From Candidatus Microthrix parvicella Bio17-1 (GTDB lineage: Bacteria > Actinomycetota > Acidimicrobiia > Acidimicrobiales > Microtrichaceae), in assembly GCF_000299415.1 (NCBI RefSeq), contig NZ_AMPG01000001.1:1612001-1676000 (forward strand): a stretch of DNA of 64,000 nucleotides, read 5' to 3'. The notes under the pieces are model-generated. The model did not search any database, had not been told where the DNA came from, and saw only the letters and a list, made by a program, of their open reading frames with translations. The stretch's first letter is position 1. Every line of letters begins with the position of its first letter. Below, piece by piece: positions 1 through 64,000 of this stretch. The translations under genes and the position numbers were made by a program.

Positions 1-127
1 GAATCGGACACTCCGCTAATGCTCTGGCCATGGAAGAACCACCCAAAACTCCGAGGGAATAGAGTTCAGCGGCGCAATCCAGTACATGGTGAAATAGGCT
101 ACATCCCAGTCGCCCCATGGGTTGTAG

Positions 128-217
128 TGGCGGAGAGTAAGGGATTCGAACCCTTGGAATGCTTGCGCATTCAACGGTTTTCGAGACCGTCCCATTCGTC
201 CGCTCTGGCAACTCTCC
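128..217 (-). tRNA. tRNA-Ser(CGA)
   Basis: Class II tRNA read on the minus strand. The acceptor stem GGAGAGT/ACTCTCC, a long variable arm, the T-loop TTCGAATC and the anticodon loop CTCGAAA (anticodon CGA) are all visible. The 3' CCA is encoded (tgg at 128-130 on the plus strand). It decodes UCG. Confidence 0.95.
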
Positions 218-318
218 GTCCGTGATGTTAGTCGGGCGTCTCGTCCCGTTCACACTGGGAATCGCAGCACGGCCGAAGCACCCCGGAAACCGAGTGTTCA
301 GCGGCACCAGCACACGCG

Positions 319-366
319 CCTCGGCCAGGCCCGATGCGGAGGGGTTCGCATCCGGCCTGGCCGAGG
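319..366 (-). terminator. Long perfect hairpin downstream of the secreted-protein gene
   Basis: A 13-bp perfect stem (319-331 with 354-366) is extended by an inner GATGCG/CGCATC stem, leaving a small loop. It lies 37 bp past the stop of the minus-strand gene at 403-1086 and before tRNA-Ser. No clear U-run follows on either strand. Termination is therefore likely but not certain, and it could act in both directions. Confidence 0.5.
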
Positions 367-402
367 TCACTGTTGCTGCTGGTGGTATGGAGGTTCAGCC
401 CA

Positions 403-1086
403 TCAGCCGACGATGGCGCCAAGTCCCTGTGTGGTTGGTGCATCGGCAGTGGTGCTTGCCAACGAGTCGTCACTCTTGGCCGGAGCGTCAGCGGGGGCCT
501 CATCGCCCTTGGCTGGTGCCTCACCATCGGCCGGCGGCGCACCGTCCTTGTCGCATCCGCCGGGCCCACCATGGCCTTCGGGCCGCCCGGCGGTGTTCAC
601 CCGCTCGGTGATGCGCTCGGTGACGTTGGCCAAACGCTTGTCGGCCTGCGCCTGGGTGAGGTCTCCGGCTGTGACCTGCTCGGCAATATGGGTCTTCGCA
701 TCGGTGACCATGGCGTCAATCACGGTCTTCGCCTCCACGTCGTGTGCCTTGGCGACATCGGCCAGCGAGGTGTCCTGGTTCAGTTCGGACTTGAGGTCGT
801 CCACCGACATGCCGACCGCCTTGGCGGCGGCCTCCAAACCGGGCCCGCCCCTGCCGTCCTTGGGCGGGCGATCCGCCTGATCGCCCACCTTGTTCGAGGC
901 GGTGCCTGCGTCGGCTTGTGTGGGTTGGGTCTGTTCGGTCTTGGCCGTGGTTGAGGTGTTGTCCTGGGCGGAGGCCGGGCCTGCAAGGGCCAGCCCGGTG
1001 ACGCCGAGGCCACCGGCGAGCAGCGCTGCGGCCGCCCACTTCTTGAAGCCCGATGGGGCGGTGTGGTTGGGGGATGCCGTTCTCAT
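403..1086 (-). CDS. Secreted alanine-rich helical protein
   Basis: The product is 227 aa, starting at the ATG at 1086 with AGAGAGG upstream; the longer frame has no support. Residues 1-40 form a Sec signal peptide (basic N-terminus, hydrophobic core, cleavage near GPASA-QD). The mature part has a low-complexity Thr/Gln/Ala segment. A helical unit follows, with GMSVDDLKSEL, SLADVAK and LTQAQADKRLANVTERITERVN, a pattern common in actinobacterial secreted proteins of unknown function. The tail is Pro/Ala/Asp-rich and presumably disordered. No catalytic motif is visible. Export is well supported; function is unknown. Confidence 0.75.
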   Translation of the reverse strand: MRTASPNHTAPSGFKKWAAAALLAGGLGVTGLALAGPASAQDNTSTTAKTEQTQPTQADAGTASNKVGDQADRPPKDGRGGPGLEAAAKAVGMSVDDLKSELNQDTSLADVAKAHDVEAKTVIDAMVTDAKTHIAEQVTAGDLTQAQADKRLANVTERITERVNTAGRPEGHGGPGGCDKDGAPPADGEAPAKGDEAPADAPAKSDDSLASTTADAPTTQGLGAIVG

Positions 1087-1242
1087 GATGTCGTGCCTCT
1101 CTCTGGTGCCCCGAACTCTTCGGGGCATGCACAACCATGAGCAGTCAAGGTTGGAGCCACGTGAGAAACCGACGGTTCTCATCGAACTCCAAGGTTGACC
1201 GCGCCTCAGGCTCGGCGATCAGCAGGATGCAGCGCGGCGGCC

Positions 1243-1740
1243 TCAGGCCCGGCGGTCCCCAAAGAATGCTCGAAGCAACTCGGCCGACTCCAGGGCTCCT
1301 GGCCCGGATACGACATCAAACTCGTAGCCCAGGCGGGGATCTGAGCCAACGTGGTAGCTGGAGCCGAGAGCCCCACCGGCAGGGTCGGGGGCCGCAAACA
1401 CCACCGACCCCACCCGGGCGGCCAGCGCCGCGCCGGCACACATGGGGCAGGGTTCGAGCGTGACCACCAGCGTGGCGTCGCTGAGGCGCCAACCGTCGCG
1501 GGTGGCAGCCGCATCCCGAAGGGCCAACACCTCGGCGTGCGCGGTCGGATCGCCGGTGAGCTCTCGCTCGTTGTGGCGGGCGGCAACGATCCGTCCGTCG
1601 ATCACCACCACCGCACCCACCGGCACGTCACCGTGTTCCAGCGCCGAATGGGCCTCACTCAGCGCCGCCACCATCCACGCACCGATGGTGCCCGGTGCCG
1701 GATGGTCGGGCGATGGCCGACCGAACTCTGCTGCGTTCAC
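1243..1740 (-). CDS. tadA: tRNA-specific adenosine deaminase TadA
   Basis: Zinc-dependent cytidine/deoxycytidylate-deaminase-fold enzyme that converts A34 to inosine in tRNA-Arg(ACG). The signature HAEVLAL (zinc His and catalytic Glu) and PCPMCAGA (two zinc Cys) are both present, with PVGAVVV in the N-terminal strand. The GTG at 1740 (165 aa) is preferred because family members have a helix ahead of the AWMVAALSEAH segment; the ATG at 1674 would cut into that helix. Length is normal for TadA. It is a single gene without obvious operon partners. Confidence 0.88.
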   Translation of the reverse strand: MNAAEFGRPSPDHPAPGTIGAWMVAALSEAHSALEHGDVPVGAVVVIDGRIVAARHNERELTGDPTAHAEVLALRDAAATRDGWRLSDATLVVTLEPCPMCAGAALAARVGSVVFAAPDPAGGALGSSYHVGSDPRLGYEFDVVSGPGALESAELLRAFFGDRRA

Positions 1741-2115
1741 ATCCGCCAGCCTACGGCCGGCCGTAGCATTTGCCCGGAAGCCCACCGCTGTGGACGAACT
1801 GTGCGGAACGCGGTGGAGAACCAGGCATTCGCGGGGGACAACCAGGAATCTTTGGGGACATCTTGGGGATTGCGAACTGAGCGGTTGACGTACGTTCTTG
1901 AAGGGCGCACAGTGTTCCTTCCACACGGAACGTCGGCGCTCCAAACGGACAACACCAGCAGCGCCTCGGCGCCGAGGTGGATCTGGAGGCTTCGGCCCAC
2001 CAGGACCGGATGGACCCGCTGACGAGTCTGTGCGGACACCGGACTATCGCCACCGCCCCGACCTTCGGATCGGAGCGGGCGGCCTTGAAGCTCTCACGGG
2101 CGGACGGGCCACATA

Positions 2116-2147
2116 GGGGGAGCAAAGCCGAAAGGCCGCAAACCTCC
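2116..2147. ncRNA. Possible structured RNA with paired GCAAA internal loops
   Basis: On the plus strand a GGGGG/CCTCC outer stem and a GCC-GAAA-GGC inner stem-loop flank two facing internal-loop strands, AGCAAA and CGCAAA. The arrangement (GCAAA-CC-GAAA-GG-CGCAAA) recalls the P1b/P2 region of class I cyclic-di-GMP riboswitches. The second helix with the tetraloop receptor is not evident, and no plus-strand gene follows. It is a structural candidate only. Confidence 0.25.
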
Positions 2148-2154
2148 GAAAAGG

Positions 2155-2192
2155 GCATCGCCCGCCGCACCTCAGGGATGCGACGGGCGATG
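2155..2192. terminator. Hairpin, likely bidirectional terminator
   Basis: CATCGCCCG (2155-2163) pairs with CGGGCGATG (2184-2192), extended by CGCA/TGCG inside. On the minus strand the stem is followed by CCCTTTT, a weak U-tract. This is consistent with termination of transcription coming from ric. Confidence 0.5.
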
Positions 2193-2257
2193 AATCGAAA
2201 CGATTGAATGTCAGGCTATGCCCGGCAAAGAGTCGTTTGGTGGATGCCGGTGTTTGA

Positions 2258-2294
2258 GGGCCCCGGGCGCGATCTTCTGATCGGCCCGGGGCCC
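2258..2294 (-). terminator. GC-rich hairpin downstream of ric
   Basis: GGGCCCCGGGC (2258-2268) pairs with GCCCGGGGCCC (2284-2294), with GATC/GATC inside. It sits about 35 bp past the ric stop codon. No U-run follows, so its action as an intrinsic terminator is inferred from position and stability. Confidence 0.5.
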
Positions 2295-2328
2295 CCAGCC
2301 GTTTTCGGCGCCGGTCCGGCCGGCCGGG

Positions 2329-3039
2329 CTACAACCCGGGAACCGCCTCGAACAGCACGTTGTTTTCCTTGTGAACGTGGAGGTGGGTGTCGTTCTCCAT
2401 TGCCTCCAGCCGTTGGTACAGGCTGGTGTAACTGGCGCATGCGTCGGCCGGCAGTTCGAAATTGGACGAGCGTTGACGAATACGGGCAAGCAGGTCGCCT
2501 GCATGATCGTGTTCGGTCCGCATGGCGGCGATCGGGCCCGACTCCAGGTCGGCGGCGGACGCAGGACCCGTGCCGTCAACCAATTGACCGATCATGGGGA
2601 ACAGCGCTCGTTCCTCACGAGCCATGTGAGGTTCGAGCTCTGCCCGAAACTCGGCCACCAGGGCGCCCACCTCGATGAGCTCGGGGTGTCGCTGTCCATG
2701 AACCGACGCAACGGTGGCTGCCAGCGCCTCGAGTGCCGGCAACTCATCCCACAGGTAGGTGTGATGGGTCTCCAGGATGTGAGCGATCAGTTCGACCGGC
2801 TCGAGGTCGGCCCACTCAACGTCGGAAGCGACGTCCAGGTCGGCGACCGCAGCCCGCACCTCGTCGGGGTCGACCCCGGCCTCCAGGCATGCCACGGTGA
2901 GACGGGTTTGCCCGCCGCAGCAGTAGTCCAGCCCAAAACGCTCCAGCACTCTGGCCGCCGCCGGGTTGGCGGTGACGAGAGCGCCCAGAGGCGGGTCGGT
3001 GGGCAGTTCTTCCTGGGTGGCGGTGGCGGTACTGGACAT
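2329..3039 (-). CDS. ric: Iron-sulfur cluster repair di-iron protein (Ric/ScdA/YtfE family)
   Basis: Repairs Fe-S clusters damaged by nitric oxide or oxidants. The N-terminal ScdA_N domain (about residues 15-75) has the diagnostic CCGGQ motif in LDYCCGGQ. The hemerythrin-like domain that follows carries the spaced ligands HILETHHTYL, HMAREERALFP, MRTEHDHAG and HLHVHKENNVLFE. The 236-aa length is normal. The ATG at 3039 has GAGGAG 7 nt upstream; a GTG 15 nt earlier lies on top of that RBS and is rejected. It neighbours a YwiC-like gene, a SufR-like regulator and two truncated haemoglobins, all consistent with nitrosative-stress defence. Confidence 0.93.
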   Translation of the reverse strand: MSSTATATQEELPTDPPLGALVTANPAAARVLERFGLDYCCGGQTRLTVACLEAGVDPDEVRAAVADLDVASDVEWADLEPVELIAHILETHHTYLWDELPALEALAATVASVHGQRHPELIEVGALVAEFRAELEPHMAREERALFPMIGQLVDGTGPASAADLESGPIAAMRTEHDHAGDLLARIRQRSSNFELPADACASYTSLYQRLEAMENDTHLHVHKENNVLFEAVPGL

Positions 3040-3090
3040 GGGATCGCTCCTCACTTGGGGTTTGCTTGCTTCGCAGGCGGACGGATCGCG

Positions 3091-3963
3091 TCAGCCAAGT
3101 AACACTCCGAGCGCGGTGGCCAACACGACCGACACGCCCATGATGGTCTGGCGGATACCCAGCACGACGGCCCGGTCCGTGGGCACCCATGCGATGAGCG
3201 CACGTTGCAGGGCAATGGCGGCGCACACGGCCACGGCCCCCACGATCACCAGCGGTTCGGCCACAGCAGCGACGACCACTACGACCACCGCAACGACGTC
3301 ACCGATCAACGGGAGCGCCGGGTGGGCCGGTCGACCGTGCAGCTTCATGACCTGATCGCGGATGGTGGGGATTGCGGCGATCGCCCGGGCGGCGAGGATG
3401 GCCCACAACCCCAATGCGACCGAGGTGCTGCGGCCGCCGGCCAGGACCATCATCGAGGTCATGCCGGCGATGCCAACCGCACCGGCCAACTCGGGCACCA
3501 GGCGGCGGCTTCGAGAGCGGATGTCGTAGGAGAGTTCGACGGCCATCAAAGGTGCGATGCCCAGGATGGGCCACCAGAAACCGGGCGTCGCGGTGGCGAA
3601 TGCCACGGCCAACAAGGCCACCAGCGCCACGATCTCGACAGCCGCCACCTTGCGCGCCAGGCGGGTACGGTCGAGCGTTCTGCCACGACGGGCGTCGACG
3701 GCAGCCAGTTTCAGCGGGGTACGGGCCAGAAACGCCAGCACCGTCGCCAGGCCGAGGCACAACGCAGCGACGCTGTGCGCCACCAGCAGGCCAAGCAGTA
3801 CCGGCTCGAGGGTGAGCCCCCAACCGCCGTGTTCGCTGGGCAGGGCCACCGAGCGAAGCGGCGATCGGGCTTTGGTAGGACGACGAGTGGGTTTGGACGG
3901 CGCCGCGGCGCCGTCCAAACCCGATCCGCTCTCCCGAACGTCAACCGAAACGGTGTCGGCCAT
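3091..3963 (-). CDS. YwiC-like integral membrane protein
   Basis: 290-aa polytopic membrane protein with about nine to ten hydrophobic helices. The signature LPSEHGGWGLTLEPVLLGLL at residues 42-61, followed by ARTPLKLA, is diagnostic of the YwiC-like family (PF14256). B. subtilis ywiC lies in the fnr-nar anaerobic nitrate region, so a link to nitrogen oxides is plausible, but no activity is known. The start codon overlaps the stop of the upstream 44-aa membrane peptide (TGATG), so the two are translationally coupled. Confidence 0.85.
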   Translation of the reverse strand: MADTVSVDVRESGSGLDGAAAPSKPTRRPTKARSPLRSVALPSEHGGWGLTLEPVLLGLLVAHSVAALCLGLATVLAFLARTPLKLAAVDARRGRTLDRTRLARKVAAVEIVALVALLAVAFATATPGFWWPILGIAPLMAVELSYDIRSRSRRLVPELAGAVGIAGMTSMMVLAGGRSTSVALGLWAILAARAIAAIPTIRDQVMKLHGRPAHPALPLIGDVVAVVVVVVAAVAEPLVIVGAVAVCAAIALQRALIAWVPTDRAVVLGIRQTIMGVSVVLATALGVLLG

Positions 3964-4097
3964 CAGTACACGCTCAGCACGGCCAGCACGATGATCAGCA
4001 GGGTGACCCCGCCGACCACGAGCAGGGACGCTCCCATCGGATGGGACGGACGATCGGCATCGGGCCGAGGTTGTCCGGGCTTCGAGGGGTTCACCAT
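3963..4097 (-). CDS. Small single-span membrane protein coupled to YwiC-like gene
   Basis: 44 aa: a polar, Pro-rich N-terminus (about 25 residues) followed by one transmembrane helix rich in Leu/Val/Ile. The ATG at 4097 lies 6 nt after a good -10 box, so the message would be leaderless; the longer upstream frame is not needed. The stop overlaps the YwiC-like start. No family recognised. The coupled position suggests an accessory subunit, which is inference. Confidence 0.6.
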   Translation of the reverse strand: MVNPSKPGQPRPDADRPSHPMGASLLVVGGVTLLIIVLAVLSVY

Positions 4098-4103
4098 ATC
4101 TCT

Positions 4104-4131
4104 AGTGTACCCCAGAATTATTCCCTGTCGA
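4104..4131 (-). promoter_or_regulatory. Predicted vegetative promoter giving a leaderless mRNA
   Basis: Minus-strand TCGACA (4131-4126), a 16-nt spacer and TACACT (4109-4104), then six bases and the ATG at 4097. The expected start point falls at or next to the ATG. The region is AT-richer than its surroundings and lies between the membrane genes and the divergent SufR-like regulator, which could therefore control it. Confidence 0.5.
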
Positions 4132-4236
4132 GTCGCTGTGAGGTACTTCCATTTTCTCCAGCAGTCGCTAGAGTGAATCCCAGCCGCGTGCGACGACAGC
4201 TGCTCGTCGTTCGCCTGATCGGACTCTCTCAACCTC

Positions 4237-4890
4237 ATGCCCCACCTTCAAATCCAGGCGAGAGCGCTTGGCGATCCCACCCGGCACCGGATCTTTCGCG
4301 CCATCGCATCTGCCGACGGCCCCTGTGACGTCGCCTCACTGACCGAGCAGTTCGGCCTGAATCACAACGCCATTCGTCAGCACTTGGCCAAGCTGGTTTC
4401 CGCGGACCTGGTGCAGGAGTCGGTCGCGGCACCCAGCGGGCGAGGACGTCCCCGCCTGCAATACCTGGTGGCACCCGCCGCCGAAAGCCGGTGGGGTGTC
4501 ACGGGCCCCTACGAACGCCTGTCCATGTGGCTGGCCGAGGCGCTGGCCACCAACGAAACACCGGTGGAACTGGGCCGACGAGTCGGGCGTGAGGAGTACC
4601 GGCCGGCCGGCGGCTCGGCCGGACCCATTGAAGACCTGGCGGCCCAAATGTCGCACCAGGGTTTCGACCCGACGGTGACCGGCTCTGGCGATGTGGTGGA
4701 AATCGTTTTGGGAGAGTGCCCGTTTGCATCGGCCGTGTTGGTTTCACCCGACACGGTGTGCGGCGTTCACCTGGGTCTGGCCGAGGGCGCCGCCGAGGCC
4801 ATCGGCGGCATCGAGGTGGAGTCATTGTCGCCCCGCGACCCGCGCACCGCCCACTGCGTGCTGCGTTGCCGCGTCACCTCGACCGATTAG
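4237..4890 (+). CDS. SufR-like winged-helix regulator with conserved cysteines
   Basis: 217 aa. An ArsR-type winged-helix domain occupies about residues 1-85 (ALGDPTRHRIFRAI, then NHNAIRQHLAKL recognition helix and GRGRPRLQYLV wing). The C-terminal domain carries Cys in ECPFASAV, VCGVHLG and HCVLRC, the arrangement used by SufR-type regulators to hold an Fe-S cluster. It is divergently transcribed from the YwiC-like pair and adjacent to ric, so it probably senses NO or Fe-S status and controls this neighbourhood. The fold is clear; cofactor and targets are inferred. Confidence 0.75.
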   Translation: MPHLQIQARALGDPTRHRIFRAIASADGPCDVASLTEQFGLNHNAIRQHLAKLVSADLVQESVAAPSGRGRPRLQYLVAPAAESRWGVTGPYERLSMWLAEALATNETPVELGRRVGREEYRPAGGSAGPIEDLAAQMSHQGFDPTVTGSGDVVEIVLGECPFASAVLVSPDTVCGVHLGLAEGAAEAIGGIEVESLSPRDPRTAHCVLRCRVTSTD

Positions 4891-4923
4891 CCAAACCACC
4901 ACCCCGACGATGCGGTGCCCGCA

Positions 4924-5394
4924 CTACGGGTTTGGGGAGTCGCCCGGTTCGGGCGGCGTCCATTCGTAGCCAAATATGTGCTTGGCCATGCCGGCCATCA
5001 GCGAGGCCGCGTGGGTCTTGGCATGATCGGAGGTGGGGCCCGCACCCTGGCGGTCGACCGCGGCGATCCACATGCTGTACCACCGGTCACAGTGCTCGGG
5101 TCGCACGGCGTCAAGCGAGTGCAGGTGCCGGTGCACTGCGGTGACCTGACCCACGTACTCCTTGGTACCAAAGAGGATGCGACACCAGTAATCGATCAAC
5201 CGCGGGATGTGGCTTGCCCAGTCCACTTCGGCCACCTCGTCAAAGACCGGCTCCAGCAGTTCGTCGAAGACGATCTCGCGATAAAAGTCGACGACCAGGT
5301 CGTGCACGTTGGCGCGAGTGGTGAGATCTTCCAGCGGGGGGGCCGACCCGGTGCCGGGAGCCCTCGTGGTGGAGGTCGCCTGCGCCGGGGTCAT
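4924..5394 (-). CDS. Truncated haemoglobin, group III (downstream copy)
   Basis: 156 aa. The globin core spans about residues 25-145: VVDFYREIVFDELLEPVF (Tyr at B10), WASHIPRLIDYWCRILFG, VHRHLHSLD (proximal His region) and CDRWYSMW (Trp at G8). This is the pattern of group III (trHbP) truncated haemoglobins such as Campylobacter Ctb. The N-terminal 20 residues are Thr/Ala/Pro-rich. It is translationally coupled to the upstream trHb gene by a 4-nt overlap. Its neighbours suggest NO or peroxynitrite chemistry. Confidence 0.85.
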   Translation of the reverse strand: MTPAQATSTTRAPGTGSAPPLEDLTTRANVHDLVVDFYREIVFDELLEPVFDEVAEVDWASHIPRLIDYWCRILFGTKEYVGQVTAVHRHLHSLDAVRPEHCDRWYSMWIAAVDRQGAGPTSDHAKTHAASLMAGMAKHIFGYEWTPPEPGDSPNP

Positions 5395-5882
5395 CGGTTT
5401 GTTCCAGCGCTTGAGGACGGGCCGATGGTGGCGGCCACCGGCTCGGAGGCCGCCGTTGACGGCTCGATGCCGGAGGTGTCCACGGGAGCGCCCAGCAATT
5501 GGTTGCTGTGCACGCGCGCCACGTTGTATGCCAACGCCAGCGCCCGATCACGGCCGGGACCCTGCCACCCACCCTCGATGGTCTCGGTGAACAGCTCGAG
5601 CCAGCGCTGAAAATGCTCAGGGGTGAACGGCACCTGAGCATGCACCAGCGCATGGGAACGAAAAGGGTTGCCCTGATAGCCGGGCATGCCCAGCAACGCA
5701 CGGCACCAGAACGCTGCCAGCTTGGGCAGGTGCTCGGCCCAGTCAACCTGGGCCACGTCGTTGAACATGGGACCCAACAGGTCGTCCTGGGCCACGTCCT
5801 GATAGAAGCGACGCACCATTTCGGCGATCTCCTCAGGGGAATCCAGGTCGCGTTCTCTATCGAGTTGTGTTGCGCTGCTCAT
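5391..5882 (-). CDS. Truncated haemoglobin, group III (upstream copy)
   Basis: 163 aa from the ATG at 5882. The core has MVRRFYQDVAQDDLLGPMF (Tyr B10), WAEHLPKLAAFWCRALLG, SHALVHAQVPF (proximal His region) and HFQRWLELF (Trp G8), so it is group III. About 30 extra Ser/Ala/Thr residues follow the globin fold. It differs clearly from the downstream copy, so the pair is either an old duplication or specialised partners. It lies after a strong terminator serving tRNA-Ser(GCT), so it needs its own promoter. Confidence 0.85.
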   Translation of the reverse strand: MSSATQLDRERDLDSPEEIAEMVRRFYQDVAQDDLLGPMFNDVAQVDWAEHLPKLAAFWCRALLGMPGYQGNPFRSHALVHAQVPFTPEHFQRWLELFTETIEGGWQGPGRDRALALAYNVARVHSNQLLGAPVDTSGIEPSTAASEPVAATIGPSSSAGTNR

Positions 5883-5958
5883 GGGAGCCGAGTTTATCCA
5901 GCCAACACTGGAAATAACCACCCCTCTTCCCTGGCAGGTCGCCCGGCACCAAAACGAG

Positions 5959-5992
5959 GCGAGCCCCCAAGCCGTATGGCTTAGGGGCTCGC
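5959..5992 (-). terminator. Intrinsic terminator after tRNA-Ser(GCT)
   Basis: GCGAGCCCC/GGGGCTCGC with an inner AAGCC/GGCTT stem and a 4-nt loop. On the minus strand it is followed by CTCGTTTT. It lies 27 bp past the tRNA 3' end. Confidence 0.8.
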
Positions 5993-6018
5993 TGTGGCGT
6001 CTTCTCGACACCTTCGAG

Positions 6019-6107
6019 CGGAGAGGGTGGGATTTGAACCCACGGAAGGGTTGCCCCTTCACCTCCTTAGCAGGGAGGCCCGATCGACCGGACTCTGGCA
6101 CCTCTCC
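6019..6107 (-). tRNA. tRNA-Ser(GCT)
   Basis: Class II tRNA on the minus strand: acceptor GGAGAGG/CCTCTCC, long variable arm, T-loop TTCAAAT and anticodon loop CTGCTAA (anticodon GCT). The CCA end is not encoded. It decodes AGC/AGU and is followed by a strong intrinsic terminator. Confidence 0.95.
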
Positions 6108-6184
6108 AAGTGCCGTCCATCGTAGTAGAGCCGGCCGCTCGGACGCAGCCCGGTTGCCCACTGAGCCAGCATCGAGGGCGGCGG

Positions 6185-6394
6185 TCACTCCACAGCGCCC
6201 TCGCCCTTCACGTTGGCGCCCGTCTCCATCATGTCCTTCTCGTGCTCTCGCACCGAGTCGGTCAGTGCGCCACTTTGGGCATCGGCCGTCTGTTCCTCAT
6301 CGGGCGTTGCCACACGATCGGCGTGGGCGGTGGTGTGGGCCGCCTCCGCATCCACGTCCTTGATGGCGTCCGACACTTCACCGTGCTCGCTCAT
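6185..6394 (-). CDS. Small acidic hydrophilic protein under a SigF-type promoter
   Basis: 69 aa, rich in Glu, Asp, Ala, Thr and His, with no hydrophobic segment and no recognised domain. The ATG at 6394 is preceded by a strong AGGAGG. A consensus SigF-type promoter (6436-6461) lies upstream with a leader of about 35-40 nt. Composition resembles small stress-induced hydrophilic proteins. A general-stress role is inferred only from the promoter and position next to the sigF operon. Confidence 0.7.
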   Translation of the reverse strand: MSEHGEVSDAIKDVDAEAAHTTAHADRVATPDEEQTADAQSGALTDSVREHEKDMMETGANVKGEGAVE

Positions 6395-6435
6395 GGGTGA
6401 CCCTCCTGGTTTGGGTTGGTTTGGTACCCGGGTGG

Positions 6436-6461
6436 ATACCCGGACGGTCCCAACTCAAACC
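6436..6461 (-). promoter_or_regulatory. SigF/SigB-type promoter
   Basis: Minus strand GGTTT (6461-6457), 15-nt spacer, GGGTAT (6441-6436). This matches the actinobacterial SigF consensus (GGTTT-N15-17-GGGTAT) exactly. It drives the 69-aa gene at 6185-6394. Confidence 0.7.
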
Positions 6462-6473
6462 CGAACCTCGGGT

Positions 6474-7184
6474 TCACGCAGCCAATTCGGCCCAGACCAC
6501 CTTCGATGCATCCCAGGCGGTCACGCCCCACCAGTGGGAAATCTCGGACACGATGTGCAGCCCGCGACCGGTGATGCGAGCGTCCGCCAGCGGGATCGGC
6601 TCGGGATAGGTGGGTGCGGTGTCCACCACCGACAGCAAGACCGTGTTACGCACCCGGGCCACCTCCACCTCGATGGGGTCGTCCAGTTGGGCGGCGAGGC
6701 GCGACGTCAGTGCATTGGTGGTCAGCTCGGAGGCGACCAATTGCGCGTCCATGACCAGCTCATCGAGGCCCCAGTCGACCAGGCACTCAACCACCCATCT
6801 GCGAACCTCGGCCGGGGTGCCCCCGTCTTCCAGTCGGAGCGACTGAAAGCCGTCGGCCCATGCGCCCGGGTCGATGTTGGGGCCGGGGACCGTCCGTGAG
6901 AGCCAGCCTCGAAACTGGTCACCACTGAGCAGCGACTCGTCACTGTCATCCACGTACGCGCCTGCGATCAGAGACCCGGGCGCAGCCTGACGAACGCTGG
7001 TCATGATGCGATGCAGCGGCCAGTCGCTCTCGGGGTTGATCACCAGGGTTCCGTCGGGAAGTTGGTGTTCGCTCAACAGGCCGTCGTTGAACGCCTCCAC
7101 CAAGGTGCAGGCCCAGTCGTAGGACTCACACAACCGCTCGAACACGTCGCTGAACGAGGACGGAGAACAAATCAGCAGGTTCAT
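6474..7184 (-). CDS. Pseudo-receiver plus RsbW-like ATP-binding protein
   Basis: 236 aa. Residues 1-115 look like a degenerate response-regulator receiver (alternating strands and helices, YVDDSDESLLSG near the end) without a convincing phospho-acceptor Asp. Residues 125-236 are a HATPase_c anti-sigma kinase domain with an N-box ELTTNAL and G-box TGRGLHIV. The gene starts 4 nt after sigF, so it belongs to that operon. A second switch kinase acting on SigF, or on the RsbV-like protein, is plausible. Confidence 0.7.
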   Translation of the reverse strand: MNLLICSPSSFSDVFERLCESYDWACTLVEAFNDGLLSEHQLPDGTLVINPESDWPLHRIMTSVRQAAPGSLIAGAYVDDSDESLLSGDQFRGWLSRTVPGPNIDPGAWADGFQSLRLEDGGTPAEVRRWVVECLVDWGLDELVMDAQLVASELTTNALTSRLAAQLDDPIEVEVARVRNTVLLSVVDTAPTYPEPIPLADARITGRGLHIVSEISHWWGVTAWDASKVVWAELAA

Positions 7185-7188
7185 CTTG

Positions 7189-7959
7189 TCATTCGTTTCG
7201 TTCCACGAGGGTTGCCAGCCTCTCTAATGCCCGTTTGATCAAACGCGAAACATGCATTTGGCTGACGCCCACCCGTTCGGCGATGTCGCTCTGGTTGAGT
7301 TCCTCAAAAAATCGCATCTCCAAGATGGTGCGCTCACGGTCGGGCAGCCGCTCAAGCAGACCCTCTACCAAGATGCGATCGACGCCGTGCTGAATGCCCA
7401 CATCACCAACCGCCGGGTCGGGTGCCCCTTCGGGACGACCCTCCAGGCTGTTGGGCCGGAACATGCGTCTGGCTTCCAACACCTCGTCCACCGTCTCAGC
7501 CGGGAGGTCGGCCTCCGCAGCAACCTCCGCCACCGTCGGGCTACGATCCAGGCGGGCGGTCAACGCCTCCTCCGCCTGGCGCACCCGGGGCATCAGATCC
7601 TTGACGCCACGCGACACCTTGGAGCCCCACGCGTGATCGCGGAAGTGACGTTTGATCTCACCCACCGCGGTCGGCACCGCGTAGCTTTCAAAACTGCCGC
7701 CCCGGTCGGGCGAGTAGCGATCAAGCGCTTTGAGGATGCCGAAGGAGGCCACCTGCGCCAGGTCGTCACGGCTCTCGCCCCGATTGGCAAACCGGGCGGC
7801 CAGGTTCTGGGCCATCTGCTGGTAACGCTCGGCCAGCTCGGCTCGAACGTTGTCGGCGCGGTCTGCGATCCACCACTCGAGTAGCTGCTCGTTGTCGGCC
7901 CGCCGCAGCTCGGCCCTGCTTCGGCGCTCCGACCGGGTCGCCGAGGCCCGGCTGGTCAT
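7189..7959 (-). CDS. sigF: RNA polymerase sigma factor, SigB/SigF family
   Basis: 256 aa, group 3 sigma-70. Region 2 includes LAARFANRGESRDDLAQVAS, FGILKALDRYSPDRGGSFESYA and IKRHFRDHAW. Region 3 follows at about residues 125-175, and region 4 has LPDRERTILEMRF and VGVSQMHVSRLIKRAL. The ATG at 7959 overlaps the rsbW-like stop by 4 nt; a longer Arg-rich upstream frame is an artefact. It is held inactive by the co-encoded RsbW-like protein and released by the RsbV-like one (family knowledge). It probably recognises GGTTT/GGGTA promoters, two of which are seen nearby. Confidence 0.9.
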   Translation of the reverse strand: MTSRASATRSERRSRAELRRADNEQLLEWWIADRADNVRAELAERYQQMAQNLAARFANRGESRDDLAQVASFGILKALDRYSPDRGGSFESYAVPTAVGEIKRHFRDHAWGSKVSRGVKDLMPRVRQAEEALTARLDRSPTVAEVAAEADLPAETVDEVLEARRMFRPNSLEGRPEGAPDPAVGDVGIQHGVDRILVEGLLERLPDRERTILEMRFFEELNQSDIAERVGVSQMHVSRLIKRALERLATLVERNE

Positions 7960-8411
7960 CCGACGTTCGCGTCGGCGTCGACCGCGGCGGCGAGGGGCCA
8001 CCGGAACGTCAACGAGGCGCCCGTGTCCAACAACCGAAAGTCGACGTCGTCGGCCAGCGAACCCAGAACCAGTTGCGCCAACTCGTCCACCTGGGGGTCG
8101 TCGCAACGACCGCCCGTCAGCCGTGAATCAAAGGTCATGGAGTCCGAGCCGACCACAATGGTGATCTCCACCCGTCCGTCCGTCGTCGCATGCCCCACCA
8201 GGATGGCGCAGGCTTCGCCCACAGCAATACGCAGGTCTTCGATGTCATCGATGGAGGCGTCAACCGACCCGGCCACCGCCGCAGACACCAGGCGGGCCAG
8301 GCGAACCGGCTGAGGCCGGGCGGGGAAGCCCAGCGTGATGGGACCGTTGATGGCCGAGCGCACGCTGCGTTCCCCCAACGTGGTCGCGTCGATCTCGTCG
8401 GTGCCCAACAT
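7956..8411 (-). CDS. rsbW: Anti-sigma factor, RsbW-like serine kinase
   Basis: 151 aa. The HATPase_c fold has IDDIEDLRIAVGEACAILVGHA as the N-box helix. The G-box region is divergent, as is usual in SigF anti-sigma factors of Actinobacteria (UsfX/RsbW). In the operon it sits between an RsbV-like antagonist (3-nt gap) and sigF (4-nt overlap), the classical partner-switch order. It binds SigF and phosphorylates the antagonist (family role). Confidence 0.82.
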   Translation of the reverse strand: MLGTDEIDATTLGERSVRSAINGPITLGFPARPQPVRLARLVSAAVAGSVDASIDDIEDLRIAVGEACAILVGHATTDGRVEITIVVGSDSMTFDSRLTGGRCDDPQVDELAQLVLGSLADDVDFRLLDTGASLTFRWPLAAAVDADANVG

Positions 8412-8414
8412 GAC

Positions 8415-8741
8415 TCAGTCCTTCGGTTCAATCGTGAAGTGGTCCAGCACTCCGGCCACCTCCAGCAGGCGAACCGTCGAATGCTGGGGTGATCGCAGGG
8501 TGACCGAATCGTTACGGTCACCGAAGCGCTGGCGTGCCAACAACAGGGAACGCAGGCCCGAGGAGTCGATGAAGCCCACCGAACTCAAGTCGAAGCTCAG
8601 GCTGTCGGCGCCATTCTGGGCCACCTCATCCACCGCAGCCTCCACAACGGGTGCCGACGTCATATCCATCTCGCCATCAAGAACCAACACCACGTCACCT
8701 CCCGACCGCTCTTGCACGACCGTAAACTCGTTACCTGCCAT
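8415..8741 (-). CDS. rsbV: Anti-anti-sigma factor, STAS domain (RsbV-like)
   Basis: 108 aa from the ATG at 8741 (GGAG 7 nt upstream). It is one STAS domain with the phosphorylation motif FIDSSGLRSLLLA (conserved Ser) and DGEMDMTSAPVVEAAVDEV. Unphosphorylated protein sequesters the RsbW-like kinase to free SigF (family role). It is the first gene of the operon, with a SigF-type promoter directly upstream, implying positive autoregulation. An insertion sequence lies immediately beyond that promoter. Confidence 0.85.
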   Translation of the reverse strand: MAGNEFTVVQERSGGDVVLVLDGEMDMTSAPVVEAAVDEVAQNGADSLSFDLSSVGFIDSSGLRSLLLARQRFGDRNDSVTLRSPQHSTVRLLEVAGVLDHFTIEPKD

Positions 8742-8757
8742 CTCGTACTCCAGTGGG

Positions 8758-8784
8758 GTACCCGAATCATCACCCGGACCAAAC
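8758..8784 (-). promoter_or_regulatory. SigF-type promoter of the rsbV-rsbW-sigF operon
   Basis: Minus strand AGTTT (GTTT at 8784-8781), 17-nt spacer, GGGTAC (8763-8758). The ATG of rsbV is 16 nt after the -10 box, so the leader is short and contains the GGAG. The -35 box ends only 4 bp from the insertion-sequence duplication at 8789. Confidence 0.6.
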
Positions 8785-8788
8785 TTCC

Positions 8789-11136
8789 GGACTCCAGGAC
8801 TCCTGACCCGGTGAGGTGAGATTTGTTGGTGTGGCGGGGGTTTGGGCTTGTTTTGTCGCGGCATAAGTGCGATAATAGGAGCAAGGGTTCACGGCGTTTG
8901 GCGGGTGCGATGGCGGTCACGGTTTCAGGCAGGGAATGGGCCATGGCGCCGTTGCCGATGGGTCCTGGGGGGTCGATACCGGTCGGACCGGGTGTGGATG
9001 TTCTGATCGACGAGGATGGTGCCGGGTCGGTGTTCTTGTGGGGGATGGCGGCCTGGTATTGGGCGGCCGGTGACGACTCGGCGAGACGTTTGGCGGCGGT
9101 CCAGTTGGTGAACGCCCAACACGCATCTCAGCGTGCTGTTGCTGAGGTTCTGGGTTTAAACGAGTCGACGTTGTGGCGGTGGCGTAATGACTACAAGGAG
9201 GCCGGGACCGGCGCGTTGGTCAACGAACCGAAGGGCCCGAAGGGCCCGTGGAAGCTGACCGATGACATGGCCGAGTCGATCGTTTCCAAGCGCGCAGGCG
9301 GGGCATCGTTGCGGGATATCGCTGACCGTCACGGTGTTTCGACTGACACGGTCCGTCGGGCTTTGGCCTCCAAACAGACCCCCGAACCAGAACCCGAACC
9401 CGAACCCGAACCCGGGTCGGGGTCGGGGCGGGTGTTGGTGCCGTTGGCTCGCCCGGAGGGCCGTGAGACCGAACGCCAAGCGGCCCGCCGTGGCGCGCTG
9501 GCCGGAGCGGCACCGGTGATTTGTGAGGGTGCGAGCCTGCCGTTGGCCGGTGCGTTGGTGATCTTGCCGGCGTTGGCGGCGACCGGGCTGTTGGACGCGA
9601 TGGACACCGTGTTCAAACCTGTGAAGGCGGCGTTCTATGGGATGCGGTCGTTGGTGTTGACCCTGGTGTTCGCCAGCTTGGTCGGCGAACCCAGAGCCGA
9701 GGGGCTGACACGCCTGAACCCGGTCGATTTGGGCAGATTGTTGGGATTGGATCGGGCACCGGAGGTTCGTCGGGTCCGCCAACGGATGGCCGCCCTCGGT
9801 GAACAGAACCGCGGCGATGAGCTCTTCAAGGCGCTCGCTGACCGGCATGTCAACAACAACCCTGAGGCGTGTGGGGTGTTCTATGTCGACGGGCACGTCC
9901 GCGCCTACCACGGCCAGTCGAAAGTCCCGAAAGCCCATGTTGCACGGATCCGGATGTCGATGCCCGCCGAGTTGGACACATGGATCTCAGATGGCCGTGG
10001 GGACGGGATCCTGGTCTGGCAGGCCGAACCCGGCGCGTCGCTGGTCGGCGAACTGAAACGGGTCGCAACCGAGATCCGCGAACTGGTCGGCCCCAACCGG
10101 CGGCCGACGATCATCTTTGATCGGGGTGGCTGGTCCCCGGCACTGTTCGCACAACTCGACGCGGCCGGGTTCGACATCGCGACCTACCGCAAATACAAGG
10201 TCACCCCAGAACCCCGTAACCGGTTCACAGAACACCAACTCGTTGACGATCTGGGTCGGACCCAGACCTACCTCCTCGCCGACCGGGACGTCCGACTCGC
10301 GTACACCCACAACAAAACCAAACGCCGGTTCGATTGCCGTCAGATCGTCCGCCTCGACCCCACATCCGGGCATCAAACCCAGATCATCACCACACGCACC
10401 GACCCCGACCCCGCCCCACTCGCATACGCCATGTTCTCCCGCTGGCGACAAGAGAACTTCTTTCGCTACATGCGAGCCCACTACGGGCTCGAAGCGCTCG
10501 ACACCTACACCACCATCGGCGACAACCCGGAACGGACTGTCCCCAACCCGGCCAAAAAGGCGGCAGCGAAACACATCCGGCAAGCCAAAACCGAGCTCGC
10601 CGAAGCCGAAGCCATCGAAGGCCGCGCACACCTCAGCCCCGGCCGGACCCCAGCCGGTGACCGGATCGTCGCCGACGCCCTCGACATCCAACGGACCGAA
10701 CTCGCCGACCTCAAAACCGCTGCACGGGCCATCCCCGTCCGCGTGCCCGTCACCGACATCACCCCCGCTGCCGCCCGCCTCAACGACAACACCAAACGCA
10801 TCCACGACGCCATCCGCATGGCCACCTACAACGCCGAAACCGCCCTCGCCCGACTCCTCGCCCCCCACTACAACCGGGCCAACCACGAAGCCCGCAGCCT
10901 CCTCCACGAAATCTTCACCAGCCCCGCCGACATCCACACCCACAACAACAAGCTCCACATCACCATCGCACCGCTCTCCAACCCCCGCCGAACCCGAGCA
11001 CTCCAAGCACTCTGCGACGACCTCACCGCCACCCAAACCCTCTACCCCGGCACCAACCTCACCCTCACCTACACCACCAAAAACCCCTGACCCCCCATGC
11101 ACCAACTATCCGCGTGGGTCAGGAGTCCTGGACTCC
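8789..11136 (+). mobile_element. Complete insertion sequence, 2.3 kb, with 7-bp direct duplication
   Basis: Perfect 14-bp terminal inverted repeats AGGACTCCTGACCC lie at 8796-8809 and 11116-11129. They are flanked on both sides by the direct repeat GGACTCC (8789-8795 and 11130-11136), read as a target duplication. Because the repeat is itself near-palindromic, a 17-bp inverted repeat without duplication is an alternative reading. One transposase gene fills most of it. Target: the gap between the PLP-enzyme gene and the rsbV-sigF operon. Confidence 0.82.
8910..11090 (+). CDS. DDE-type transposase of the 2.3-kb insertion sequence
   Basis: About 726 aa. An N-terminal helix-turn-helix pair (SQRAVAEVLGLNESTLWRWR and SLRDIADRHGVSTDTVRRAL) is followed by a Pro-Glu repeat linker near residue 155. 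The likely catalytic triad is Asp in FYVDGHVRAYHG (about residue 327), Asp in IIFDRGGWSP (about 404) and Glu in RWRQENFFRYM (about 515). The C-terminus is helical and rich in Lys/Ala/Thr. The start is uncertain (ATG 8910 or 8943). I cannot name the IS family, but the frame is intact. Confidence 0.85.
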   Translation: MAVTVSGREWAMAPLPMGPGGSIPVGPGVDVLIDEDGAGSVFLWGMAAWYWAAGDDSARRLAAVQLVNAQHASQRAVAEVLGLNESTLWRWRNDYKEAGTGALVNEPKGPKGPWKLTDDMAESIVSKRAGGASLRDIADRHGVSTDTVRRALASKQTPEPEPEPEPEPGSGSGRVLVPLARPEGRETERQAARRGALAGAAPVICEGASLPLAGALVILPALAATGLLDAMDTVFKPVKAAFYGMRSLVLTLVFASLVGEPRAEGLTRLNPVDLGRLLGLDRAPEVRRVRQRMAALGEQNRGDELFKALADRHVNNNPEACGVFYVDGHVRAYHGQSKVPKAHVARIRMSMPAELDTWISDGRGDGILVWQAEPGASLVGELKRVATEIRELVGPNRRPTIIFDRGGWSPALFAQLDAAGFDIATYRKYKVTPEPRNRFTEHQLVDDLGRTQTYLLADRDVRLAYTHNKTKRRFDCRQIVRLDPTSGHQTQIITTRTDPDPAPLAYAMFSRWRQENFFRYMRAHYGLEALDTYTTIGDNPERTVPNPAKKAAAKHIRQAKTELAEAEAIEGRAHLSPGRTPAGDRIVADALDIQRTELADLKTAARAIPVRVPVTDITPAAARLNDNTKRIHDAIRMATYNAETALARLLAPHYNRANHEARSLLHEIFTSPADIHTHNNKLHITIAPLSNPRRTRALQALCDDLTATQTLYPGTNLTLTYTTKNP

Positions 11137-11176
11137 ATAACGTACCCAATTCGGGCGGCTGCCCCCATGCCGATCG

Positions 11177-12271
11177 CTACAACGACCCCACGAGGTCGGA
11201 CCACAGGTCATCGACGTTCTCGCAGCCCACGCTGAGTCGGATCAGGGTGGGAGGGATGCGTTCCTGCCCGGCGATGGCCGCCCTGCGCTCCATCGTCGAC
11301 TCGACGCCTCCCAGGCTGGTGGCGTGGTTAATCAGCTCGACTCGGGCGCACACGTCGGCCGCGTGGTCGCCGTCCCCGGTTGTCTCAAACGACAGCATCG
11401 CCCCAAACCCGGCCATGAACCGCTTGGCGACCTCATGAGTGGGGTGGGCGGGCAGCCCGGGGTAGAGCACTCGGGTGACACCGCCGTGGGCATCAAGGCG
11501 CAACGCCAACTCCATGGCGTTGTCCTGGGCCCGCTCCAGGCGAAGCCCCAGGGTGCGTGCGCCCCGCACGGTGAGGAAGGCCTCCATGGCGCCGATGGTG
11601 GCCCCGTAGATCAGGCGACGATCGACAAACTCGGCGTACAGGTCGTCGTCACGAGTGATCAGCACTCCGGCCAGCAGGTCGGAGTGCCCGCCGATGAACT
11701 TGGTGGCCGAGTGCATCACCACGTCGGCGCCATAGTCGAGGGGAAGCTGAAGTAGCGGGGTGGCGAACGTGCTGTCGACGACGACCAGGGCGCCTTCCGG
11801 CCGCGGCGCACCGCAGATGGCGGGGAGGTCGGCGACGGTCATCAACGGGTTCTCCGGCGACTCCACCCACACCAGGTCGCTGACCGCAAGGGCATCGAGC
11901 CAAGCGGCCGTGTCTGCCTGATCGAGTCGATCGACGTGCCAGCGGCCCTGGGATTCGCCTTCGGCGAGGATGCCGGCGACACCGTGGTAGGGGTCGGTTG
12001 GCGCGGCGATGCGGGCTCCCACCGGCAGACGGCCAAACACCGCCGCTGCGGCCGCCATCCCCGAGGCGAAGGCCAGCGCGCTGCCCTTCTCCAAACCACC
12101 CACCAGCTCCTCGAGCGCATCGGTGGTGGTGGTGCCGTGGGTACGGCTGTAGAGCCGCTCGTCGGGCAGATAAAAGTTTGACGCCAATTCTGGCGACACG
12201 TTGAGCGGATCACCGGGGGTGCGGGTTCGACCCCCGCCCACCAGCCAGCTTTGAGGCGTCCAGTTGGTCAT
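11177..12271 (-). CDS. Cys/Met metabolism PLP-dependent enzyme (cystathionine gamma-synthase/lyase family)
   Basis: 364 aa. The PLP lysine is in MHSATKFIGGHSD, with VVVDSTFATPLLQLPLDYGADVV before it, the family signature. FASGMAAAAAV binds phosphate and RTHGTTTTDALEEL is the N-terminal motif. The C-terminal domain has HATSLGGVESTMERR and IRLSVGCEN. It could be cystathionine gamma-synthase, a lyase or methionine gamma-lyase; sequence alone does not decide. It is slightly shorter than the usual 380-400 aa. It ends 41 bp from the insertion sequence. Confidence 0.85.
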   Translation of the reverse strand: MTNWTPQSWLVGGGRTRTPGDPLNVSPELASNFYLPDERLYSRTHGTTTTDALEELVGGLEKGSALAFASGMAAAAAVFGRLPVGARIAAPTDPYHGVAGILAEGESQGRWHVDRLDQADTAAWLDALAVSDLVWVESPENPLMTVADLPAICGAPRPEGALVVVDSTFATPLLQLPLDYGADVVMHSATKFIGGHSDLLAGVLITRDDDLYAEFVDRRLIYGATIGAMEAFLTVRGARTLGLRLERAQDNAMELALRLDAHGGVTRVLYPGLPAHPTHEVAKRFMAGFGAMLSFETTGDGDHAADVCARVELINHATSLGGVESTMERRAAIAGQERIPPTLIRLSVGCENVDDLWSDLVGSL

Positions 12272-12381
12272 AGGTCGACACTACGACCGCAAGCTCCCCC
12301 GCCGTTCAAATTCATCCAGCAGCTCTTCGCGTCGGCATCGAGCGGGGCACCCACCACCGACACCCAAGCCATCGCTGCGCA

Positions 12382-12588
12382 ATGGCCGAGCAGAACGACG
12401 CCAAGGTGATCGGGCCTGGATCTGCCGGATCCGGCGCCCGGCCGATACCCGGACCCCCTCAACGAGACCCGGTGGAACTGCTGAGCGAACTCGTCACCAT
12501 GAAGGATCGCGGGCTGCTGAGTGACGCCGAGTTCGCCGAACGGAAGGCCCGGATACTCGGCAAGTGGTTGCTACTTCCGAACTTGTAA
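12382..12588 (+). CDS. SHOCT-domain small protein
   Basis: 68 aa. The last 40 residues carry DPVELLSELVTMKDRGLLSDAEFAERKARIL, a textbook SHOCT (short C-terminal) domain, usually an oligomerisation or tether module. The N-terminus is Gly/Pro-rich. No clear RBS precedes the ATG, so a slightly different start is possible. It stands alone between a minus-strand PLP enzyme and a large secreted protease. Confidence 0.65.
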   Translation: MAEQNDAKVIGPGSAGSGARPIPGPPQRDPVELLSELVTMKDRGLLSDAEFAERKARILGKWLLLPNL

Positions 12589-12702
12589 GTTCGTCATTTG
12601 CTCCACGCCACGCCGAGGCCCTTACTGAAGTAACCTCACCCGATGGTCGTGCCCCGTCAGTCGGGTTGCGGTCGGAATTCTGGTACCGACCCCGGAGGCA
12701 GC

Positions 12703-15700
12703 ATGAGTCCGCGCATTTACCCGGTAGCGGCTGCGCTCGCGCTGCTCGCCACCTCGTTTGTCGTCATTCCCGCTGAAGCGGGCGCACAGCAGGGCGAGCC
12801 GGTCCCCAGCGCTGCGCCAACGACGGGGGATGAGGCCATCGAGGCCCTCGGTGCCGGACTTCCTCAGGCCGCCAGTGACGCCGGTTTGTCACCGGCAGAG
12901 CTGACCGACCGGTTCACGACCGATCCGTCGCTGCAAGCCACGCCGGACGGCATCCTCACCTACGACGACCCCGCCCCACCCGCCCCACCCCAGGCCAGGA
13001 CCGGTGAGACCGATTCCGCAGCGTTCGTGCCAGGATCCACGTTCAACCTCAGCTCCAAACCCGGTGCAAATCGAACGATTTACCTCGACTTCCTCGGCGG
13101 CACGGTCACCGACACCTACTGGAATGCCACTTACACGGGAGGCGCCCCGATCGTGGTTCCGCCCTGGGACATCGACGGCAACAGCGCCACGCTGTCGATC
13201 GCCGAGCAGAAGATCATTCAGACCGCCTGGCACGTGGTAGCGGAAGACTTCGCTCCGTGGGACGTCAACGTCACGACTGCAAACCCCGGTCTCGCCGCCC
13301 TCGAGCGGACGAATGCGGCCGACCAGGTATTTGGTCAACGGGTCATGTATTCCAATTCGAATCATGGGATGTGCACGGGTTGCGCGGGGGTGGCGATCAT
13401 TGGTGCCTTTGATGCCACCGGCAGCTACCTCGGCCCGGCGTGGGCCTTCACGGACACGCTCTACGGTGAGCCGAAGTACTACGGCGATGTCTCAAGCCAC
13501 GAGCTTGGGCACACGTTCACCCTCGGCCACGACGGCACTTCGGGAGCGGCCTACTACGCGGGCCATGACGACTGGAGTCCGATTATGGGCTCCACTGCAT
13601 GGCGCCCGATCGTCCAGTGGTCGAAGGGGGAGTACGACGACGCCAACCGGCAGGAGGACGATCTCTCGCTGATCGCGGCGAACGGGGTCGACCTCAAGCC
13701 CGATGACCATGGCGACACGCTCGCCACAGGAACCCCGATCACGCCGGCCACACCGGTGAAGGGGCTGATCAACACCTCCGCCGACATCGACCAGTTCACC
13801 TTTGATGGTTCCGGTCCGTTTACAGCGTCGCTGTCGCTCTGGGACGAGCATCCAAACCTCGATGCCCGACTTCGGCTTTTGAACAGCGCCGGCTCTCAAG
13901 TCGCCGCCTCCGACCCGCAGAAGCTCGGCGCGCCCTCCCTCTCCGTGCCGTCCCTCGCCGGCGGCCGTTATTCCATCGAGGTCGACGGTGTCGGGTGGGG
14001 CGACCCGCTCGGCACGGGCTACACCGACTACGGAAGCCTCGGTGCCTACGCCCTGAGCACAAGCTTCAACCAAGCACCGATCGCAAACGGCACCATCACC
14101 CCGACCACGGTTCAGTACCAAGGCACCCTCTCCTACAACGCCTCGCTCTCCAGCGATCCTGACGGCACGATCACGGCCTACAACTGGAACTTCGGTGACG
14201 GCACAACGAGCACCTCTGCGAGCGGCACCAAGGCCTACTCGGCGCCCGGGAGCTACACCGCCACCCTGAAGGTGACCGATAACAAGGGTGCCACCGGCAC
14301 CAAGACGTTCGCGGTCACCGTCAACGAGCCCGAAGCGGTCGATGACACCGCCGCCACCACCGAACATGGAATCGTCTCGGTGTTCGTGCTCGCCAACGAC
14401 ATTCCCTCACCGGCGCCGTCCGCCACCATTGCTGCAATCACCCAACCGGCCAAAGGCTCGGCGTCGATCTTCTCGATGCCATCGAAAGGAATTCGCTTCG
14501 ATGCCGGGACCGACTTTGACGGTCTCGACACCGGGGAGACCGAAGATGCAACGTTCACCTACACGCGCCAGCAGGACGGCTACACCGACACCGCAACGGT
14601 GACCGTGACGGTGTCCGGTGAGAACGATGCACCGGTTGCCGCCGACAGCTCCAAAACGACCGACGAGGACACGGCGTTGACGTTCGCTGCGCCGATGTCC
14701 GATGTTGATGTCGAGCCGCTGACGATCACCAAGACCACCCAGCCATCGGCGGGCTCGGTCACCATCTCGGGCACCAACCTTGTCTTTAACCCGGGCAACG
14801 ATTTCCAAGCGCTCAGGGCAGGCCAAACGAGTCAGGTGACGTTTACCTACACCGCCAGTGATGGCGACCTCACCGCGACCGGCACCATCACCGTCACCGT
14901 CACCGGACTCAACGATTCACCCGTCGCAGTGAACGACACCGCAGCCACCCCGCAGGGGACGTCGGCGTCGCTCGATCCCACAATAAACGACATCGACCCC
15001 GAAGGTGATTCGCTTGGGGTAGCGAGCGTCAGCGCTCCCAATGCCGGCTCCGCGACCCGGGTCTCGCCCCATGAGGTCCGGTTCACACCGAGCCCGGCCG
15101 ACAATGCACTCGACGACGGCGAGTCCGCCAACCGAACCTTCGACTATGTCGTGACCGACGGTGCGGCCTCCGACACCGGGACTGTGACCGTGACCGTCAC
15201 CGGGGTCAATGACCGCCCGGTCGCCGCCAACGGTTCCAAGACGACCGACGAGGACACGGTGTTGACGTTTGCGGCACCGATGTCCGACGTTGATGTCGAG
15301 CCGCTGACGATCACCAAGACCACCCAGCCATCGGCCGGGTCGGTCACCATCTCGGGCACCAACCTTGTTTTCAACCCGGGCAACGCTTTCCAAGCGCTCG
15401 GGGGAGGCCAAACACAGCAGGTGAGCTTCACCTACACCGCCACCGACGGCGACCTCACCGATACCGGCACTATCACGATCACCGTGACCGGAGTCAACGA
15501 TGCTCCCGTGGCAGCAAATGACAGCTACTCGGCGGTCGCCGGTCAGGGGTTGACATTCGATCCGGTCACAGGCCACGGGGCCGATACCGACGTGGACACC
15601 GCTGTTTCCACGTTGACCGTGCCTGCCCTCCCCAGCGGCGGAACCGGGACCATCTCCCGAGTTGGCGCCACCGGGTTCACCTACAACCCGCCGCCAGCGG

Positions 15701-16374
15701 CCAACCTCTTGCGAATCGGCACCTCACTGATCGATACCTTCACCTACACCGTGAGCGACGGCCACCTGACCGATACGGCAACGATCACGTTCACGGTGAC
15801 GCGGGAACTGCCGGCCGAGTGCACATCGGCACCGCCGCATGGATTTACCGACGTCACCGCCGGCGATTGGTACGACGGTCCGGTCGCCTGGGTCAAAGCC
15901 ATGGGGATCACGAGCGGGACAACCCCCACGTTGTACGGGCCTCACACCCGCACGACCAGAGCACAGATGGCCACCTTTCTGTGGGGGCTTCGCGGCAGGC
16001 CGACCGGCAACGCCAACCCCGGGTTCTCCGATGTGCCCTCAGACGCCTACTACGCCGAGGCGGTCGCCTACCTTGTCGGATCCGGCGTGACGAGTGGAAC
16101 ATCGGCAACCAGGTTCTCGCCCAACGCACCGGTCACCCGAGCACAGATGGCCACCTTCCTTTGGGCGCTGGCGGGGCAGCCGGCTACCGCCGCATCGAAT
16201 CCGTTCAACGACGTACCGGCCGGCAAGTACTACACGGTCCCGGCTACCTGGGCCGCCGAGGTGGGTATCACCACGGGGACCAGCCCCGGGGTGTTCTCGC
16301 CCGACAGCGCGGTCACACGAGCCCAAATGGCCACCTTCCTCCGTCACTACGTGTGCACAGTCGGCTACGCCTAA
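12703..16374 (+). CDS. Large secreted metzincin-like protease with PKD, Ig-like and SLH-like domains
   Basis: 1223 aa; start chosen at the ATG with GGAGG 4 nt upstream. The signal peptide covers residues 1-29. The peptidase has SSHELGHTFTLGHDG near residue 266 (HExxHxxxxGHD zinc site). After it come a prepeptidase-C-like beta domain (about 355-450), a PKD domain (about 458-543, with NWNFGDGT), and four to five tandem Ig/cadherin-like repeats (about 545-1040), two of them near-identical. Three C-terminal SLH-like repeats (about 1045-1223) have FSDV/TRAQMATFLW motifs. Probably anchored at the cell surface; substrate unknown. Confidence 0.85.
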   Translation: MSPRIYPVAAALALLATSFVVIPAEAGAQQGEPVPSAAPTTGDEAIEALGAGLPQAASDAGLSPAELTDRFTTDPSLQATPDGILTYDDPAPPAPPQARTGETDSAAFVPGSTFNLSSKPGANRTIYLDFLGGTVTDTYWNATYTGGAPIVVPPWDIDGNSATLSIAEQKIIQTAWHVVAEDFAPWDVNVTTANPGLAALERTNAADQVFGQRVMYSNSNHGMCTGCAGVAIIGAFDATGSYLGPAWAFTDTLYGEPKYYGDVSSHELGHTFTLGHDGTSGAAYYAGHDDWSPIMGSTAWRPIVQWSKGEYDDANRQEDDLSLIAANGVDLKPDDHGDTLATGTPITPATPVKGLINTSADIDQFTFDGSGPFTASLSLWDEHPNLDARLRLLNSAGSQVAASDPQKLGAPSLSVPSLAGGRYSIEVDGVGWGDPLGTGYTDYGSLGAYALSTSFNQAPIANGTITPTTVQYQGTLSYNASLSSDPDGTITAYNWNFGDGTTSTSASGTKAYSAPGSYTATLKVTDNKGATGTKTFAVTVNEPEAVDDTAATTEHGIVSVFVLANDIPSPAPSATIAAITQPAKGSASIFSMPSKGIRFDAGTDFDGLDTGETEDATFTYTRQQDGYTDTATVTVTVSGENDAPVAADSSKTTDEDTALTFAAPMSDVDVEPLTITKTTQPSAGSVTISGTNLVFNPGNDFQALRAGQTSQVTFTYTASDGDLTATGTITVTVTGLNDSPVAVNDTAATPQGTSASLDPTINDIDPEGDSLGVASVSAPNAGSATRVSPHEVRFTPSPADNALDDGESANRTFDYVVTDGAASDTGTVTVTVTGVNDRPVAANGSKTTDEDTVLTFAAPMSDVDVEPLTITKTTQPSAGSVTISGTNLVFNPGNAFQALGGGQTQQVSFTYTATDGDLTDTGTITITVTGVNDAPVAANDSYSAVAGQGLTFDPVTGHGADTDVDTAVSTLTVPALPSGGTGTISRVGATGFTYNPPPAANLLRIGTSLIDTFTYTVSDGHLTDTATITFTVTRELPAECTSAPPHGFTDVTAGDWYDGPVAWVKAMGITSGTTPTLYGPHTRTTRAQMATFLWGLRGRPTGNANPGFSDVPSDAYYAEAVAYLVGSGVTSGTSATRFSPNAPVTRAQMATFLWALAGQPATAASNPFNDVPAGKYYTVPATWAAEVGITTGTSPGVFSPDSAVTRAQMATFLRHYVCTVGYA
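14650..15501 (+). repeat. Two near-identical 267-bp Ig-like domain repeats
   Basis: Segments 14650-14916 and 15235-15501 align without indels (constant offset of 585 bp) and differ at few positions. They encode the same Ig-like unit (EDTxLTFAAPMSDVDVEPLTITKTTQPS). The segment between them is a related but diverged domain. The pattern points to recent duplication or gene conversion inside the secreted protease gene. Confidence 0.85.
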
Positions 16375-16602
16375 TGGGGTTGCTGGGTTCGTGAGAGTCT
16401 GGCTTCGAGCCGCTGGCCGGTGAGCACTCTTGCCGCCTGGAGCCCTCCGGGATTCCTAGGGTTAGATCGTGCCCCGGCTGGCAGGTTCGGGTTGCCCATC
16501 AAGCGCTCATGGGGTGTCGTGCCGTAGAGCACTGATCCATTAGGTCGCCGCTCGGGAAGCCCGCAGGCTCACCATGTTGAACCACAACCGAGGAGGCACA
16601 CC

Positions 16603-17829
16603 ATGAAAGTGTTCGTGGGCGATGACTGGGCCGAAGCCCATCACGACGTCCATCTGATGGGCGAGACCGGCGAGAAGCTGGCTGCGAAACGGTTGCCTGA
16701 GGGGCTCGATGGGATCGCGGGTCTTCATGCGTTGATCGCCGAACACACCACCGATCCGACGGAGGTGATCGTGGGGATCGAGACCGAGCGGGGCTTGTGG
16801 GTCCAAGCGCTGATCGCCGCCGAGTATCAGGTGTACGCGATCAACCCGTTGTCGGTCTCGCGTTACAGGGACCGCCACAACGTCGCCGGCGCGAAGTCAG
16901 ACCCTGGCGACGCGAAACTGTTGGCTGATCTGGTGCGCACCGATCGGCACAACCATCGGCCTGTCGCCGGTGACACCGACCAGGCCGACGGGCTGAAAGT
17001 CCTCGCACGTGCCCACCAGAATCTGATCTGGGACCGGACCCGTCACACCAACCGGCTCCGCAACGACCTCCGCGAGTTCTTCCCCGCCGCACTGTTGGCG
17101 TTCGAGAGCCTTGCCGACCGGGACACGATCGCGGTGTTGACTAAAGCTCCGCACCCCGATCAGGCCCGACGGTTGTCGATCGCCCAGATCCGTTCGGCGC
17201 TCCGAAAAGGCGGACGTCAACGGAACCTCGACCGGCGGGCCTCCGAGATCCAACAGGCGTTGCGGACCCCTCAACTCGACGCACCGCCAGCAGTGACGAC
17301 AGCGTTCGCTGCGACCACCAAAGCGCTGGTCGAGGTCATCGCCGGGCTCAACACCAGCATTGCTGAACTCGAGACCGAGCTGGCCGCCCATTTTGATGAA
17401 CACCCGGACGCCGACATCTACCTCTCCCTGCCAGGACTCGGTGTTGTGCTCGGCGCCCGGGTGCTCGCAGAGTTCGGGGACGACCCCGACCGCTACGACA
17501 ACGCCAAGTCTCGCAGGAACTACGCGGGCACGTCACCGCTCACCATCGCCTCAGGCAAGAAACACGCCGTGCTCGCCCGCCATGTCCGCAACCGGCGTCT
17601 CTACGACGCCATCGACCAATGGGCGTTCTGCGCGATCACAGCGAGCCCCGGCTGCCGAGAGTTCTACGACCAACACCGTGCTGCCGGTGACCTCCACCAC
17701 CAAGCACTCAGAGCGCTCGGGAACCGGCTCGTCGGCTACCTCCACGGATGCCTTCGAACCCGCACCCACTACGACGAACACACCGCCTGGGCACACCGTC
17801 AACCAGCACAAACACAGATTGCTGCTTGA
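16603..17829 (+). CDS. IS110-family transposase
   Basis: 408 aa, full length and intact. The N-terminal DEDD RuvC-like domain has FVGDDWAEAHHDV, GIETERG and KSDPGDAKLLADLVRTD. The C-terminal Transposase_20 domain has LPGLGVVLGARVLAEFGD and NYAGTSPLTIASGK. The family moves without conventional inverted repeats or target duplications, so the element ends cannot be fixed here. The ATG has GGAGG 8 nt upstream. The noncoding stretch 16375-16602 before it is presumably IS left end. Confidence 0.92.
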   Translation: MKVFVGDDWAEAHHDVHLMGETGEKLAAKRLPEGLDGIAGLHALIAEHTTDPTEVIVGIETERGLWVQALIAAEYQVYAINPLSVSRYRDRHNVAGAKSDPGDAKLLADLVRTDRHNHRPVAGDTDQADGLKVLARAHQNLIWDRTRHTNRLRNDLREFFPAALLAFESLADRDTIAVLTKAPHPDQARRLSIAQIRSALRKGGRQRNLDRRASEIQQALRTPQLDAPPAVTTAFAATTKALVEVIAGLNTSIAELETELAAHFDEHPDADIYLSLPGLGVVLGARVLAEFGDDPDRYDNAKSRRNYAGTSPLTIASGKKHAVLARHVRNRRLYDAIDQWAFCAITASPGCREFYDQHRAAGDLHHQALRALGNRLVGYLHGCLRTRTHYDEHTAWAHRQPAQTQIAA

Positions 17830-17854
17830 CACCTTCCACCCCTGGGGTGTCTAA

Positions 17855-17880
17855 CCCAGACCTTTCAGTTGTGGTCTGGG
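17855..17880. terminator. Hairpin between the IS110 gene and the IS1380 remnant
   Basis: CCCAGACC (17855-17862) pairs with GGTCTGGG (17873-17880). It lies 26 bp after the IS110 transposase stop. It could terminate that gene, or be the outer end of the neighbouring IS1380-type element. There is no U-run. The remaining 17881-18039 shows nothing coding. Confidence 0.4.
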
Positions 17881-18039
17881 GTGAGGCTGTCGGGGTGTGA
17901 GCCGTTGATGGCCTGAACCGTGACGCTCTGAATGGTGCTCGGGTGCTGGTGGGGCGTGTTGAAGTAGGAGTCGCGGGTGGCGGGTTGTGTGCGGCCGGGC
18001 GGGTGTGGGTGCTGAGGGCGGCGGGCTCAGCATGCCCGG

Positions 18040-18735
18040 TCAGGTGACGGCGCGGATGTGGTGGGCCCGGTCGAACGCGTCAAGGAGTTGGTCGGTCCAT
18101 GGCCAGGTGTCCGAGAGGTTGAGGCTGTCCTGTCGGGAGTTGCGGGTGACGGTGGCGGCGGTGTGGAACAGGCAGTAGCGAAGCCGTTTCGGTTGGGCTT
18201 TCGCGAGTTCACCGTTCAGGCAGAGCAGTTGGGTCCACGCGATCAGGTCTTGGGCGCACAACATGGTTGTGACCCAGGCCTGGTTGATCGCGAACGACGC
18301 TGACGGCAGATTCGCGAGGCCGGTGTCTTTCGCGTCAGCGATGCGCTGTTCGACTCGGCCCCGTCCGCGGTAGAGCGCTTCGAGGTAGGCGATGTCAGCA
18401 TCGGCCAGGTTGGTGACACACACCTGGAACCGGTGGCCGGCTTCGTCGGTGAACGTCAGTTGCGCGCCGGGGTGACACGGTTCGCGTCGGGCGATCATCC
18501 GGGTTCCTTCGGGCCATCCGGTCAGGTCGACCCGGCCGGTCAACTCACACACCACCGCGTGTTCGCGTTCTTCGGTCCCGTCGGGAGTGACTGCTGGAAC
18601 CCAGTGGTGGTCTGGTGTTTCGACCAGGACCTTGGCGATGTTGATGTTGAGTTCGTGGCCGACCACGAACCGGACGTCACGCTCCACACAGGCCTCGAGG
18701 AACTGGTGGGCGTTATGAGGGAGAATTCCACGGTG
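18040..18735 (-). pseudogene. IS1380-family transposase remnant, N-terminus lost
   Basis: The readable C-terminal half (HNAHQFLEACVERDVRFVVGHEL, YRGRGRVEQRIADAKDTGLANLP, INQAWVTTMLCAQDLIAWTQLLCL) is typical of IS1380 transposases. Similarity stops abruptly near 18735, just ahead of where the family has its DSAG catalytic region, so at least the first half is missing. The first ATG in the surviving frame (18687) is fortuitous. Not functional. Confidence 0.8.
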
Positions 18736-19162
18736 CCAACCAGCGCGAGATATCCGTGGGCCTCTGGTAACTCATCCGGGGTCTCCACCTGCTCGATGCT
18801 GGTGCTGCAGAGCTCGGCGAAGCTAGGGCGGACTTGGTCTGCAAGCGATCAGCCGTTCAGAGACGGGCCTACCAGATCGGCGCTAGGGGCCGCTGATGCT
18901 CTCGTCGGCTCGGCTGACACCTCCGCCGCCAGCAACGAATGCTGAACCACAGCCAGACTGTTGCCAGTAGCGGACGATGCGGAGGTAGGCTCCATCTTGG
19001 CTCCAATGACTGGGGACTCCAGCAGGGCGACACTGGCCGACGCCTGCCCAAACTTGAAACTCATACCCCAAGAGGTCGCTGAACCACAAGAGCGCTCAAA
19101 GAATCCGCTGAGGTGTGATGGGCAAGCCGATCGAACCTCACTCATCCCTGCCATCTGCTGAC
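18736..19162. other. Gene-free stretch before the integrative element
   Basis: No recognisable gene on either strand. The open frames (about 100 codons at most) have no family resemblance or RBS. Probably scrambled DNA between the IS1380 remnant and the outer attachment site. Confidence 0.5.
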
Positions 19163-19250
19163 GGCTGCTTCCCAGTCGACCGTATGGATGTAGATGGCGG
19201 AGGGAGGGGGATTCGAACCCTCGGAGGCTTGCACCTCAACGGTTTTCAAG
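19163..19250 (-). repeat. Attachment-site copy 1 (partial tRNA-Ser 3' half plus downstream flank)
   Basis: 88 bp in direct orientation, matching 27301-27388 at all but three positions. It covers the 3' half of tRNA-Ser(TGA) from the anticodon loop to the encoded CCA plus 32 bp beyond. The tRNA 5' half is missing. Read as the distal attachment site (attR-like) of an island integrated at the tRNA gene. Confidence 0.85.
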
Positions 19251-19344
19251 TGCGGCCGAGGGCTGTTCGAACCTGCTGCAAGCTGTGTGATCCCGAGGGC
19301 TCGCGAGGTGCCCCGTCGGGCCGCACTACCTCCCACAGCCGATC

Positions 19345-19367
19345 GGATGGGATTCTGGATGGGATGA
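19345..19367. repeat. Integrase arm-type repeat, left end
   Basis: The double motif GGATGGGATT-CT-GGATGGGATGA differs at one base from 27231-27253. One copy lies just inside each outer attachment repeat, in the order core-arm here and arm-core at the other end. Function as integrase arm sites is inferred from this placement. Confidence 0.5.
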
Positions 19368-19453
19368 ACAATTCTCAATTGTGAACCTGTGTTGGGGTCG
19401 GTCGTTGCGGGCAGCGGCTCACCAAATTCGGCACGGTCTGGCGTCCAGTCGGC

Positions 19454-19497
19454 TCATTCACGGTTGTGCAAGTACTCATTCACGGTTGTGCAAGTAC
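19454..19497 (+). repeat. Perfect 22-bp tandem repeat at the 3' end of the AlbA_2 gene
   Basis: 19454-19475 and 19476-19497 are identical (unit begins TCATTCACGG and ends CAAGTAC). The unit covers the last codons and stop of the minus-strand gene at 19480-21141, so its end has been duplicated just past the stop. The rest of 19251-19453 shows only the arm-type repeat. Confidence 0.85.
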
Positions 19498-21141
19498 GTA
19501 GTAGGCGCCGCGCTTCTGGCCGCGCATATCGAGCTTCCCGGCGTCGACCATGCGACCGAGCAGTCTGGTCGCTTGGGCTGGTTTCAGCTGGCACAATTCG
19601 ACGACCCCCGATCGGCTGATCCTGTCGTACCTATCGACGTAGGTCAGGATCATTTGCTCATGTTGGAGAGTGTCGAAGCCGCGTGTTCGCACGTACTCGG
19701 CCTGTTCTCCGAGTTGCTCGTACACCGATGAAGCCAGGTGGTACGAGCGACCCTTTCGCTCACCTCTTGCTTCCAGCAGTCCCTGCTCGACCAGCTTGTT
19801 GAGTTCGGCACGCGCCTCATCGACGGAAACTTGGAGCACCTCGGCTGTTCGGTCCGAGGTGATGCGACGCTCCTGGCGCACCTCGTGGAGCACCTGGAGG
19901 AACCGCAGGTCGACCATCCCCGCGTTGCGAGAGCGGACACTTGCGATGAAGGCGGCAAGCTCTTGATCGGCCGGCCCAGAACGCATCCGGACCTCGACCC
20001 AGTCGTTTGTGGATCGCGAGTAATCGGGCGCCGGCCGGCCGAGTTCGAGTTGGCCGGCGAAGACGCGGTTGATCCCTCGCCCCGTCCGTTCAACCAGGCC
20101 TGCCCGTTTGAAGGCATCGGCCAAGAGCGGGTTCCGCGGTTTGGGGGGTACGGACAACAGGTTGTGGATCGTGATGCCGTCGGGAAACGCGCCGGGGCTC
20201 GTTATCGAGAGGACATCGTTCTCGATCGCAACTCGAACCTGCCCCACCAGGCCATAGTTTCGGTGCACGAGTGCATTGGCGATCGTCTCGCGGATCGCAA
20301 CGTCGGAGTAGCGAGGCAGCCCGACTCGCAAAAGCCCGTGCTCAACTTCCTCCTCCAGGTTGAAGGGGGCGATGGCACTGCTGAGTTCGGTCATCGCCCG
20401 AACCAGCGGGATCCGCTGGATCCGGTTCGCTTGCACCCCGCTCGATTGGTCAAGTACTTGAAACGCAACTTCGTGCGTCGGCACGAATCGCCTCAGCGCC
20501 TGTTCAGTGCCGAACATCAGAACCGCGCCCACCACGAGGTCACCGTCAACCGTCCGGAACCCAAGGGCTGAGATCAGATCTTCGGTCGACAATTCGGCCA
20601 GCGTTCGATCGCCGATCGTGCGTACCGACTCACGGAAACGGCCGATCTCGATCTCGCCAAGGTCGTCGCTGGTCGCGTCGGGGACCGGCATTGCTGACAG
20701 GTCGCGCTGTCCGATCGAGGCAAGTCGAGCGATCGCATCGTGCGGCTGCATAGGTAGACACTGTGCGTCGCCGTTGACATCGAGCGCTCGTCGAACGTAG
20801 ACACCTGAGGTCGTCGAGACCAGCGACGTCTGCTTCGGCACTTCGATCACGATGACCGTCTTGCCGCCGACGTCAACTGTCGACGCCGTCACGTTGACAG
20901 GCGGAGACGTCGTGTTCGCAACGAGCGCAGGGAGGCGTTCAGGTTCAGTGGCCTTGCCATGGCGCGGCCGAGCGCCGATCACGGCGCCATCGTCGTCAAC
21001 CCCGATGAGTAGAAGCCCGCCGTCGCCGTTCGCCAGGCAGACCACGTTCGTGGTCAGCTCCGAATCGTTGATGTCCCGCTTGAACTCAAGGCTGTAGCTC
21101 TCGCCCCCACCGATGAGTCGCTCGAGGTCGGCCGCCAGCAT
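19480..21141 (-). CDS. AlbA_2/Schlafen-type ATP-binding protein (RecG-like regulator)
   Basis: 553 aa. The N-terminal AlbA_2 domain has ESYSLEFKRDINDSELTTNVVCLANGDGGLLLIGVDDDG (about residues 13-51). A HATPase_c_4 domain follows (RETIANALVHRNYG, SPGAFPDG, RNPLLADAFKRAGLVERTGRGI; about residues 285-375). Two winged-helix-like segments end the protein (about 410-550). Such proteins are annotated as putative transcriptional regulators or ATP-dependent DNA-binding proteins and are common on islands. Start at 21141 is supported by the conserved beginning of the domain. Role here unknown; defence or element regulation is possible. Confidence 0.82.
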   Translation of the reverse strand: MLAADLERLIGGGESYSLEFKRDINDSELTTNVVCLANGDGGLLLIGVDDDGAVIGARPRHGKATEPERLPALVANTTSPPVNVTASTVDVGGKTVIVIEVPKQTSLVSTTSGVYVRRALDVNGDAQCLPMQPHDAIARLASIGQRDLSAMPVPDATSDDLGEIEIGRFRESVRTIGDRTLAELSTEDLISALGFRTVDGDLVVGAVLMFGTEQALRRFVPTHEVAFQVLDQSSGVQANRIQRIPLVRAMTELSSAIAPFNLEEEVEHGLLRVGLPRYSDVAIRETIANALVHRNYGLVGQVRVAIENDVLSITSPGAFPDGITIHNLLSVPPKPRNPLLADAFKRAGLVERTGRGINRVFAGQLELGRPAPDYSRSTNDWVEVRMRSGPADQELAAFIASVRSRNAGMVDLRFLQVLHEVRQERRITSDRTAEVLQVSVDEARAELNKLVEQGLLEARGERKGRSYHLASSVYEQLGEQAEYVRTRGFDTLQHEQMILTYVDRYDRISRSGVVELCQLKPAQATRLLGRMVDAGKLDMRGQKRGAYYVLAQP

Positions 21142-21146
21142 GAGCG

Positions 21147-21202
21147 AGTTATACCACAGTTATGCAACGCCACCTGGAGTTATGTCATTCGGTGGCATAA
21201 CT
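21147..21202. promoter_or_regulatory. Repeated AGTTAT/ATAACT motifs upstream of the AlbA_2 gene
   Basis: AGTTAT occurs at 21147, 21158 and 21178 and inverted as ATAACT at 21197-21202. GTTATG...CCACC and GGTGG-CATAAC form a dyad. The block is AT-rich and begins 6 bp ahead of the start codon at 21141, so it looks like an operator region, possibly autoregulatory. The rest of 21203-21515 shows nothing coding. Confidence 0.5.
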
Positions 21203-21515
21203 ATGACACGGACGGCAAACCTTCTGTGGATAAGTCGATCACCTGTGGCTACTGGTGCCGCTCAGAGACGGCGGTCTGGCCCTGGGCCGCTTGTGGCACG
21301 ACACACCGAGCGCGCGGCACGTGCCCGGCCGCGCCAGCGCAGCACGTTGCGAGATCCCCACTACGAAATCGGCGGGGACGCAGGCAGACACATCTCGAAG
21401 CCGGTCTCAGAGCCCGTCGCCTGCAACTCGGCAGCAGCCACCCGGAAAGATGCCAGCAGCTGATCCGGAGACCACTTGCTTCGGGCCATTTTCAAGTCCC
21501 CGTAAGGGAGTTGGG

Positions 21516-21573
21516 TGGCGGAGGGAGGGGGATTCGAACCCCCGGAGGCTTGCACCTCAACGGTTTTCAAGAC
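21516..21573 (-). repeat. Attachment-site copy 2 (58 bp of tRNA-Ser 3' half)
   Basis: Identical over 58 bp to 27333-27390, that is from the encoded CCA through the anticodon stem of tRNA-Ser(TGA). It lacks the tRNA 5' half. Unlike copy 1 it shares no sequence beyond the CCA. Its perfect identity suggests a more recent integration event than the outer copy. Confidence 0.85.
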
Positions 21574-22037
21574 GCTTGATCAGCCCTTCTGTACCCCCGG
21601 AAACCCCTAGAAACCGCGGCGGCCTAGTAGTTCCTTAGGACTTCATAGCCCCATTGAGAGTTCCAATCATGGCCATTTTCATGGCCAAACTGTCCCGCTG
21701 GTTAGACGGCGCAATACCGCTGCTATGGCTAGCGCACGCGGGACGGCCGGACGTGCGCATCGCCGCTGGTGCCAAGCTCTCGGGCCGGGGCTGAACCCAC
21801 CCCAGCGTCACCCACGAACGTGGCGCTCAACAGGTGAGAGGTTGCGTTGTCGGAGAAGTAGGGACTGCAGCCGATGCTGTTCCCGCGTTTCGGGGAGTAC
21901 ATCGGTGTCGGCATCGCCGTCGTCCCGACGAAGCAGGCTGGTCGTTACAGCGAGCCAACCCGAGCAAGGTAGGGCTGGCCCGGCTGTCGCAGGTGGCAAA
22001 GGGAGCCGGTAACCGCAATGATTGGTGACGGACAGGG
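21574..22037. other. Gene-free stretch with a short direct repeat
   Basis: No coding sequence I can support. TCATGGCCA occurs twice with a 3-bp spacer at about 21668-21688, immediately inside attachment copy 2. It may be an arm-type site of a second integrase, or incidental. Confidence 0.45.
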
Positions 22038-22619
22038 TCAACTGAGGTCCAGGGTCAAATAGTTGTTGTATGGGTCGGAGTCATTTTCCGGAGGGTTGCT
22101 GGCGCTGTAGACCTCCGCCCTGGCTTGAGTTCCGGCAAACCTTTCAGGACGTTCCAGGTCGATTTCCACCCGGAACGGATTGCCCTTTTCCAGCGAAGTC
22201 TGCCACGAACACCTCAACTTGCCATTTTGCACGTCGCTACAGTGATCGCCGCTACTGAGTTCAGTCGCTTCCGTGCCGTCCGGAACATATACGACGAGGT
22301 TTAGGCCACGAGCCGACTCCTTGTCGAGCACTGCGACTGAGAGTTCAAGGGTCGCGCCGGTGTCGCTCGTCTCCGAGACACTGCCTGTGACCGCTATATC
22401 AGCACGGTTGAGGTCGGCGCGCTCCCAATCCGCCCTGGCCTGCGCCTCCGGTGACATTGGAGGCTCACCGCCCAGGATTAGATCAGCTTCAGAACTACCG
22501 GCTGCGGAAGAATCTGACTCGTCGGAGCAGCCCCCCAACACGATCAGACCAAGGCAGACCGCCATGGCCGCCAAGAACCTCTTTGGCGGCAATGAAGTCG
22601 TTAGTTCTACGTTTCGCAT
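22038..22619 (-). CDS. Lipoprotein of unknown function
   Basis: 193 aa. The signal peptide ends in the lipobox LGGCS (Cys near residue 31). A Ser/Glu-rich linker follows, then a beta-rich domain with two cysteines (DHCSDV and LRCSW) reminiscent of DUF11/Ig-like surface domains (LELSVAVLD...LNLVVYVPDG). Start at the ATG at 22619 (GGAGG 10 nt upstream). It overlaps the end of the RTX remnant by 13 bp, so the two were probably co-transcribed. Confidence 0.65.
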   Translation of the reverse strand: MRNVELTTSLPPKRFLAAMAVCLGLIVLGGCSDESDSSAAGSSEADLILGGEPPMSPEAQARADWERADLNRADIAVTGSVSETSDTGATLELSVAVLDKESARGLNLVVYVPDGTEATELSSGDHCSDVQNGKLRCSWQTSLEKGNPFRVEIDLERPERFAGTQARAEVYSASNPPENDSDPYNNYLTLDLS

Positions 22620-23182
22620 CCTCTCACTACCTCCAGGCTGGCGCACGTGTCGGTGCTCCGGCCACCGTATCCAGTGTCATTTCCGTTTCCTCCGGACAGA
22701 TCGTCGTTGCCAGCTGAGCCGCTGAGGTGGTCGGCGCCGCGTCCTCCTCGGATCGTGTCGCGTCCTGCTTGACCGTCGATGATGTCCGGGCCTGCTCCGC
22801 CACGGAGCTCGTCGTTGCCGCCGCCACCTGTGGCGCCATCTGCTCCCGGCCCGCCGTAGAGCTGGTGTGCCTCTGCGTTGCCTCGAATGTTGTCTTCGCC
22901 GCGGCCGCTGCTGGCAAGGTCGTCACCGTCGCCGCGTCGAAGGACGTCTGCTCCTCGGCCTCCTCGCAACTCGTCGCCACCAGGTCCTCCGGTGAGGGTG
23001 TCGTCGCCGCCGAGCCCGCATATGACATCGTCTCCGTCGGTGCCGACGAGGACGTCATCGCCGTCGGTCCCAACGATTGTGCAGGACGACTCGTCCATGA
23101 CCTCCACGGTGAGGGTGCCGGTCGAGCAGGTGCCCTGATCGTCACATACCTGGTAGGTGAATGTGTCGGTCCCTGTGGTCAT
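22607..23182 (-). pseudogene. C-terminal remnant of an RTX (haemolysin-type Ca-binding) surface protein
   Basis: The readable part begins mid-domain with GTDTFTYQVCDDQGTCSTGTLTVEV, the end of a cadherin/Ig-like repeat. It continues into about 10 RTX nonapeptide-like units (GTDGDDVLVGTDGDDVICG, GGDDTLTGGPGGDEL). No signal peptide or upstream domains are present; ahead of residue 1 the frame is unrelated sequence. Such proteins are normally far longer, so this is a 5'-truncated gene. A short expressed fragment cannot be excluded. Confidence 0.65.
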
Positions 23183-23354
23183 GACAGCGATATATGAGAT
23201 CCGTGGCGTGTCGTCACACCTACTAGACGCCACCGCCCAGGCGTTCTGTTGCACCCTGCACGCAACCAGCCGCGCTGCTGCTGACGGATCTGAGCTCGAG
23301 GATGGAGCTTCTCGCACATCGCCAGGCGCATTCGCAGGCCTACCTCCGCCGCCG

Positions 23355-23402
23355 GTGATCTCGCCTGGTGACCGGGTTGCCCGTCGTGAGGGCGCCTCGT
23401 GA
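23355..23402 (+). pseudogene. Decayed 3' end of a second HTH/antitoxin-type gene
   Basis: This segment, ending ARREGAS-stop, closely resembles the 3' end of the intact HTH gene at 24130-24537 (ARRDSAS-stop), including bases just past the stop codon (GCGCCTCGTGA-CGAC). Upstream similarity fades within about 40 bp. It is a relic of a paralogous copy. Confidence 0.45.
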
Positions 23403-23487
23403 GCGACGATATCTCGGGCGAGTCGACATCGGGTTGCCCGCGCCCGAAGATCGACGCTGAACCAACGTCGTCAACGAGTCGCTGGCT

Positions 23488-23631
23488 TCACTCGGTCCCA
23501 ACTCTGCCCGTGGCCGCCTGGTAGGCAGCGTGGCCTCCGCGCGGTCCAATGGCGAGCACTTCGACGGTGTCGGGTTCCTGCTCGTCAGGAGTACGAGTCG
23601 GGTCGTCGGCCGACGGCCTGGGCGGCTTCAT
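23488..23631 (-). pseudogene. Truncated RelE/ParE-like toxin
   Basis: 47 codons starting at an ATG inside the antitoxin gene. The second half, DTVEVLAIGPRGGHAAYQAA, matches the C-terminal strand and tail of RelE-family toxins, which are normally 85-95 aa. The body of the toxin between the first few residues (MKPPRPSADDP) and this strand is missing. It overlaps the Phd-like gene by 47 bp, the usual coupling. An intact micro-protein is possible; a toxin disarmed by internal deletion is more likely. Confidence 0.55.
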
Positions 23632-23884
23632 CGAAGCTCACTCGGTCTGGACCTGCGTCATCGAGACGTCGGCGCGCTTCGGTCGCGTCAAGGTGGTCTT
23701 CAATCGCCGGGAGAATCTCTAGCCATAGGTCCCAACCGATGATGACCCCTTGTGGCCGCCGGTGGCTGCCAAAAGTGACGGGTTCGGCGTTAACCCCGTC
23801 GAGTTCGAAACCGGCCAAGATCTGAGAGAGCTTGGCCCGGGCTTCGGTGGTAGGGAGGATCTCAAGAGGTCTGGTCACCGACAT
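23585..23884 (-). CDS. Phd/YefM-type antitoxin
   Basis: 99 aa from the ATG at 23884. RPLEILPTTEARAKLSQILAGFE is the classic Phd/YefM N-terminal DNA-binding fold, followed by PVTFGSHRRPQGVIIGWDLW (strand hairpin). A charged C-terminal toxin-binding tail (residues about 65-99) contains ARRRLDDAGPDRVSFDEAAQAVG. Its cognate toxin gene is reduced to a fragment downstream. Autorepression of the pair is the norm in the family. Confidence 0.8.
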   Translation of the reverse strand: MSVTRPLEILPTTEARAKLSQILAGFELDGVNAEPVTFGSHRRPQGVIIGWDLWLEILPAIEDHLDATEARRRLDDAGPDRVSFDEAAQAVGRRPDSYS

Positions 23885-24129
23885 CGCGTGAATCCTAGTG
23901 CATTGATGTACAAATTTACGTACGACTATGTGAGCCGTTTCTTGCTGGGTTCCCAACTTCAGCGAGTTTCGGGTTTTGCGGGGCGTCACAGCGGCGTTCC
24001 CTTGTCGGATTATCCCGAAGCCCTCGATCAACACTCTGAGGCCAACCGGCGGGTCCAATAGCGGGGCGCGACGAAGGCGAAATGTCCGGCAGGGGTTACA
24101 GTTGTTTCAGTTTGACGGGAGGGTTGCCG

Positions 24130-24537
24130 ATGGCCGGACCGACAACAACGGAACAGCATTCGAAGAGGCCCCAGCTGGTGCTGCGTGCTGACGGGACCGA
24201 GGTGCAACTCACGCCACGACAAGCGGACCTAGTCGACCTTGTCCTCGATGATCTGGAGACCGTGTCCCCAGCAAAGGCAGCGGAGTTGCTCGGCGTCTCT
24301 CGCCCTATGGTTGTTCGCTGGATCAACCAGGGAATCCTGCAAGATCAGAAAACAGGATCGCATCACAAGATTCCCCTCACGTCGGTGTGGGAACTGAAGT
24401 TCAGGCGCATGGAAGCTGGAAGAGCCGCGGTCGCCGCCGTTCGGGACGCTCCCAACGATGATGCGGCCGCCAGGCGCACGGCCGCCGCCCGCGATCGCGC
24501 TCGGGAGCGGGTCGCCCGTCGTGACAGCGCCTCGTGA
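24130..24537 (+). CDS. Excisionase-type helix-turn-helix protein (orphan antitoxin-like)
   Basis: 135 aa. The core, LTPRQADLVDLVLDDLETVSPAKAAELLGVSRPMVVRWINQGIL followed by SHHKIPLTSVWEL, is a MerR/excisionase-type (HTH_17) DNA-binding fold. The C-terminal half is an Ala/Arg-rich helix. Such proteins usually precede a PIN-domain toxin gene. Downstream of this one there is no PIN gene, only an RTX relic, so the partner is absent. A role as element regulator or excisionase is an alternative. Confidence 0.7.
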   Translation: MAGPTTTEQHSKRPQLVLRADGTEVQLTPRQADLVDLVLDDLETVSPAKAAELLGVSRPMVVRWINQGILQDQKTGSHHKIPLTSVWELKFRRMEAGRAAVAAVRDAPNDDAAARRTAAARDRARERVARRDSAS

Positions 24538-24667
24538 CCGACAACGTCCCGTGTGAAGGCTGGCGTCCTTGGCTCTAGTTTGGGCATGTGGCACCCGAAC
24601 GACTAAGCGCTGAGGAACTGGACCGACGGTTCCCGAACCGGCCCACAAGTTTCGCTGCGTGGGACGC

Positions 24668-24715
24668 CGACCGTTTCCTCCAGACAGATTGTCGTTGCCT
24701 CGGTTGCCCAGATTC
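24668..24715 (-). pseudogene. RTX nonapeptide relic
   Basis: The minus strand reads GRQNLGNRGNDNLSGGNG, two RTX-type units, and shares about 30 bp of near-identical sequence with 22682-22711 in the larger RTX remnant. Both flanks are unrelated. The rest of 24538-25036 has no supportable gene. Confidence 0.5.
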
Positions 24716-25036
24716 TGTCGACCTGTTGCGGGACGAGGAGTGATCCGCCCTCAAATCCTGAGAATCTCGGGCGCATCGTGAACCACGCACATCGCGGCGC
24801 AACGTCGCAATCGGGCGCAACCTGAATTTGCCATTTCAGATGAGCGCGTACGCCTCCTTCCCATGATGGGCAACGGGCGGTGCCAGGGCGTGCCGATGCG
24901 GTAGCCCGCACCGCCAACGCCAGATCACGGGTGAACCCCATGTCGTGGTGTACCGCGCGGCGCCCCTTTGAGGCCTCCAATCGCGGCAGCGAGGGGAACC
25001 CCTGAGCAACTGGGGACGACCCCGTATCCCGGGCGG

Positions 25037-25468
25037 TTAGCTTGCTGAAGCGAGACGGACGTCGTAGTGGACGGTCACCGCGAGCGCTTCGGCGATTTCG
25101 ACGAGTCGGGCGAAACTCACACCGGCATAGTCGCCGGCCTCGTAGCGCTGGATCGACTGCTCTGCGATTCCGAGCCGATCTGCCAGTTCGCGCTGGGTCA
25201 ATCCGCGAGCGATCCGCGCCCTGATCAACGCAGTCGGAAACTCCCCGATTCCGGTCGCCTCAATCAGCGTCGCGTCATGCAACGCATCGAAGTCCGCCAG
25301 CTCGGTTTCGAAGTCGCCCAACGTCCCGCTGAGTGCCTGCATCTGCAGCTCGCGCATCTCGGCAGACAGCCCCTCGGGCAAAGGCGCCCGCTCCAGCTCA
25401 CTGATCGCTACCCGAACCTCATCGGCCTTGGACCGAGTGATCTTGTACTGACGCTCATTTTTGATCAT
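25037..25468 (-). CDS. XRE-family HTH protein, probable antitoxin
   Basis: 143 aa. The N-terminal half is helical with KADEVRVAISELE. The C-terminal XRE domain has ARIARGLTQRELADRLGIAEQSIQRYEAGDYAGVSFARLVEIAEAL (about residues 84-129). The start overlaps the stop of the upstream DUF6932-like gene by 4 nt. Domain order (helical N-terminus, then XRE) is common among antitoxins that follow their toxin gene. It probably represses the module promoter. Confidence 0.78.
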   Translation of the reverse strand: MIKNERQYKITRSKADEVRVAISELERAPLPEGLSAEMRELQMQALSGTLGDFETELADFDALHDATLIEATGIGEFPTALIRARIARGLTQRELADRLGIAEQSIQRYEAGDYAGVSFARLVEIAEALAVTVHYDVRLASAS

Positions 25469-25911
25469 TGTTCGAACCCCTCGTTGGTCAGGTCGATCAC
25501 GACGATGCCCTTTGGGCGGCCATCACGATCGCGTTGAAAGAACTCCACGAAGTACCGGCCCGACGATCCTTCGATGATGTTGGGAAAGAACTCGCAACCG
25601 AACGCAGCCTTTTGTGCAGGCCTCCCGGGTGACAGGTCCAACAACGCCGGATGCAGCACCGACCGGTCGACCCCTATCGGGTCATACGAAGCATCGACGT
25701 CGCCGGGGTGAACCTTGGCCGTCACGAAGCTCCCATCGATCCATGCACGTCGACACCCGGCCGCCTTCAGCGACAGCAACGCCCGGCGGCAACCCTCGAG
25801 GAGGTGAACACGCCAATCGGTTCCCCCAAACGTTGCCTCGACCTCGGCCCAGGACGCCAGCCACTCACCCGGGGGCAACACACCATCGACGAACCGCGGG
25901 ACCATCAACAC
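25465..25911 (-). CDS. DUF6932-like nucleotidyltransferase-type protein, probable toxin
   Basis: 148 aa. The conserved stretch AGCRRAWIDGSFVTAKVHPGDVDASYD holds a GS-x(10)-DxD pattern like the active site of minimal nucleotidyltransferases. A beta strand-rich end follows (SGRYFVEFFQRDRDGRPKGIVVIDL). I recognise the layout as the DUF6932 family. It is encoded directly before and overlapping an XRE protein. Toxin function by NMP or nucleotide transfer is inferred from motif and pairing, not shown. Confidence 0.7.
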   Translation of the reverse strand: MLMVPRFVDGVLPPGEWLASWAEVEATFGGTDWRVHLLEGCRRALLSLKAAGCRRAWIDGSFVTAKVHPGDVDASYDPIGVDRSVLHPALLDLSPGRPAQKAAFGCEFFPNIIEGSSGRYFVEFFQRDRDGRPKGIVVIDLTNEGFEQ

Positions 25912-26055
25912 AACATACCAGTTGGGTCAGACGTTCCAGGCGGCCAAGCCTGACCCTTGGACCCGAATCGGCGTTTCGATGGGACGAACGATGGGATGCC
26001 GTGCGACCCCCTCGAGGTGTTGTGCGAGGGCGGCGCGTTGCCGGTCAGCGATCGC

Positions 26056-27210
26056 TTACGGCTTGTCGAGGAGGGTGTCGATGAGTTCCCCGGCTGCCTG
26101 GTCGGCTTCGGTGGTGCGGGCGGCGTAGACGTCGAGGGTCATGGTTGGGCTGGCGTGGCGGAGACGTCCAGCGACGGTGCGGACGTCGGTGCCATTGGCG
26201 ATGAGGTGGGTGGCCGTTGCATGGCGGAGGTCATGAAATCTGACGCCGTCGAGCCCATGGGCGTCGGCGAGGGTTCGCCAGTCGTTGGTGATCTGGTTGA
26301 GCGTCAACGGATGGTTCCAGTCCCGTGAGGGGAACACCCACCCGTCCGCTCCGAGCGAGCCGAGACCGACCTTGCTGGCTGCGTCGGTTTGGTGGGCTCG
26401 CCATTCCTCGATCGACGCCATCGTGGCCTCACCGACGGACACGACACCGGTGGTACGGGTCTTGGTCGGTTTCACCTTCGATGCCGGACCCCCATCAACG
26501 ACCGAACGCTGGAACGTGATCAGCCGCTGCTCGACGTCGATGTCGGACCACTTCAACGCGCCGAGTTCACCTCGGCGGGCACCGGTGGCGATCGCCAGGC
26601 GGATAATCGTGGCCATCCTCGGGTCGGCCTTCCCGATGATCGCCGCCACCGTGTCGAGGTCGGGCACTTTGTGTTGGTGGGGCTCGACGCGTGGGGTGTG
26701 GGCGATCAGTGCCGGGTTGTTGGGGATAAGCCGCCAGCGCACAGCAGCAGACAGCGCTGCCCTGAGGATGCTGTGAGCCTTCTTGACCGACTGCGCCGAC
26801 AGCGGACGCCCAGCCTTGCCGCCTTCAGAGAGGAGTGTTTGGTAGAAGCCCTCCAGGCGTTCAACCGTCAGCCGGTTGATCCTGACGGTGCCGATGTGCG
26901 GCGAGATCCAGCCCTCGGCTGTCCGTTGGTGGTCTCGGGCGGTAGTCGGGCTCCAGTCGTTGACGTTCGCTGTCTGCCAGCGTTCGGGCAGCTGATCGAC
27001 CGTGAGCGTTTGCTCGGATCGGCTGCCCTCGACTCGTCCGGCCTCGATCTCGGCGATCAGCTGGCGCATCGTGCGCTCGGCTTCACGCTTCGAGCCCTTG
27101 ACTGACTTTGACCGGTACCGCTTCTTGCCGGTGTCGTCGGTCCCCAGGAAAAGTCGGATCTCCCACGACCCTGACGGCAGGTTTCTGAGTGACCCGCGCA
27201 CGTGCCCCAT
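26056..27210 (-). CDS. int: Tyrosine-type site-specific integrase
   Basis: 384 aa from the ATG at 27210; an upstream extension runs through the arm repeats. It has an N-terminal AP2-like/arm-binding domain (GSWEIRLFLGTDDTGKKRYRSKSVKGSK), a SAM-like core-binding domain (about 60-165) and a catalytic domain. The catalytic residues are Arg in TGARRGELGALKW, His-x-x-Arg in HDLRHATATHL, His in GRLRHASPTMT and Tyr in LDVYAART. It lies next to tRNA-Ser(TGA) and reads away from it, the standard arrangement for an island integrase. Confidence 0.93.
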   Translation of the reverse strand: MGHVRGSLRNLPSGSWEIRLFLGTDDTGKKRYRSKSVKGSKREAERTMRQLIAEIEAGRVEGSRSEQTLTVDQLPERWQTANVNDWSPTTARDHQRTAEGWISPHIGTVRINRLTVERLEGFYQTLLSEGGKAGRPLSAQSVKKAHSILRAALSAAVRWRLIPNNPALIAHTPRVEPHQHKVPDLDTVAAIIGKADPRMATIIRLAIATGARRGELGALKWSDIDVEQRLITFQRSVVDGGPASKVKPTKTRTTGVVSVGEATMASIEEWRAHQTDAASKVGLGSLGADGWVFPSRDWNHPLTLNQITNDWRTLADAHGLDGVRFHDLRHATATHLIANGTDVRTVAGRLRHASPTMTLDVYAARTTEADQAAGELIDTLLDKP

Positions 27211-27230
27211 CCTGCCAAAACCCACCGGAC

Positions 27231-27253
27231 GGATGGGATGCTGGATGGGATGA
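27231..27253. repeat. Integrase arm-type repeat, right end
   Basis: GGATGGGATG-CT-GGATGGGATGA lies between the integrase start and the tRNA and matches 19345-19367 with one difference. See the left copy for interpretation. Confidence 0.5.
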
Positions 27254-27300
27254 CGCCTCAAACCGACTAGAGACGAGGAGTTGCAATCCCGCTCGAATCG

Positions 27301-27388
27301 GGCTGCTTCCTAGTCGCCCGTATGGATGTAGATGGCGGAGGGAGGGGGATTCGAACCCCCGGAGGCTTGCACCTCAACGGTTTTCAAG
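27301..27388 (-). repeat. Attachment-site copy 3 (proximal, at the intact tRNA)
   Basis: Direct repeat of 19163-19250 (three mismatches), and from 27333 to 27390 identical to 21516-21573. It comprises the 3' half of tRNA-Ser(TGA) plus 32 bp downstream of it. Confidence 0.85.
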
Positions 27389-27420
27389 ACCGTCGCAATC
27401 GTCCGCTCTGCCATCCCTCC
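27333..27420 (-). tRNA. tRNA-Ser(TGA)
   Basis: Intact class II tRNA on the minus strand: acceptor GGAGGGA paired with TCCCTCC, long variable arm, T-loop TTCGAAT, anticodon loop CTTGAAA (anticodon TGA) and encoded CCA. It decodes UCA (and UCG/UCU by wobble or modification). It is the integration target of the adjacent element, which restores the tRNA 3' half. Confidence 0.95.
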
Positions 27421-27541
27421 ATTCATCACCTTAGAGCCGGTTGGCGGGCGGCCGCGAAGCGGTCGGGCTGCTGCGCAACCGACAGGTTGGCGGGCATACC
27501 CCTGACCGCGCAGCCGTCGACATTGCGCCACACTGGTGCCC

Positions 27542-28291
27542 ATGAGCGACGCCACTGCAACCTCCACCGCCACGCCCGGCTCCAGCCGGTTGTACTTCCG
27601 CCAGCTACTGGCCGGCCGGGACTTTGCCAAGAACGACCCGATCGCCCGGCAGATGGTGAACTTTGTGTACGCCATAGGTGACCGCCAAACCGGCGAGGCC
27701 GTGCTGGTGGACCCGGCTTACGCCCCCGGCGAGCTGGTCGATGTACTTGAGGCCGATGACATGATGCTGACCGGGGCCTTGGTGACCCACTACCACCCCG
27801 ACCATTCGGGTGGGGACATGATGGGCCACAACATCGCTGGGGTACGCGAGTTACTAGAACGCGTGGAGGTTCCGCTGCACATCCAGGGCGATGAGGTGGA
27901 GTGGCTGCGCAAGGTGACCGAGGTTTCCGACGACCAGCTGCACACCCACACATCGGGCGATGTGGTGATGGTGGGCGAAGTGCCGATCACGCTGATACAC
28001 ACACCCGGTCACACACCCGGCAGCCAGTGCTTTCTGGTGGAAGGCAAGCTGGTGGCGGGCGACACACTGTTTTTGGAGGGCTGTGGCCGAACCGACCTGC
28101 CCGGCGGCGACCCGGCGGCGCTGTACGAGAGCCTGACGCAACGACTGTCAAAAGTTTCCGACGACACCACGCTGTACCCAGGCCACCTGTACTCGGCCGA
28201 GCCATCGGCATCGATGGGCGATACCCGCACGCACAACTTCGTTTTCGCGCCCCGCAATGCCACCGAATGGATGGGCATGTTCGGACGATAG
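27542..28291 (+). CDS. MBL-fold metallo-hydrolase (glyoxalase II/ETHE1-like)
   Basis: 249 aa from the ATG at 27542. The zinc site is THYHPDHSGGD (HxHxDH), with further ligands in HTPGHTPGSQCF, AGDTLF and YPGHLYS. The N-terminus (FRQLLAGRDFA, QMVNFVYAIGD) resembles actinobacterial hydrolases between hydroxyacylglutathione hydrolase and persulfide dioxygenase. Substrate not decidable from sequence. Monocistronic, just outside the integrative element. Confidence 0.85.
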   Translation: MSDATATSTATPGSSRLYFRQLLAGRDFAKNDPIARQMVNFVYAIGDRQTGEAVLVDPAYAPGELVDVLEADDMMLTGALVTHYHPDHSGGDMMGHNIAGVRELLERVEVPLHIQGDEVEWLRKVTEVSDDQLHTHTSGDVVMVGEVPITLIHTPGHTPGSQCFLVEGKLVAGDTLFLEGCGRTDLPGGDPAALYESLTQRLSKVSDDTTLYPGHLYSAEPSASMGDTRTHNFVFAPRNATEWMGMFGR

Positions 28292-28297
28292 GCATTA

Positions 28298-28584
28298 TCA
28301 GGCGTTGGAGAGCGACCGGGCGTACATCACCCACTGTTGAAGAGTGCCTACCTGCAACTTGCTGGGCACGGGTATCTGGCTGAGTAAGGACGTGTCTCGC
28401 ACGGTCCAGTTCAACCCAGCCGAAGGGGCCGACCCCGAAGGAGTCACCACGTAACCCGGGTAGACGGTGATATCACCGATCTGGACCAACGGCTGAGATC
28501 CGACCGCTGCAACAGGCGGTGGTGCAGAAAGCCAGGTAATGCGACGTCGTCGGCGTGTGACGGTTGCACATCTTCTTCAGGCAT
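28298..28584 (-). pseudogene. Small gene apparently interrupted by a frameshift
   Basis: The ATG at 28584 has a strong GGAGG 7 nt upstream and opens MPEEDVQPSHADDVA. That frame soon closes. A neighbouring frame then reads ITWLSAPPPVAAVGSQPLVQIGDITVYPG and onward to 28298 with protein-like composition (about 95 aa in total if joined near 28540). No homologue recognised. Either a frameshift mutation or a sequence error separates two halves of one small protein. Confidence 0.4.
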
Positions 28585-28684
28585 GTGAATCCTCCGGACG
28601 ACCTTCAGATTGCACCTAACTGCCGGATGCCAACCGCAAGGGATGGGCCCGACTCTTCACCGACGAACCTGGCAAGCTGTGGCC

Positions 28685-30082
28685 ATGACCAACGAGGCCG
28701 GAACGGGAAGCGCACAGGGCGACCGCCCGGCCGCCCACGATGACCCCGACCGCCTGGACGACCCTGGATGGACCCGGCACCACGAAAAGCGGGAGGTAAC
28801 CACAAGTCCGCTCGGTGACCGGCTGCCACCCTGGTACCCGCGAGCCCTGATCTACACCGCGCTCACCGTGGCCTCGCTGGTGCTGCTGCGGGTCACGATC
28901 TACCTGCTGCGCGACCTGCTTTTGATGCTGATGGTGGCGCTGTTTCTGAGCTTCGCCATGGAACCGGCGGTGAACTGGCTGGCCGACCGCGGATGGCGCC
29001 GCGGCGCCGCCACCGGCCTGGTCTTTGTGGTGGTGCTGTTGGGCGGCGCGCTACTGACCTACGCGATGGTTGACCTGGTGATCAGCGAAACCAGCCGGCT
29101 GGTGGACGACGCGCCCCGCTACGTGCGCGACACCACCGACTGGGTGAACCGCAGGTTCAACACCGAGGTGACATCCGACGACCTCGTCAGTCAGATCGAG
29201 ACCTACCAGGGCGACTTGTCCACCATGGCCACCAACGTGGGTGGACGTGTGGTCACGCTGTCGGCGGCCGCGGTTGGCGCTCTGTTCCGGCTACTCACCA
29301 TTGGGCTGTTCGCCTTCTACCTGACCGCCGACGGCCCAAAGTTTCGCCGGACCATCTGCAGCCGCCTGCCACCCGACCGGCAGCGCATGGTGTTGGACCT
29401 GTGGGAGTTGGCCATCGCCAAGACCGGCGGCTACCTCTACAGCCGGATAGTGCTCGCTGCACTGTGCACCATATTCAGCTGGGTGGCCATGGAGGTTCTG
29501 GGTGTGCCCTACGCGTTGGCCTTGGCGTTGTGGATGGGCGTCCTCAGCCAGTTCGTACCCGTCATCGGCACCTACCTGGCCGGCGCTCTGCCCATTCTGA
29601 TCGCCCTGCTGAACGCCCCGATCGCCGCCTTGGCGCTGCTGATCTTCTTCACCGTGTACCAACAGTTGGAGAACTACCTGTTTGCCCCCCGGGTGACCGC
29701 CCGCACCATGAACATTCACGCTGCAGTGGCGTTTGGATCGGTGATCGCCGGCGCCAGCCTCATCGGCCCCGTCGGCGCCCTGCTGGCCCTGCCCGTAGCA
29801 GCGATCGTGCAGGCGTTCCTCTCGGCGTTCCTGCAGCGACACGAGGTGGTCACCTCTGAACTGACCGCCGTCTCGATGTCGCAGGGCGACGAAGACGATC
29901 TACGGGGCCCAGGTGGCATGGGCGACCTGGGTGAAGAGCTGTGGAACGATCCGGCAGGCGCCTCGCGGGGCGAAACCCCCAGCGGCGAGTTCTTCAGTCG
30001 GATGCTTCGTCGAGCAGTCGAGCGACGTCGTCACCCACACTCACCTGACCCTCAGTCCGATAGTGACCCGCCCGCTCGCTGA
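28685..30082 (+). CDS. AI-2E family transporter (PerM/YdiK-like)
   Basis: 465 aa. A polar N-terminus of about 50 residues is followed by paired hydrophobic helices (LLMLMVALFLSFAMEPAVNWL), a soluble middle region (about residues 130-185) and the family end signature (PVIGTYLAGALPILIALL, QQLENYLFAPRV, VAFGSVIAGASLIGPVGALLALPVAAIVQAFL). Members range from AI-2 exporters to Na/H antiporters. Transport substrate is unknown. The polar tail overlaps the convergent malonyl-CoA decarboxylase gene by 89 bp. Confidence 0.88.
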   Translation: MTNEAGTGSAQGDRPAAHDDPDRLDDPGWTRHHEKREVTTSPLGDRLPPWYPRALIYTALTVASLVLLRVTIYLLRDLLLMLMVALFLSFAMEPAVNWLADRGWRRGAATGLVFVVVLLGGALLTYAMVDLVISETSRLVDDAPRYVRDTTDWVNRRFNTEVTSDDLVSQIETYQGDLSTMATNVGGRVVTLSAAAVGALFRLLTIGLFAFYLTADGPKFRRTICSRLPPDRQRMVLDLWELAIAKTGGYLYSRIVLAALCTIFSWVAMEVLGVPYALALALWMGVLSQFVPVIGTYLAGALPILIALLNAPIAALALLIFFTVYQQLENYLFAPRVTARTMNIHAAVAFGSVIAGASLIGPVGALLALPVAAIVQAFLSAFLQRHEVVTSELTAVSMSQGDEDDLRGPGGMGDLGEELWNDPAGASRGETPSGEFFSRMLRRAVERRRHPHSPDPQSDSDPPAR

Positions 30083-31463
30083 GCCGATCGGGCTCGTACA
30101 GGTAATTGGCCATCAGGGTGAGCGACCGTGCCACACCGTCGTGGGTTCGGTTGGCACCCCAGCACAGCCGTGCCAGCTGCGCCCCGTTGCCCAAGTGGAA
30201 GTTGGCCACCGGATCGGGTGACCGGCCGCCGGCGTCGGTGTCGGTGAGGTACTCCGCCGCAAGCTTCAGGAAACGGCCCCCATACCGGGCCGCCTCGTCG
30301 CTGACCATCCAGATGTCGTCGCTCAACAGCCGCTGAACCTCGTCCGCCGGGCGGTTCATGCCAAGGGTGCCGAGCATCGTGCGGGGGGGTTGGTCGATGG
30401 CGCCCGCGCCGGCCACGCCTTCGGGCGGCGCCGCACCGGCGCCCGAAAATTCCTCGTGGTCCTCATCGCCGGAGATGGTGGCCAGCACATGCTGTGCGAA
30501 CGAAGGGACGGGCGACAACGTCACATAGGTCGACACCGTCGGGTGCGTGGTTCGCAACTCGTTCACGGTTGCTTTGATGAGCTCATTTCCAAAGCCCATA
30601 CCGGCCAGGCCGGGCTGCGGGGACGAAATACTCCAAAACACGGCCGTATCGGCCCGGTCGACGGGCACGGTGCCGGCATGCGGGCCGATGATGCGATCGA
30701 GAGAGTCCGGGATGCCCTTGGTGAACGCCAACCACACGAACGCCAACGGCTCACCGTGTATACCGGGGTGGAACAGGGCGAACGCCGCCCGGTCGTCTGC
30801 CAAACGACTTCGCAACTGGTCGATCGACTCGATGGGGTGCACCTTCTCCAGCGCGGCCACCCGCTGCAACAGACTGGCGGGCGTATCCCAGTCGAGGCGC
30901 TGCAGCTCGATCAGGGCCGGGGTCATCAGCACCTGCAATCGGGCCTGCACCAACAGATCCAAAGCAGATGCCGCAGCATCGTCGTCGCGGGCGGCCACGT
31001 CGATGGCAGCGGCCCGCAACTCGACCAGGAACCTGACACCCCCGGGGGCGGCACCCAACTCGTCGAGGATGGCATCAGCACGCGTGCGAACCGCCCGTTG
31101 CGCATCGGCCAGCAGCTCGAGGCGCTGCCGGGCCGGTGCTCCGACCTCGGGGGAGGAACTGCCCAACACGCCGAGGGCCACACGCTGCGCATCGTCGGGG
31201 AGTGCACCCTCGGCCAGTGCCCGCAGCAGGTTGGCCCGAGCGGGTGGCACGTCCTCCGCCCACAGGGTGACCAACTCGGCGGCAAGCCGTCGGCGACCCG
31301 ACAGCTCGGTGGTGTCGGTCAGCCGCTTGAACACCCGATCGAGACGGCCCAGGTCACGGCTTGACAGTTCGTGGTGCTCGGCCGGATTGCGCGGGCTGCG
31401 GCTCCAAACCCCGATGCGTTCGAATACGCCCTGCAGACCAGAGCGGCCGCGCCGCGCGTTCAT
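29994..31463 (-). CDS. mcd: Malonyl-CoA decarboxylase
   Basis: 489 aa. Decarboxylates malonyl-CoA to acetyl-CoA. Family hallmarks: HPGIHGEPLAFVWLAFTKGIPDSL, TAVFWSISSPQPGLAGMGFGNELIK (GNAT-like catalytic domain with the active Ser region), TYVTLSPVPSFAQ and the C-terminal SLTLMANYLYEPDRL. The N-terminal half is the helical MCD_N domain. The ATG at 31463 overlaps the DoxX stop by 4 nt; the longer frame is spurious. It probably balances fatty-acid synthesis. Confidence 0.92.
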   Translation of the reverse strand: MNARRGRSGLQGVFERIGVWSRSPRNPAEHHELSSRDLGRLDRVFKRLTDTTELSGRRRLAAELVTLWAEDVPPARANLLRALAEGALPDDAQRVALGVLGSSSPEVGAPARQRLELLADAQRAVRTRADAILDELGAAPGGVRFLVELRAAAIDVAARDDDAAASALDLLVQARLQVLMTPALIELQRLDWDTPASLLQRVAALEKVHPIESIDQLRSRLADDRAAFALFHPGIHGEPLAFVWLAFTKGIPDSLDRIIGPHAGTVPVDRADTAVFWSISSPQPGLAGMGFGNELIKATVNELRTTHPTVSTYVTLSPVPSFAQHVLATISGDEDHEEFSGAGAAPPEGVAGAGAIDQPPRTMLGTLGMNRPADEVQRLLSDDIWMVSDEAARYGGRFLKLAAEYLTDTDAGGRSPDPVANFHLGNGAQLARLCWGANRTHDGVARSLTLMANYLYEPDRLSERAGHYRTEGQVSVGDDVARLLDEASD

Positions 31464-32026
31464 GGGGTGTCGGAGGCCTCGGGGGCGGGCGGCCGGTACA
31501 CCGCCACCAACAGGCCCACTCCGCCAAGAATGCCAAGCCCGGCCGACAACGCCAGGCCCAACCAACCGCTCAGCGTCTTGTCCAGCCCCAGGACATGGTC
31601 CAGCGAGAAGGCGCCTGGACCAAGCATGGCCACCGCCACGGCCCCAACGGCCAGGATCAGGTTGTACTCCCAGCCGCTCTTCACGATGAAGAAGCCATTG
31701 TGGCGGTGCACCGTCCACCCCGCCACGATCATCAGGCCGACCAACCCGGCCGCCATCAGCGGAGTCAACAGACCAAGAGCAAACCCCAGACCCGCACCAA
31801 CCTCAGTGCTCGCCGCCATCAGCGCCATGACCTTGCCCGGCTTCATGCCCATCGAGTCGAACCAACCCGCCGTGCCCGGGATACGACCCCCTTGGAAGAA
31901 CTTTCCGTAGCCGTGCAGGGCCATGGTGACGCCAAATGTCACCCGCAGTAGCAGCAGCGCCGTATCGATGGCGGCGGCGTCGGGGCGAACGGTGTCTGGG
32001 CTGTAAGCGAGCAACTGTGCGAGCAC
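31460..32026 (-). CDS. DoxX family membrane protein
   Basis: 188 aa, four transmembrane helices with the DoxX layout: LLLLRVTFGVTMALHGYGKFFQG, STEVGAGLGFALGLLTPLMAAGL, GWTVHRHNGFFIVKSGWEYNLIL. GTG start at 32026. Upstream of and overlapping the malonyl-CoA decarboxylase gene, with which it forms a two-gene unit. Relatives act in quinone or redox stress functions; no specific role can be assigned. Confidence 0.85.
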   Translation of the reverse strand: MLAQLLAYSPDTVRPDAAAIDTALLLLRVTFGVTMALHGYGKFFQGGRIPGTAGWFDSMGMKPGKVMALMAASTEVGAGLGFALGLLTPLMAAGLVGLMIVAGWTVHRHNGFFIVKSGWEYNLILAVGAVAVAMLGPGAFSLDHVLGLDKTLSGWLGLALSAGLGILGGVGLLVAVYRPPAPEASDTP

Positions 32027-32201
32027 TGAGGGCCTTTGCGGTCATTCGAGGGAGGGTGTGTCGGGCGATCCTAGATTCCGAAGCCGGCACGGGCCCCTTC
32101 ACGGCGTCGTGCACCATTCTCTAGCCTGGCGCCGCCCACTCTCTACGCTGGGCGGGTCCGTGGCAACGGACCGTTGCCGCCCTGCCGAGGAGTCACACCA
32201 C

Positions 32202-34223
32202 ATGGGAACCGCCGACCTGGACGACCTGACCGCGGGTTTCACTGCGCCAGACGAGGCCGAATGGCTGGCGCTGGTGGACACAGCGCTCCGGGGCAAGCCG
32301 ATCTCCGCCATCGAAACCACGCGGCGCGACGGCATCTTGGTGGCCCCCCTGTACCGCCGACCCGACGGCGCTGATGCCCCCATCTCGCTGCCCTACCCCG
32401 GCCAGGCACCGTTTACCCGGGGCGTGGCCCCAGCCGGTCGAGCCGAAGGGGCCTGGGACATTCGCTGTGTCGTCGACGCAGCCGACCCGGCCACCGCTGC
32501 GGCCAACGCTCTGGCCGACCTCACCGGCGGAGCATCCAGCCTGACGGTGCGATTCGACGAGGCTGCGCGCCGGGGGCTGGCCCCAACCGACCATGCATGG
32601 ACGGAAACCGCCGGCGTGGACGGATTGTTGGCCCTCTCCGTTGATGCCCTGGACGCCGCGTTGGAAGGGATCTTCCTGGAGGCGGCGGCCATCAACCTGG
32701 ATGCCGGAGCCTCCTTCGAGTGTGCCGCCGAGCTGCTGGTGGGTGTTTGGCTGCGACGCGGCATCGACCCGGTGGAGGCATTGGGAAGCTTCGGCGCCGA
32801 CCCGGTTGGCGCCCTCGCCGCCACCGGCACGCTGCCGGGCGGCATCGAGGACGCTCTGGCCGCCGCCGGTCGGTTGGCGGCCCGCACCCACGAGGCATTT
32901 CCCGAGGTCACCGCTCTGAGCATCGACACGGCCCCCTATGCCGAAGCCGGCGCCACACCCACCCAGCAATTGGCCGCGCTGTTGGCGACCGGACGACAGA
33001 TGCTGGCGGCGGTCACCGACGGCGGGCTGAGCCTGGAGGCGGCGCTGGCGCAGGTGACGGCCACGCTCACCCTGGACGCCGACATCTGGGGCGGTGTTGC
33101 GCTGCTGCGTGCGGCTCGCCGCTGCTGGAGCCATCTCGCCCTCTCGGCCGACGCCCCCGAGGGCTCTGCGGCACTGGCGGTGCACACCCGCACCTCGAAC
33201 GCCATGATGACCCGACGCGACCCGTGGGTGAACCTGCTGCGGGGCACCGCCGCCACCTTCGCCGCCTCGGTGGGCGGGGCCGAATCGATGACCGTCGCTC
33301 CGTTCGACACCGCCCTGGGTCACAGCGACGGACTGGCGCGACGGATGGCCCGCAATACCCAGCTGCTGGCCCAGGAGGAGTCGGGTCTGGGGCGGGTCAT
33401 CGACCCCGCCGGAGGCTCGTGGTACGTCGAGTCGCTCACCGACACCCTGTGCACCAACGCCTGGGAGCTGTTCGTCGAGATCGAGCGTCACGGCGGCATG
33501 GTTGCGGCGCTCACGTCCGGATGGTGGGGCGCCGAGATCGCCACCGCCAGAAATGCAACCCTCGCCCAGGTTGCAACCCGGGCCCGCCCCATCACCGGCG
33601 TCTCGGAGTTTCCTTTGCTCACCGAATCGGTGCCCGAGCGAGCAACCATCGACCTCGCGTCGGTCCGCCAGACGGCTCGCGCCGCCTGGGAGGAGACCGA
33701 CGGGGCTTCTGATCAGGCGACCCCGTCCGCTCAGGAAACCGCTGCCGTCGCGACGCTGCCCGAACCGCTGGGAACGGTGCGCTGGGCACAGGGTTGGGAG
33801 GCGCTCCGGCAACGCAGCGACGATGCGCTGGCCGCCACCGGCGAGCGGCCGCGGGTGTTCCTCGCCAACCTGGGGCCGCCGGCGGTGCACATCGCCCGGG
33901 CTTCCTGGGCGCGCAACGCTTTTGAGGCGGCGGGCATCGAGGCCCTGGAGACCGACGGCTTCCACACGCCCGAAGTACTCGCCGAAGCCTTCGCCGCATC
34001 AGGAGCGCCGCTGGTGGTGGTGTGTTCGTCCGATGCCGTCTACGACGACTGGGGCGCACCGGCAATCTCCGCCCTGGCAGCGCACCGGCCCGCCCGTCTT
34101 TATGTGGCCGGCCGGGCCCGGTCGGGCCTGAGCGACGTCGACAACGACGTCTCCGCCTTCGTCGGCGTGGGGGTGGACCTGCTGGAGTTGTTGGGCGACG
34201 CCCACGATGCCGCAAGGACGTGA
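32202..34223 (+). CDS. mutA: Methylmalonyl-CoA mutase small (beta) subunit
   Basis: 673 aa. A TIM-barrel domain is clear from RTSNAMMTRRDPWVNLLRGTAATFAASVGGAESMTVAPFD and EESGLGRVIDPAGGSWYVESLT. The C-terminal domain is cobalamin-like but lacks the DxHxxG ligand motif, as expected for the non-catalytic subunit. It converts succinyl-CoA/methylmalonyl-CoA only together with MutB, and no mutB gene follows here. Start at the ATG at 32202 (GAGG 9 nt upstream). The stop overlaps the next gene start. Confidence 0.9.
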   Translation: MGTADLDDLTAGFTAPDEAEWLALVDTALRGKPISAIETTRRDGILVAPLYRRPDGADAPISLPYPGQAPFTRGVAPAGRAEGAWDIRCVVDAADPATAAANALADLTGGASSLTVRFDEAARRGLAPTDHAWTETAGVDGLLALSVDALDAALEGIFLEAAAINLDAGASFECAAELLVGVWLRRGIDPVEALGSFGADPVGALAATGTLPGGIEDALAAAGRLAARTHEAFPEVTALSIDTAPYAEAGATPTQQLAALLATGRQMLAAVTDGGLSLEAALAQVTATLTLDADIWGGVALLRAARRCWSHLALSADAPEGSAALAVHTRTSNAMMTRRDPWVNLLRGTAATFAASVGGAESMTVAPFDTALGHSDGLARRMARNTQLLAQEESGLGRVIDPAGGSWYVESLTDTLCTNAWELFVEIERHGGMVAALTSGWWGAEIATARNATLAQVATRARPITGVSEFPLLTESVPERATIDLASVRQTARAAWEETDGASDQATPSAQETAAVATLPEPLGTVRWAQGWEALRQRSDDALAATGERPRVFLANLGPPAVHIARASWARNAFEAAGIEALETDGFHTPEVLAEAFAASGAPLVVVCSSDAVYDDWGAPAISALAAHRPARLYVAGRARSGLSDVDNDVSAFVGVGVDLLELLGDAHDAART

Positions 34224-34834
34224 CGAACGACGACCCAGGAGGTCACCACCTGAGTGGGGACCTGCTGGCGGCATGGACGACCGGCCTGGCCTGGGCCGAG
34301 CACCGAAGCTGGGCGATGGCCGGCCACTGGTCGACCGCCGCCACGATCGACGGTGTCACCGCAACCCTCGCCCCGATCAGCGCCCATCACGGCCGGCGCG
34401 CCGACCAGCTTCGAACGTTCTGGCCCCAACGGCGGGGCGGAACCGACGGTGCGGCCTCGCCGGCTGGCCCCCCGACGCCCGACGACGGCCCGCTTCTCGA
34501 CCTGGCCAACGCGCTGGACGAGGCCCAAAGGTCGCTCGGCCCCCCCGGGGAGACCACGTGGACCGGGACCACCTCGATGGCGGCGCTGAGGTTGACCGCC
34601 CAGCTGATCCTGCCGAGGTTTTTGACCTGCTACAAACAATTGCTGGAATTGGCGAATGCACCGTCCGACGCCTCAATCCGCCGGATTTGCGAGCTGGCGT
34701 TGACGGACACAACCGCTGATTTCGTTACTGCGACAGCAAAGTTGGCCGCCCTCGGTGAGAATCCGGGTCCATCGCAGATCGATGACATCCAGCACGCGGG
34801 CATGGGGCAGAACCCCACTCATCGGCCAAAATAG
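34220..34834 (+). CDS. Hypothetical protein coupled to mutA
   Basis: 204 aa, GTG start overlapping the mutA stop (GTGA). Predominantly helical with many Trp/His/Ala near the N-terminus (LLAAWTTGLAWAEHRSWAMAGHW), then a Gly/Pro-rich loop and helices with LILPRFLTCYKQLLELAN. I do not recognise a family. It occupies the place where mutB would normally lie, so an auxiliary role with the mutase is possible but unproven. Confidence 0.6.
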   Translation: MTNDDPGGHHLSGDLLAAWTTGLAWAEHRSWAMAGHWSTAATIDGVTATLAPISAHHGRRADQLRTFWPQRRGGTDGAASPAGPPTPDDGPLLDLANALDEAQRSLGPPGETTWTGTTSMAALRLTAQLILPRFLTCYKQLLELANAPSDASIRRICELALTDTTADFVTATAKLAALGENPGPSQIDDIQHAGMGQNPTHRPK

Positions 34835-35055
34835 GTCGCATATCGGGTGGCACCCCTTGACGACGTCCGTATCCTGCATAGTGCCCCAGTTCGTAGATGG
34901 AACACCCGACCCACCCATTCTCCACTGAGGCGATCTACCCAGTTCCACGTCACAGCAGCACACCGCAGCGTCAAAATCGTCTTAGACGAAGGCGCGCGTA
35001 CTAGAGCCGCAGTGACGAACCACCCAGCACCGACCCCAGCAATGGAAGGAACCAC

Positions 35056-35994
<939 letters not shown>

Positions 35995-36019
35995 GCAGCC
36001 TCGGCGGAGTTTCAGTCCT

Positions 36020-36115
36020 GGAGGTGTCTGGGTACCTGGTGGGCTCCCCCGCCTTCAAAGCGGGTGGGACGGGCGATCCCCGTCCGGCGGGTTCGATTCC
36101 CGTCCACCTCCGCCA
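36020..36115 (+). tRNA. selC: tRNA-Sec (selenocysteine, anticodon TCA)
   Basis: 96 nt including an encoded GCCA end. Acceptor GGAGGTG/CACCTCC, an elongated D stem, anticodon loop CTTCAAA (anticodon TCA), a long variable arm (GGGACGGGCG...CCGTCC) and T-loop TTCGATT. The anticodon reads UGA, and the extended arms and length are those of SelC rather than a suppressor or tRNA-Ser. It implies selA/selB/selD and selenoproteins elsewhere in the genome; none are in this window. Confidence 0.92.
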
Positions 36116-36127
36116 ATCGCACTGACC

Positions 36128-36167
36128 ATCGGGCCCGGCCACCAAGGCCGGGCCCGATGCGCGTTTT
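36128..36167 (+). terminator. Intrinsic terminator of selC
   Basis: Perfect 13-bp stem (36128-36140 with 36146-36158), 5-nt loop, then GCGCG and TTTT. It begins 12 bp past the tRNA-Sec CCA. Confidence 0.8.
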
Positions 36168-36197
36168 GGGTTGGGCGCGTCCTGGATACGGGTGCGC

Positions 36198-37850
36198 TTA
36201 CGGGCGACGAGGCCCGGCTGAACGGCCGCGTCGCAGACGGTCGCTCAGCCGATCACGCAGCGCGCTCTCCCCCGGCTTTGCCAACACCCAGGCGGCCAGG
36301 AGCAGAACCGTTGACAACAGGCTCGGAAACAGCAGGCCCGTCGTCTGGGCGATCGTGTTGCCGTCGCGGCGTTCGATGGTGGCTTGGAGCACCCGTTGCT
36401 CGGACACCGCCGTGCGTTGGACCACACCGCCTGATGGGTTGACTACAGCCGAGAACCCGGTGGGTGCCGCCTGCAGCACCCACCGGCCGGACTCGATGGC
36501 CCGCAGGCGGCTGTTGGCCACCTGCTGGGACTGCACCAGGGTCAGCCAGTAGGAAGCGCCGTTGGTGGGGTTGAGCACCAACTGCCCCCCGGCGGCCACG
36601 CCCTCGCGCACCCGGCGGGGGAAGAAGATCTCCCAACTGATCACCGCGGCGGCCTTCACGGTCTCACCCGATGCCAGCGGAAGATCGAGCACCGCCAAAC
36701 CCGTGCCGGGCAACTGGTCGCGCCGCGGCAACAGGCCCCCGCCGATCGATGCCTCGATCGGTTCGATGATCGGTCGGAACGGCACGTACTCGCCGAACGG
36801 TACACGCCGCTCCTTGTCATAACGGGAGCCCGCAGCGTTTAAGGCAACCGTTCCATCGGGGCCGTAGACAATCGAGAAGTTGGCGAAGTGTTTGGCGTCG
36901 ACACCCTCGACCACGCCCACCTCCAACGGCGCTCCCAGCCTCCGTGCCTCATCGGCCAGCACGTCGTTCCATTCGTCCTCAGCCAGCTTTCCGCTGATGG
37001 TGACCACGTTCTCGGGCCAAACCACCAGGTCGACCGCCCCATCGCCGTCGATGGTCTGGCTGGCCGTGAGATGCCTGGCGAACACATCGGCCGGGTCGGT
37101 GTCCAGCGCCACGGTGCCCTGCGGACCACCGCCCTGAACCACCGCCACCCGCAGGGGCGCAATTGCGTTGCCCGAAGGGGCCACGACGCCCAGCATGGCC
37201 ACAGCGGCCACGACACCGATCAAGGAGCCACCCCACGCCCAACGGCGCCGGACCAGCGCCTCGATGCCCACCCCCACTGCCGCGATGCCCAGCGTCAACA
37301 GCACCGGACCACCAAGCCGTGCGATGGGGGCCAACGGTGCGTCGGCCTGCGTCAGCGAGGCCATCGACAAGGGAACCCCACCGAACGGAGCGTGGTAGCG
37401 AATCAACTCGGTGACCGCCAACGCTGCGGGTAGCGCCAGCACCCTGCTGGGGCCGGGCGGGGTGGCCAGCCCGGCGAGGCCGAGCAGCGACGCGAACACA
37501 CAGACGGCGATCACGTACCCGGGCGGAGTGAACGTGACCATCCACAACAACGAGGGCACAAACCACCCCAGCCCCACCCCGCAGCTGCGCCAAAACCGGC
37601 TGCTGGGGGCGGCACCGGCCAACAACGCCACCCAGCCGGCCACACCAAGCAGGGTCAACGGCCACCATCCCCAGGGTGGCAGTCCGGCGCACACCGCCAG
37701 CCCGGCCGCTATCGATGCCGCCGCCGCCAACGGTCGGCCAGGTGACCAACCCGAGCCCACCGCCCCCGGTGAAGCCTCGGCGGTATCGCTGAGCTCGGAT
37801 GAATCCGACGGATCATTCGCGAAAACTTCGTTTGTGTGGGCATCGCTCAC
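36198..37850 (-). CDS. lnt: Apolipoprotein N-acyltransferase homologue with Ser at the nucleophile position
   Basis: 550 aa. Six to seven N-terminal membrane helices are followed by a periplasmic nitrilase-fold domain. The catalytic Glu is in VVWPENVV and the Lys in KERRVPFGEYVPF. Where Lnt enzymes have a Cys (ICYE-type motif), this protein reads AAVISWEIFFPRR, so Ser replaces the nucleophile. NPTNGASYWLTLVQSQQVANSRLRAIESGRWVLQA completes the fold. It should N-acylate lipoproteins, several of which occur nearby. Activity with Ser is uncertain. Confidence 0.85.
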   Translation of the reverse strand: MSDAHTNEVFANDPSDSSELSDTAEASPGAVGSGWSPGRPLAAAASIAAGLAVCAGLPPWGWWPLTLLGVAGWVALLAGAAPSSRFWRSCGVGLGWFVPSLLWMVTFTPPGYVIAVCVFASLLGLAGLATPPGPSRVLALPAALAVTELIRYHAPFGGVPLSMASLTQADAPLAPIARLGGPVLLTLGIAAVGVGIEALVRRRWAWGGSLIGVVAAVAMLGVVAPSGNAIAPLRVAVVQGGGPQGTVALDTDPADVFARHLTASQTIDGDGAVDLVVWPENVVTISGKLAEDEWNDVLADEARRLGAPLEVGVVEGVDAKHFANFSIVYGPDGTVALNAAGSRYDKERRVPFGEYVPFRPIIEPIEASIGGGLLPRRDQLPGTGLAVLDLPLASGETVKAAAVISWEIFFPRRVREGVAAGGQLVLNPTNGASYWLTLVQSQQVANSRLRAIESGRWVLQAAPTGFSAVVNPSGGVVQRTAVSEQRVLQATIERRDGNTIAQTTGLLFPSLLSTVLLLAAWVLAKPGESALRDRLSDRLRRGRSAGPRRP

Positions 37851-37995
37851 CGCGCAAGTACACCAGACTGGGCCCGATGAGCGGGTACCGAGATCGAAGG
37901 GGGGAACCCAGAGCGGGCGCGGACGCCGGTCGACTCACCCCGGAACGGGCCTCTGTGGGCGATCGAGGTGGTTGGCCGGCGCCGGGTGCTCGGTC

Positions 37996-38502
37996 ATGGT
38001 GACGCTGGCGGCTACCGGCTCGCCGGTGTGGTTGGACGTGACCGTCGGCGTGGTGCTGCTGGTGGCCATGCTGGGCGTGGTGGTGCCGCTCCTGCCCGGG
38101 GCGGCGCTGGCCTGGGCGGCACTGCTGTTGTGGGCGCTGGCGGAACGCTCGGTGACCGGCTGGCTTGTGCTGCTGGCCACCTCAGGCCTGGCCGCAGTCG
38201 GTTTCGTGGTGAAGTACCTGGTGCCCACCCGCCGGATGCAGGGCGGAGGCGTCCCCACCACCACCATGCTGGCCGGTGGCGTCGTCGGCATCATCGGGTT
38301 CTTCGTCGTGCCGATCGTCGGGGCCCCGTTGGGATTCGTGATCGGGGTGTACGGGGCCGAGTGGTACCGCCTCCGCACCCACGCCCTGGCTTGGACGTCC
38401 ACCAAGGCGGCGCTGGGTGCCGTAGGGTTGTCGATGCTGATCGAGTTCACCACCGTGGCGATGATGGCCGCCCTGTGGCTGGCGGCGGTGGTGCTGACGT
38501 GA
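37996..38502 (+). CDS. DUF456 membrane protein
   Basis: 168 aa. DUF456 pattern: VVLLVAMLGVVVPLLPGAALAWAALLLWA, AVGFVVKYLVPTRRMQGGGVP, VVGIIGFFVVPIVGAPLGFVIGVYGAEW. About four to five membrane helices. The ATG at 37996 is chosen; longer frames overlap lnt upstream and are not supported. It overlaps the sortase start (GTGA). Function of the family is unknown. Confidence 0.85.
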   Translation: MVTLAATGSPVWLDVTVGVVLLVAMLGVVVPLLPGAALAWAALLLWALAERSVTGWLVLLATSGLAAVGFVVKYLVPTRRMQGGGVPTTTMLAGGVVGIIGFFVVPIVGAPLGFVIGVYGAEWYRLRTHALAWTSTKAALGAVGLSMLIEFTTVAMMAALWLAAVVLT

Positions 38503-39128
38503 CACGCCGCCACGCCGCGCCCATCGCCATCTGGGCCGTGACGGTGGCGGTCGGGCTGGTGGGTGGGATCGCGGCGGTGCGACAACTGCTCCCCGACGAC
38601 CATTCCGAGCAGGCGCTGAGCGTGGTGCCGGTGCCAGGTGCCGATACCACGAACGGACGGGTGGAGACCGCCGAGGTACTGATGCCGGCCGGCACCCCGG
38701 CCGCCACAACGCAGCCGGGGATCCCGGACGAGATCACCGACTGGGAGGACGTTCGGTTGGTCATGCCCACCCTGGGCGAGGACGTGCGGGTCGTGGAGGG
38801 TGTGGACCTGGGCGCGCTCTCCCGAGGAGTTGGCCATTGGCCAGGCACTGCGGAACCCGGCCAGACCGGCAACATGGTGATCGCCGGGCACCGCACCACC
38901 CACGGCGCCCCGTTTCGCCGCCTGGACGAGTTACGCGTCGGCGATGACGTTGGAATCGGCGCTTCCGGCCAGGTGGTGACCTACCGGGTGACCGGAACCG
39001 AGATCGTCGACCCCGGCCAGGTGGAGGTGGCGCGTCCTACAACGACGGCGACCGCCACGCTGTTCGCCTGCCACCCGCCCGGCTCGGCCGCCAAGCGCAT
39101 CGTGGTGCGGCTGGCCCGATCAGCCTGA
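38499..39128 (+). CDS. Sortase (class E-like)
   Basis: 209 aa. The N-terminal membrane anchor covers residues 7-30. The sortase barrel has NMVIAGHRTTHGAPFRRLDEL (catalytic His), VTYRVTGTEIVDP and ATLFACHPPGSAAKRIVVR (catalytic Cys and Arg). Class E is suggested by length and the FACHPPG context. GTG start overlapping the DUF456 stop. It attaches or polymerises surface proteins bearing an LAxTG-like signal; no substrate with such a motif was noticed in the window. Confidence 0.85.
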   Translation: MTRRHAAPIAIWAVTVAVGLVGGIAAVRQLLPDDHSEQALSVVPVPGADTTNGRVETAEVLMPAGTPAATTQPGIPDEITDWEDVRLVMPTLGEDVRVVEGVDLGALSRGVGHWPGTAEPGQTGNMVIAGHRTTHGAPFRRLDELRVGDDVGIGASGQVVTYRVTGTEIVDPGQVEVARPTTTATATLFACHPPGSAAKRIVVRLARSA

Positions 39129-40553
39129 AACGGCGTCCGCTGCCGCCGCACGCCCCTGGCGGATGCACCCGGGTACCCCGATCCCCCGATAGGCCGCCCC
39201 GGTCAGCGTCACGTTGGGCAACTCGTCGGCCAGGGTGGCATCAAGGGTGTCGCAGCGTTCGAGATGCCCCACGTCGTACTGCGGGAACGCACCGGGCCAG
39301 CGAGTCACCGAACAGTCCTCAACGGGGCCGTCCAACCCGGTGAGCGTGCGCGCCTCACCGAGCACGCGTGCGACCAGTTCGTCGGTTGGCAGACGGGACG
39401 AGTCGGGATCGCCGTCGTGGCCCACCGAAACCCGTAGGCGTACCAGCCCGTCGGTGGTCAGGTGCGCCCACTTGGTGGATGCGTAGCTGATCGCCACGGT
39501 GATGAAGCCGGAACCGTGCGGCACCAACAGGCCCGAACGACCAGGTGGGGTGGTGACCCGATCCGGGCGCACAGCCAGGCGCACCATGGCCACCGAGGCG
39601 GTGCGCAATTCGTCCAGCAGCAACACCGCGCCCGGCGCAGTCGGGTGGGCCGGGCCGGCGCCGCCACGGAGCAGCGCCGCTGCCACCGCACCGGGCACGG
39701 CCAGAATTACCGCGTCGGCGGTGACCTCACGAGGTTCGCCCGAGCCGGTCGACTCCACGTCGATGGCCAGACGCCCCCCGGCCGTCCGAACCGACCGGGC
39801 CCGAACGCCATCGCGCAGCGTCACGCCTCGGTTCGTCAGCTGGGCGCGCAGCGTGGCAATCAGCTCGCCCATGCCGCCGGGCAGCCCGTAGAACGGCGGC
39901 GCCACGGTACCGGCCACAGCCGCCGCCTGACGGGAAGCAGCCAGATCCTCGGCCAGACCCGCAGCAAGCGACGGCCCCGCCCGCGCCACCCGGTCCAGTT
40001 GCGGTGCGACCGCCGCCAGGCTCAGACGATCGAGCACCCCTGCGTTGATGCCGCCAAGCAGCGGCTGCACCAGCCGGTCGGCGATGCGGTCGCCGAAGCG
40101 TTCCCGAATGAGTGAACCCACCGAGCGGTCCTTGGTGACAGGTGCACCCACACGGCTCAGCTCGGCACGCACCTGCTCGACGTCCGCGGCCTCCACCAGC
40201 GGCGAGCCCCGGAGCGCTGCCGGATCGGTGGGTACGCCAAGCACCAAACCACCGGGCATCGGGTGGGCCGCGCCGTCCAGCCAGATGGCGGCGCCCCCGG
40301 CCGCCGGCGCTGTCAGCCGGTCGGTCAGGTTCAGCTCATCGACCAGGGCCAACGCCTCCGGGACACGAGCAAGAAACATGTCGGCGCCCTCGTCGGTTGG
40401 CAACCCGGCCAACGGCGAAGTGCGGAGCTTTCCTCCTGGGGCCGGAACGCCGTTGTCGAGCACGCTCACGCTCACGCCGCGCGAGGCCGACGCCTCCCAG
40501 GCTGCGGCCAGCCCGGCGATGCCGCCGCCAACGATTACAAGCCGACGGGTCAC
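39120..40553 (-). CDS. hemY: Coproporphyrinogen/protoporphyrinogen III oxidase
   Basis: 477 aa FAD enzyme. The N-terminal dinucleotide fold has RLVIVGGGIAGLAAAWEAS. The middle has PPFYGLPGGMGELIATL and the C-terminus TLTGAAYRGIGVPGCIRQGRAAA, as in HemY/CgoX. In Actinobacteria this enzyme oxidises coproporphyrinogen III. GTG start at 40553, 30 bp after ferrochelatase, so hemE-hemH-hemY form one minus-strand operon. The end overlaps the convergent sortase gene by 9 bp. Confidence 0.9.
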   Translation of the reverse strand: MTRRLVIVGGGIAGLAAAWEASASRGVSVSVLDNGVPAPGGKLRTSPLAGLPTDEGADMFLARVPEALALVDELNLTDRLTAPAAGGAAIWLDGAAHPMPGGLVLGVPTDPAALRGSPLVEAADVEQVRAELSRVGAPVTKDRSVGSLIRERFGDRIADRLVQPLLGGINAGVLDRLSLAAVAPQLDRVARAGPSLAAGLAEDLAASRQAAAVAGTVAPPFYGLPGGMGELIATLRAQLTNRGVTLRDGVRARSVRTAGGRLAIDVESTGSGEPREVTADAVILAVPGAVAAALLRGGAGPAHPTAPGAVLLLDELRTASVAMVRLAVRPDRVTTPPGRSGLLVPHGSGFITVAISYASTKWAHLTTDGLVRLRVSVGHDGDPDSSRLPTDELVARVLGEARTLTGLDGPVEDCSVTRWPGAFPQYDVGHLERCDTLDATLADELPNVTLTGAAYRGIGVPGCIRQGRAAAADAVSG

Positions 40554-40583
40554 CGCATCGGCCGACCGGTCGTCACCACGGGT

Positions 40584-41549
40584 TCAGGTTTCCAGGGCTT
40601 CACCGGGTAACCCGGATTCTGCAACCTGATCGTGGATCAGCTCGGCGAGTTCGGCCATCACCGACCGATCGTCGTTGACCACGGCGGTTCGCGCGAACGC
40701 CAAACCGAGTGACCCCGCGAGCCGCGCCGCCTCGATATCGAGGTCGTAGGCCACCTCGAGGTGGTCGGAGGTGAACCCCTGTGGCACCACCAGCACACCC
40801 TCGGTGTGGCCATCCTCGGCCAGGGTCCGAAGCTGCTCGAGGACATCGGGGCCCGCCCACGGTTCGGGAGTGCGTCCTGCGGACTGCCAGCCCAGCGTCC
40901 ACCTGGCAGCGTCCAACCCGGCCGCCCCAGCGATCGCGGTGGCCGAGGCGGTCAGCCCTTCGACGTAGGGATCACCGTCCAGCACACGCAGCGGCAACGA
41001 GTGAGCGGTCACCAACACCTTGGTGTTCGTCGGCATCGCGGCCAGGCAGGCGCTGAGCTGACGCGCCATGAAATCTCGATAGGCATCCAACGACCACCAG
41101 GAGTGGATTGCGGCGTAGCCGATGCCGGCGGCTGAGCACGCCGCACGCGCCCGGTCGTGGTACTGCCCCACCGACGCCGCCGAATAGTGCGGGGCCAGAA
41201 CCAGACCGACGATGTCACTCACCCCGACGTCCAGCAGATGCGCCACGCCGTCCTCGACAAACGGCGCCGCATGCTTCTGCCCCAGCGCGGACGCCCACCG
41301 ACCGGGCTGATCCTGCTGCAACGACAAGGTGATCGTCCCCACCTGATCTGCGGTGCGACGACGCAGCGTTGAGGTGCCCCCAAGCGCCTCGTATCGGCCC
41401 ACCAGATCGGCCAACGCCTCCTCGGTCGGCGGCCGACCACGTCGGATGTGGGTGTAGTACTCCTCGATCTGATCTGGCGACTCCGGAGAGCCGTAGGCCA
41501 TGATCAGCGCGCCACGGCGGGCGTCGGACTCATTGGTGACGGGATGCAT
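40584..41549 (-). CDS. hemH: Ferrochelatase (coproporphyrin type expected)
   Basis: 321 aa. ALIMAYGSPESPDQIEEYYTHIRRGRPPTEEALADLVGRYEALGG is the start signature. GLVLAPHYSAASVGQYHDR carries the catalytic His region, with VLVTAHSLPLRV, TLGWQSAGRTPEPWAGPDV and VVPQGFTSDHLEVAYDLDIEA. Monoderm-type length. The ATG at 41549 has AAGGAGG at ideal spacing and lies within the last 20 bp of hemE. It inserts iron into coproporphyrin (pathway inference). Confidence 0.93.
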   Translation of the reverse strand: MHPVTNESDARRGALIMAYGSPESPDQIEEYYTHIRRGRPPTEEALADLVGRYEALGGTSTLRRRTADQVGTITLSLQQDQPGRWASALGQKHAAPFVEDGVAHLLDVGVSDIVGLVLAPHYSAASVGQYHDRARAACSAAGIGYAAIHSWWSLDAYRDFMARQLSACLAAMPTNTKVLVTAHSLPLRVLDGDPYVEGLTASATAIAGAAGLDAARWTLGWQSAGRTPEPWAGPDVLEQLRTLAEDGHTEGVLVVPQGFTSDHLEVAYDLDIEAARLAGSLGLAFARTAVVNDDRSVMAELAELIHDQVAESGLPGEALET

Positions 41550-42684
41550 CGTGCGCCTCCTTGCGGGCCAGGTGGGCTTCGGCCGGCTCGCCGCCGGCTG
41601 TGCCCTCCTCAGCGATTGCACGTCCACGGTCGTGAACGAACTCCACCAGTGCCTCGAGGACCTCAGGGTCGGTCTCGGGCAGTACGCCGTGACCCAGGTT
41701 GAACACGTGCGCACCGCCGGGACCCGCCTCCCGAAGCACCACCTCGGCCTCTGCCAGCGTTGGCGCCACACCCGCCAGCACGATCGCCGGGTCCAGGTTG
41801 CCCTGCACCGGTAGCCCGCCGGCACGAACCCGGGCCTCGCCCAGGGGCACCCGCCAGTCCACGCCCACCATGTCGGCCCCGGCCTCGGCGAGCAGGCCCA
41901 ACAGCTCGCCGGTGCCAACGCCGAAGTGCACCCGTGGCACCCCAAGGTCGGCCAGTTCCGCAAACACCCGCTGCGACGTCGGCAGCACGTAGCGACGGTA
42001 GTGGGCCGGGGTGAGCGCACCGGCCCACGAATCGAAAAGCTGCACCGCGCTGCATCCCGCCGCCACCTGGGAGCGGATCGACGCAATCGCCAGGTCGGCC
42101 AACGCCTCCATCAGGTCGAACCACAGCGCCTCGTCGGTGAACATCAACGCCTTGGTGGCGCCGTAGGTGCGCGACGGACGACCCTCGATGAGGTAGCTGG
42201 CCACGGTGAAGGGCGCCCCCGCAAAGCCGAGCAGCGGCACGTCGGTGGCGCCGACGACGTTGCGGATGGTCTCCAGCACGTAGGGGGTGTCGGCCTCCGG
42301 ATCCAGGGGGCGCAGACGCGCCAGGTCTGCTCGGCTGCGGAACGGGTGTTCCACGACCGGCCCGACGCCGGGAACCACGTCGATGCCAACCCCGATGGCG
42401 TGCGCCGGGGTGACGATGTCGCTGTAGAGCACCGCCGCGTCCACCCCGTACCGTCTCACCGGTTGCAGCGTGATCTCGGCCGCCAATTCCGGCTGGACGA
42501 TGGCGTCAATGATCGAGCCCTCGCCCCGAACCGCCCGGTACTCGGGGAGTGACCGGCCGGCCTGGCGCATGAACCAAATAGGAACCCGGTCGGGGTTGCC
42601 GCCGCGTGCGGCGGTCAGAAATGGCGACTCGACGGGATCGGCGGCAGGGTCGCCATGGGAGACGCTGGAGGAAGACGTGGTCAC
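41530..42684 (-). CDS. hemE: Uroporphyrinogen decarboxylase
   Basis: 384 aa from the GTG at 42684. PIWFMRQAGRSLPEYRAVR is the N-terminal signature, followed by AAVLYSDIVTPAHAIGVGIDVVPGVGP, GFAGAPFTVASYLIEG, VQLFDSWAGALTP and GLPVQGNLDPAIVLAG. It converts uroporphyrinogen III to coproporphyrinogen III. First gene of the haem operon. About 20 C-terminal residues (EGTAGGEPAEAHLARKE) extend beyond the usual end. Confidence 0.94.
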   Translation of the reverse strand: MTTSSSSVSHGDPAADPVESPFLTAARGGNPDRVPIWFMRQAGRSLPEYRAVRGEGSIIDAIVQPELAAEITLQPVRRYGVDAAVLYSDIVTPAHAIGVGIDVVPGVGPVVEHPFRSRADLARLRPLDPEADTPYVLETIRNVVGATDVPLLGFAGAPFTVASYLIEGRPSRTYGATKALMFTDEALWFDLMEALADLAIASIRSQVAAGCSAVQLFDSWAGALTPAHYRRYVLPTSQRVFAELADLGVPRVHFGVGTGELLGLLAEAGADMVGVDWRVPLGEARVRAGGLPVQGNLDPAIVLAGVAPTLAEAEVVLREAGPGGAHVFNLGHGVLPETDPEVLEALVEFVHDRGRAIAEEGTAGGEPAEAHLARKEAHDASRHQ

Positions 42685-42898
42685 AGGCGCGCATCCTACC
42701 GCCGGCAGAACGACGACCGATCTGCGCGCCGACAAGCCACAGGTCACAGCAATCTGCGCCCCATGAGGGGCCTCGCAGCCGAGCGCCCGGAGGTGGCGCA
42801 TGGGCCGGGACCACAGCCCGACCGGTAAGGTACCCAGTCCCCAAAACGGCGCCACAAGCCCGGTTTGGACCGATCAGAAGCGGAGGATTCCCCGTTCC

Positions 42899-45034
42899 GT
42901 GAGCCCAGATCCCCAACTCTCGGCCGAGCAGGCCTACATCGATTTTGCCTATGAGTGCCTGGACGCCACCCGCCGGGCCGCCGAGGGTGTCCGCGACACC
43001 GTCATGCACGAGGCGGGCGGCACCTTCCAGGCCCGTCACGAGCGGGACGTGATCTGGGATCGGGTGGCCTCCCGGCTGGCCCAGCTGGAATTGGGTGACA
43101 CCGCCCTGTTGTTCGGTCGCATCGACACCGACGGCGAAGGTCGCTCCGACGAGCCGCCCGACGCACACGCGCCTCCGGTGGGCGACCCCGCCCCCGACGG
43201 CGCCGAGTCGTTTTACATCGGACGCATGTCGGTGGCCGACCGAGCTCAGAACCCCGTCGTGGTCGACTGGCGGGCGCCGGTGGCCGAACCGTTCTACCGA
43301 GCATCCGGATCGGACCCGATGGGCCTGGTTCGTCGCCGCCACTTCGCCATCCGGGGTCGATCGCTGCTGGGCATGGACGACGAATTGTTCGGCTCGGCGG
43401 CCGAGGCGTTGGACCACGGCTCGGTGCAGGGGCACGGCGCGCTGGTGGCGGCACTGGAGGAACGCCGCTCGGGCAAGTTGTCCGACATCGTGGCGACCAT
43501 CCAAGGCGAGCAGGACGAGGTGATCCGCGCGCCGTTGGCCGGTGTGCTGGTGGTGCAGGGCGGGCCCGGCACCGGCAAGACGGTGGTGGCGCTCCACCGG
43601 GCCGCTTATCTGCTCTACACCCACCGCTTTCCGCTCGAGGGGCAAGGCGTGCTGGTGGTAGGGCCCAACCGGCTGTTTCTGTCCTACATCGATCAGGTGC
43701 TGCCATCGCTGGGCGAAGCGGGCGTCCACACCGCGGTGATCGGCGACCTCATCCCCGATACCCGGGTGGCGATCACCGAATCCCTGCCCGTCGCCCGAAT
43801 CAAGGGCGACCTGCGCATGGTGCCGCTGTTGCGAAAGGCGGTCAAGGACCGTCAACGGGCACTGCGCGAGCCCCTGGTGGTGCCCTTCGGGCTGCAGCGC
43901 CTGCGCCTCAGCGTTGCAGAGAGCCGGGAGATTGTGGCCGACGTTCGCCGCCGCGTGCGTCACCACAACGCGGGCCGCCGACAGGTTGAGGAACGGGTGT
44001 TCAGCCGGCTGGCCGAGCGCTCTCGCCAGCCGATCTCCCCCGAAGACCTGCGTTCGCGCATCCGCAACAACGATGAGGTGCGCTATGCGTTGGAATGGAT
44101 GTGGCCGGTGCTGAGCGCCTCCGACCTGCTGAACGACCTGTACAGCTCCCGGGCGCTGCTCGCCTCCGCCGCCGGGGGCCGCCTGACCGCCGACGAATTG
44201 GACCTGCTGGTCAGCCCGCGACACGACGACCCCTCCAAGCGGGTGTGGGCCTTTGGCGATGCGCCGATCCTGGACGAGGCGCTGGTTCGCCTGGGGCCTC
44301 GCCCCAACCGTCGCGACAGCGACGTGATCCGCACCTACGGACACATCCTGGTGGACGAGGCCCAGGACCTGTCCCCGATGGAACTGCGGTCGCTCAGTCG
44401 TCGCAGCCTGGGAGGATCGATGACCGTGGTCGGCGACATCGCCCAGGCCACCTCACCGTGGGCGCACGACAGCTGGGACGACGTGATCGACGCCCTGCCC
44501 AAACGACGGCCTTCGGTGCGGGTGGAACTGAGCACCGGCTACCGACTGCCCGGCCCCATCATGGACCTGGCCGCCCGACTGCTCCCCCTGGCGGCGCCGG
44601 ACCTGGAGCCGCCCACATCGATCCGCGAACTGGGCTCAGAGCCGGTGATCGACCAGGTGAACGACGGCCCGGGCGAGCCCGAATTCGACGAGGTACTGGT
44701 TGGAGCCGTGCAGCGCGAGGTGAGCGCTGTTGGTCAGGGGAGCGTGGCCGTGGTGTGCACCGGCAGTGCGCTCGCCCGCTGCGAGGCCGCGCTGACCAAG
44801 GCCGGGGTGAGCTTCGGCCGTGCAACCCGGCATGGACTGGACCAGCAGGTCACCGTGGTGGAGGTGCGCATGGTGAAGGGGCTGGAGCTTGACGCCGTGA
44901 TCGTGGTGGAACCGGCCGACATTCTGGAAGCCGATGACCGGGGGGCGCAGGCGCTGTACGTGGCCCTCACGCGAGCCACTCAACGCTTGTCGCTGGTGCA
45001 CCAGCGCCCGCTGCCCGCCGTGTTGGTCGGTTGA
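42899..45034 (+). CDS. helD: HelD-like RNA polymerase-recycling ATPase
   Basis: 711 aa, superfamily 1 helicase fold. The N-terminal coiled-coil/arm covers about residues 1-110 (QAYIDFAYECLDATRRAAE). The NTPase has GGPGTGKTVVALHRAAYLLYTHR (Walker A), HILVDEAQDLSPMELRSL (Walker B), VVGDIAQATSPW and YVALTRATQRLSLVHQ. The PVVVDWRAPVAEPFYRA stretch is typical of HelD, which removes stalled RNA polymerase from DNA. GTG start at 42899, GGAGG about 12 nt upstream. Confidence 0.88.
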   Translation: MSPDPQLSAEQAYIDFAYECLDATRRAAEGVRDTVMHEAGGTFQARHERDVIWDRVASRLAQLELGDTALLFGRIDTDGEGRSDEPPDAHAPPVGDPAPDGAESFYIGRMSVADRAQNPVVVDWRAPVAEPFYRASGSDPMGLVRRRHFAIRGRSLLGMDDELFGSAAEALDHGSVQGHGALVAALEERRSGKLSDIVATIQGEQDEVIRAPLAGVLVVQGGPGTGKTVVALHRAAYLLYTHRFPLEGQGVLVVGPNRLFLSYIDQVLPSLGEAGVHTAVIGDLIPDTRVAITESLPVARIKGDLRMVPLLRKAVKDRQRALREPLVVPFGLQRLRLSVAESREIVADVRRRVRHHNAGRRQVEERVFSRLAERSRQPISPEDLRSRIRNNDEVRYALEWMWPVLSASDLLNDLYSSRALLASAAGGRLTADELDLLVSPRHDDPSKRVWAFGDAPILDEALVRLGPRPNRRDSDVIRTYGHILVDEAQDLSPMELRSLSRRSLGGSMTVVGDIAQATSPWAHDSWDDVIDALPKRRPSVRVELSTGYRLPGPIMDLAARLLPLAAPDLEPPTSIRELGSEPVIDQVNDGPGEPEFDEVLVGAVQREVSAVGQGSVAVVCTGSALARCEAALTKAGVSFGRATRHGLDQQVTVVEVRMVKGLELDAVIVVEPADILEADDRGAQALYVALTRATQRLSLVHQRPLPAVLVG

Positions 45035-45097
45035 TCAGTGGCCGACCGAGGCTGAAAGCCCCAGATGGCCGATACGTCCGGGAGGCGGCCAAACCGG

Positions 45098-45760
45098 TCA
45101 ACCGACCCGGGCGGCCATGCCTTCGAGCAGGGCACCCAGGCCGAAGGAGAACGACTCGTTCATTTCGTCCATCGTCTGACCTGCTGATATGGCGGCCTGC
45201 TCGCCCATCACGCTTCCCATCAGATAGCGGGCGGTGGTGCGCACCACCAGGCGTGCCGGTAGTTCGTCGAGGCCGGCGGCCACCAGATCGGCCTCGATGC
45301 CCTCAACACGGGTGACCAAAGCGGTGGGTCGGGTGCGCAACAGTGCGGCGAACGTGGCGGGGTGACGGCGCGACAGTTCCAGAAAGGCGCTGACCTCGGA
45401 GCGGACCAGGTCGACCCAGCCGCGCCGGTCCGCGTCCACGGGCTCCTTTGACCCAGCCGGGTTGACGGCCGGGTCCAGCTCACTCAGCAGCCGTTGAGCG
45501 ATCGCCTCCATCAGCGCCTGACGGTCGGCAACGTGGTGATAGGTGGCCATCGTGGACGAACCAAGACGGGAGGCGAGGCGGCGCATCGAAAGCGAATCCG
45601 GGCCCTCGGACTCGATGAGCTCGATGGCCACGCCAACGATGCGTTCAAGGCTCAGCGGCGTCCGGGGTCGGGACGCGTCTTGCTGCTTGAGGCCGCCGCC
45701 TCCCGGCTGACCCGTCGCACGATCTACCGAAGACCCGGCATCGGCCCGTTGAGGTTCCAC
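45098..45760 (-). CDS. TetR-family transcriptional regulator
   Basis: 220 aa. The HTH domain, LSLERIVGVAIELIESEGPDSLSMRRLASRLGSSTMATYHHVADRQALMEAI, begins at about residue 36. The C-terminal helical ligand-binding domain has LVRSEVSAFLELSRRHPATFAALL. It is divergent from the ferritin-like gene at 45870 (109 bp apart), so it may control that gene. Confidence 0.85.
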   Translation of the reverse strand: MEPQRADAGSSVDRATGQPGGGGLKQQDASRPRTPLSLERIVGVAIELIESEGPDSLSMRRLASRLGSSTMATYHHVADRQALMEAIAQRLLSELDPAVNPAGSKEPVDADRRGWVDLVRSEVSAFLELSRRHPATFAALLRTRPTALVTRVEGIEADLVAAGLDELPARLVVRTTARYLMGSVMGEQAAISAGQTMDEMNESFSFGLGALLEGMAARVG

Positions 45761-45869
45761 AAATCAGGGTCTACCATGCGAAGCCCGGTTGTACGGCGTA
45801 CACTCGGCGCTGCGACGGCCTCGATCACCGCGCCGACGCGTTGCCTCACACGATCTCGGGGGAGACACC

Positions 45870-47030
45870 ATGACCGCCACCATCACGCCAAGCGGGACGT
45901 CCGACGACAACTTCGCCGCACGGCCCACGGACGTCAACGACGTCGACCACATCCTGGCCGCCTACGACGACAAGGGTTGGGCCGACGACATTGGCCGCAC
46001 GGTTGAACTGAACGCAGACGCCTGGTTCACCTGGGACTACGAACGCTCCCGGCCGGCGCTGTCCAAGCTGTACGAAAAGGCCAAGACCTCCCAGTGGAAC
46101 GGCACCACCGACCTCGACTGGAGCATCGACGTCGACCCCGAAGAGATCGCCCGGGGCCTCATGCAGTTCTCGATGGAGCGCTTCAAGATGCTCCAGGGGC
46201 TGCCCGGCTCTCCATTCAAGAACTTCGGCGAGAAAGAGTGGATGCGGGTCGGCGTCGAGATGCAGCGCTTTCAGCTCAGCCAGTTTCTGCACGGCGAACA
46301 GGGCGCCCTCATGGTGGCGGGATACGTCACCGCCACCACACCGTGGATCGACGCCAAGTACTACGCCGCCACCCAGACCGTCGACGAGGCCCGTCACGTC
46401 GAGGTGTTCGCCAAGTACCTGGACGAGAAACTGGGCGGCGCCTACCCGATGAACCCCAATCTTGGGGCCCTCATCACCGACACGCTCACCGACTCCCGCT
46501 GGGACCTCACCTACCTGGGCATGCAGATCATGGTGGAGGGCCTGGCCCTCGCAGCCTTTGGTGCGATGTTCCACACCACCACCGAACCGCTCCTCAAGCA
46601 ACTGTTGCGTTATGTGATGTCTGACGAGGCACGCCACGTGGCCTTCGGTGTGCTGACGCTGCGCGAGTTCTACGAGGGGCTCTCCGACGCGGAGATGCGA
46701 GAGCGCCAGGAGTTCACCTTCGACTGCGCCGAGCGACTTCGCAACCGGTTCTTCATGGTTGACGTGTGGGAGCGCATGGGCGTCGACCCCCGCGCCGTAC
46801 TCAAGGTGATGCAGGAGCACCCCGCCCCCCAACAGGCCGACTTTCAGCGACTGCTGTTCTCAAAGATCGTGCCCAACACCAAAAAGCTGGGCCTGCTGGA
46901 CGCCTCGGATGGCTGGCTGCGCAAACGCTTCGAGCATCTGGGTGTCATCGAGTTTGAAGATTGGGTGGACACCTCGGAGGAATACGCCAACCTGGACGCC
47001 TTCGAGGCAGACGCCAAAACCACCAACTGA
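45870..47030 (+). CDS. Ferritin-like di-iron protein
   Basis: 386 aa; ATG with GGGGAG upstream. A four-helix-bundle metal site is visible as two E/ExxH sets: GEQGALM with TVDEARHVEVFAKYL, and VEGLALAAFG with SDEARHVAFGVLTL. It resembles ribonucleotide-reductase-R2-like/AurF-type oxygenases and ferritin-like proteins of Actinobacteria. The N-terminus (about 1-60) and C-terminus (about 310-386) add helices. Substrate unknown; an oxygenase or oxidase is likeliest. Divergent from a TetR regulator. Confidence 0.72.
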   Translation: MTATITPSGTSDDNFAARPTDVNDVDHILAAYDDKGWADDIGRTVELNADAWFTWDYERSRPALSKLYEKAKTSQWNGTTDLDWSIDVDPEEIARGLMQFSMERFKMLQGLPGSPFKNFGEKEWMRVGVEMQRFQLSQFLHGEQGALMVAGYVTATTPWIDAKYYAATQTVDEARHVEVFAKYLDEKLGGAYPMNPNLGALITDTLTDSRWDLTYLGMQIMVEGLALAAFGAMFHTTTEPLLKQLLRYVMSDEARHVAFGVLTLREFYEGLSDAEMRERQEFTFDCAERLRNRFFMVDVWERMGVDPRAVLKVMQEHPAPQQADFQRLLFSKIVPNTKKLGLLDASDGWLRKRFEHLGVIEFEDWVDTSEEYANLDAFEADAKTTN

Positions 47031-47145
47031 GCCGTCGTCACCCGAGCCCACACCAAGGGCTGCCCGAACAGGACCAAACCCGACGGTAACCTGTGGGGCT
47101 CACGGTCCCGGAAGAGCAGCGGGCCCCAACGGCGACGAGGCAGCG

Positions 47146-48444
47146 GTGCGCACACACAGAACCTTCATCGGCATCAGCGTGATGGCAACTGTGCTCCTCG
47201 CAGCCGGATGCGCTGGAGGTGACGACAACGCCACGGGGGACGCCGCCACACCCGACGCCGAGCTGATCTACGCCTCACCGCTGGCAAAGGCACTCAGCCT
47301 GGGCGATGCGCCCGACCTGGCCACCAAGCAACAGGAACTCACAGCCTCGTGCATGGCCGAACGGGGCTGGGACTACACCCCCGTGGCCATTCCGGGCGGT
47401 CTCGAAAGCGAGCTGGGCTCGCTCGACGAATACGCCAACCTGTTCAAGGAGACGTACCGCACCAAGTGGGGCTACGGCATCTCCACCATCTACGCCGACG
47501 ACGGCAGCTACGTCGACGGTGCGCCGAGCGGATCCACCACGGGAACCGCCGACCCGAACGAGGCCTACGTCGCCTCGCTGTCCCCGTCCGAACAGTCCCG
47601 CTATTACTCCGATCTGTTCGGCGCCGGCATCGCGAAGGAACTGGCCGTGCCGGCGGACGATGCCGCAGCGCCAACCATCCCGGGCGACGCCCCGGCGGCC
47701 AACCCGAATTCGGGCGACGGGGTGGCCGTGGACCCCAACGTGGGAGGTGGCTCCGACCTGGACACCGGCAACTCCGAGGCACCGGAGGGCGACCTGGAAC
47801 AGCTCAGTGGTTCGTGCACACTGGCCGGGCTGGGAGCCAAGAGTTCCGACGACCTCGCCCGACTCGAGCAGCTCTCGGCCAAGCTCGCCGATGCGGCCAA
47901 TGAACTCGGCATCAACTCCACCGCTCAATTGGTGAAGATCACTCCCGCGTTGCAGACGGCTCAGCAGCGCTGGGCCGAGTGCATGGGGCAGGCCGGCCAT
48001 CGGGTCAAGGTGATCGACGACCCGACGAAGCAGCTGTCCAAGCGACTCGATGAGGTGTTGTTCGGCTCGGCCGATTCGCCCGAGCCCGACCTTGGCGGCG
48101 TCACCAGCGTGCCCGGAGATGCCGCCACAACAACCACCACCGCACCCACCGCACCCGGCACCACCGGCGGCGGCGAGTCCGAGGTGGTGGCGGGCGGCGG
48201 TGACAACCCGGGTTCGGAGCAGGCCACAAAACGCGTTCAGGCCTTTAACCCCGCAGATGTGGACATCGCCGCGCTCAATCGGCTGCAGGCCGACGAGCTG
48301 GCGATGGCCAAGGATGACCGGGACTGCCAGGCCGAGTTCTTCCGGCCGGAGTACCTCAAGGTGCGCAGCGCCGCCGAACAGCGCTTCGTCGACCGAAACG
48401 GCGAGCTCCTGGACGAGCTCGCCAAGCTGACCGGGTTGGGCTGA
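47146..48444 (+). CDS. Lipoprotein of an ABC export cluster
   Basis: 432 aa from the GTG at 47146. The signal peptide ends in the lipobox LAAGCAG. The mature part has two similar Cys-containing helical segments (ELTASCMAERGWDY and QRWAECMGQAGHRVKV, then DDRDCQAEF), separated by an acidic Pro/Ala/Gly-rich linker and a Thr/Pro-rich linker. No named family. It lies 3 bp ahead of a HlyD-like adaptor and probably belongs to the same export operon. Confidence 0.7.
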   Translation: MRTHRTFIGISVMATVLLAAGCAGGDDNATGDAATPDAELIYASPLAKALSLGDAPDLATKQQELTASCMAERGWDYTPVAIPGGLESELGSLDEYANLFKETYRTKWGYGISTIYADDGSYVDGAPSGSTTGTADPNEAYVASLSPSEQSRYYSDLFGAGIAKELAVPADDAAAPTIPGDAPAANPNSGDGVAVDPNVGGGSDLDTGNSEAPEGDLEQLSGSCTLAGLGAKSSDDLARLEQLSAKLADAANELGINSTAQLVKITPALQTAQQRWAECMGQAGHRVKVIDDPTKQLSKRLDEVLFGSADSPEPDLGGVTSVPGDAATTTTTAPTAPGTTGGGESEVVAGGGDNPGSEQATKRVQAFNPADVDIAALNRLQADELAMAKDDRDCQAEFFRPEYLKVRSAAEQRFVDRNGELLDELAKLTGLG

Positions 48445-48447
48445 GCA

Positions 48448-49791
48448 GTGACGCCCCGCCGGATCGCGTTGGGAGCGGTCCTACTGTCAATCGTCGCCGC
48501 CCTGGTGGGATTGCTGGTCGGGCGCAGCATCGAATCACCGGCCGACGCTGCGCTCGGGGCCAAGGCGCCACCATCGGGCCCCATCACCGTGCCAATTGAA
48601 CGCAGGGTGCTGTCCGCCGACCTGCGCATTCGCGGCACGCTCGGTGCAACCGACTCCACCGAGGTGACCCTGGCCCCGTCCACCATCGGATCGCCCGACA
48701 ACGTGGTCGTGCGGGCGCCGGCCCAGGGCGACACGGTCAACGAGGGCGACGTGATCCTGGTGGTGGGCAATCGCCCGGTGATCGCGCTGGTCGGCGACCT
48801 GCCGATGTACCGAGACCTCGGGCCCGGCGACCTGGGCGATGACGTTCGGCTGATCGAGGAGGCCTTGGGGCGCCTGGGCTACTTCACCATGACCGCAGAC
48901 GACACCTACGACGCCGACACCGCCGCAGCAGTTGAGAAGTTGTACCAAGGTCGCGGTTTCGCCCCCATCGGCGCTCCGGCCGAGGTGACCGAGGAGATCG
49001 GCCGACTCACCGGAGAGGCCGATGCTGCGGCCAAGGAACGCGACGTCGCTGCACTGCGACGCGCCCAAGCGTCACTCAAGGCCGCCCGCACCAAGGCTGG
49101 CGCCCGCCTACCCGCCAACGAGGTGGTCTTGGCGCCCCGGCTGCCCGCGCGGGTGGCAAAGGCGGCGGTGAAGCGCGGCTCACGCATCGACGGAGCAGTC
49201 ATGACGTTGGGGTCCGAGGTGGCCCAGATTCGCTCATCCGTCGCCGAGGCGGACCGCACGTTGGTGAAACCGAAACAGATCGCGCAGGTGGAGCTCACCG
49301 ATACGGGCGACCGTTTCTCCGCCACGGTGGTCTCGGTCGCGTCGGAGCCCGGCACCAACGGCGCAGGGCCCGAGCGCTACGCCGTCACCCTGGCGCCCAC
49401 TGATGCGCCCGCAAACAGCTTTGGCGCCGATGTCACCATCACGTTGCGGGTGCGGAGCACCGATGGCAAGGTGCTGGTGGTGCCGGCGGCCGCGCTGTCG
49501 TTGGGTGGCGATGGTGCCACCCGGGTGGAGGTGGTGAAACCCGTCGACGGGCAGGCGGGGAATGATCCAGCAGAGGATTCCGCCGTGTCAGCGCAGGAGG
49601 CCGCAACGGTCAAGGTGAAGCCCGGCCTGACCGCCGGCGGCCTGGTGGAGGTGACCCCTGCGGAGAAGGACGCCCTGAAGGCCGGCGACGAGGTGGTAGT
49701 GGGCACCGCAGACGGCACGCCCACCTCAACCCCGGTTGGCGGGGCCACCGGCTCCTCCCCCGACGATGGCGCCGACGCCAACCGTGGCTGA
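48448..49791 (+). CDS. HlyD/RND-type adaptor with peptidoglycan-binding domain
   Basis: 447 aa. The N-terminal membrane anchor covers residues 5-26. A lipoyl-like half (VVVRAPAQGDTVNEGDVILVVGNRPVIALVG) is followed by a PG_binding_1 domain (LGDDVRLIEEALGRLGYFTMTADDTYDADTAAAVEKLYQGRGF; about residues 128-172). A helical hairpin (about 188-220) and beta-barrel domains follow. Linker between the MacB-like ABC complex and the cell wall. GTG start, overlapping region with the ATPase gene by 26 bp. Confidence 0.82.
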   Translation: MTPRRIALGAVLLSIVAALVGLLVGRSIESPADAALGAKAPPSGPITVPIERRVLSADLRIRGTLGATDSTEVTLAPSTIGSPDNVVVRAPAQGDTVNEGDVILVVGNRPVIALVGDLPMYRDLGPGDLGDDVRLIEEALGRLGYFTMTADDTYDADTAAAVEKLYQGRGFAPIGAPAEVTEEIGRLTGEADAAAKERDVAALRRAQASLKAARTKAGARLPANEVVLAPRLPARVAKAAVKRGSRIDGAVMTLGSEVAQIRSSVAEADRTLVKPKQIAQVELTDTGDRFSATVVSVASEPGTNGAGPERYAVTLAPTDAPANSFGADVTITLRVRSTDGKVLVVPAAALSLGGDGATRVEVVKPVDGQAGNDPAEDSAVSAQEAATVKVKPGLTAGGLVEVTPAEKDALKAGDEVVVGTADGTPTSTPVGGATGSSPDDGADANRG

Positions 49792-50542
49792 TCGGGACGA
49801 ACGCGCTCTGGATGAACCCGCCAACCCGGTGCTGGTTCAGCTGGACGGGGTCTGGCGCACGATGGAAGGCACCGAGCCGATCCATGCCGTCGCCAACGTG
49901 ACGTTGCGCATCGAGCGGGGCGAGTGGTGGTCGATCACGGGCGCCTCGGGGTCGGGAAAGTCCACCTTGTTGAACCTCATCGGTTGCCTCGATCGGCCGA
50001 CGCAAGGCGAGTACCGCTTTGACGGCACCGACGTGGCATCACTGAGCGATGCGCAGCGCGCCGGGTTGCGGGCGCGCCATCTGGGCTTTGTCTTTCAGGC
50101 ATTTCATCTGCTGAGCACCCGCACCGCCACCGAAAACGTGATGGTGGCCGACCTGTACCGGCGCGGCCCACGAAGCGATCGTCGCGAACGGGCGCGCGAG
50201 GCGCTCGTGAGGGTTGGGCTGGGTTCGCGCCTCGACGCCTCGGTCACCCGGTTGTCCGGAGGCGAGCGCCAGCGGGTGGCCATCGCCCGGGCATTGCTGG
50301 GGCGTCCCGACCTGTTGCTGTGCGATGAGCCCACCGGCAACCTCGACTCGACCACCACCGGCGAGGTTTTGGACCTGTTGGAGGAACTACACGCCGACGG
50401 CCAGACCCTGTTGGTGGTCACCCACGAGGCCGACGTGGCCCGGCGAGGTGGCACCACCGCTGCGATGAGCGACGGCGCCCTCACCGTGGTGAGGGCCGGG
50501 CCCGAACCTGCCGCTACAACCGGCCCCGGACGGACCCCGTGA
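49766..50542 (+). CDS. ABC transporter ATP-binding protein (MacB/LolD type)
   Basis: 258 aa. Walker A GASGSGKSTLLNL, Q-loop FVFQAFHLL, signature RLSGGERQRVAIARAL, Walker B LLLCDEPTGNLDS and switch VVTHEAD. This is the macrolide-export/lipoprotein-release subfamily. It works with the permease encoded directly downstream (4-nt overlap) and the adaptor upstream. Confidence 0.92.
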   Translation: MAPTPTVADRDERALDEPANPVLVQLDGVWRTMEGTEPIHAVANVTLRIERGEWWSITGASGSGKSTLLNLIGCLDRPTQGEYRFDGTDVASLSDAQRAGLRARHLGFVFQAFHLLSTRTATENVMVADLYRRGPRSDRRERAREALVRVGLGSRLDASVTRLSGGERQRVAIARALLGRPDLLLCDEPTGNLDSTTTGEVLDLLEELHADGQTLLVVTHEADVARRGGTTAAMSDGALTVVRAGPEPAATTGPGRTP

Positions 50543-51873
50543 GCAACCTGGACGCGTCGGCCGATGAGCCGGTCGAGCCAGAGGCAGGAGCGACGACCCT
50601 GACGTCGCTCACCACCCGCGGGGGGCGGCCGAAGCGGCCGAAGCGTTCGAGCATCGCCGCCATCGACCTGATCGACGAGGCGCTCAGCTCGGCCTTTGCC
50701 CGCCCCGGGAGGGCTGTGCTGACAGCGCTCGGCACGGTACTGGGCATCGTCACGCTGGTGGCCACCGCCGGGCTGAGCCGCACGGCGGGGCAACAGATCG
50801 TCGACCGCTTCGACGAGCTCGCCGCCTCTACCGTGGACGTGCAGCCCGCCACCGTGCCCGGGGGCATGGACGGCACCAAAACGGTGGTGGTGGGCAACCC
50901 GATGGGGTGGGATGCCGCTCAGCGGGTGAACCGACTCGCCGGGGTCGACGGGGCCGCAACGCTGAGCGACCTGGAACTGCCCGAGGGGGAGACCATCTCG
51001 GCGGTACCGGTGATCGACCCATCGGCAGCACCGAGCGTGGCCCCGCCGCTGATGGCGGCATCGCCCGACCTGCTCGCTGCAGTTCGGGGCCGTCTCAGCA
51101 CCGGCAGATTCTTCGACTCCGGTCATGACCGGCGGGCCGACCAGGTGGCGGTGCTGGGCGCCGACGCCGCCACCAAGCTTGGCATCACCCGGCTGGAGGC
51201 CTCCCCGGCAATCCTGATCGGCGACGACCCCTATTCGGTGATTGGAATCATTTCGGGCGCTCAACGACGCCGCGAACTGCTGGATGCCATCGTGGTGCCC
51301 GAGGGTACCGCCAAGGCGCGCCTCGGCCTGGAGGCGCCATCCTCGCTCATCGCCGAGACCGACGTTGGAGCTGCCGGGCAAGTGGCCAACCAAATCCCGC
51401 TTGCGCTCTCGCCCAACGATCCCGACCTCGTCACCGCCACGGCGGGGTGGGAGCCCTCCGACGTGCGACGCGGCGTGAGCGAAGACGTGTCGGCCCTGTT
51501 CCTGGTGCTGGGCGGAGTGGCACTGCTGGTGGGCATGCTGGGCATCGCCAACGTCACCCTGGTGTCGGTGCTGGAACGGACCGGCGAGATCGGACTTCGA
51601 CGAGCGCTGGGTGCCGGGCGCCGTCACATCGCCGCACAGTTCCTCACCGAAAGTGCGTTGCTGGGCACCCTGGCGGGCATGGTCGGCTCGGCCACCGGTG
51701 TCGTGCTGACCGTGGTGGTGGCTGCCAACCGAGGTTGGACACCGGTCCTCGATCCGTGGCTTCCCCTGGTGGCCGTGCTGCTCGGTGCGGCAGCGGGTCT
51801 CCTCGCCGGTGCCTACCCGGCCTGGCGGGCAGCCCGCCTCGAGCCGGTTGACGCCTTGCGCTCAGCCACCTGA
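50539..51873 (+). CDS. ABC transporter permease (MacB/FtsX type)
   Basis: 444 aa. One N-terminal membrane helix (ALGTVLGIVTLVATAGLS), a large extracytoplasmic MacB-PCD domain (about residues 75-310), then three C-terminal helices with the FtsX-type core GEIGLRRALGAGRRHIAAQFLTESALLGTLAG and the end motif ARLEPVDALRSAT. GTG start overlapping the ATPase stop. Together with the lipoprotein and adaptor genes it forms an export or mechanotransmission complex; cargo unknown. Confidence 0.9.
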   Translation: MSNLDASADEPVEPEAGATTLTSLTTRGGRPKRPKRSSIAAIDLIDEALSSAFARPGRAVLTALGTVLGIVTLVATAGLSRTAGQQIVDRFDELAASTVDVQPATVPGGMDGTKTVVVGNPMGWDAAQRVNRLAGVDGAATLSDLELPEGETISAVPVIDPSAAPSVAPPLMAASPDLLAAVRGRLSTGRFFDSGHDRRADQVAVLGADAATKLGITRLEASPAILIGDDPYSVIGIISGAQRRRELLDAIVVPEGTAKARLGLEAPSSLIAETDVGAAGQVANQIPLALSPNDPDLVTATAGWEPSDVRRGVSEDVSALFLVLGGVALLVGMLGIANVTLVSVLERTGEIGLRRALGAGRRHIAAQFLTESALLGTLAGMVGSATGVVLTVVVAANRGWTPVLDPWLPLVAVLLGAAAGLLAGAYPAWRAARLEPVDALRSAT

Positions 51874-51975
51874 TCTGCCCTTGGCTCCCGCCGCCCATGA
51901 TTCAGCCCCTCGCCCAAGCAACCCGAGCGGGTTTTGATCATGACAGCAGCTCAGCCAACCAACACCCACCGATGA

Positions 51976-52662
51976 TCAGGCGGCCTTCACCAAGATCCGC
52001 TCGGAGGCAAACGAGCCGATGCCCACCGTGTCGTCATCGATCGACACCGTGGCCGACCCGTCAGGCGACAGTGCCACCAAGGTGCCGATTGCGCCGGGCT
52101 GCAACTTGTGGCTCTCGAGGAACTCCAACATGCCCTTGGCAAACTCCAGTTCCTCGGGGATACGCGTGATCACGAATCCGGCACCGGCCTTCAGGTCCGA
52201 CAGCGGCACCAGGTCGGGGGTTCGATAATCGCTGCCGGGGATCGGGTTGCCGTGGGGACACGTCGTCGGGTCGCCGAGGAGTTCAGCCAGCGCCTCCTCG
52301 ACCGGAGTTGAGATCACGTGCTCCCATTTGCCCGCCTCCTGATGCGCCAGCGCCCAGGACAGCCCGAGGATATCGGTGAGAAACCGCTCTGCCAGGCGAT
52401 GACGGCGAACCACCTGCTCGGCCAGCTTGGTGCCCTCTTCGGTCAGCGAGATCTTGGCCCGAGCCACCGTCAGAAGCCCTTCGTCGGCCATTTTGTGCAC
52501 CATTTCCGACACTGCCGGCCGAGAGACGTCGAGGCGTTCGGCGATGCGTGCCTGAATGACCGCCACGTCGTCCTCGCGAAGCTCGAAGATGGTCTCGCAA
52601 TACTCCTCGAACGCCGGGTGATACTCGTTGAGTCTGGCGTTGCCTCGGCTCGACGTCTGCAT
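51976..52662 (-). CDS. DtxR/IdeR-family metal-dependent repressor
   Basis: 228 aa. The HTH is VIQARIAERLDVSRPAVSEMVHKMADEGLL. The dimerisation domain has RHRLAERFLTDILGLSWALAHQEAGKWEHVIS and CPHGNPIPG (metal-ligand region). A C-terminal FeoA/SH3-like domain follows (about residues 155-228). It senses Fe2+ or Mn2+ and represses iron uptake or storage genes (family role). Start at the ATG at 52662. Confidence 0.9.
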   Translation of the reverse strand: MQTSSRGNARLNEYHPAFEEYCETIFELREDDVAVIQARIAERLDVSRPAVSEMVHKMADEGLLTVARAKISLTEEGTKLAEQVVRRHRLAERFLTDILGLSWALAHQEAGKWEHVISTPVEEALAELLGDPTTCPHGNPIPGSDYRTPDLVPLSDLKAGAGFVITRIPEELEFAKGMLEFLESHKLQPGAIGTLVALSPDGSATVSIDDDTVGIGSFASERILVKAA

Positions 52663-52726
52663 ATCACCACCATAGGTCGCCCCGGACCCGTCGGGTCGCC
52701 GCTGCGCCGGCGTTACTGTGGAGCGA

Positions 52727-53506
52727 ATGGCGGCCAACCAACATGCCACTCCTCCCCCGGTTGTCCCGGGCGACGGGCACTGGTTCGAGGGGCTGGCCGA
52801 TCACCTCGGTTCGGCCTATCTCCGCTATTCCTTCACCAAGGGAACCGTGCGCGAGGTCGACTCGCTCTTCGACCTCCTCCAACTCAAACCTGGCATGGCA
52901 CTACTGGATGTCGGCTGCGGACCCGGGCGCCACAGCCACGAGTTTGCCAGGCGTGGCATCGAGGCCACCGGGGTGGACATCTCGGAGCGCTTCGTGCAGT
53001 TGGCCAACTCCGAAGCGCCTGATGGTGCGACCTTTCAACGGGTCGATGCCCGACGCCTCAACTTTGACCAGTCCTTCGACGCCGCCATCTCGCTGTGTCA
53101 AGGGGCGTTCGGGTTGGGTGGACCCGCCGATGACGCCGACGACCCCCAACTGCTGCAACCGGATCTTGCCGTCTTGGGGGGCATTGCCCGGGCACTCCGT
53201 CCTGGAGGGCGCTTCGCCGTCTCGGCCTTCTCCGCCTACTTCCAAGTGGCCAACCTGGAACAGAGCGATACGTTCGACGCCGCATCCGGGGTCAACCACG
53301 AACGCACCGAGATCCGGTCGGAGTTCGACGAATCGAACGAGGTCGACCTGTGGACCACCTGCTACACCCCACGCGAGTTGCGGCTGCTCTTCGAGCGAGC
53401 CGAACTGGTGGTAGACGCTGTTCATTCTGCCGAAACCGGCACCTACCGGCCACTTGACCCGGCCACCACCACTCCGGAGTTTCTCGTGCTAGGACACCGA
53501 CCATGA
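52727..53506 (+). CDS. SAM-dependent methyltransferase, class I
   Basis: 259 aa. The Rossmann fold has LLDVGCGPGRHSHEFARRGIEATGVDIS (motif I and II) and FDAAISLCQGAFGLGG. GGRFAVSAFSAYF is motif III-like. The substrate is not indicated. It starts 64 bp after the divergent dtxR start and overlaps the next gene by 4 nt. Confidence 0.85.
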   Translation: MAANQHATPPPVVPGDGHWFEGLADHLGSAYLRYSFTKGTVREVDSLFDLLQLKPGMALLDVGCGPGRHSHEFARRGIEATGVDISERFVQLANSEAPDGATFQRVDARRLNFDQSFDAAISLCQGAFGLGGPADDADDPQLLQPDLAVLGGIARALRPGGRFAVSAFSAYFQVANLEQSDTFDAASGVNHERTEIRSEFDESNEVDLWTTCYTPRELRLLFERAELVVDAVHSAETGTYRPLDPATTTPEFLVLGHRP

Positions 53507-55047
53507 ACTATCTACCACACACCTTCGAGCAGGTGACTCGTCGCGGTGCTCTCAGCCGAGCGGCCAGGCGAACTTCAGCAATGCTTGCGGTGGGTCTCGC
53601 CACCGCCGCGACCATCACGCTTGCACCCACCTTCGGTGTCAACGCAGGTGCCCAGGACGGGCCCGCACAGGAGCACGTGGCGTTGGCGTTCGAATCCCCC
53701 TTGGAGGACGTGAGCCCCGACGTCCTGAAGGTGACAGCGTTGGCCACCCTGGGCGACGAACGCGGCTGGGTCCGGGCGGGTTTCACCTTCACCGAGGACG
53801 AGAGCAGCCCAAACAGGATCCTGCTCGCGGAGCCCGATGCAACGGCTGCGTTGTGCGCCGGGGCCGACGCGGACGGCACGATCGGTTGTCAGCGCGAAAC
53901 CATCGTGGTGATCAACGCAGCCGCGTGGCGGCAACCCCCCGATGGCTGGGCCGAACCAGAGACCTACCGCCAGTATCTGATCAACCACCTCGTCGGCCAC
54001 CTGCTTGGCCAGGCACAGCAGGTGGACCGGTGCCCAAACCCCGGCGAGCCTGCGGCGGTGATGGCCCCCCAGTTTGAAGGGTTGGAGGGCTGTCAGCCCA
54101 ACGCCTGGCCCTTGGATCCAGAGGTGCTGACCGCGTCGAAACGACCGGTCGAGATCGCCCAGGCGCCGGGAACCGACGACAGCCCGACTGCGACGACCTC
54201 CCAGGACGGCACAGCGGTCACGTTGGGCACCGATGTACCGAAAGCAACCGGCGAACCCGCCAACACTGGAACAACCAAGTCGTCGTCGCCGGCGGCGCTC
54301 GTAGCGCTGGGGGTCATTGCCCTGATCCTTCTGGCCGGCCTGGCGTGGATCGCGCTTCGTCGACGTCGACCCGGAGCTTCACCGGACAGCCTCGACGGTG
54401 GAACCAATCCCGACGGTTTCAGCACGGCCACCGACCTCACCGAGACTGACCCTCCGGATGTGATTGATGAGTCGGGAACCACTCCCATCAACGTTCCAGC
54501 GACGGTCGAGATGGCCACCGGCGACACTGGCGATGACCACTTCGTCCCGTTCGGCTTGGGCGCAAACGGCTCCGATGACGATCTCGCCGGCGATCAGCCG
54601 TGGACCCTGAGTCTGAGCGGGGCGGCGCAACAGGAGGGCCGGTTGGCCTGGCTGGTCCCCAACCGATGGGAGGAGCGTGACATCACCGCCCTGACCGATG
54701 CACTCTCCGACACGACCGACGCGTCCTCTGAAACGACCGGCGACCCGACCGCGCCCGAACAGGTGGGCGACCTGTTGACAAGCTTCTTCCAAGCCCGTCC
54801 ATACCTGGCGCCGGACGATCATGAGGCGGTTGGTCTCACCATCCTCGGAACTGATGAGGTGGTGGCGGTCGCACTGGGGGCCGCCGAGGTCATCGAACTC
54901 CGCAACGGCCTGGCGAAGCCCGCTCGTCGCCAGGGAGTCGTGCGGCTACATCACTCGAACACTGCACTCCTTGAAGTGGAGGTCTCGGTCATCGCCCCCG
55001 CTCGACCTCGTGCTCGAATCATGATCAAGCAGACCGGCTCCGAATAG
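53503..55047 (+). CDS. Membrane protein with a DUF3152-like domain lacking the catalytic Glu
   Basis: 514 aa. N-terminal signal/anchor (about 25-50). The extracytoplasmic DUF3152-like domain ends with YRQYLINHLVGHLLGQ and CPNPGEPAAVM. Family members read HEVGH, so the metalloprotease Glu is replaced by Leu here. A membrane helix at about residues 265-285 is followed by a basic stop-transfer, a disordered acidic stretch and a C-terminal domain of about 150 residues I do not recognise (PWTLSLSGAAQQEGRLAWLVP). Probably a pseudoenzyme or sensor. Coupled to the upstream methyltransferase gene. Confidence 0.7.
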   Translation: MNYLPHTFEQVTRRGALSRAARRTSAMLAVGLATAATITLAPTFGVNAGAQDGPAQEHVALAFESPLEDVSPDVLKVTALATLGDERGWVRAGFTFTEDESSPNRILLAEPDATAALCAGADADGTIGCQRETIVVINAAAWRQPPDGWAEPETYRQYLINHLVGHLLGQAQQVDRCPNPGEPAAVMAPQFEGLEGCQPNAWPLDPEVLTASKRPVEIAQAPGTDDSPTATTSQDGTAVTLGTDVPKATGEPANTGTTKSSSPAALVALGVIALILLAGLAWIALRRRRPGASPDSLDGGTNPDGFSTATDLTETDPPDVIDESGTTPINVPATVEMATGDTGDDHFVPFGLGANGSDDDLAGDQPWTLSLSGAAQQEGRLAWLVPNRWEERDITALTDALSDTTDASSETTGDPTAPEQVGDLLTSFFQARPYLAPDDHEAVGLTILGTDEVVAVALGAAEVIELRNGLAKPARRQGVVRLHHSNTALLEVEVSVIAPARPRARIMIKQTGSE

Positions 55048-55065
55048 TTGAGTCGGACTGAAACA

Positions 55066-56301
55066 ATGGGGACCATGCTCAGCTCAAGGGTCTGGCCACT
55101 CCTCGTCCTCGCCCTGATGATGGCGGGCTGTGCAGGGTCGGAAGCTGCACAGGACGAACCGTCAACCTCCCAGTCGACGGTCGTGACACCCGGAACCACA
55201 GCAGTCGTTGCCGTCCCGACGACCGGCGGTTCACCCGTGGCCGCCCCGACGTCGGAGACCACGCAGGTTGAACCCGATCCGGTCTCGTGGCCGCTTCGAC
55301 AGAAGTTGGCCCAGATGTTGATGCCCGGGTTCAACGCTGGACCGGGCGGCACCTCCACCAGCCCGAGCGAGGTACAGGCTCTGATCGACGCCGGCGCCGG
55401 TGGGGTTTTCGTCGGGCGCAAGGAAGAGACACTCTTCGCTTCTTCTGTCATGACCAACGCCCGGGCCAACACGCTGCCGCCCTTCGTTGCCACCGACGGT
55501 GAGGGGGGCCAGGTCGATCTGTTGCCGTCGATCATGGAGCCGCTCCCTCCAGCAGGGGAGATGGCCGCCTGGGATACCGACCGCATACGCGCCGCCGGGG
55601 CGTCCCGTGGGACCAATCTGGCCCAGCGGGGGGTCACCGTCGACTTCGCGCCGGTGCTCGACGTGGCCGGAGGAACCAACCCGCTGGGCGACCGCACCTG
55701 GTCGGCCGAGCCCGACGAGGTGGTGCGCACCGCCGGTGCCTTCGCCGAGGGCCTCTGCTCGGCGGGGGTGCTCCCCACGTTCAAGCACTTCCCCGGCCAC
55801 GGCCGCGCCGACGCTCACGGCGACGATGCACCGGCCCGCACCCCCGACCTGGCGGCGATGGAACAGTCGGATCTCCTGCCGTTCAAGGAAATGATCGCTT
55901 CGATGGGCGACCGGTCACTGCTGATGACCGGCCACCTCGACGTACCGGGGCTGACCGATGGCGGTGAACCCTTCTCGCTGAACCCCGAAGCGATGAAGTA
56001 CCTGCGTGACACCATGGGGTACGACGGCGTCACCGTCACCGACGAGCTGGCCGAGATGGGCGCCATCACCAAGCGCGGCATCTCGGTGCCGGATGCCGTT
56101 GAGATGGCCCTGGTCGCCGGCAACGACATGGCGCTCTACTTCGGTGATGTCGACCAGATGAACGAGGTGCTCGACCACCTCGAGACGGTGGTGGCCGAGG
56201 GGCGCCTCAGCGAGGCCCGGGTCGATCGCTCGCTCGCCAGGATCTTGGCCCTGAAGTCCTCTGGTGCCTGCGCGAGCCCGATCGCGCCTCAAGGCGGGTA
56301 G
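55066..56301 (+). CDS. GH3-family glycosidase lipoprotein (NagZ-like)
   Basis: 411 aa (ATG 55066; 55075 also possible). Signal peptide with lipobox MMAGCAG, a Thr/Ser/Pro linker to about residue 70, then a GH3 barrel. Motifs: MLMPGF, KHFPGHGRADAHGDDAP (general-acid region of NagZ enzymes) and DGVTVTDELAEMGAI with the nucleophile Asp. Expected to be a beta-N-acetylhexosaminidase acting on peptidoglycan or chitin fragments outside the cell. Only 18 bp after the preceding gene. Confidence 0.88.
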   Translation: MGTMLSSRVWPLLVLALMMAGCAGSEAAQDEPSTSQSTVVTPGTTAVVAVPTTGGSPVAAPTSETTQVEPDPVSWPLRQKLAQMLMPGFNAGPGGTSTSPSEVQALIDAGAGGVFVGRKEETLFASSVMTNARANTLPPFVATDGEGGQVDLLPSIMEPLPPAGEMAAWDTDRIRAAGASRGTNLAQRGVTVDFAPVLDVAGGTNPLGDRTWSAEPDEVVRTAGAFAEGLCSAGVLPTFKHFPGHGRADAHGDDAPARTPDLAAMEQSDLLPFKEMIASMGDRSLLMTGHLDVPGLTDGGEPFSLNPEAMKYLRDTMGYDGVTVTDELAEMGAITKRGISVPDAVEMALVAGNDMALYFGDVDQMNEVLDHLETVVAEGRLSEARVDRSLARILALKSSGACASPIAPQGG

Positions 56302-56342
56302 ATCGAACGACGTCAGGTTGCCGATTCCAAGCTGCCAGGTGG

Positions 56343-57374
56343 TCAGGCCTCGCTGAGCCCGGCCCGCAGACCCAGACGGTCGAGTAGGTCTCGATCGCTG
56401 TTGCCCTCCGGGTTCTCGGTGGTCAACAGCCTTTCGCCGTAGAAGATGCTGTCGGCACCGGCGCTGAAGCACAAGGCCTGCAGCTCGTCGGACATCTCGG
56501 TGCGGCCGGCGCTGAGGCGCACCGCCGAGTTGGGCATCAGCAACCGGGCGACGGCGACGGTGCGCACGAACTCGAAGGGATCGAGGGTCTCGCCGGTGGC
56601 CAGCGGAGTGCCCGGCACCTGCACCAGCTCGTTGATCGGCACCGACTCGGGGTGATGGGGCAGGTTTGCCAGGGTCACCAGCAAGCCCACGCGGTCGGCC
56701 CGGGTCTCACCCATGCCCACGATGCCGCCGCAGCACACCTTCATGCCCGCCGCACGCACGGCCTCGAGGGTCGCCAGACGATCGCCGTAGGTGCGGGTGG
56801 TGATGATCTCCTCGTAGTACTCGGGCGAGGTGTCCAGGTTGTGGTTGTAGTAGTCCAGGCCGGCCTCGGCCAGCGCCTCAGCGTGGTCGTCGGTGAGCAT
56901 GCCCAGGGTCATACACGTCTCCAGCCCCAGGGCCTTGACACCCTCGATCATCGCGCCGACCCGCGCGATGTCGCGGTCCTTGGGCGAGCGCCACGCGGCC
57001 CCCATGCAGAACCGTTGGGCCCCTGCCTCCTTGGCAGTTCGGGCCGCAGCCACCACCCGCTCGACGTCCATCAGCGGCTCTGGGGTGAGGCCGGTGTTGT
57101 ACTGGGCGGCCTGGGGGCAATAGGCGCAGTCCTCCGGGCAGGCGCCGGTTTTGATCGACAGCAAGGTGCTGAGTTGCACCGCATCGGGCTCACGATGGCG
57201 TCGGTGGGTGCTCTGGGCCCGCCACAGCAGTTCGGTCAGCGGCAGTTCGAACAGCGCGGTGACCTCGTCGAGAGTCCAGTCGTGGCATTCCTCGTCGAGC
57301 GCCTCAGCGGATCGAAGTGCTGGTTGAGCGGCGGTGCGTGGGGTCACGTCTGCGGGCGTCAGGGTGTCGGTCAC
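56343..57374 (-). CDS. bioB: Biotin synthase
   Basis: 343 aa radical-SAM enzyme. [10 protein letters not shown] holds the 4Fe-4S cysteines. Further motifs are [36 protein letters not shown] and [37 protein letters not shown] start at 57374; the longer frame upstream runs into the divergent DUF952 gene. It converts dethiobiotin to biotin. No other bio gene in the window. Confidence 0.95.
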
Positions 57375-57467
57375 TCTCAAAGTGTCGCGGGATTCTGGTG
57401 TGGCATCCAAAGGCTGCCGCCCGCTCGATCCGGAGAAGTGGCCCCGGGCTGTGGTTGCATGAGGCTC

Positions 57468-57866
57468 ATGAGTGACGCACCCGATCAGTGGCCGACCCCA
57501 ACCGGACTCACCTATCACCTCAGCCCGGTGCCGGTCTGGGAGGCACAGCGGGTCGGTGAGCTGTACGCACCCGAGGCGTTCACCGACGAAGGATTCGTGC
57601 ACACCACCATCGACCTGGAAACGCTGCTGATCCCGGCAAACCGCTACTACACCGACGACACTCGGCCCTACGTGTGCCTCACGATCGACCTGGCACGGGT
57701 ATCCGGCGAGGTGCGCTTCGACGCCGACCCGTTGATCTACCCCCACATCTACGGTCCCGTCCCAACCGGAGCGGTCACTGAGGTTCGGGCCGCTCAGCGG
57801 TCTTCCACCGGCGTCTTCATCGGCTTCGGCGATCCTGAGAGGCCGGACCAACCACCGGCGCAATGA
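57468..57866 (+). CDS. DUF952 protein
   Basis: 132 aa. [51 protein letters not shown] and [16 protein letters not shown] match the DUF952 family (glutathione S-transferase-like or ADP-ribosyl-type fold, function unknown). The ATG at 57468 is taken; one at 57459 is equally possible. Divergent from bioB. Confidence 0.82.
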
Positions 57867-57908
57867 GGCGGTCGCTGAATGAGGCGGTCACGAAATGCCA
57901 GTGTTGAG

Positions 57909-57982
57909 TGCCCCGGACAGGAATCGAACCTGTGGCCTACCGCTTAGGAGGCGGTCGCTCTATCCAACTGAGCTACCGAGGC
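57909..57982 (-). tRNA. tRNA-Arg(CCT)
   Basis: 74-nt tRNA on the minus strand: acceptor GCCTCGG with CCGGGGC (one G-T pair), D-loop, anticodon loop CTCCTAA (anticodon CCT), T-loop TTCGATT. CCA not encoded. It decodes AGG. Confidence 0.95.
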
Positions 57983-58031
57983 GAGGTCGACCATTGTCGC
58001 AGCATGCAGCGCCGGCCGACAGCCGGAGGCG

Positions 58032-58454
58032 CTACTTCCGGGGGTCGGTGTGGAAGCGGCGTCCGGTGACCTCGTCGGCGGTGATGGCCACGTAATGGTG
58101 CTTATCGCCACGGTCCCATGGGTACAGCGCCAGATCTTCGGCGTGAGCCATCTCCTCCACCGTGTGCAGTTCTCTTGCCCTGCCCTTCAGCACCACACTC
58201 CACGCGACACCGTTGGAGTCGTCGATGTGATCCACCTCGTAGGCCACGCCGGATCCCAAAACGGCCGCCGCCAGCTTGGTACCGGGGTCGGTGCGAAACA
58301 CGATGGTGCGGCCGTCCACCACGTGGTTGATCGGGAAGATGTCGGGCTGGTCGCCGATCGCAACCGCCAGACGGCCGGTACGCGCCTTGGTCAGCAGATC
58401 CCAACACGCATCCACGCTCAGTTCCTCGGTCAGCTTCGCTTCGTCGGCGGTCAT
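58032..58454 (-). CDS. Pyridoxamine 5'-phosphate oxidase-family protein
   Basis: 140 aa split-barrel flavoprotein fold: ACWDLLTKARTGRLAVAIGDQPDIFPINHVVDGRTIVFRTDPGTKLAAAV, then VAYEVDHIDDSNGVAWSVVLKGRA. This is the PNPOx-like/nitroreductase-type small family of Actinobacteria (FMN or F420 binding). True PdxH activity is unlikely. ATG start at 58454. Confidence 0.85.
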   Translation of the reverse strand: MTADEAKLTEELSVDACWDLLTKARTGRLAVAIGDQPDIFPINHVVDGRTIVFRTDPGTKLAAAVLGSGVAYEVDHIDDSNGVAWSVVLKGRARELHTVEEMAHAEDLALYPWDRGDKHHYVAITADEVTGRRFHTDPRK

Positions 58455-58544
58455 GGCCCTCCCCCAGGTATGTCGGTCGGCTCTCGGTCTACCAGCTTCC
58501 CGGTCTCGCCTGCACCGTAGGGGGCTCTCCGCAATGATGGGTCG

Positions 58545-61500
58545 ATGCACGACGAGCCCCACATTGCCGAACGCCGTATCCGCCGTCTGTTGGAGGAGCG
58601 CATCCGGCCGGCCACCTACGGCCCGGGTGCGCCGCTGAGCCTGACGGCCCACCATGTTGCTGGGGAGCCCATCGCCGTGGTGGCTGCACAGCAGGCACAC
58701 TACGAACCTTTCGCCATCGGCGACCCGTGGGGCCCCCCGTGGGGCACCACCTGGTTTCGGATGTCGGGCACGGTGCCGCCCGACATGGCCGGGCGACGGG
58801 TGGAGGCGGTCGTCAACCTCGGATTCATCTCGGGCCAGGTGGGGTTCAATGCCGAGGGAATGATCTGGCGCGACGGCGTCCCGGTGCACGGGTTGCACCC
58901 CGCCCGCCAATGGAGCCTGGTCAGCCCGCACGCCCTGGGAGGCGAGCAGGTGGACCTGCTGGTGGAGGCTGCGGCCAACCCCTTCGTCAACCTCAACGTG
59001 ATCACTCGGTTGGGCGACGTGTTGACCGCCTCGAAGCAACCGCTGTATCGCCTGGCTCAGGCCGAGCTCGCACCCCTCAATACCGACGTGTGGAACCTGG
59101 CGTTGGAGATCGACTTTCTGGTCCGCCTTGGCTGGCAACTGGATACCGGTTCGGGCTCTCGCAAGCTGCGGATCATGCAGGCCCTGGGGCGCGCTGCCGA
59201 TGCCCTCGATCTGGACAACATTGTCGGCTCGGCGAAGGCGGCACGCTCGGAGCTGGCCGAGGTGCTCGCCGCCCCGGCGGTCGCATCGGAGCACCGCTGC
59301 TTCGCCATCGGGCACGCCCACATTGACACCGCCTGGCTGTGGCCACTGCGCGAGACCCGCCGCAAGTGCGCCCGGTCGTTCGCCAACTCACTTGACCTGA
59401 TCGACAACGACCCCGACTATCGCTTCGGTTGCTCCCAGGCCGTGCAGTACCAGTGGATGATCGACGAATACCCGTCGGTTGCCGAGGGCATCGCCCAGGC
59501 GGTCGCTGCGGATCGCTGGGTACCGCTGGGAGGCATGTGGGTGGAGGCCGATGGCAACCTGCCCTCAGGTGAGGCGATGGCCCGCCAGTTCCTTCACGGC
59601 CAACGGTTCTTCCGAGAGCACTACGGCGTGACCTGTCGGGAGGCGTGGATCCCCGACGTGTTCGGATATCCGGCCTCGCTGCCGCAGATCTTTGCGCTGG
59701 GTGGCTCCTCCGCGTTTGTCACCCAGAAGATCTCATGGAACCGCACCAACACCTTCCCTCATCACACCTTCTTGTGGGAGGGGCTGGACGGCACATCGCT
59801 GCCCACCCACTTTCCGCCCGTCAACACCTACAACGCTGAGATCGACCCAGGTGAGCTGGTGCCCGCCGCCCGCACGTTCGCAGAACGGGCGGTGGCCAAC
59901 ACCTCGCTGGTGCCCTTTGGTCACGGCGACGGTGGAGGCGGTCCCACCCGCGAGATGATGGCCCGGGCGCGCATCGCCGCCGATTGTGAGGCGATCCCCC
60001 GGGTGTCGATCGGCTCTCCCGCCGAGTTCTTCACCGAGGCGTTGGCCGAGCTGCCTGATCCGCCCCGCTGGGTGGGTGAGTTGTACCTGGAGATGCACCG
60101 GGCCACCTACACGGCCCAGGCCAAAACCAAGGCAGGCAATCGCCGAAGCGAGGCCCTGCTGAGAGAGGTGGAGTGGTGGGCGCTGGCAGCCGCAGGGGGC
60201 AGCCCCGGCGACGCCTACCCGACAGCAGAGTTGGACGAACTGTGGAAGGAGACGCTCACCCTCCAGTTCCATGACATTCTGCCCGGCAGCTCGATCGCCT
60301 GGGTGCATCGCGAGGCCGAGGCAGGCTACGAGCGCATCATCGGGCGCTGCGAGGCGCTGATCGCCGACTCGCTGGGCACAATCGCAGACTCGGTGACCGG
60401 GATCAGGGGCGGTGCGGCGGGCGGCTCTTCGACGTCGCCAACCAATGGAGTAGACGTCGCCACCGGCGTGTTGCTCGCCAACCCGGCGCCGCACCCCCGG
60501 GTTGGGGTGCACCTGGTCGACTGGCCCGACGGGGCCCCTCATCCGGCAGGGTCGCAACCCCTCGCAGACGGACGACTGGCCGTGGCGGCCGACCTCCCAG
60601 CGGGCGGCTGGGTGGTGCCGCCCACTGGTGGCGCCGCAGACCATGCCCAACACCGGGTACGGGTCGAGACCGATCCTGCCGGTGGTGGCAGCATGGACAA
60701 CGGTCTGCTCACCCTCACCTGGGACACCCACGGTCTGGTCACGTCGCTGGTGGATCACCGGGTGCAGGGCGGTCGACAGGTGCTGCGGTCAGGCGAGCCG
60801 GGCAACGTGCTCGAGCTCTCCGAGGATCTACCGCTGGAGTTCGACGCCTGGGACCTGGAGGCCTACCACGCCAACTCGACCGTGACGCTCGCCGAGGCGG
60901 AACTGGTGGAGGTGGTCGATGCGGGTCCCCTGGTGGCCTCACTGAAGGTCACTCGCCGCCACAACACGTCGACGTTCACCCAGGTGATCCATCTCACTGC
61001 CGGCTCCGCCCGCGTTGACGTCGGGTACGACATCGACTGGGCCGAGACCGACAAGGTGCTGAAGGTGGCATGGCCGGTGGACGTGCACACTCACGAGGTG
61101 GCCTCCGAAATCCAGTTCGGACACGTGGTGCGGCCGGTGCACCAGAACACGTCCTGGGATGCGGCCCGCTTTGAGTTCTGCGCCCACCGGTGGATCGACG
61201 CCTCCGAGCGGGGCTACGGCGTAGCGCTGTTAAACGACGCCAAGTATGGCCACGACGCGCTGGACGGCACGCTCCGCCAGACGTTGCTGACCGCCTCCAC
61301 CTACCCGGATCCAGCCGCCGACAAGGGTCACCACCGGTTCACGCTGGCGGTGCTGCCGCACCTCGGCGACCTCGTCGAGGGTGACGTCGTCGCCGAGGGC
61401 TGGCGCCTCAACAATCCGGTCCGAGCCATCCTCGCCCCCGGAGCAGCGGACGTTGCTGTTGTCGCTGCTCGCCGCGCTGCCCGCAGTGATGCTCCAACAG

Positions 61501-61793
61501 TTCCACCGGTGACCTGCGACATTCCGGGAGTCACCGTCGAGGCGGCAAAGGCCGCCGAGGACGGCTCGGGTGATCTGGTCGTCCGCCTGTCCGAGGTACA
61601 CGGCGGCCGCGTTGCGGGCACCGTCACGCTCGGTGCCCCTGCCGCAACGGTGCAGGTCTGCGACCTCTTGGAGGACGAACTTCCGACCGACGATCCTCGG
61701 CGAGTCGGAACCGCGGCAGCGCTGCTCGACGACTTCACCGTCAAGGCGACCCTTCATCCGTTCAAGGTGCTCACCCTTCGGTTCGCCAGGTAG
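58545..61793 (+). CDS. Alpha-mannosidase, GH38
   Basis: 1082 aa. N-terminal beta domain (about 1-240). The GH38 catalytic domain begins with [27 protein letters not shown] (zinc His/Asp), continues with [25 protein letters not shown] and [15 protein letters not shown] (nucleophile Asp), and has [12 protein letters not shown]. Central helical bundle (about 505-610) and large C-terminal beta-sandwich. Cytoplasmic: no signal peptide. It cleaves alpha-mannosides. Length is typical. Stand-alone gene. Confidence 0.92.
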   Translation: [1082 protein letters not shown]

Positions 61794-61846
61794 CTCCGCA
61801 CCCCGTGACGACCCCAACGCGCTGTGAACGGGCTGCCCTTCCCGGG

Positions 61847-62524
61847 TCAGTCGGCCTGGAGCGCCCCGTCCACGATGCGCACCGTGCGATCGCCGTAGTC
61901 AAGCACCCGCTCGTCGTGGGTGACGATGATGGCGGCGACGCCTCGACCCTTGATCTCACGTTCGAGCAGGTCCATCACCTGCTTGCCCAACTCCGAGTCG
62001 AGCGACGAGGTCGGCTCGTCCACCAGGACCAGCGACGGGTCGTTCATCAACGCCCTGCCGATGGCCACCCGCTGCTGCTGGCCACCCGAGAGCTGGGAGG
62101 GCAGGCTGTCGCCCCGCTGACCCAGGCCGAGCTCATCGAGCAACTCGTCGGCACGATCTTTGGCCTCGGAGTCGATTCGGGCGCCGCCAAACTGGCGGAC
62201 AACCAAAAGGTTCTCACGGGCCGTGAGGAAGGGCACGAGGTTGACCGACTGGAAAACAAAGCCCACCTGGTCCCGACGAAAATTGGCCAGGTCCTTGTCG
62301 TTCAGGTCGGTGATCTCGGTGCCGCCAACCCGCACGCTGCCGGAGGTTGGACGAAGCAACGCGCCGGCCACCGTCAACAGGGTGGTCTTGCCCGACCCGG
62401 ATGGCCCGACCAGCAGCATCATCTCGTCCTCCGCCACGGTCAGGGTCACGTCGTCAAGGGCCACCACCTGAGCCTCGTCGGCTCCATAAACCTTGCGGGC
62501 CTTGTCCAGTTCCAATGCGGGCAT
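61847..62524 (-). CDS. ABC transporter ATP-binding protein (MacB/DevA type)
   Basis: 225 aa. Walker A VGPSGSGKTTLLTVAG, Q-loop FVFQSVNLVPFLTARENL, signature QLSGGQQQRVAIGRAL, Walker B LVLVDEPTSSLDSELG, switch VTHDERV. Starts 5 bp after the downstream-coordinate permease gene in the same minus-strand operon. Confidence 0.92.
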   Translation of the reverse strand: MPALELDKARKVYGADEAQVVALDDVTLTVAEDEMMLLVGPSGSGKTTLLTVAGALLRPTSGSVRVGGTEITDLNDKDLANFRRDQVGFVFQSVNLVPFLTARENLLVVRQFGGARIDSEAKDRADELLDELGLGQRGDSLPSQLSGGQQQRVAIGRALMNDPSLVLVDEPTSSLDSELGKQVMDLLEREIKGRGVAAIIVTHDERVLDYGDRTVRIVDGALQAD

Positions 62525-62529
62525 ACGCA

Positions 62530-63627
62530 CTATCCAATCGCTTCGGCAGGGTCGATACGAAGAACTCGGCGCAGCGTGAACAGGCTTCCCAGCAGGGCGC
62601 TCAACAGCACGCCAACGGCGATCTGGACCAGCCGAGCGGGCACCAACCGAACCGGCAGGGTGGCGGGAAGCACGCTGACAAAGACGGCACTCAGCACAAC
62701 GCCGAGCACCAACGCCACCACACTGACGCACACCGCCTGAACCGAAATACCAGCCAGCAGATCGCGCGTTCTGGCGCCAAGCGCCTTCAGCACCGCGTAC
62801 AGGCCAACCCGTTCCAACGTGATCAGCGTAAAGAACAGCGCCACCACCATGAGCGTGACCACGAAGGTGACGCCGATGATGCCCCGAAAGGTCGACGACT
62901 GCTGTTGGACCACCGGCAACGCCTGGATCGCCTGCTCCGGGGTGACGACATCGATGCCGTCCTCGCCGCCCAACCGACCGGCCAGTGCGTCCAACCCGCC
63001 GGTATCCAATGCCGTGTCGCTCGGTTGGACGACCAGCGCCTGGTCCACCCCGGGTGGTAACACGGCGGCAGGGTTGGCCTTCTGGACGATCTCACGCCAC
63101 CGCTTGCTCGACAGCCAGACCGTCGGCGAGCCCTGCGACAGATCATCGACAACCTTCGACACTTCGACCGGCTCCGACGTGGGGCCAATCAACAATGTGT
63201 CGCCAACCTTGACGTCGTTTCGGTCGGCAAGGGCGGCGTCGATGACGGCATCATCGCTTGGAGGAGCGGGCAGCACGTCGGTGGGAAGGTCGTAACCGAA
63301 CAACACAATGTCGACAACGTCACCGTCGACGTCCTGGGCGGTCGAGGCGATCTGGTTCAGCACGCCCACCTTGGCCACCCCATCGGCCTTCGCCAACACA
63401 TCAGCCTGCTTCACGTCCACCCGCGAACGACCGATGAGTAGATCGCTCTGATCGGAGAAGACAAGCAACCGACCCTCGTGGGCGCGATAGGGACCGGTCT
63501 GGTTGAGCTCCAAGCCGTCAAGAAAACCGCCGAGCACGACCAGCAACACGACGAGCATCGTCAGCGCGCCACCGACCGGAACGAACCGGCCCGGACGGCG
63601 CACCAACTCCTTGAAGAAGATCCCCAC
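62530..63627 (-). CDS. ABC transporter permease (DevC/FtsX type)
   Basis: 365 aa. The N-terminal helix (ALTMLVVLLVVLGGFLDGL) is followed by an extracytoplasmic domain (about 40-245), then three helices with TLERVGLYAVLKALGARTRDLLAGISVQA and LRRVLRIDPAEAIG. It belongs with the ATPase at 61847-62524 and the partial permease beyond 63685; cargo not indicated. Confidence 0.9.
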   Translation of the reverse strand: MGIFFKELVRRPGRFVPVGGALTMLVVLLVVLGGFLDGLELNQTGPYRAHEGRLLVFSDQSDLLIGRSRVDVKQADVLAKADGVAKVGVLNQIASTAQDVDGDVVDIVLFGYDLPTDVLPAPPSDDAVIDAALADRNDVKVGDTLLIGPTSEPVEVSKVVDDLSQGSPTVWLSSKRWREIVQKANPAAVLPPGVDQALVVQPSDTALDTGGLDALAGRLGGEDGIDVVTPEQAIQALPVVQQQSSTFRGIIGVTFVVTLMVVALFFTLITLERVGLYAVLKALGARTRDLLAGISVQAVCVSVVALVLGVVLSAVFVSVLPATLPVRLVPARLVQIAVGVLLSALLGSLFTLRRVLRIDPAEAIG

Positions 63628-63684
63628 AGCTAGTTCACCCCCGCAGCGTCTTGTGGCACGTTGACACCCGACATCCGCATCGCG

Positions 63685-64000
63685 CTAGCGACCGCCTTTC
63701 GACGTGGCCCGCACCGGGTCGATGGCCAGCACCCGTCGCACCGCCCCGACCGACGCAACGAGGCCGATCACCACGATCAGGCCCACGGTCGCGGCCGTGG
63801 TCGAGGGGCTCAGCCCGGCGCCGAACACGTCCCGGGACAGCGCCAGCAGGCCGGCGGTGACCGCCGATCCAATCAGCGCACCCAAGCCGACCACAACCAG
63901 TACCTGAATCAGCACGGAGGTGATCACATCACGGCTGCCCGCACCAACGGCCCGCAGCAGCACCAGTGCGTCCTCCTTTTGAACGGTGAGGATCAGGAAG
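63685..64000 (-). CDS. ABC transporter permease, C-terminal part (cut by window end)
   Basis: About 105 C-terminal codons are visible. LRAVGAGSRDVITSVLIQVLVVVGLGALIG and ALSRDVFGAG are followed by a final helix and VRRVLAIDPVRATSKG, the FtsX-type end. The 5' part lies beyond the window. It is a second permease of the same operon as 62530-63627. Confidence 0.8.
   Translation of the reverse strand, partial: FLILTVQKEDALVLLRAVGAGSRDVITSVLIQVLVVVGLGALIGSAVTAGLLALSRDVFGAGLSPSTTAATVGLIVVIGLVASVGAVRRVLAIDPVRATSKGGR

Follow-up and report, generated by a model that had tools for sequence, protein, structure and literature searches.

A selenocysteine tRNA gene of Candidatus Microthrix parvicella Bio17-1 and the UGA-decoding system it very probably serves

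The stretch of DNA analysed here, hereafter the window, is 64,000 nt long (G000:C1:1612001-1676000, where G stands for genome, C for contig and L for locus, and G000 is the window's own genome, of 4,202,850 bases in 13 contigs and 95% complete). A tRNA gene with a UCA anticodon within it raises the question of whether UGA is read as selenocysteine (Sec) in this bacterium, and if so by which machinery and in which genes. The reading favoured here, at a probability of roughly 97%, is that the gene is selC of a working bacterial Sec-decoding system used by at least five genes. This reading builds on what is seen directly: the tRNA gene and its companion genes, TGA codons lying in frame at the active sites of their families, hairpins downstream of these codons, and the joint occurrence of selC and selA across genomes. 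The locus is laid out as follows (window positions).

35056 to 35994, plus strand: sigma-70 factor gene (Pfam Sigma70 r1.2, r2, r3 and r4), ending 25 nt upstream of selC
36020 to 36115, plus strand: selC, the tRNA-Sec gene, identified by ARAGORN and Rfam RF01852 and as the sole genome match over cut-off
36127 to 36159, plus strand: GC-rich hairpin of 14 bp, a possible terminator (fold z -3.51), with TTTT at 36164-36167

The initial annotation took a 96-nt tRNA with UCA, a long extra arm and an encoded CCA for selC, and both programs agree: ARAGORN, run on the window, called tRNA-SeC(tca) at 36020-36115 (plus strand, 96 nt), and the Rfam tRNA-Sec model RF01852 matched 36020-36111 with 67.8 bits (gathering score 47, E 1.1e-11). 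With 150 of 1023 first-look candidates scored, this is the only RF01852 match above cut-off in its own genome; six further listed matches lie between 30.8 and 45.2 bits, and three of these fall on tRNA-Ser genes in the window. The anticodon occupies tRNA positions 36-38 (36055-36057), and GCCA is encoded at 36112-36115, with G as the discriminator. In the minimum free energy (MFE) fold the tRNA forms a cloverleaf whose variable stem has 7 bp and whose 6-bp D-stem (pairs 11-14/24-27 and 16-17/22-23) closes a 4-nt loop (18-21) and leaves A15 unpaired; the energy of the fold is unremarkable for GC-rich DNA (z -1.60; 17 of 200 shuffles equally stable). The marks of a tRNA-Sec, i.e., the curated covariance score, UCA, a long variable arm with a stem, G73 and the D-stem, are all present.

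The strong terminator claimed along with the tRNA held up in part: the 14-bp hairpin is stable (the region 36116-36175 folds with z -3.51, no shuffle being as stable), but only TTTT follows it and the consensus scan called no intrinsic terminator 3' of selC. A promoter scan gave no match. The sigma-70 gene is a conserved neighbour of selC that lies outside the selenium system; of 30 order loci compared, 20 have a homologue (73-95% identity) at most 0.9 kb from selC, in either relative orientation. Elsewhere in the window, ARAGORN placed four tRNA-Ser genes, all on the minus strand, in a span of 28 kb (128-217, 6018-6107, 21516-21598 and 27333-27420). The calls at 128-217 and 21516-21598 lie below any Rfam gathering score, the former matches the tRNA-Sec model at 41.8 bits, and the latter, 83 nt long, may be a false positive. 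Rfam also matched RF02464 (Ms_AS-4, an actinobacterial sRNA) at 17427-17508 on the minus strand with 94.9 bits.

The initial annotation staked its reading on the presence of selA, selB and selD in the genome. All three are there above their cut-offs.

C4:23719-24906: selA, profile score 394.5 bits (cut-off 267.9)
From C4:24989, adjoining selA: selB, 262.6 bits (cut-off 242.25)
C3:23101-24048: selD, 345.6 bits (cut-off 125), with one in-frame TGA

Scored as whole genes they reach 395.2, 278.9 and 351.8 bits, respectively, and SelB carries the third winged-helix domain (Pfam SelB-wing_3, 46.3 bits), so that selA, selB, selC and selD, each over a curated cut-off, occur together in one genome. Further matches to the SelB model on C9 and C6, in 400-aa frames, fall below cut-off and are presumably EF-Tu. 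The selenium genes are spread over four contigs, with selC and a UGSC-family gene on C1 (1 Mb apart), selAB on C4, selD, a ResA-like gene and a glutathione peroxidase gene on C3, and fdhA on C7; there is therefore no single operon to support their linkage.

Five genes of the genome each hold one in-frame TGA at a position where the family has Sec or Cys, and each TGA is followed by a SECIS-like hairpin.

C3:23131: TGA of selD, in GAG[U]ACK; hairpin loop GTA, 33 nt after the TGA
C7:76819: TGA of fdhA (formate dehydrogenase alpha), in NQARI[U]HSATVPGLG; hairpin loop GGTCT, 18 nt after the TGA in the fold, or GTC, 19 nt after it, by the rule given below
C1:634740: TGA of the UGSC-family protein gene, in AD[U]GSC; hairpin loop GTG, 19 nt after the TGA
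C3:36515: TGA of the ResA/TlpA-like UGC protein gene, in FASW[U]GC; hairpin loop GGT, 21 nt after the TGA
C3:477108: TGA of the glutathione peroxidase (GPX) gene, in NVASY[U]GLTGQY; hairpin loop GGTC, 21 nt after the TGA

All five codons are stops under table 11, and in all five genes the coding signal persists past them. Read through its TGA, FdhA passes both NF041513 and TIGR01553. The UGSC protein belongs to its family by score (NF041046, 148.1 bits; cut-off 125) and by its DUGSC motif, and the peroxidase scores 119.8 bits against PF00255 (cut-off 27) and has solved glutathione peroxidases among its relatives. The fifth protein scores 172.6 bits against its nearest model, NF041054 (WAxxUGC), under the cut-off of 300; it is consequently named ResA-like and kept out of that family. 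Internal TGA codons are confined to single members of the families concerned, being found in 1 of 1 own-genome match to TIGR00476, 1 of 4 to PF00384, 1 of 1 to NF041046 and 1 of 15 to PF00578, and in 0 of 6 to PF02627. A molybdenum enzyme at C4:5185-6471 was also considered as a selenoprotein and rejected, as its frame is free of stops and its closest model is the NasC nitrate reductase, under that model's cut-off. The expectation that selC implies a selenoproteome is matched by these genes together with selA, selB and selD, and the in-frame TGA and SECIS element that had been suggested for formate dehydrogenase and selenophosphate synthetase were found in both, the SECIS element in the form of a SECIS-like hairpin.

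In the SECIS elements of E. coli a GU in the loop is important, and each of the five hairpins has a short loop with GU within its first three bases. A rule that asked for 6 or more pairs, a loop with GU among its first three bases and a distance of 16-37 nt picked out all 4 of the genes known by then, 38 of the window's 1713 TGA triplets and none of 33 TGA codons that end an ORF; as the rule was drawn up after the genes had been seen, this background rate is a guide only. Combined with continued coding signal and applied to 918,260 bases (22% of the genome; 9,663 open TGA sites), the rule gave seven sites: the four known genes, the peroxidase gene, which was new and had the top score, and two weak sites lacking a recognised motif. 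The control with reversed downstream DNA gave five sites, all lacking such a motif, of which one coincides with one of the two weak real sites, so the number of hits does not discriminate by itself, whereas motifs and scores do. An earlier run over 274,844 bases, with overlapping loci counted, had returned nine rows, made up of the four known genes (some repeated) and one weak motif-less site. A scan for coding signal plus TGA ranked fdhA, outside the window, first; its four candidates within the window were rejected because by eye they look like normal ends of genes, after which a new start occurs, and once a hairpin was also demanded no selenoprotein gene candidate was left in the window. 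With 22% of the genome scanned openly and chosen families searched besides, selenoproteins beyond the five are likely.

The Sec-site codon was compared across relatives for selD and fdhA. A SelD search of genome contigs gave 76 loci, of which 70 were covered at the Sec site and 6 were not; the codon in these 70 other loci is TGA in 39, TGC in 19 and TGT in 12, and no other codon occurs. The closest named relatives, judged by SelD, include MAGs of Acidimicrobiaceae, Acidimicrobiales and Acidimicrobiia, and this one protein would place the genome, probably, among acidimicrobial actinobacteria. In the selD hairpin, 78% of the pair cells are standard in the 39 distinct TGA rows (own included) compared with 46% in the 30 distinct rows with a cysteine codon, where the coding constraint is the same. 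A further hairpin at fixed positions, lying between the UGA of selD and its SECIS, seemed possible from the gene's own fold and was dropped, with 46% of cells kept in TGA rows and 44% in cysteine rows. For fdhA, 30 loci (own included) out of 36 listed matches were compared; 29 of them carry TGA at this site and 1 carries TGT. selC and selA occur together in 22 of the 29 TGA genomes, just one of the two genes is present in 6 and neither in 1, and in the TGT genome neither was found. The TGA genome with neither, which counts against the favoured reading, is G080, where the fdhA with TGA (L167, G080:C107) lies in a 97%-complete assembly.

Across 198 genomes of the order, with presence set at E <= 1e-10 for tRNA-Sec and E <= 1e-40 for selA, tRNA-Sec was found in 114 and selA in 116 (113 over cut-off). 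Both genes occur in 107 genomes, selC only in 7, selA only in 9 and neither in 75; the 16 discordant genomes may reflect assembly gaps. The tRNA-Sec cut-off itself is exceeded in 134 of the 198 genomes, but best matches of 47-51 bits were kept out of the count because they are shorter and possibly tRNA-Ser. In the window's own family, selC is present in 2 of the 7 genomes searched (E <= 1e-10) and selA in the same 2, which fits the earlier remark that Sec use is patchy in Actinobacteria. Two loci of the order stand apart: L042 (G091:C125:2208-2303) is a divergent second tRNA-Sec of a genome with another strong match at G091:C66:13136-13227, and L293 (G183:C45:14327-14408) is an 82-nt copy lacking half of the D-arm, in a genome with selA, its shortened arm being due to either a deletion or an assembly error.

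Two other accounts of these observations have to be weighed. The tRNA gene could be a relic, or a long-arm UGA-suppressor tRNA-Ser, with TGA acting as a plain stop or being read through; this would be in keeping with RF01852 also matching six places at 31-45 bits, three of which are the window's tRNA-Ser, and with the mispairing of the textbook eighth acceptor pair in selC. Set against it are the 22 bits that separate selC from the next RF01852 match, the 6-bp D-stem with its 4-nt loop in the MFE fold, the presence of selA, selB and selD, the five TGA genes with hairpins at known Sec sites, and the occurrence of the tRNA in 114 of 198 genomes of the order, all of which make a relic or suppressor highly improbable. 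Still less probable is that pseudogenes or assembly errors account for the five TGA genes. Each gene is indeed interrupted in table 11, and codons of relatives were compared for two of the five, selD and fdhA; yet in every case the TGA sits at the Sec/Cys motif of the family, with coding signal continuing beyond it, and the relatives of selD and fdhA carry a TGA or a cysteine codon there and nothing else.

For the Sec-decoding system preferred here, the biochemical steps and the insertion of Sec itself would follow what is established for SelA, SelB, SelC and SelD. The tRNA would be serylated by SerRS, SelA would convert the seryl-tRNA to Sec-tRNA with selenophosphate from SelD, and SelB would bring the Sec-tRNA to those UGA codons that have a hairpin downstream within the coding sequence. 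Predicted users number at least five, i.e., SelD itself, formate dehydrogenase alpha, the UGSC protein, glutathione peroxidase and the ResA-like UGC protein.

The tRNA departs from the textbook at two bases of its acceptor/T stack.

36027, plus strand: U8, the 5' side of the eighth acceptor pair, which faces C85 (36104) as a mispair and is unpaired in the MFE fold
36086, plus strand: G67, the base that links the variable arm to the T-stem, which pairs with C85 in the MFE fold

The MFE fold has 7 acceptor pairs and, through G67-C85, a 6-bp T-stem, giving 13 bp as 7+6 and not 8+5. The stack was compared in 181 tRNA-Sec sequences (own included), 170 of them parsed and 11 unparsed: 71 from the order, i.e., 70 among the 115 listed matches of at least 55 bits plus one weak match, and 110 from elsewhere in the phylum, among at least 141 matches there. 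Sequences beyond 60 loci returned by searches were hand-picked from the lists of matches and, the sequences being related, the counts are of non-independent events. In the 67 parsed order sequences, U.C stands at 8-85 in 64, G67 with C85 in 66 and G.U at 68-84 in 66; the exceptions at 8-85 are L027 (U-A), L291 (G-C; from G019, of the window's own family) and L293, which the parser misplaced and whose letters are U.C. All 67 order sequences have G at position 67, as do 97 of the 103 parsed from the rest of the phylum, and it is mainly C85 that varies; with G67 near-invariant, covariation gives no evidence for the G67-C85 pair. The 5' strand linking position 8 to the D-loop has a length of 9 in 65 of 67 order sequences compared with a commonest length of 8 in the phylum (58 of 103), the extra base being consistent with the unpaired base 15.

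Outside the order, 93 sequences have a G discriminator, the 10 phylum sequences that do not having been left out. The 8-85 pair is non-standard in 67 of these and standard in 26, and 67-85 is standard in 47 of the 67. Neither pair is standard in 20 (20/93 with a G discriminator, 20/103 parsed), which weakens the idea of a stack that is always 13 bp and indicates that the 7+6 form is not universal. U.C or A.C stands at 8-85 in 64 of 67 order sequences and 46 of the other 93. In ten phylum sequences (L227, L229, L244, L248, L250, L255, L260, L264, L268 and L270) the parser puts C at the discriminator; judged by eye, they resemble a published type with a 7-residue acceptor strand.

According to the available text of a review citing Rudinger 1996 (PMC9976931), in E. 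coli C7-G66, G49.U65 and C50-G64 are read by SelB and reject EF-Tu. Equated by position with 8-85, 68-84 and 69-83, a mapping made for this report, the full triple occurs in 0 of 160 actinobacterial tRNA-Sec sequences. It is tentatively suggested, at somewhat less than even odds, that a widespread actinobacterial form of tRNA-Sec has lost the eighth acceptor pair and given C85 to G67 in a 7+6 stack, and that the mispair together with G49.U65 and C50-G64 may serve as the EF-Tu-rejecting and SelB signal in place of the E. coli triple. The mispaired eighth position in most order sequences examined makes it testable which pairs separate SelB from EF-Tu outside E. coli. More immediately, genes of this lineage are to be read with UGA as a possible Sec codon, since a plain gene caller would split the peroxidase, the thiol-redox protein and the formate dehydrogenase in two, and the tally of selC and selA over 198 genomes makes gain and loss of the trait traceable.

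In comparison with known systems, the tRNA is like bacterial tRNA-Sec (RF01852) in its UCA, long variable arm, G discriminator, 6-bp D-stem with 4-nt loop and 13 possible stack levels, and in its company of selA, selB and selD; unlike the textbook form, its eighth acceptor pair is U.C, its T-stem can take on a G-C pair instead (7+6), and A15 of the D-stem is unpaired in the MFE fold. Bacterial tRNA-Sec is given as 8/5 with a minor 8/4 form in the accessible part of PMC7609411, and 12-bp (7/5) tRNA-Sec of Rubrobacter, Clostridiales and others is described in that of PMC5330540, exceptions by which the 8/5 split is not defining. The present tRNA shares seven canonical acceptor pairs with the 7/5 type as presented there, but its discriminator is separated from the 5-bp T-stem by eight residues where that type has seven, the eighth being present and mispaired; the same portion of PMC5330540 describes the 12-bp stack, and the form with a U.C mispair and 7+6 stack was not found in it. 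By title, the open-licence literature gave no paper on a selenocysteine or selenoprotein trait of acidimicrobial bacteria, nor on EF-Tu antideterminant pairs in actinobacterial tRNA-Sec. As far as the available text of a 2026 catalogue of selenoproteomes goes (PMC13188914), SelD, FdhA, UGSC, GPX-like and UGC-containing TlpA-like families are all listed, so every family of the present set is covered and none is new in kind. The Sec-decoding system is ordinary in kind, and the shape of its tRNA is the sole part that specialists might not expect.
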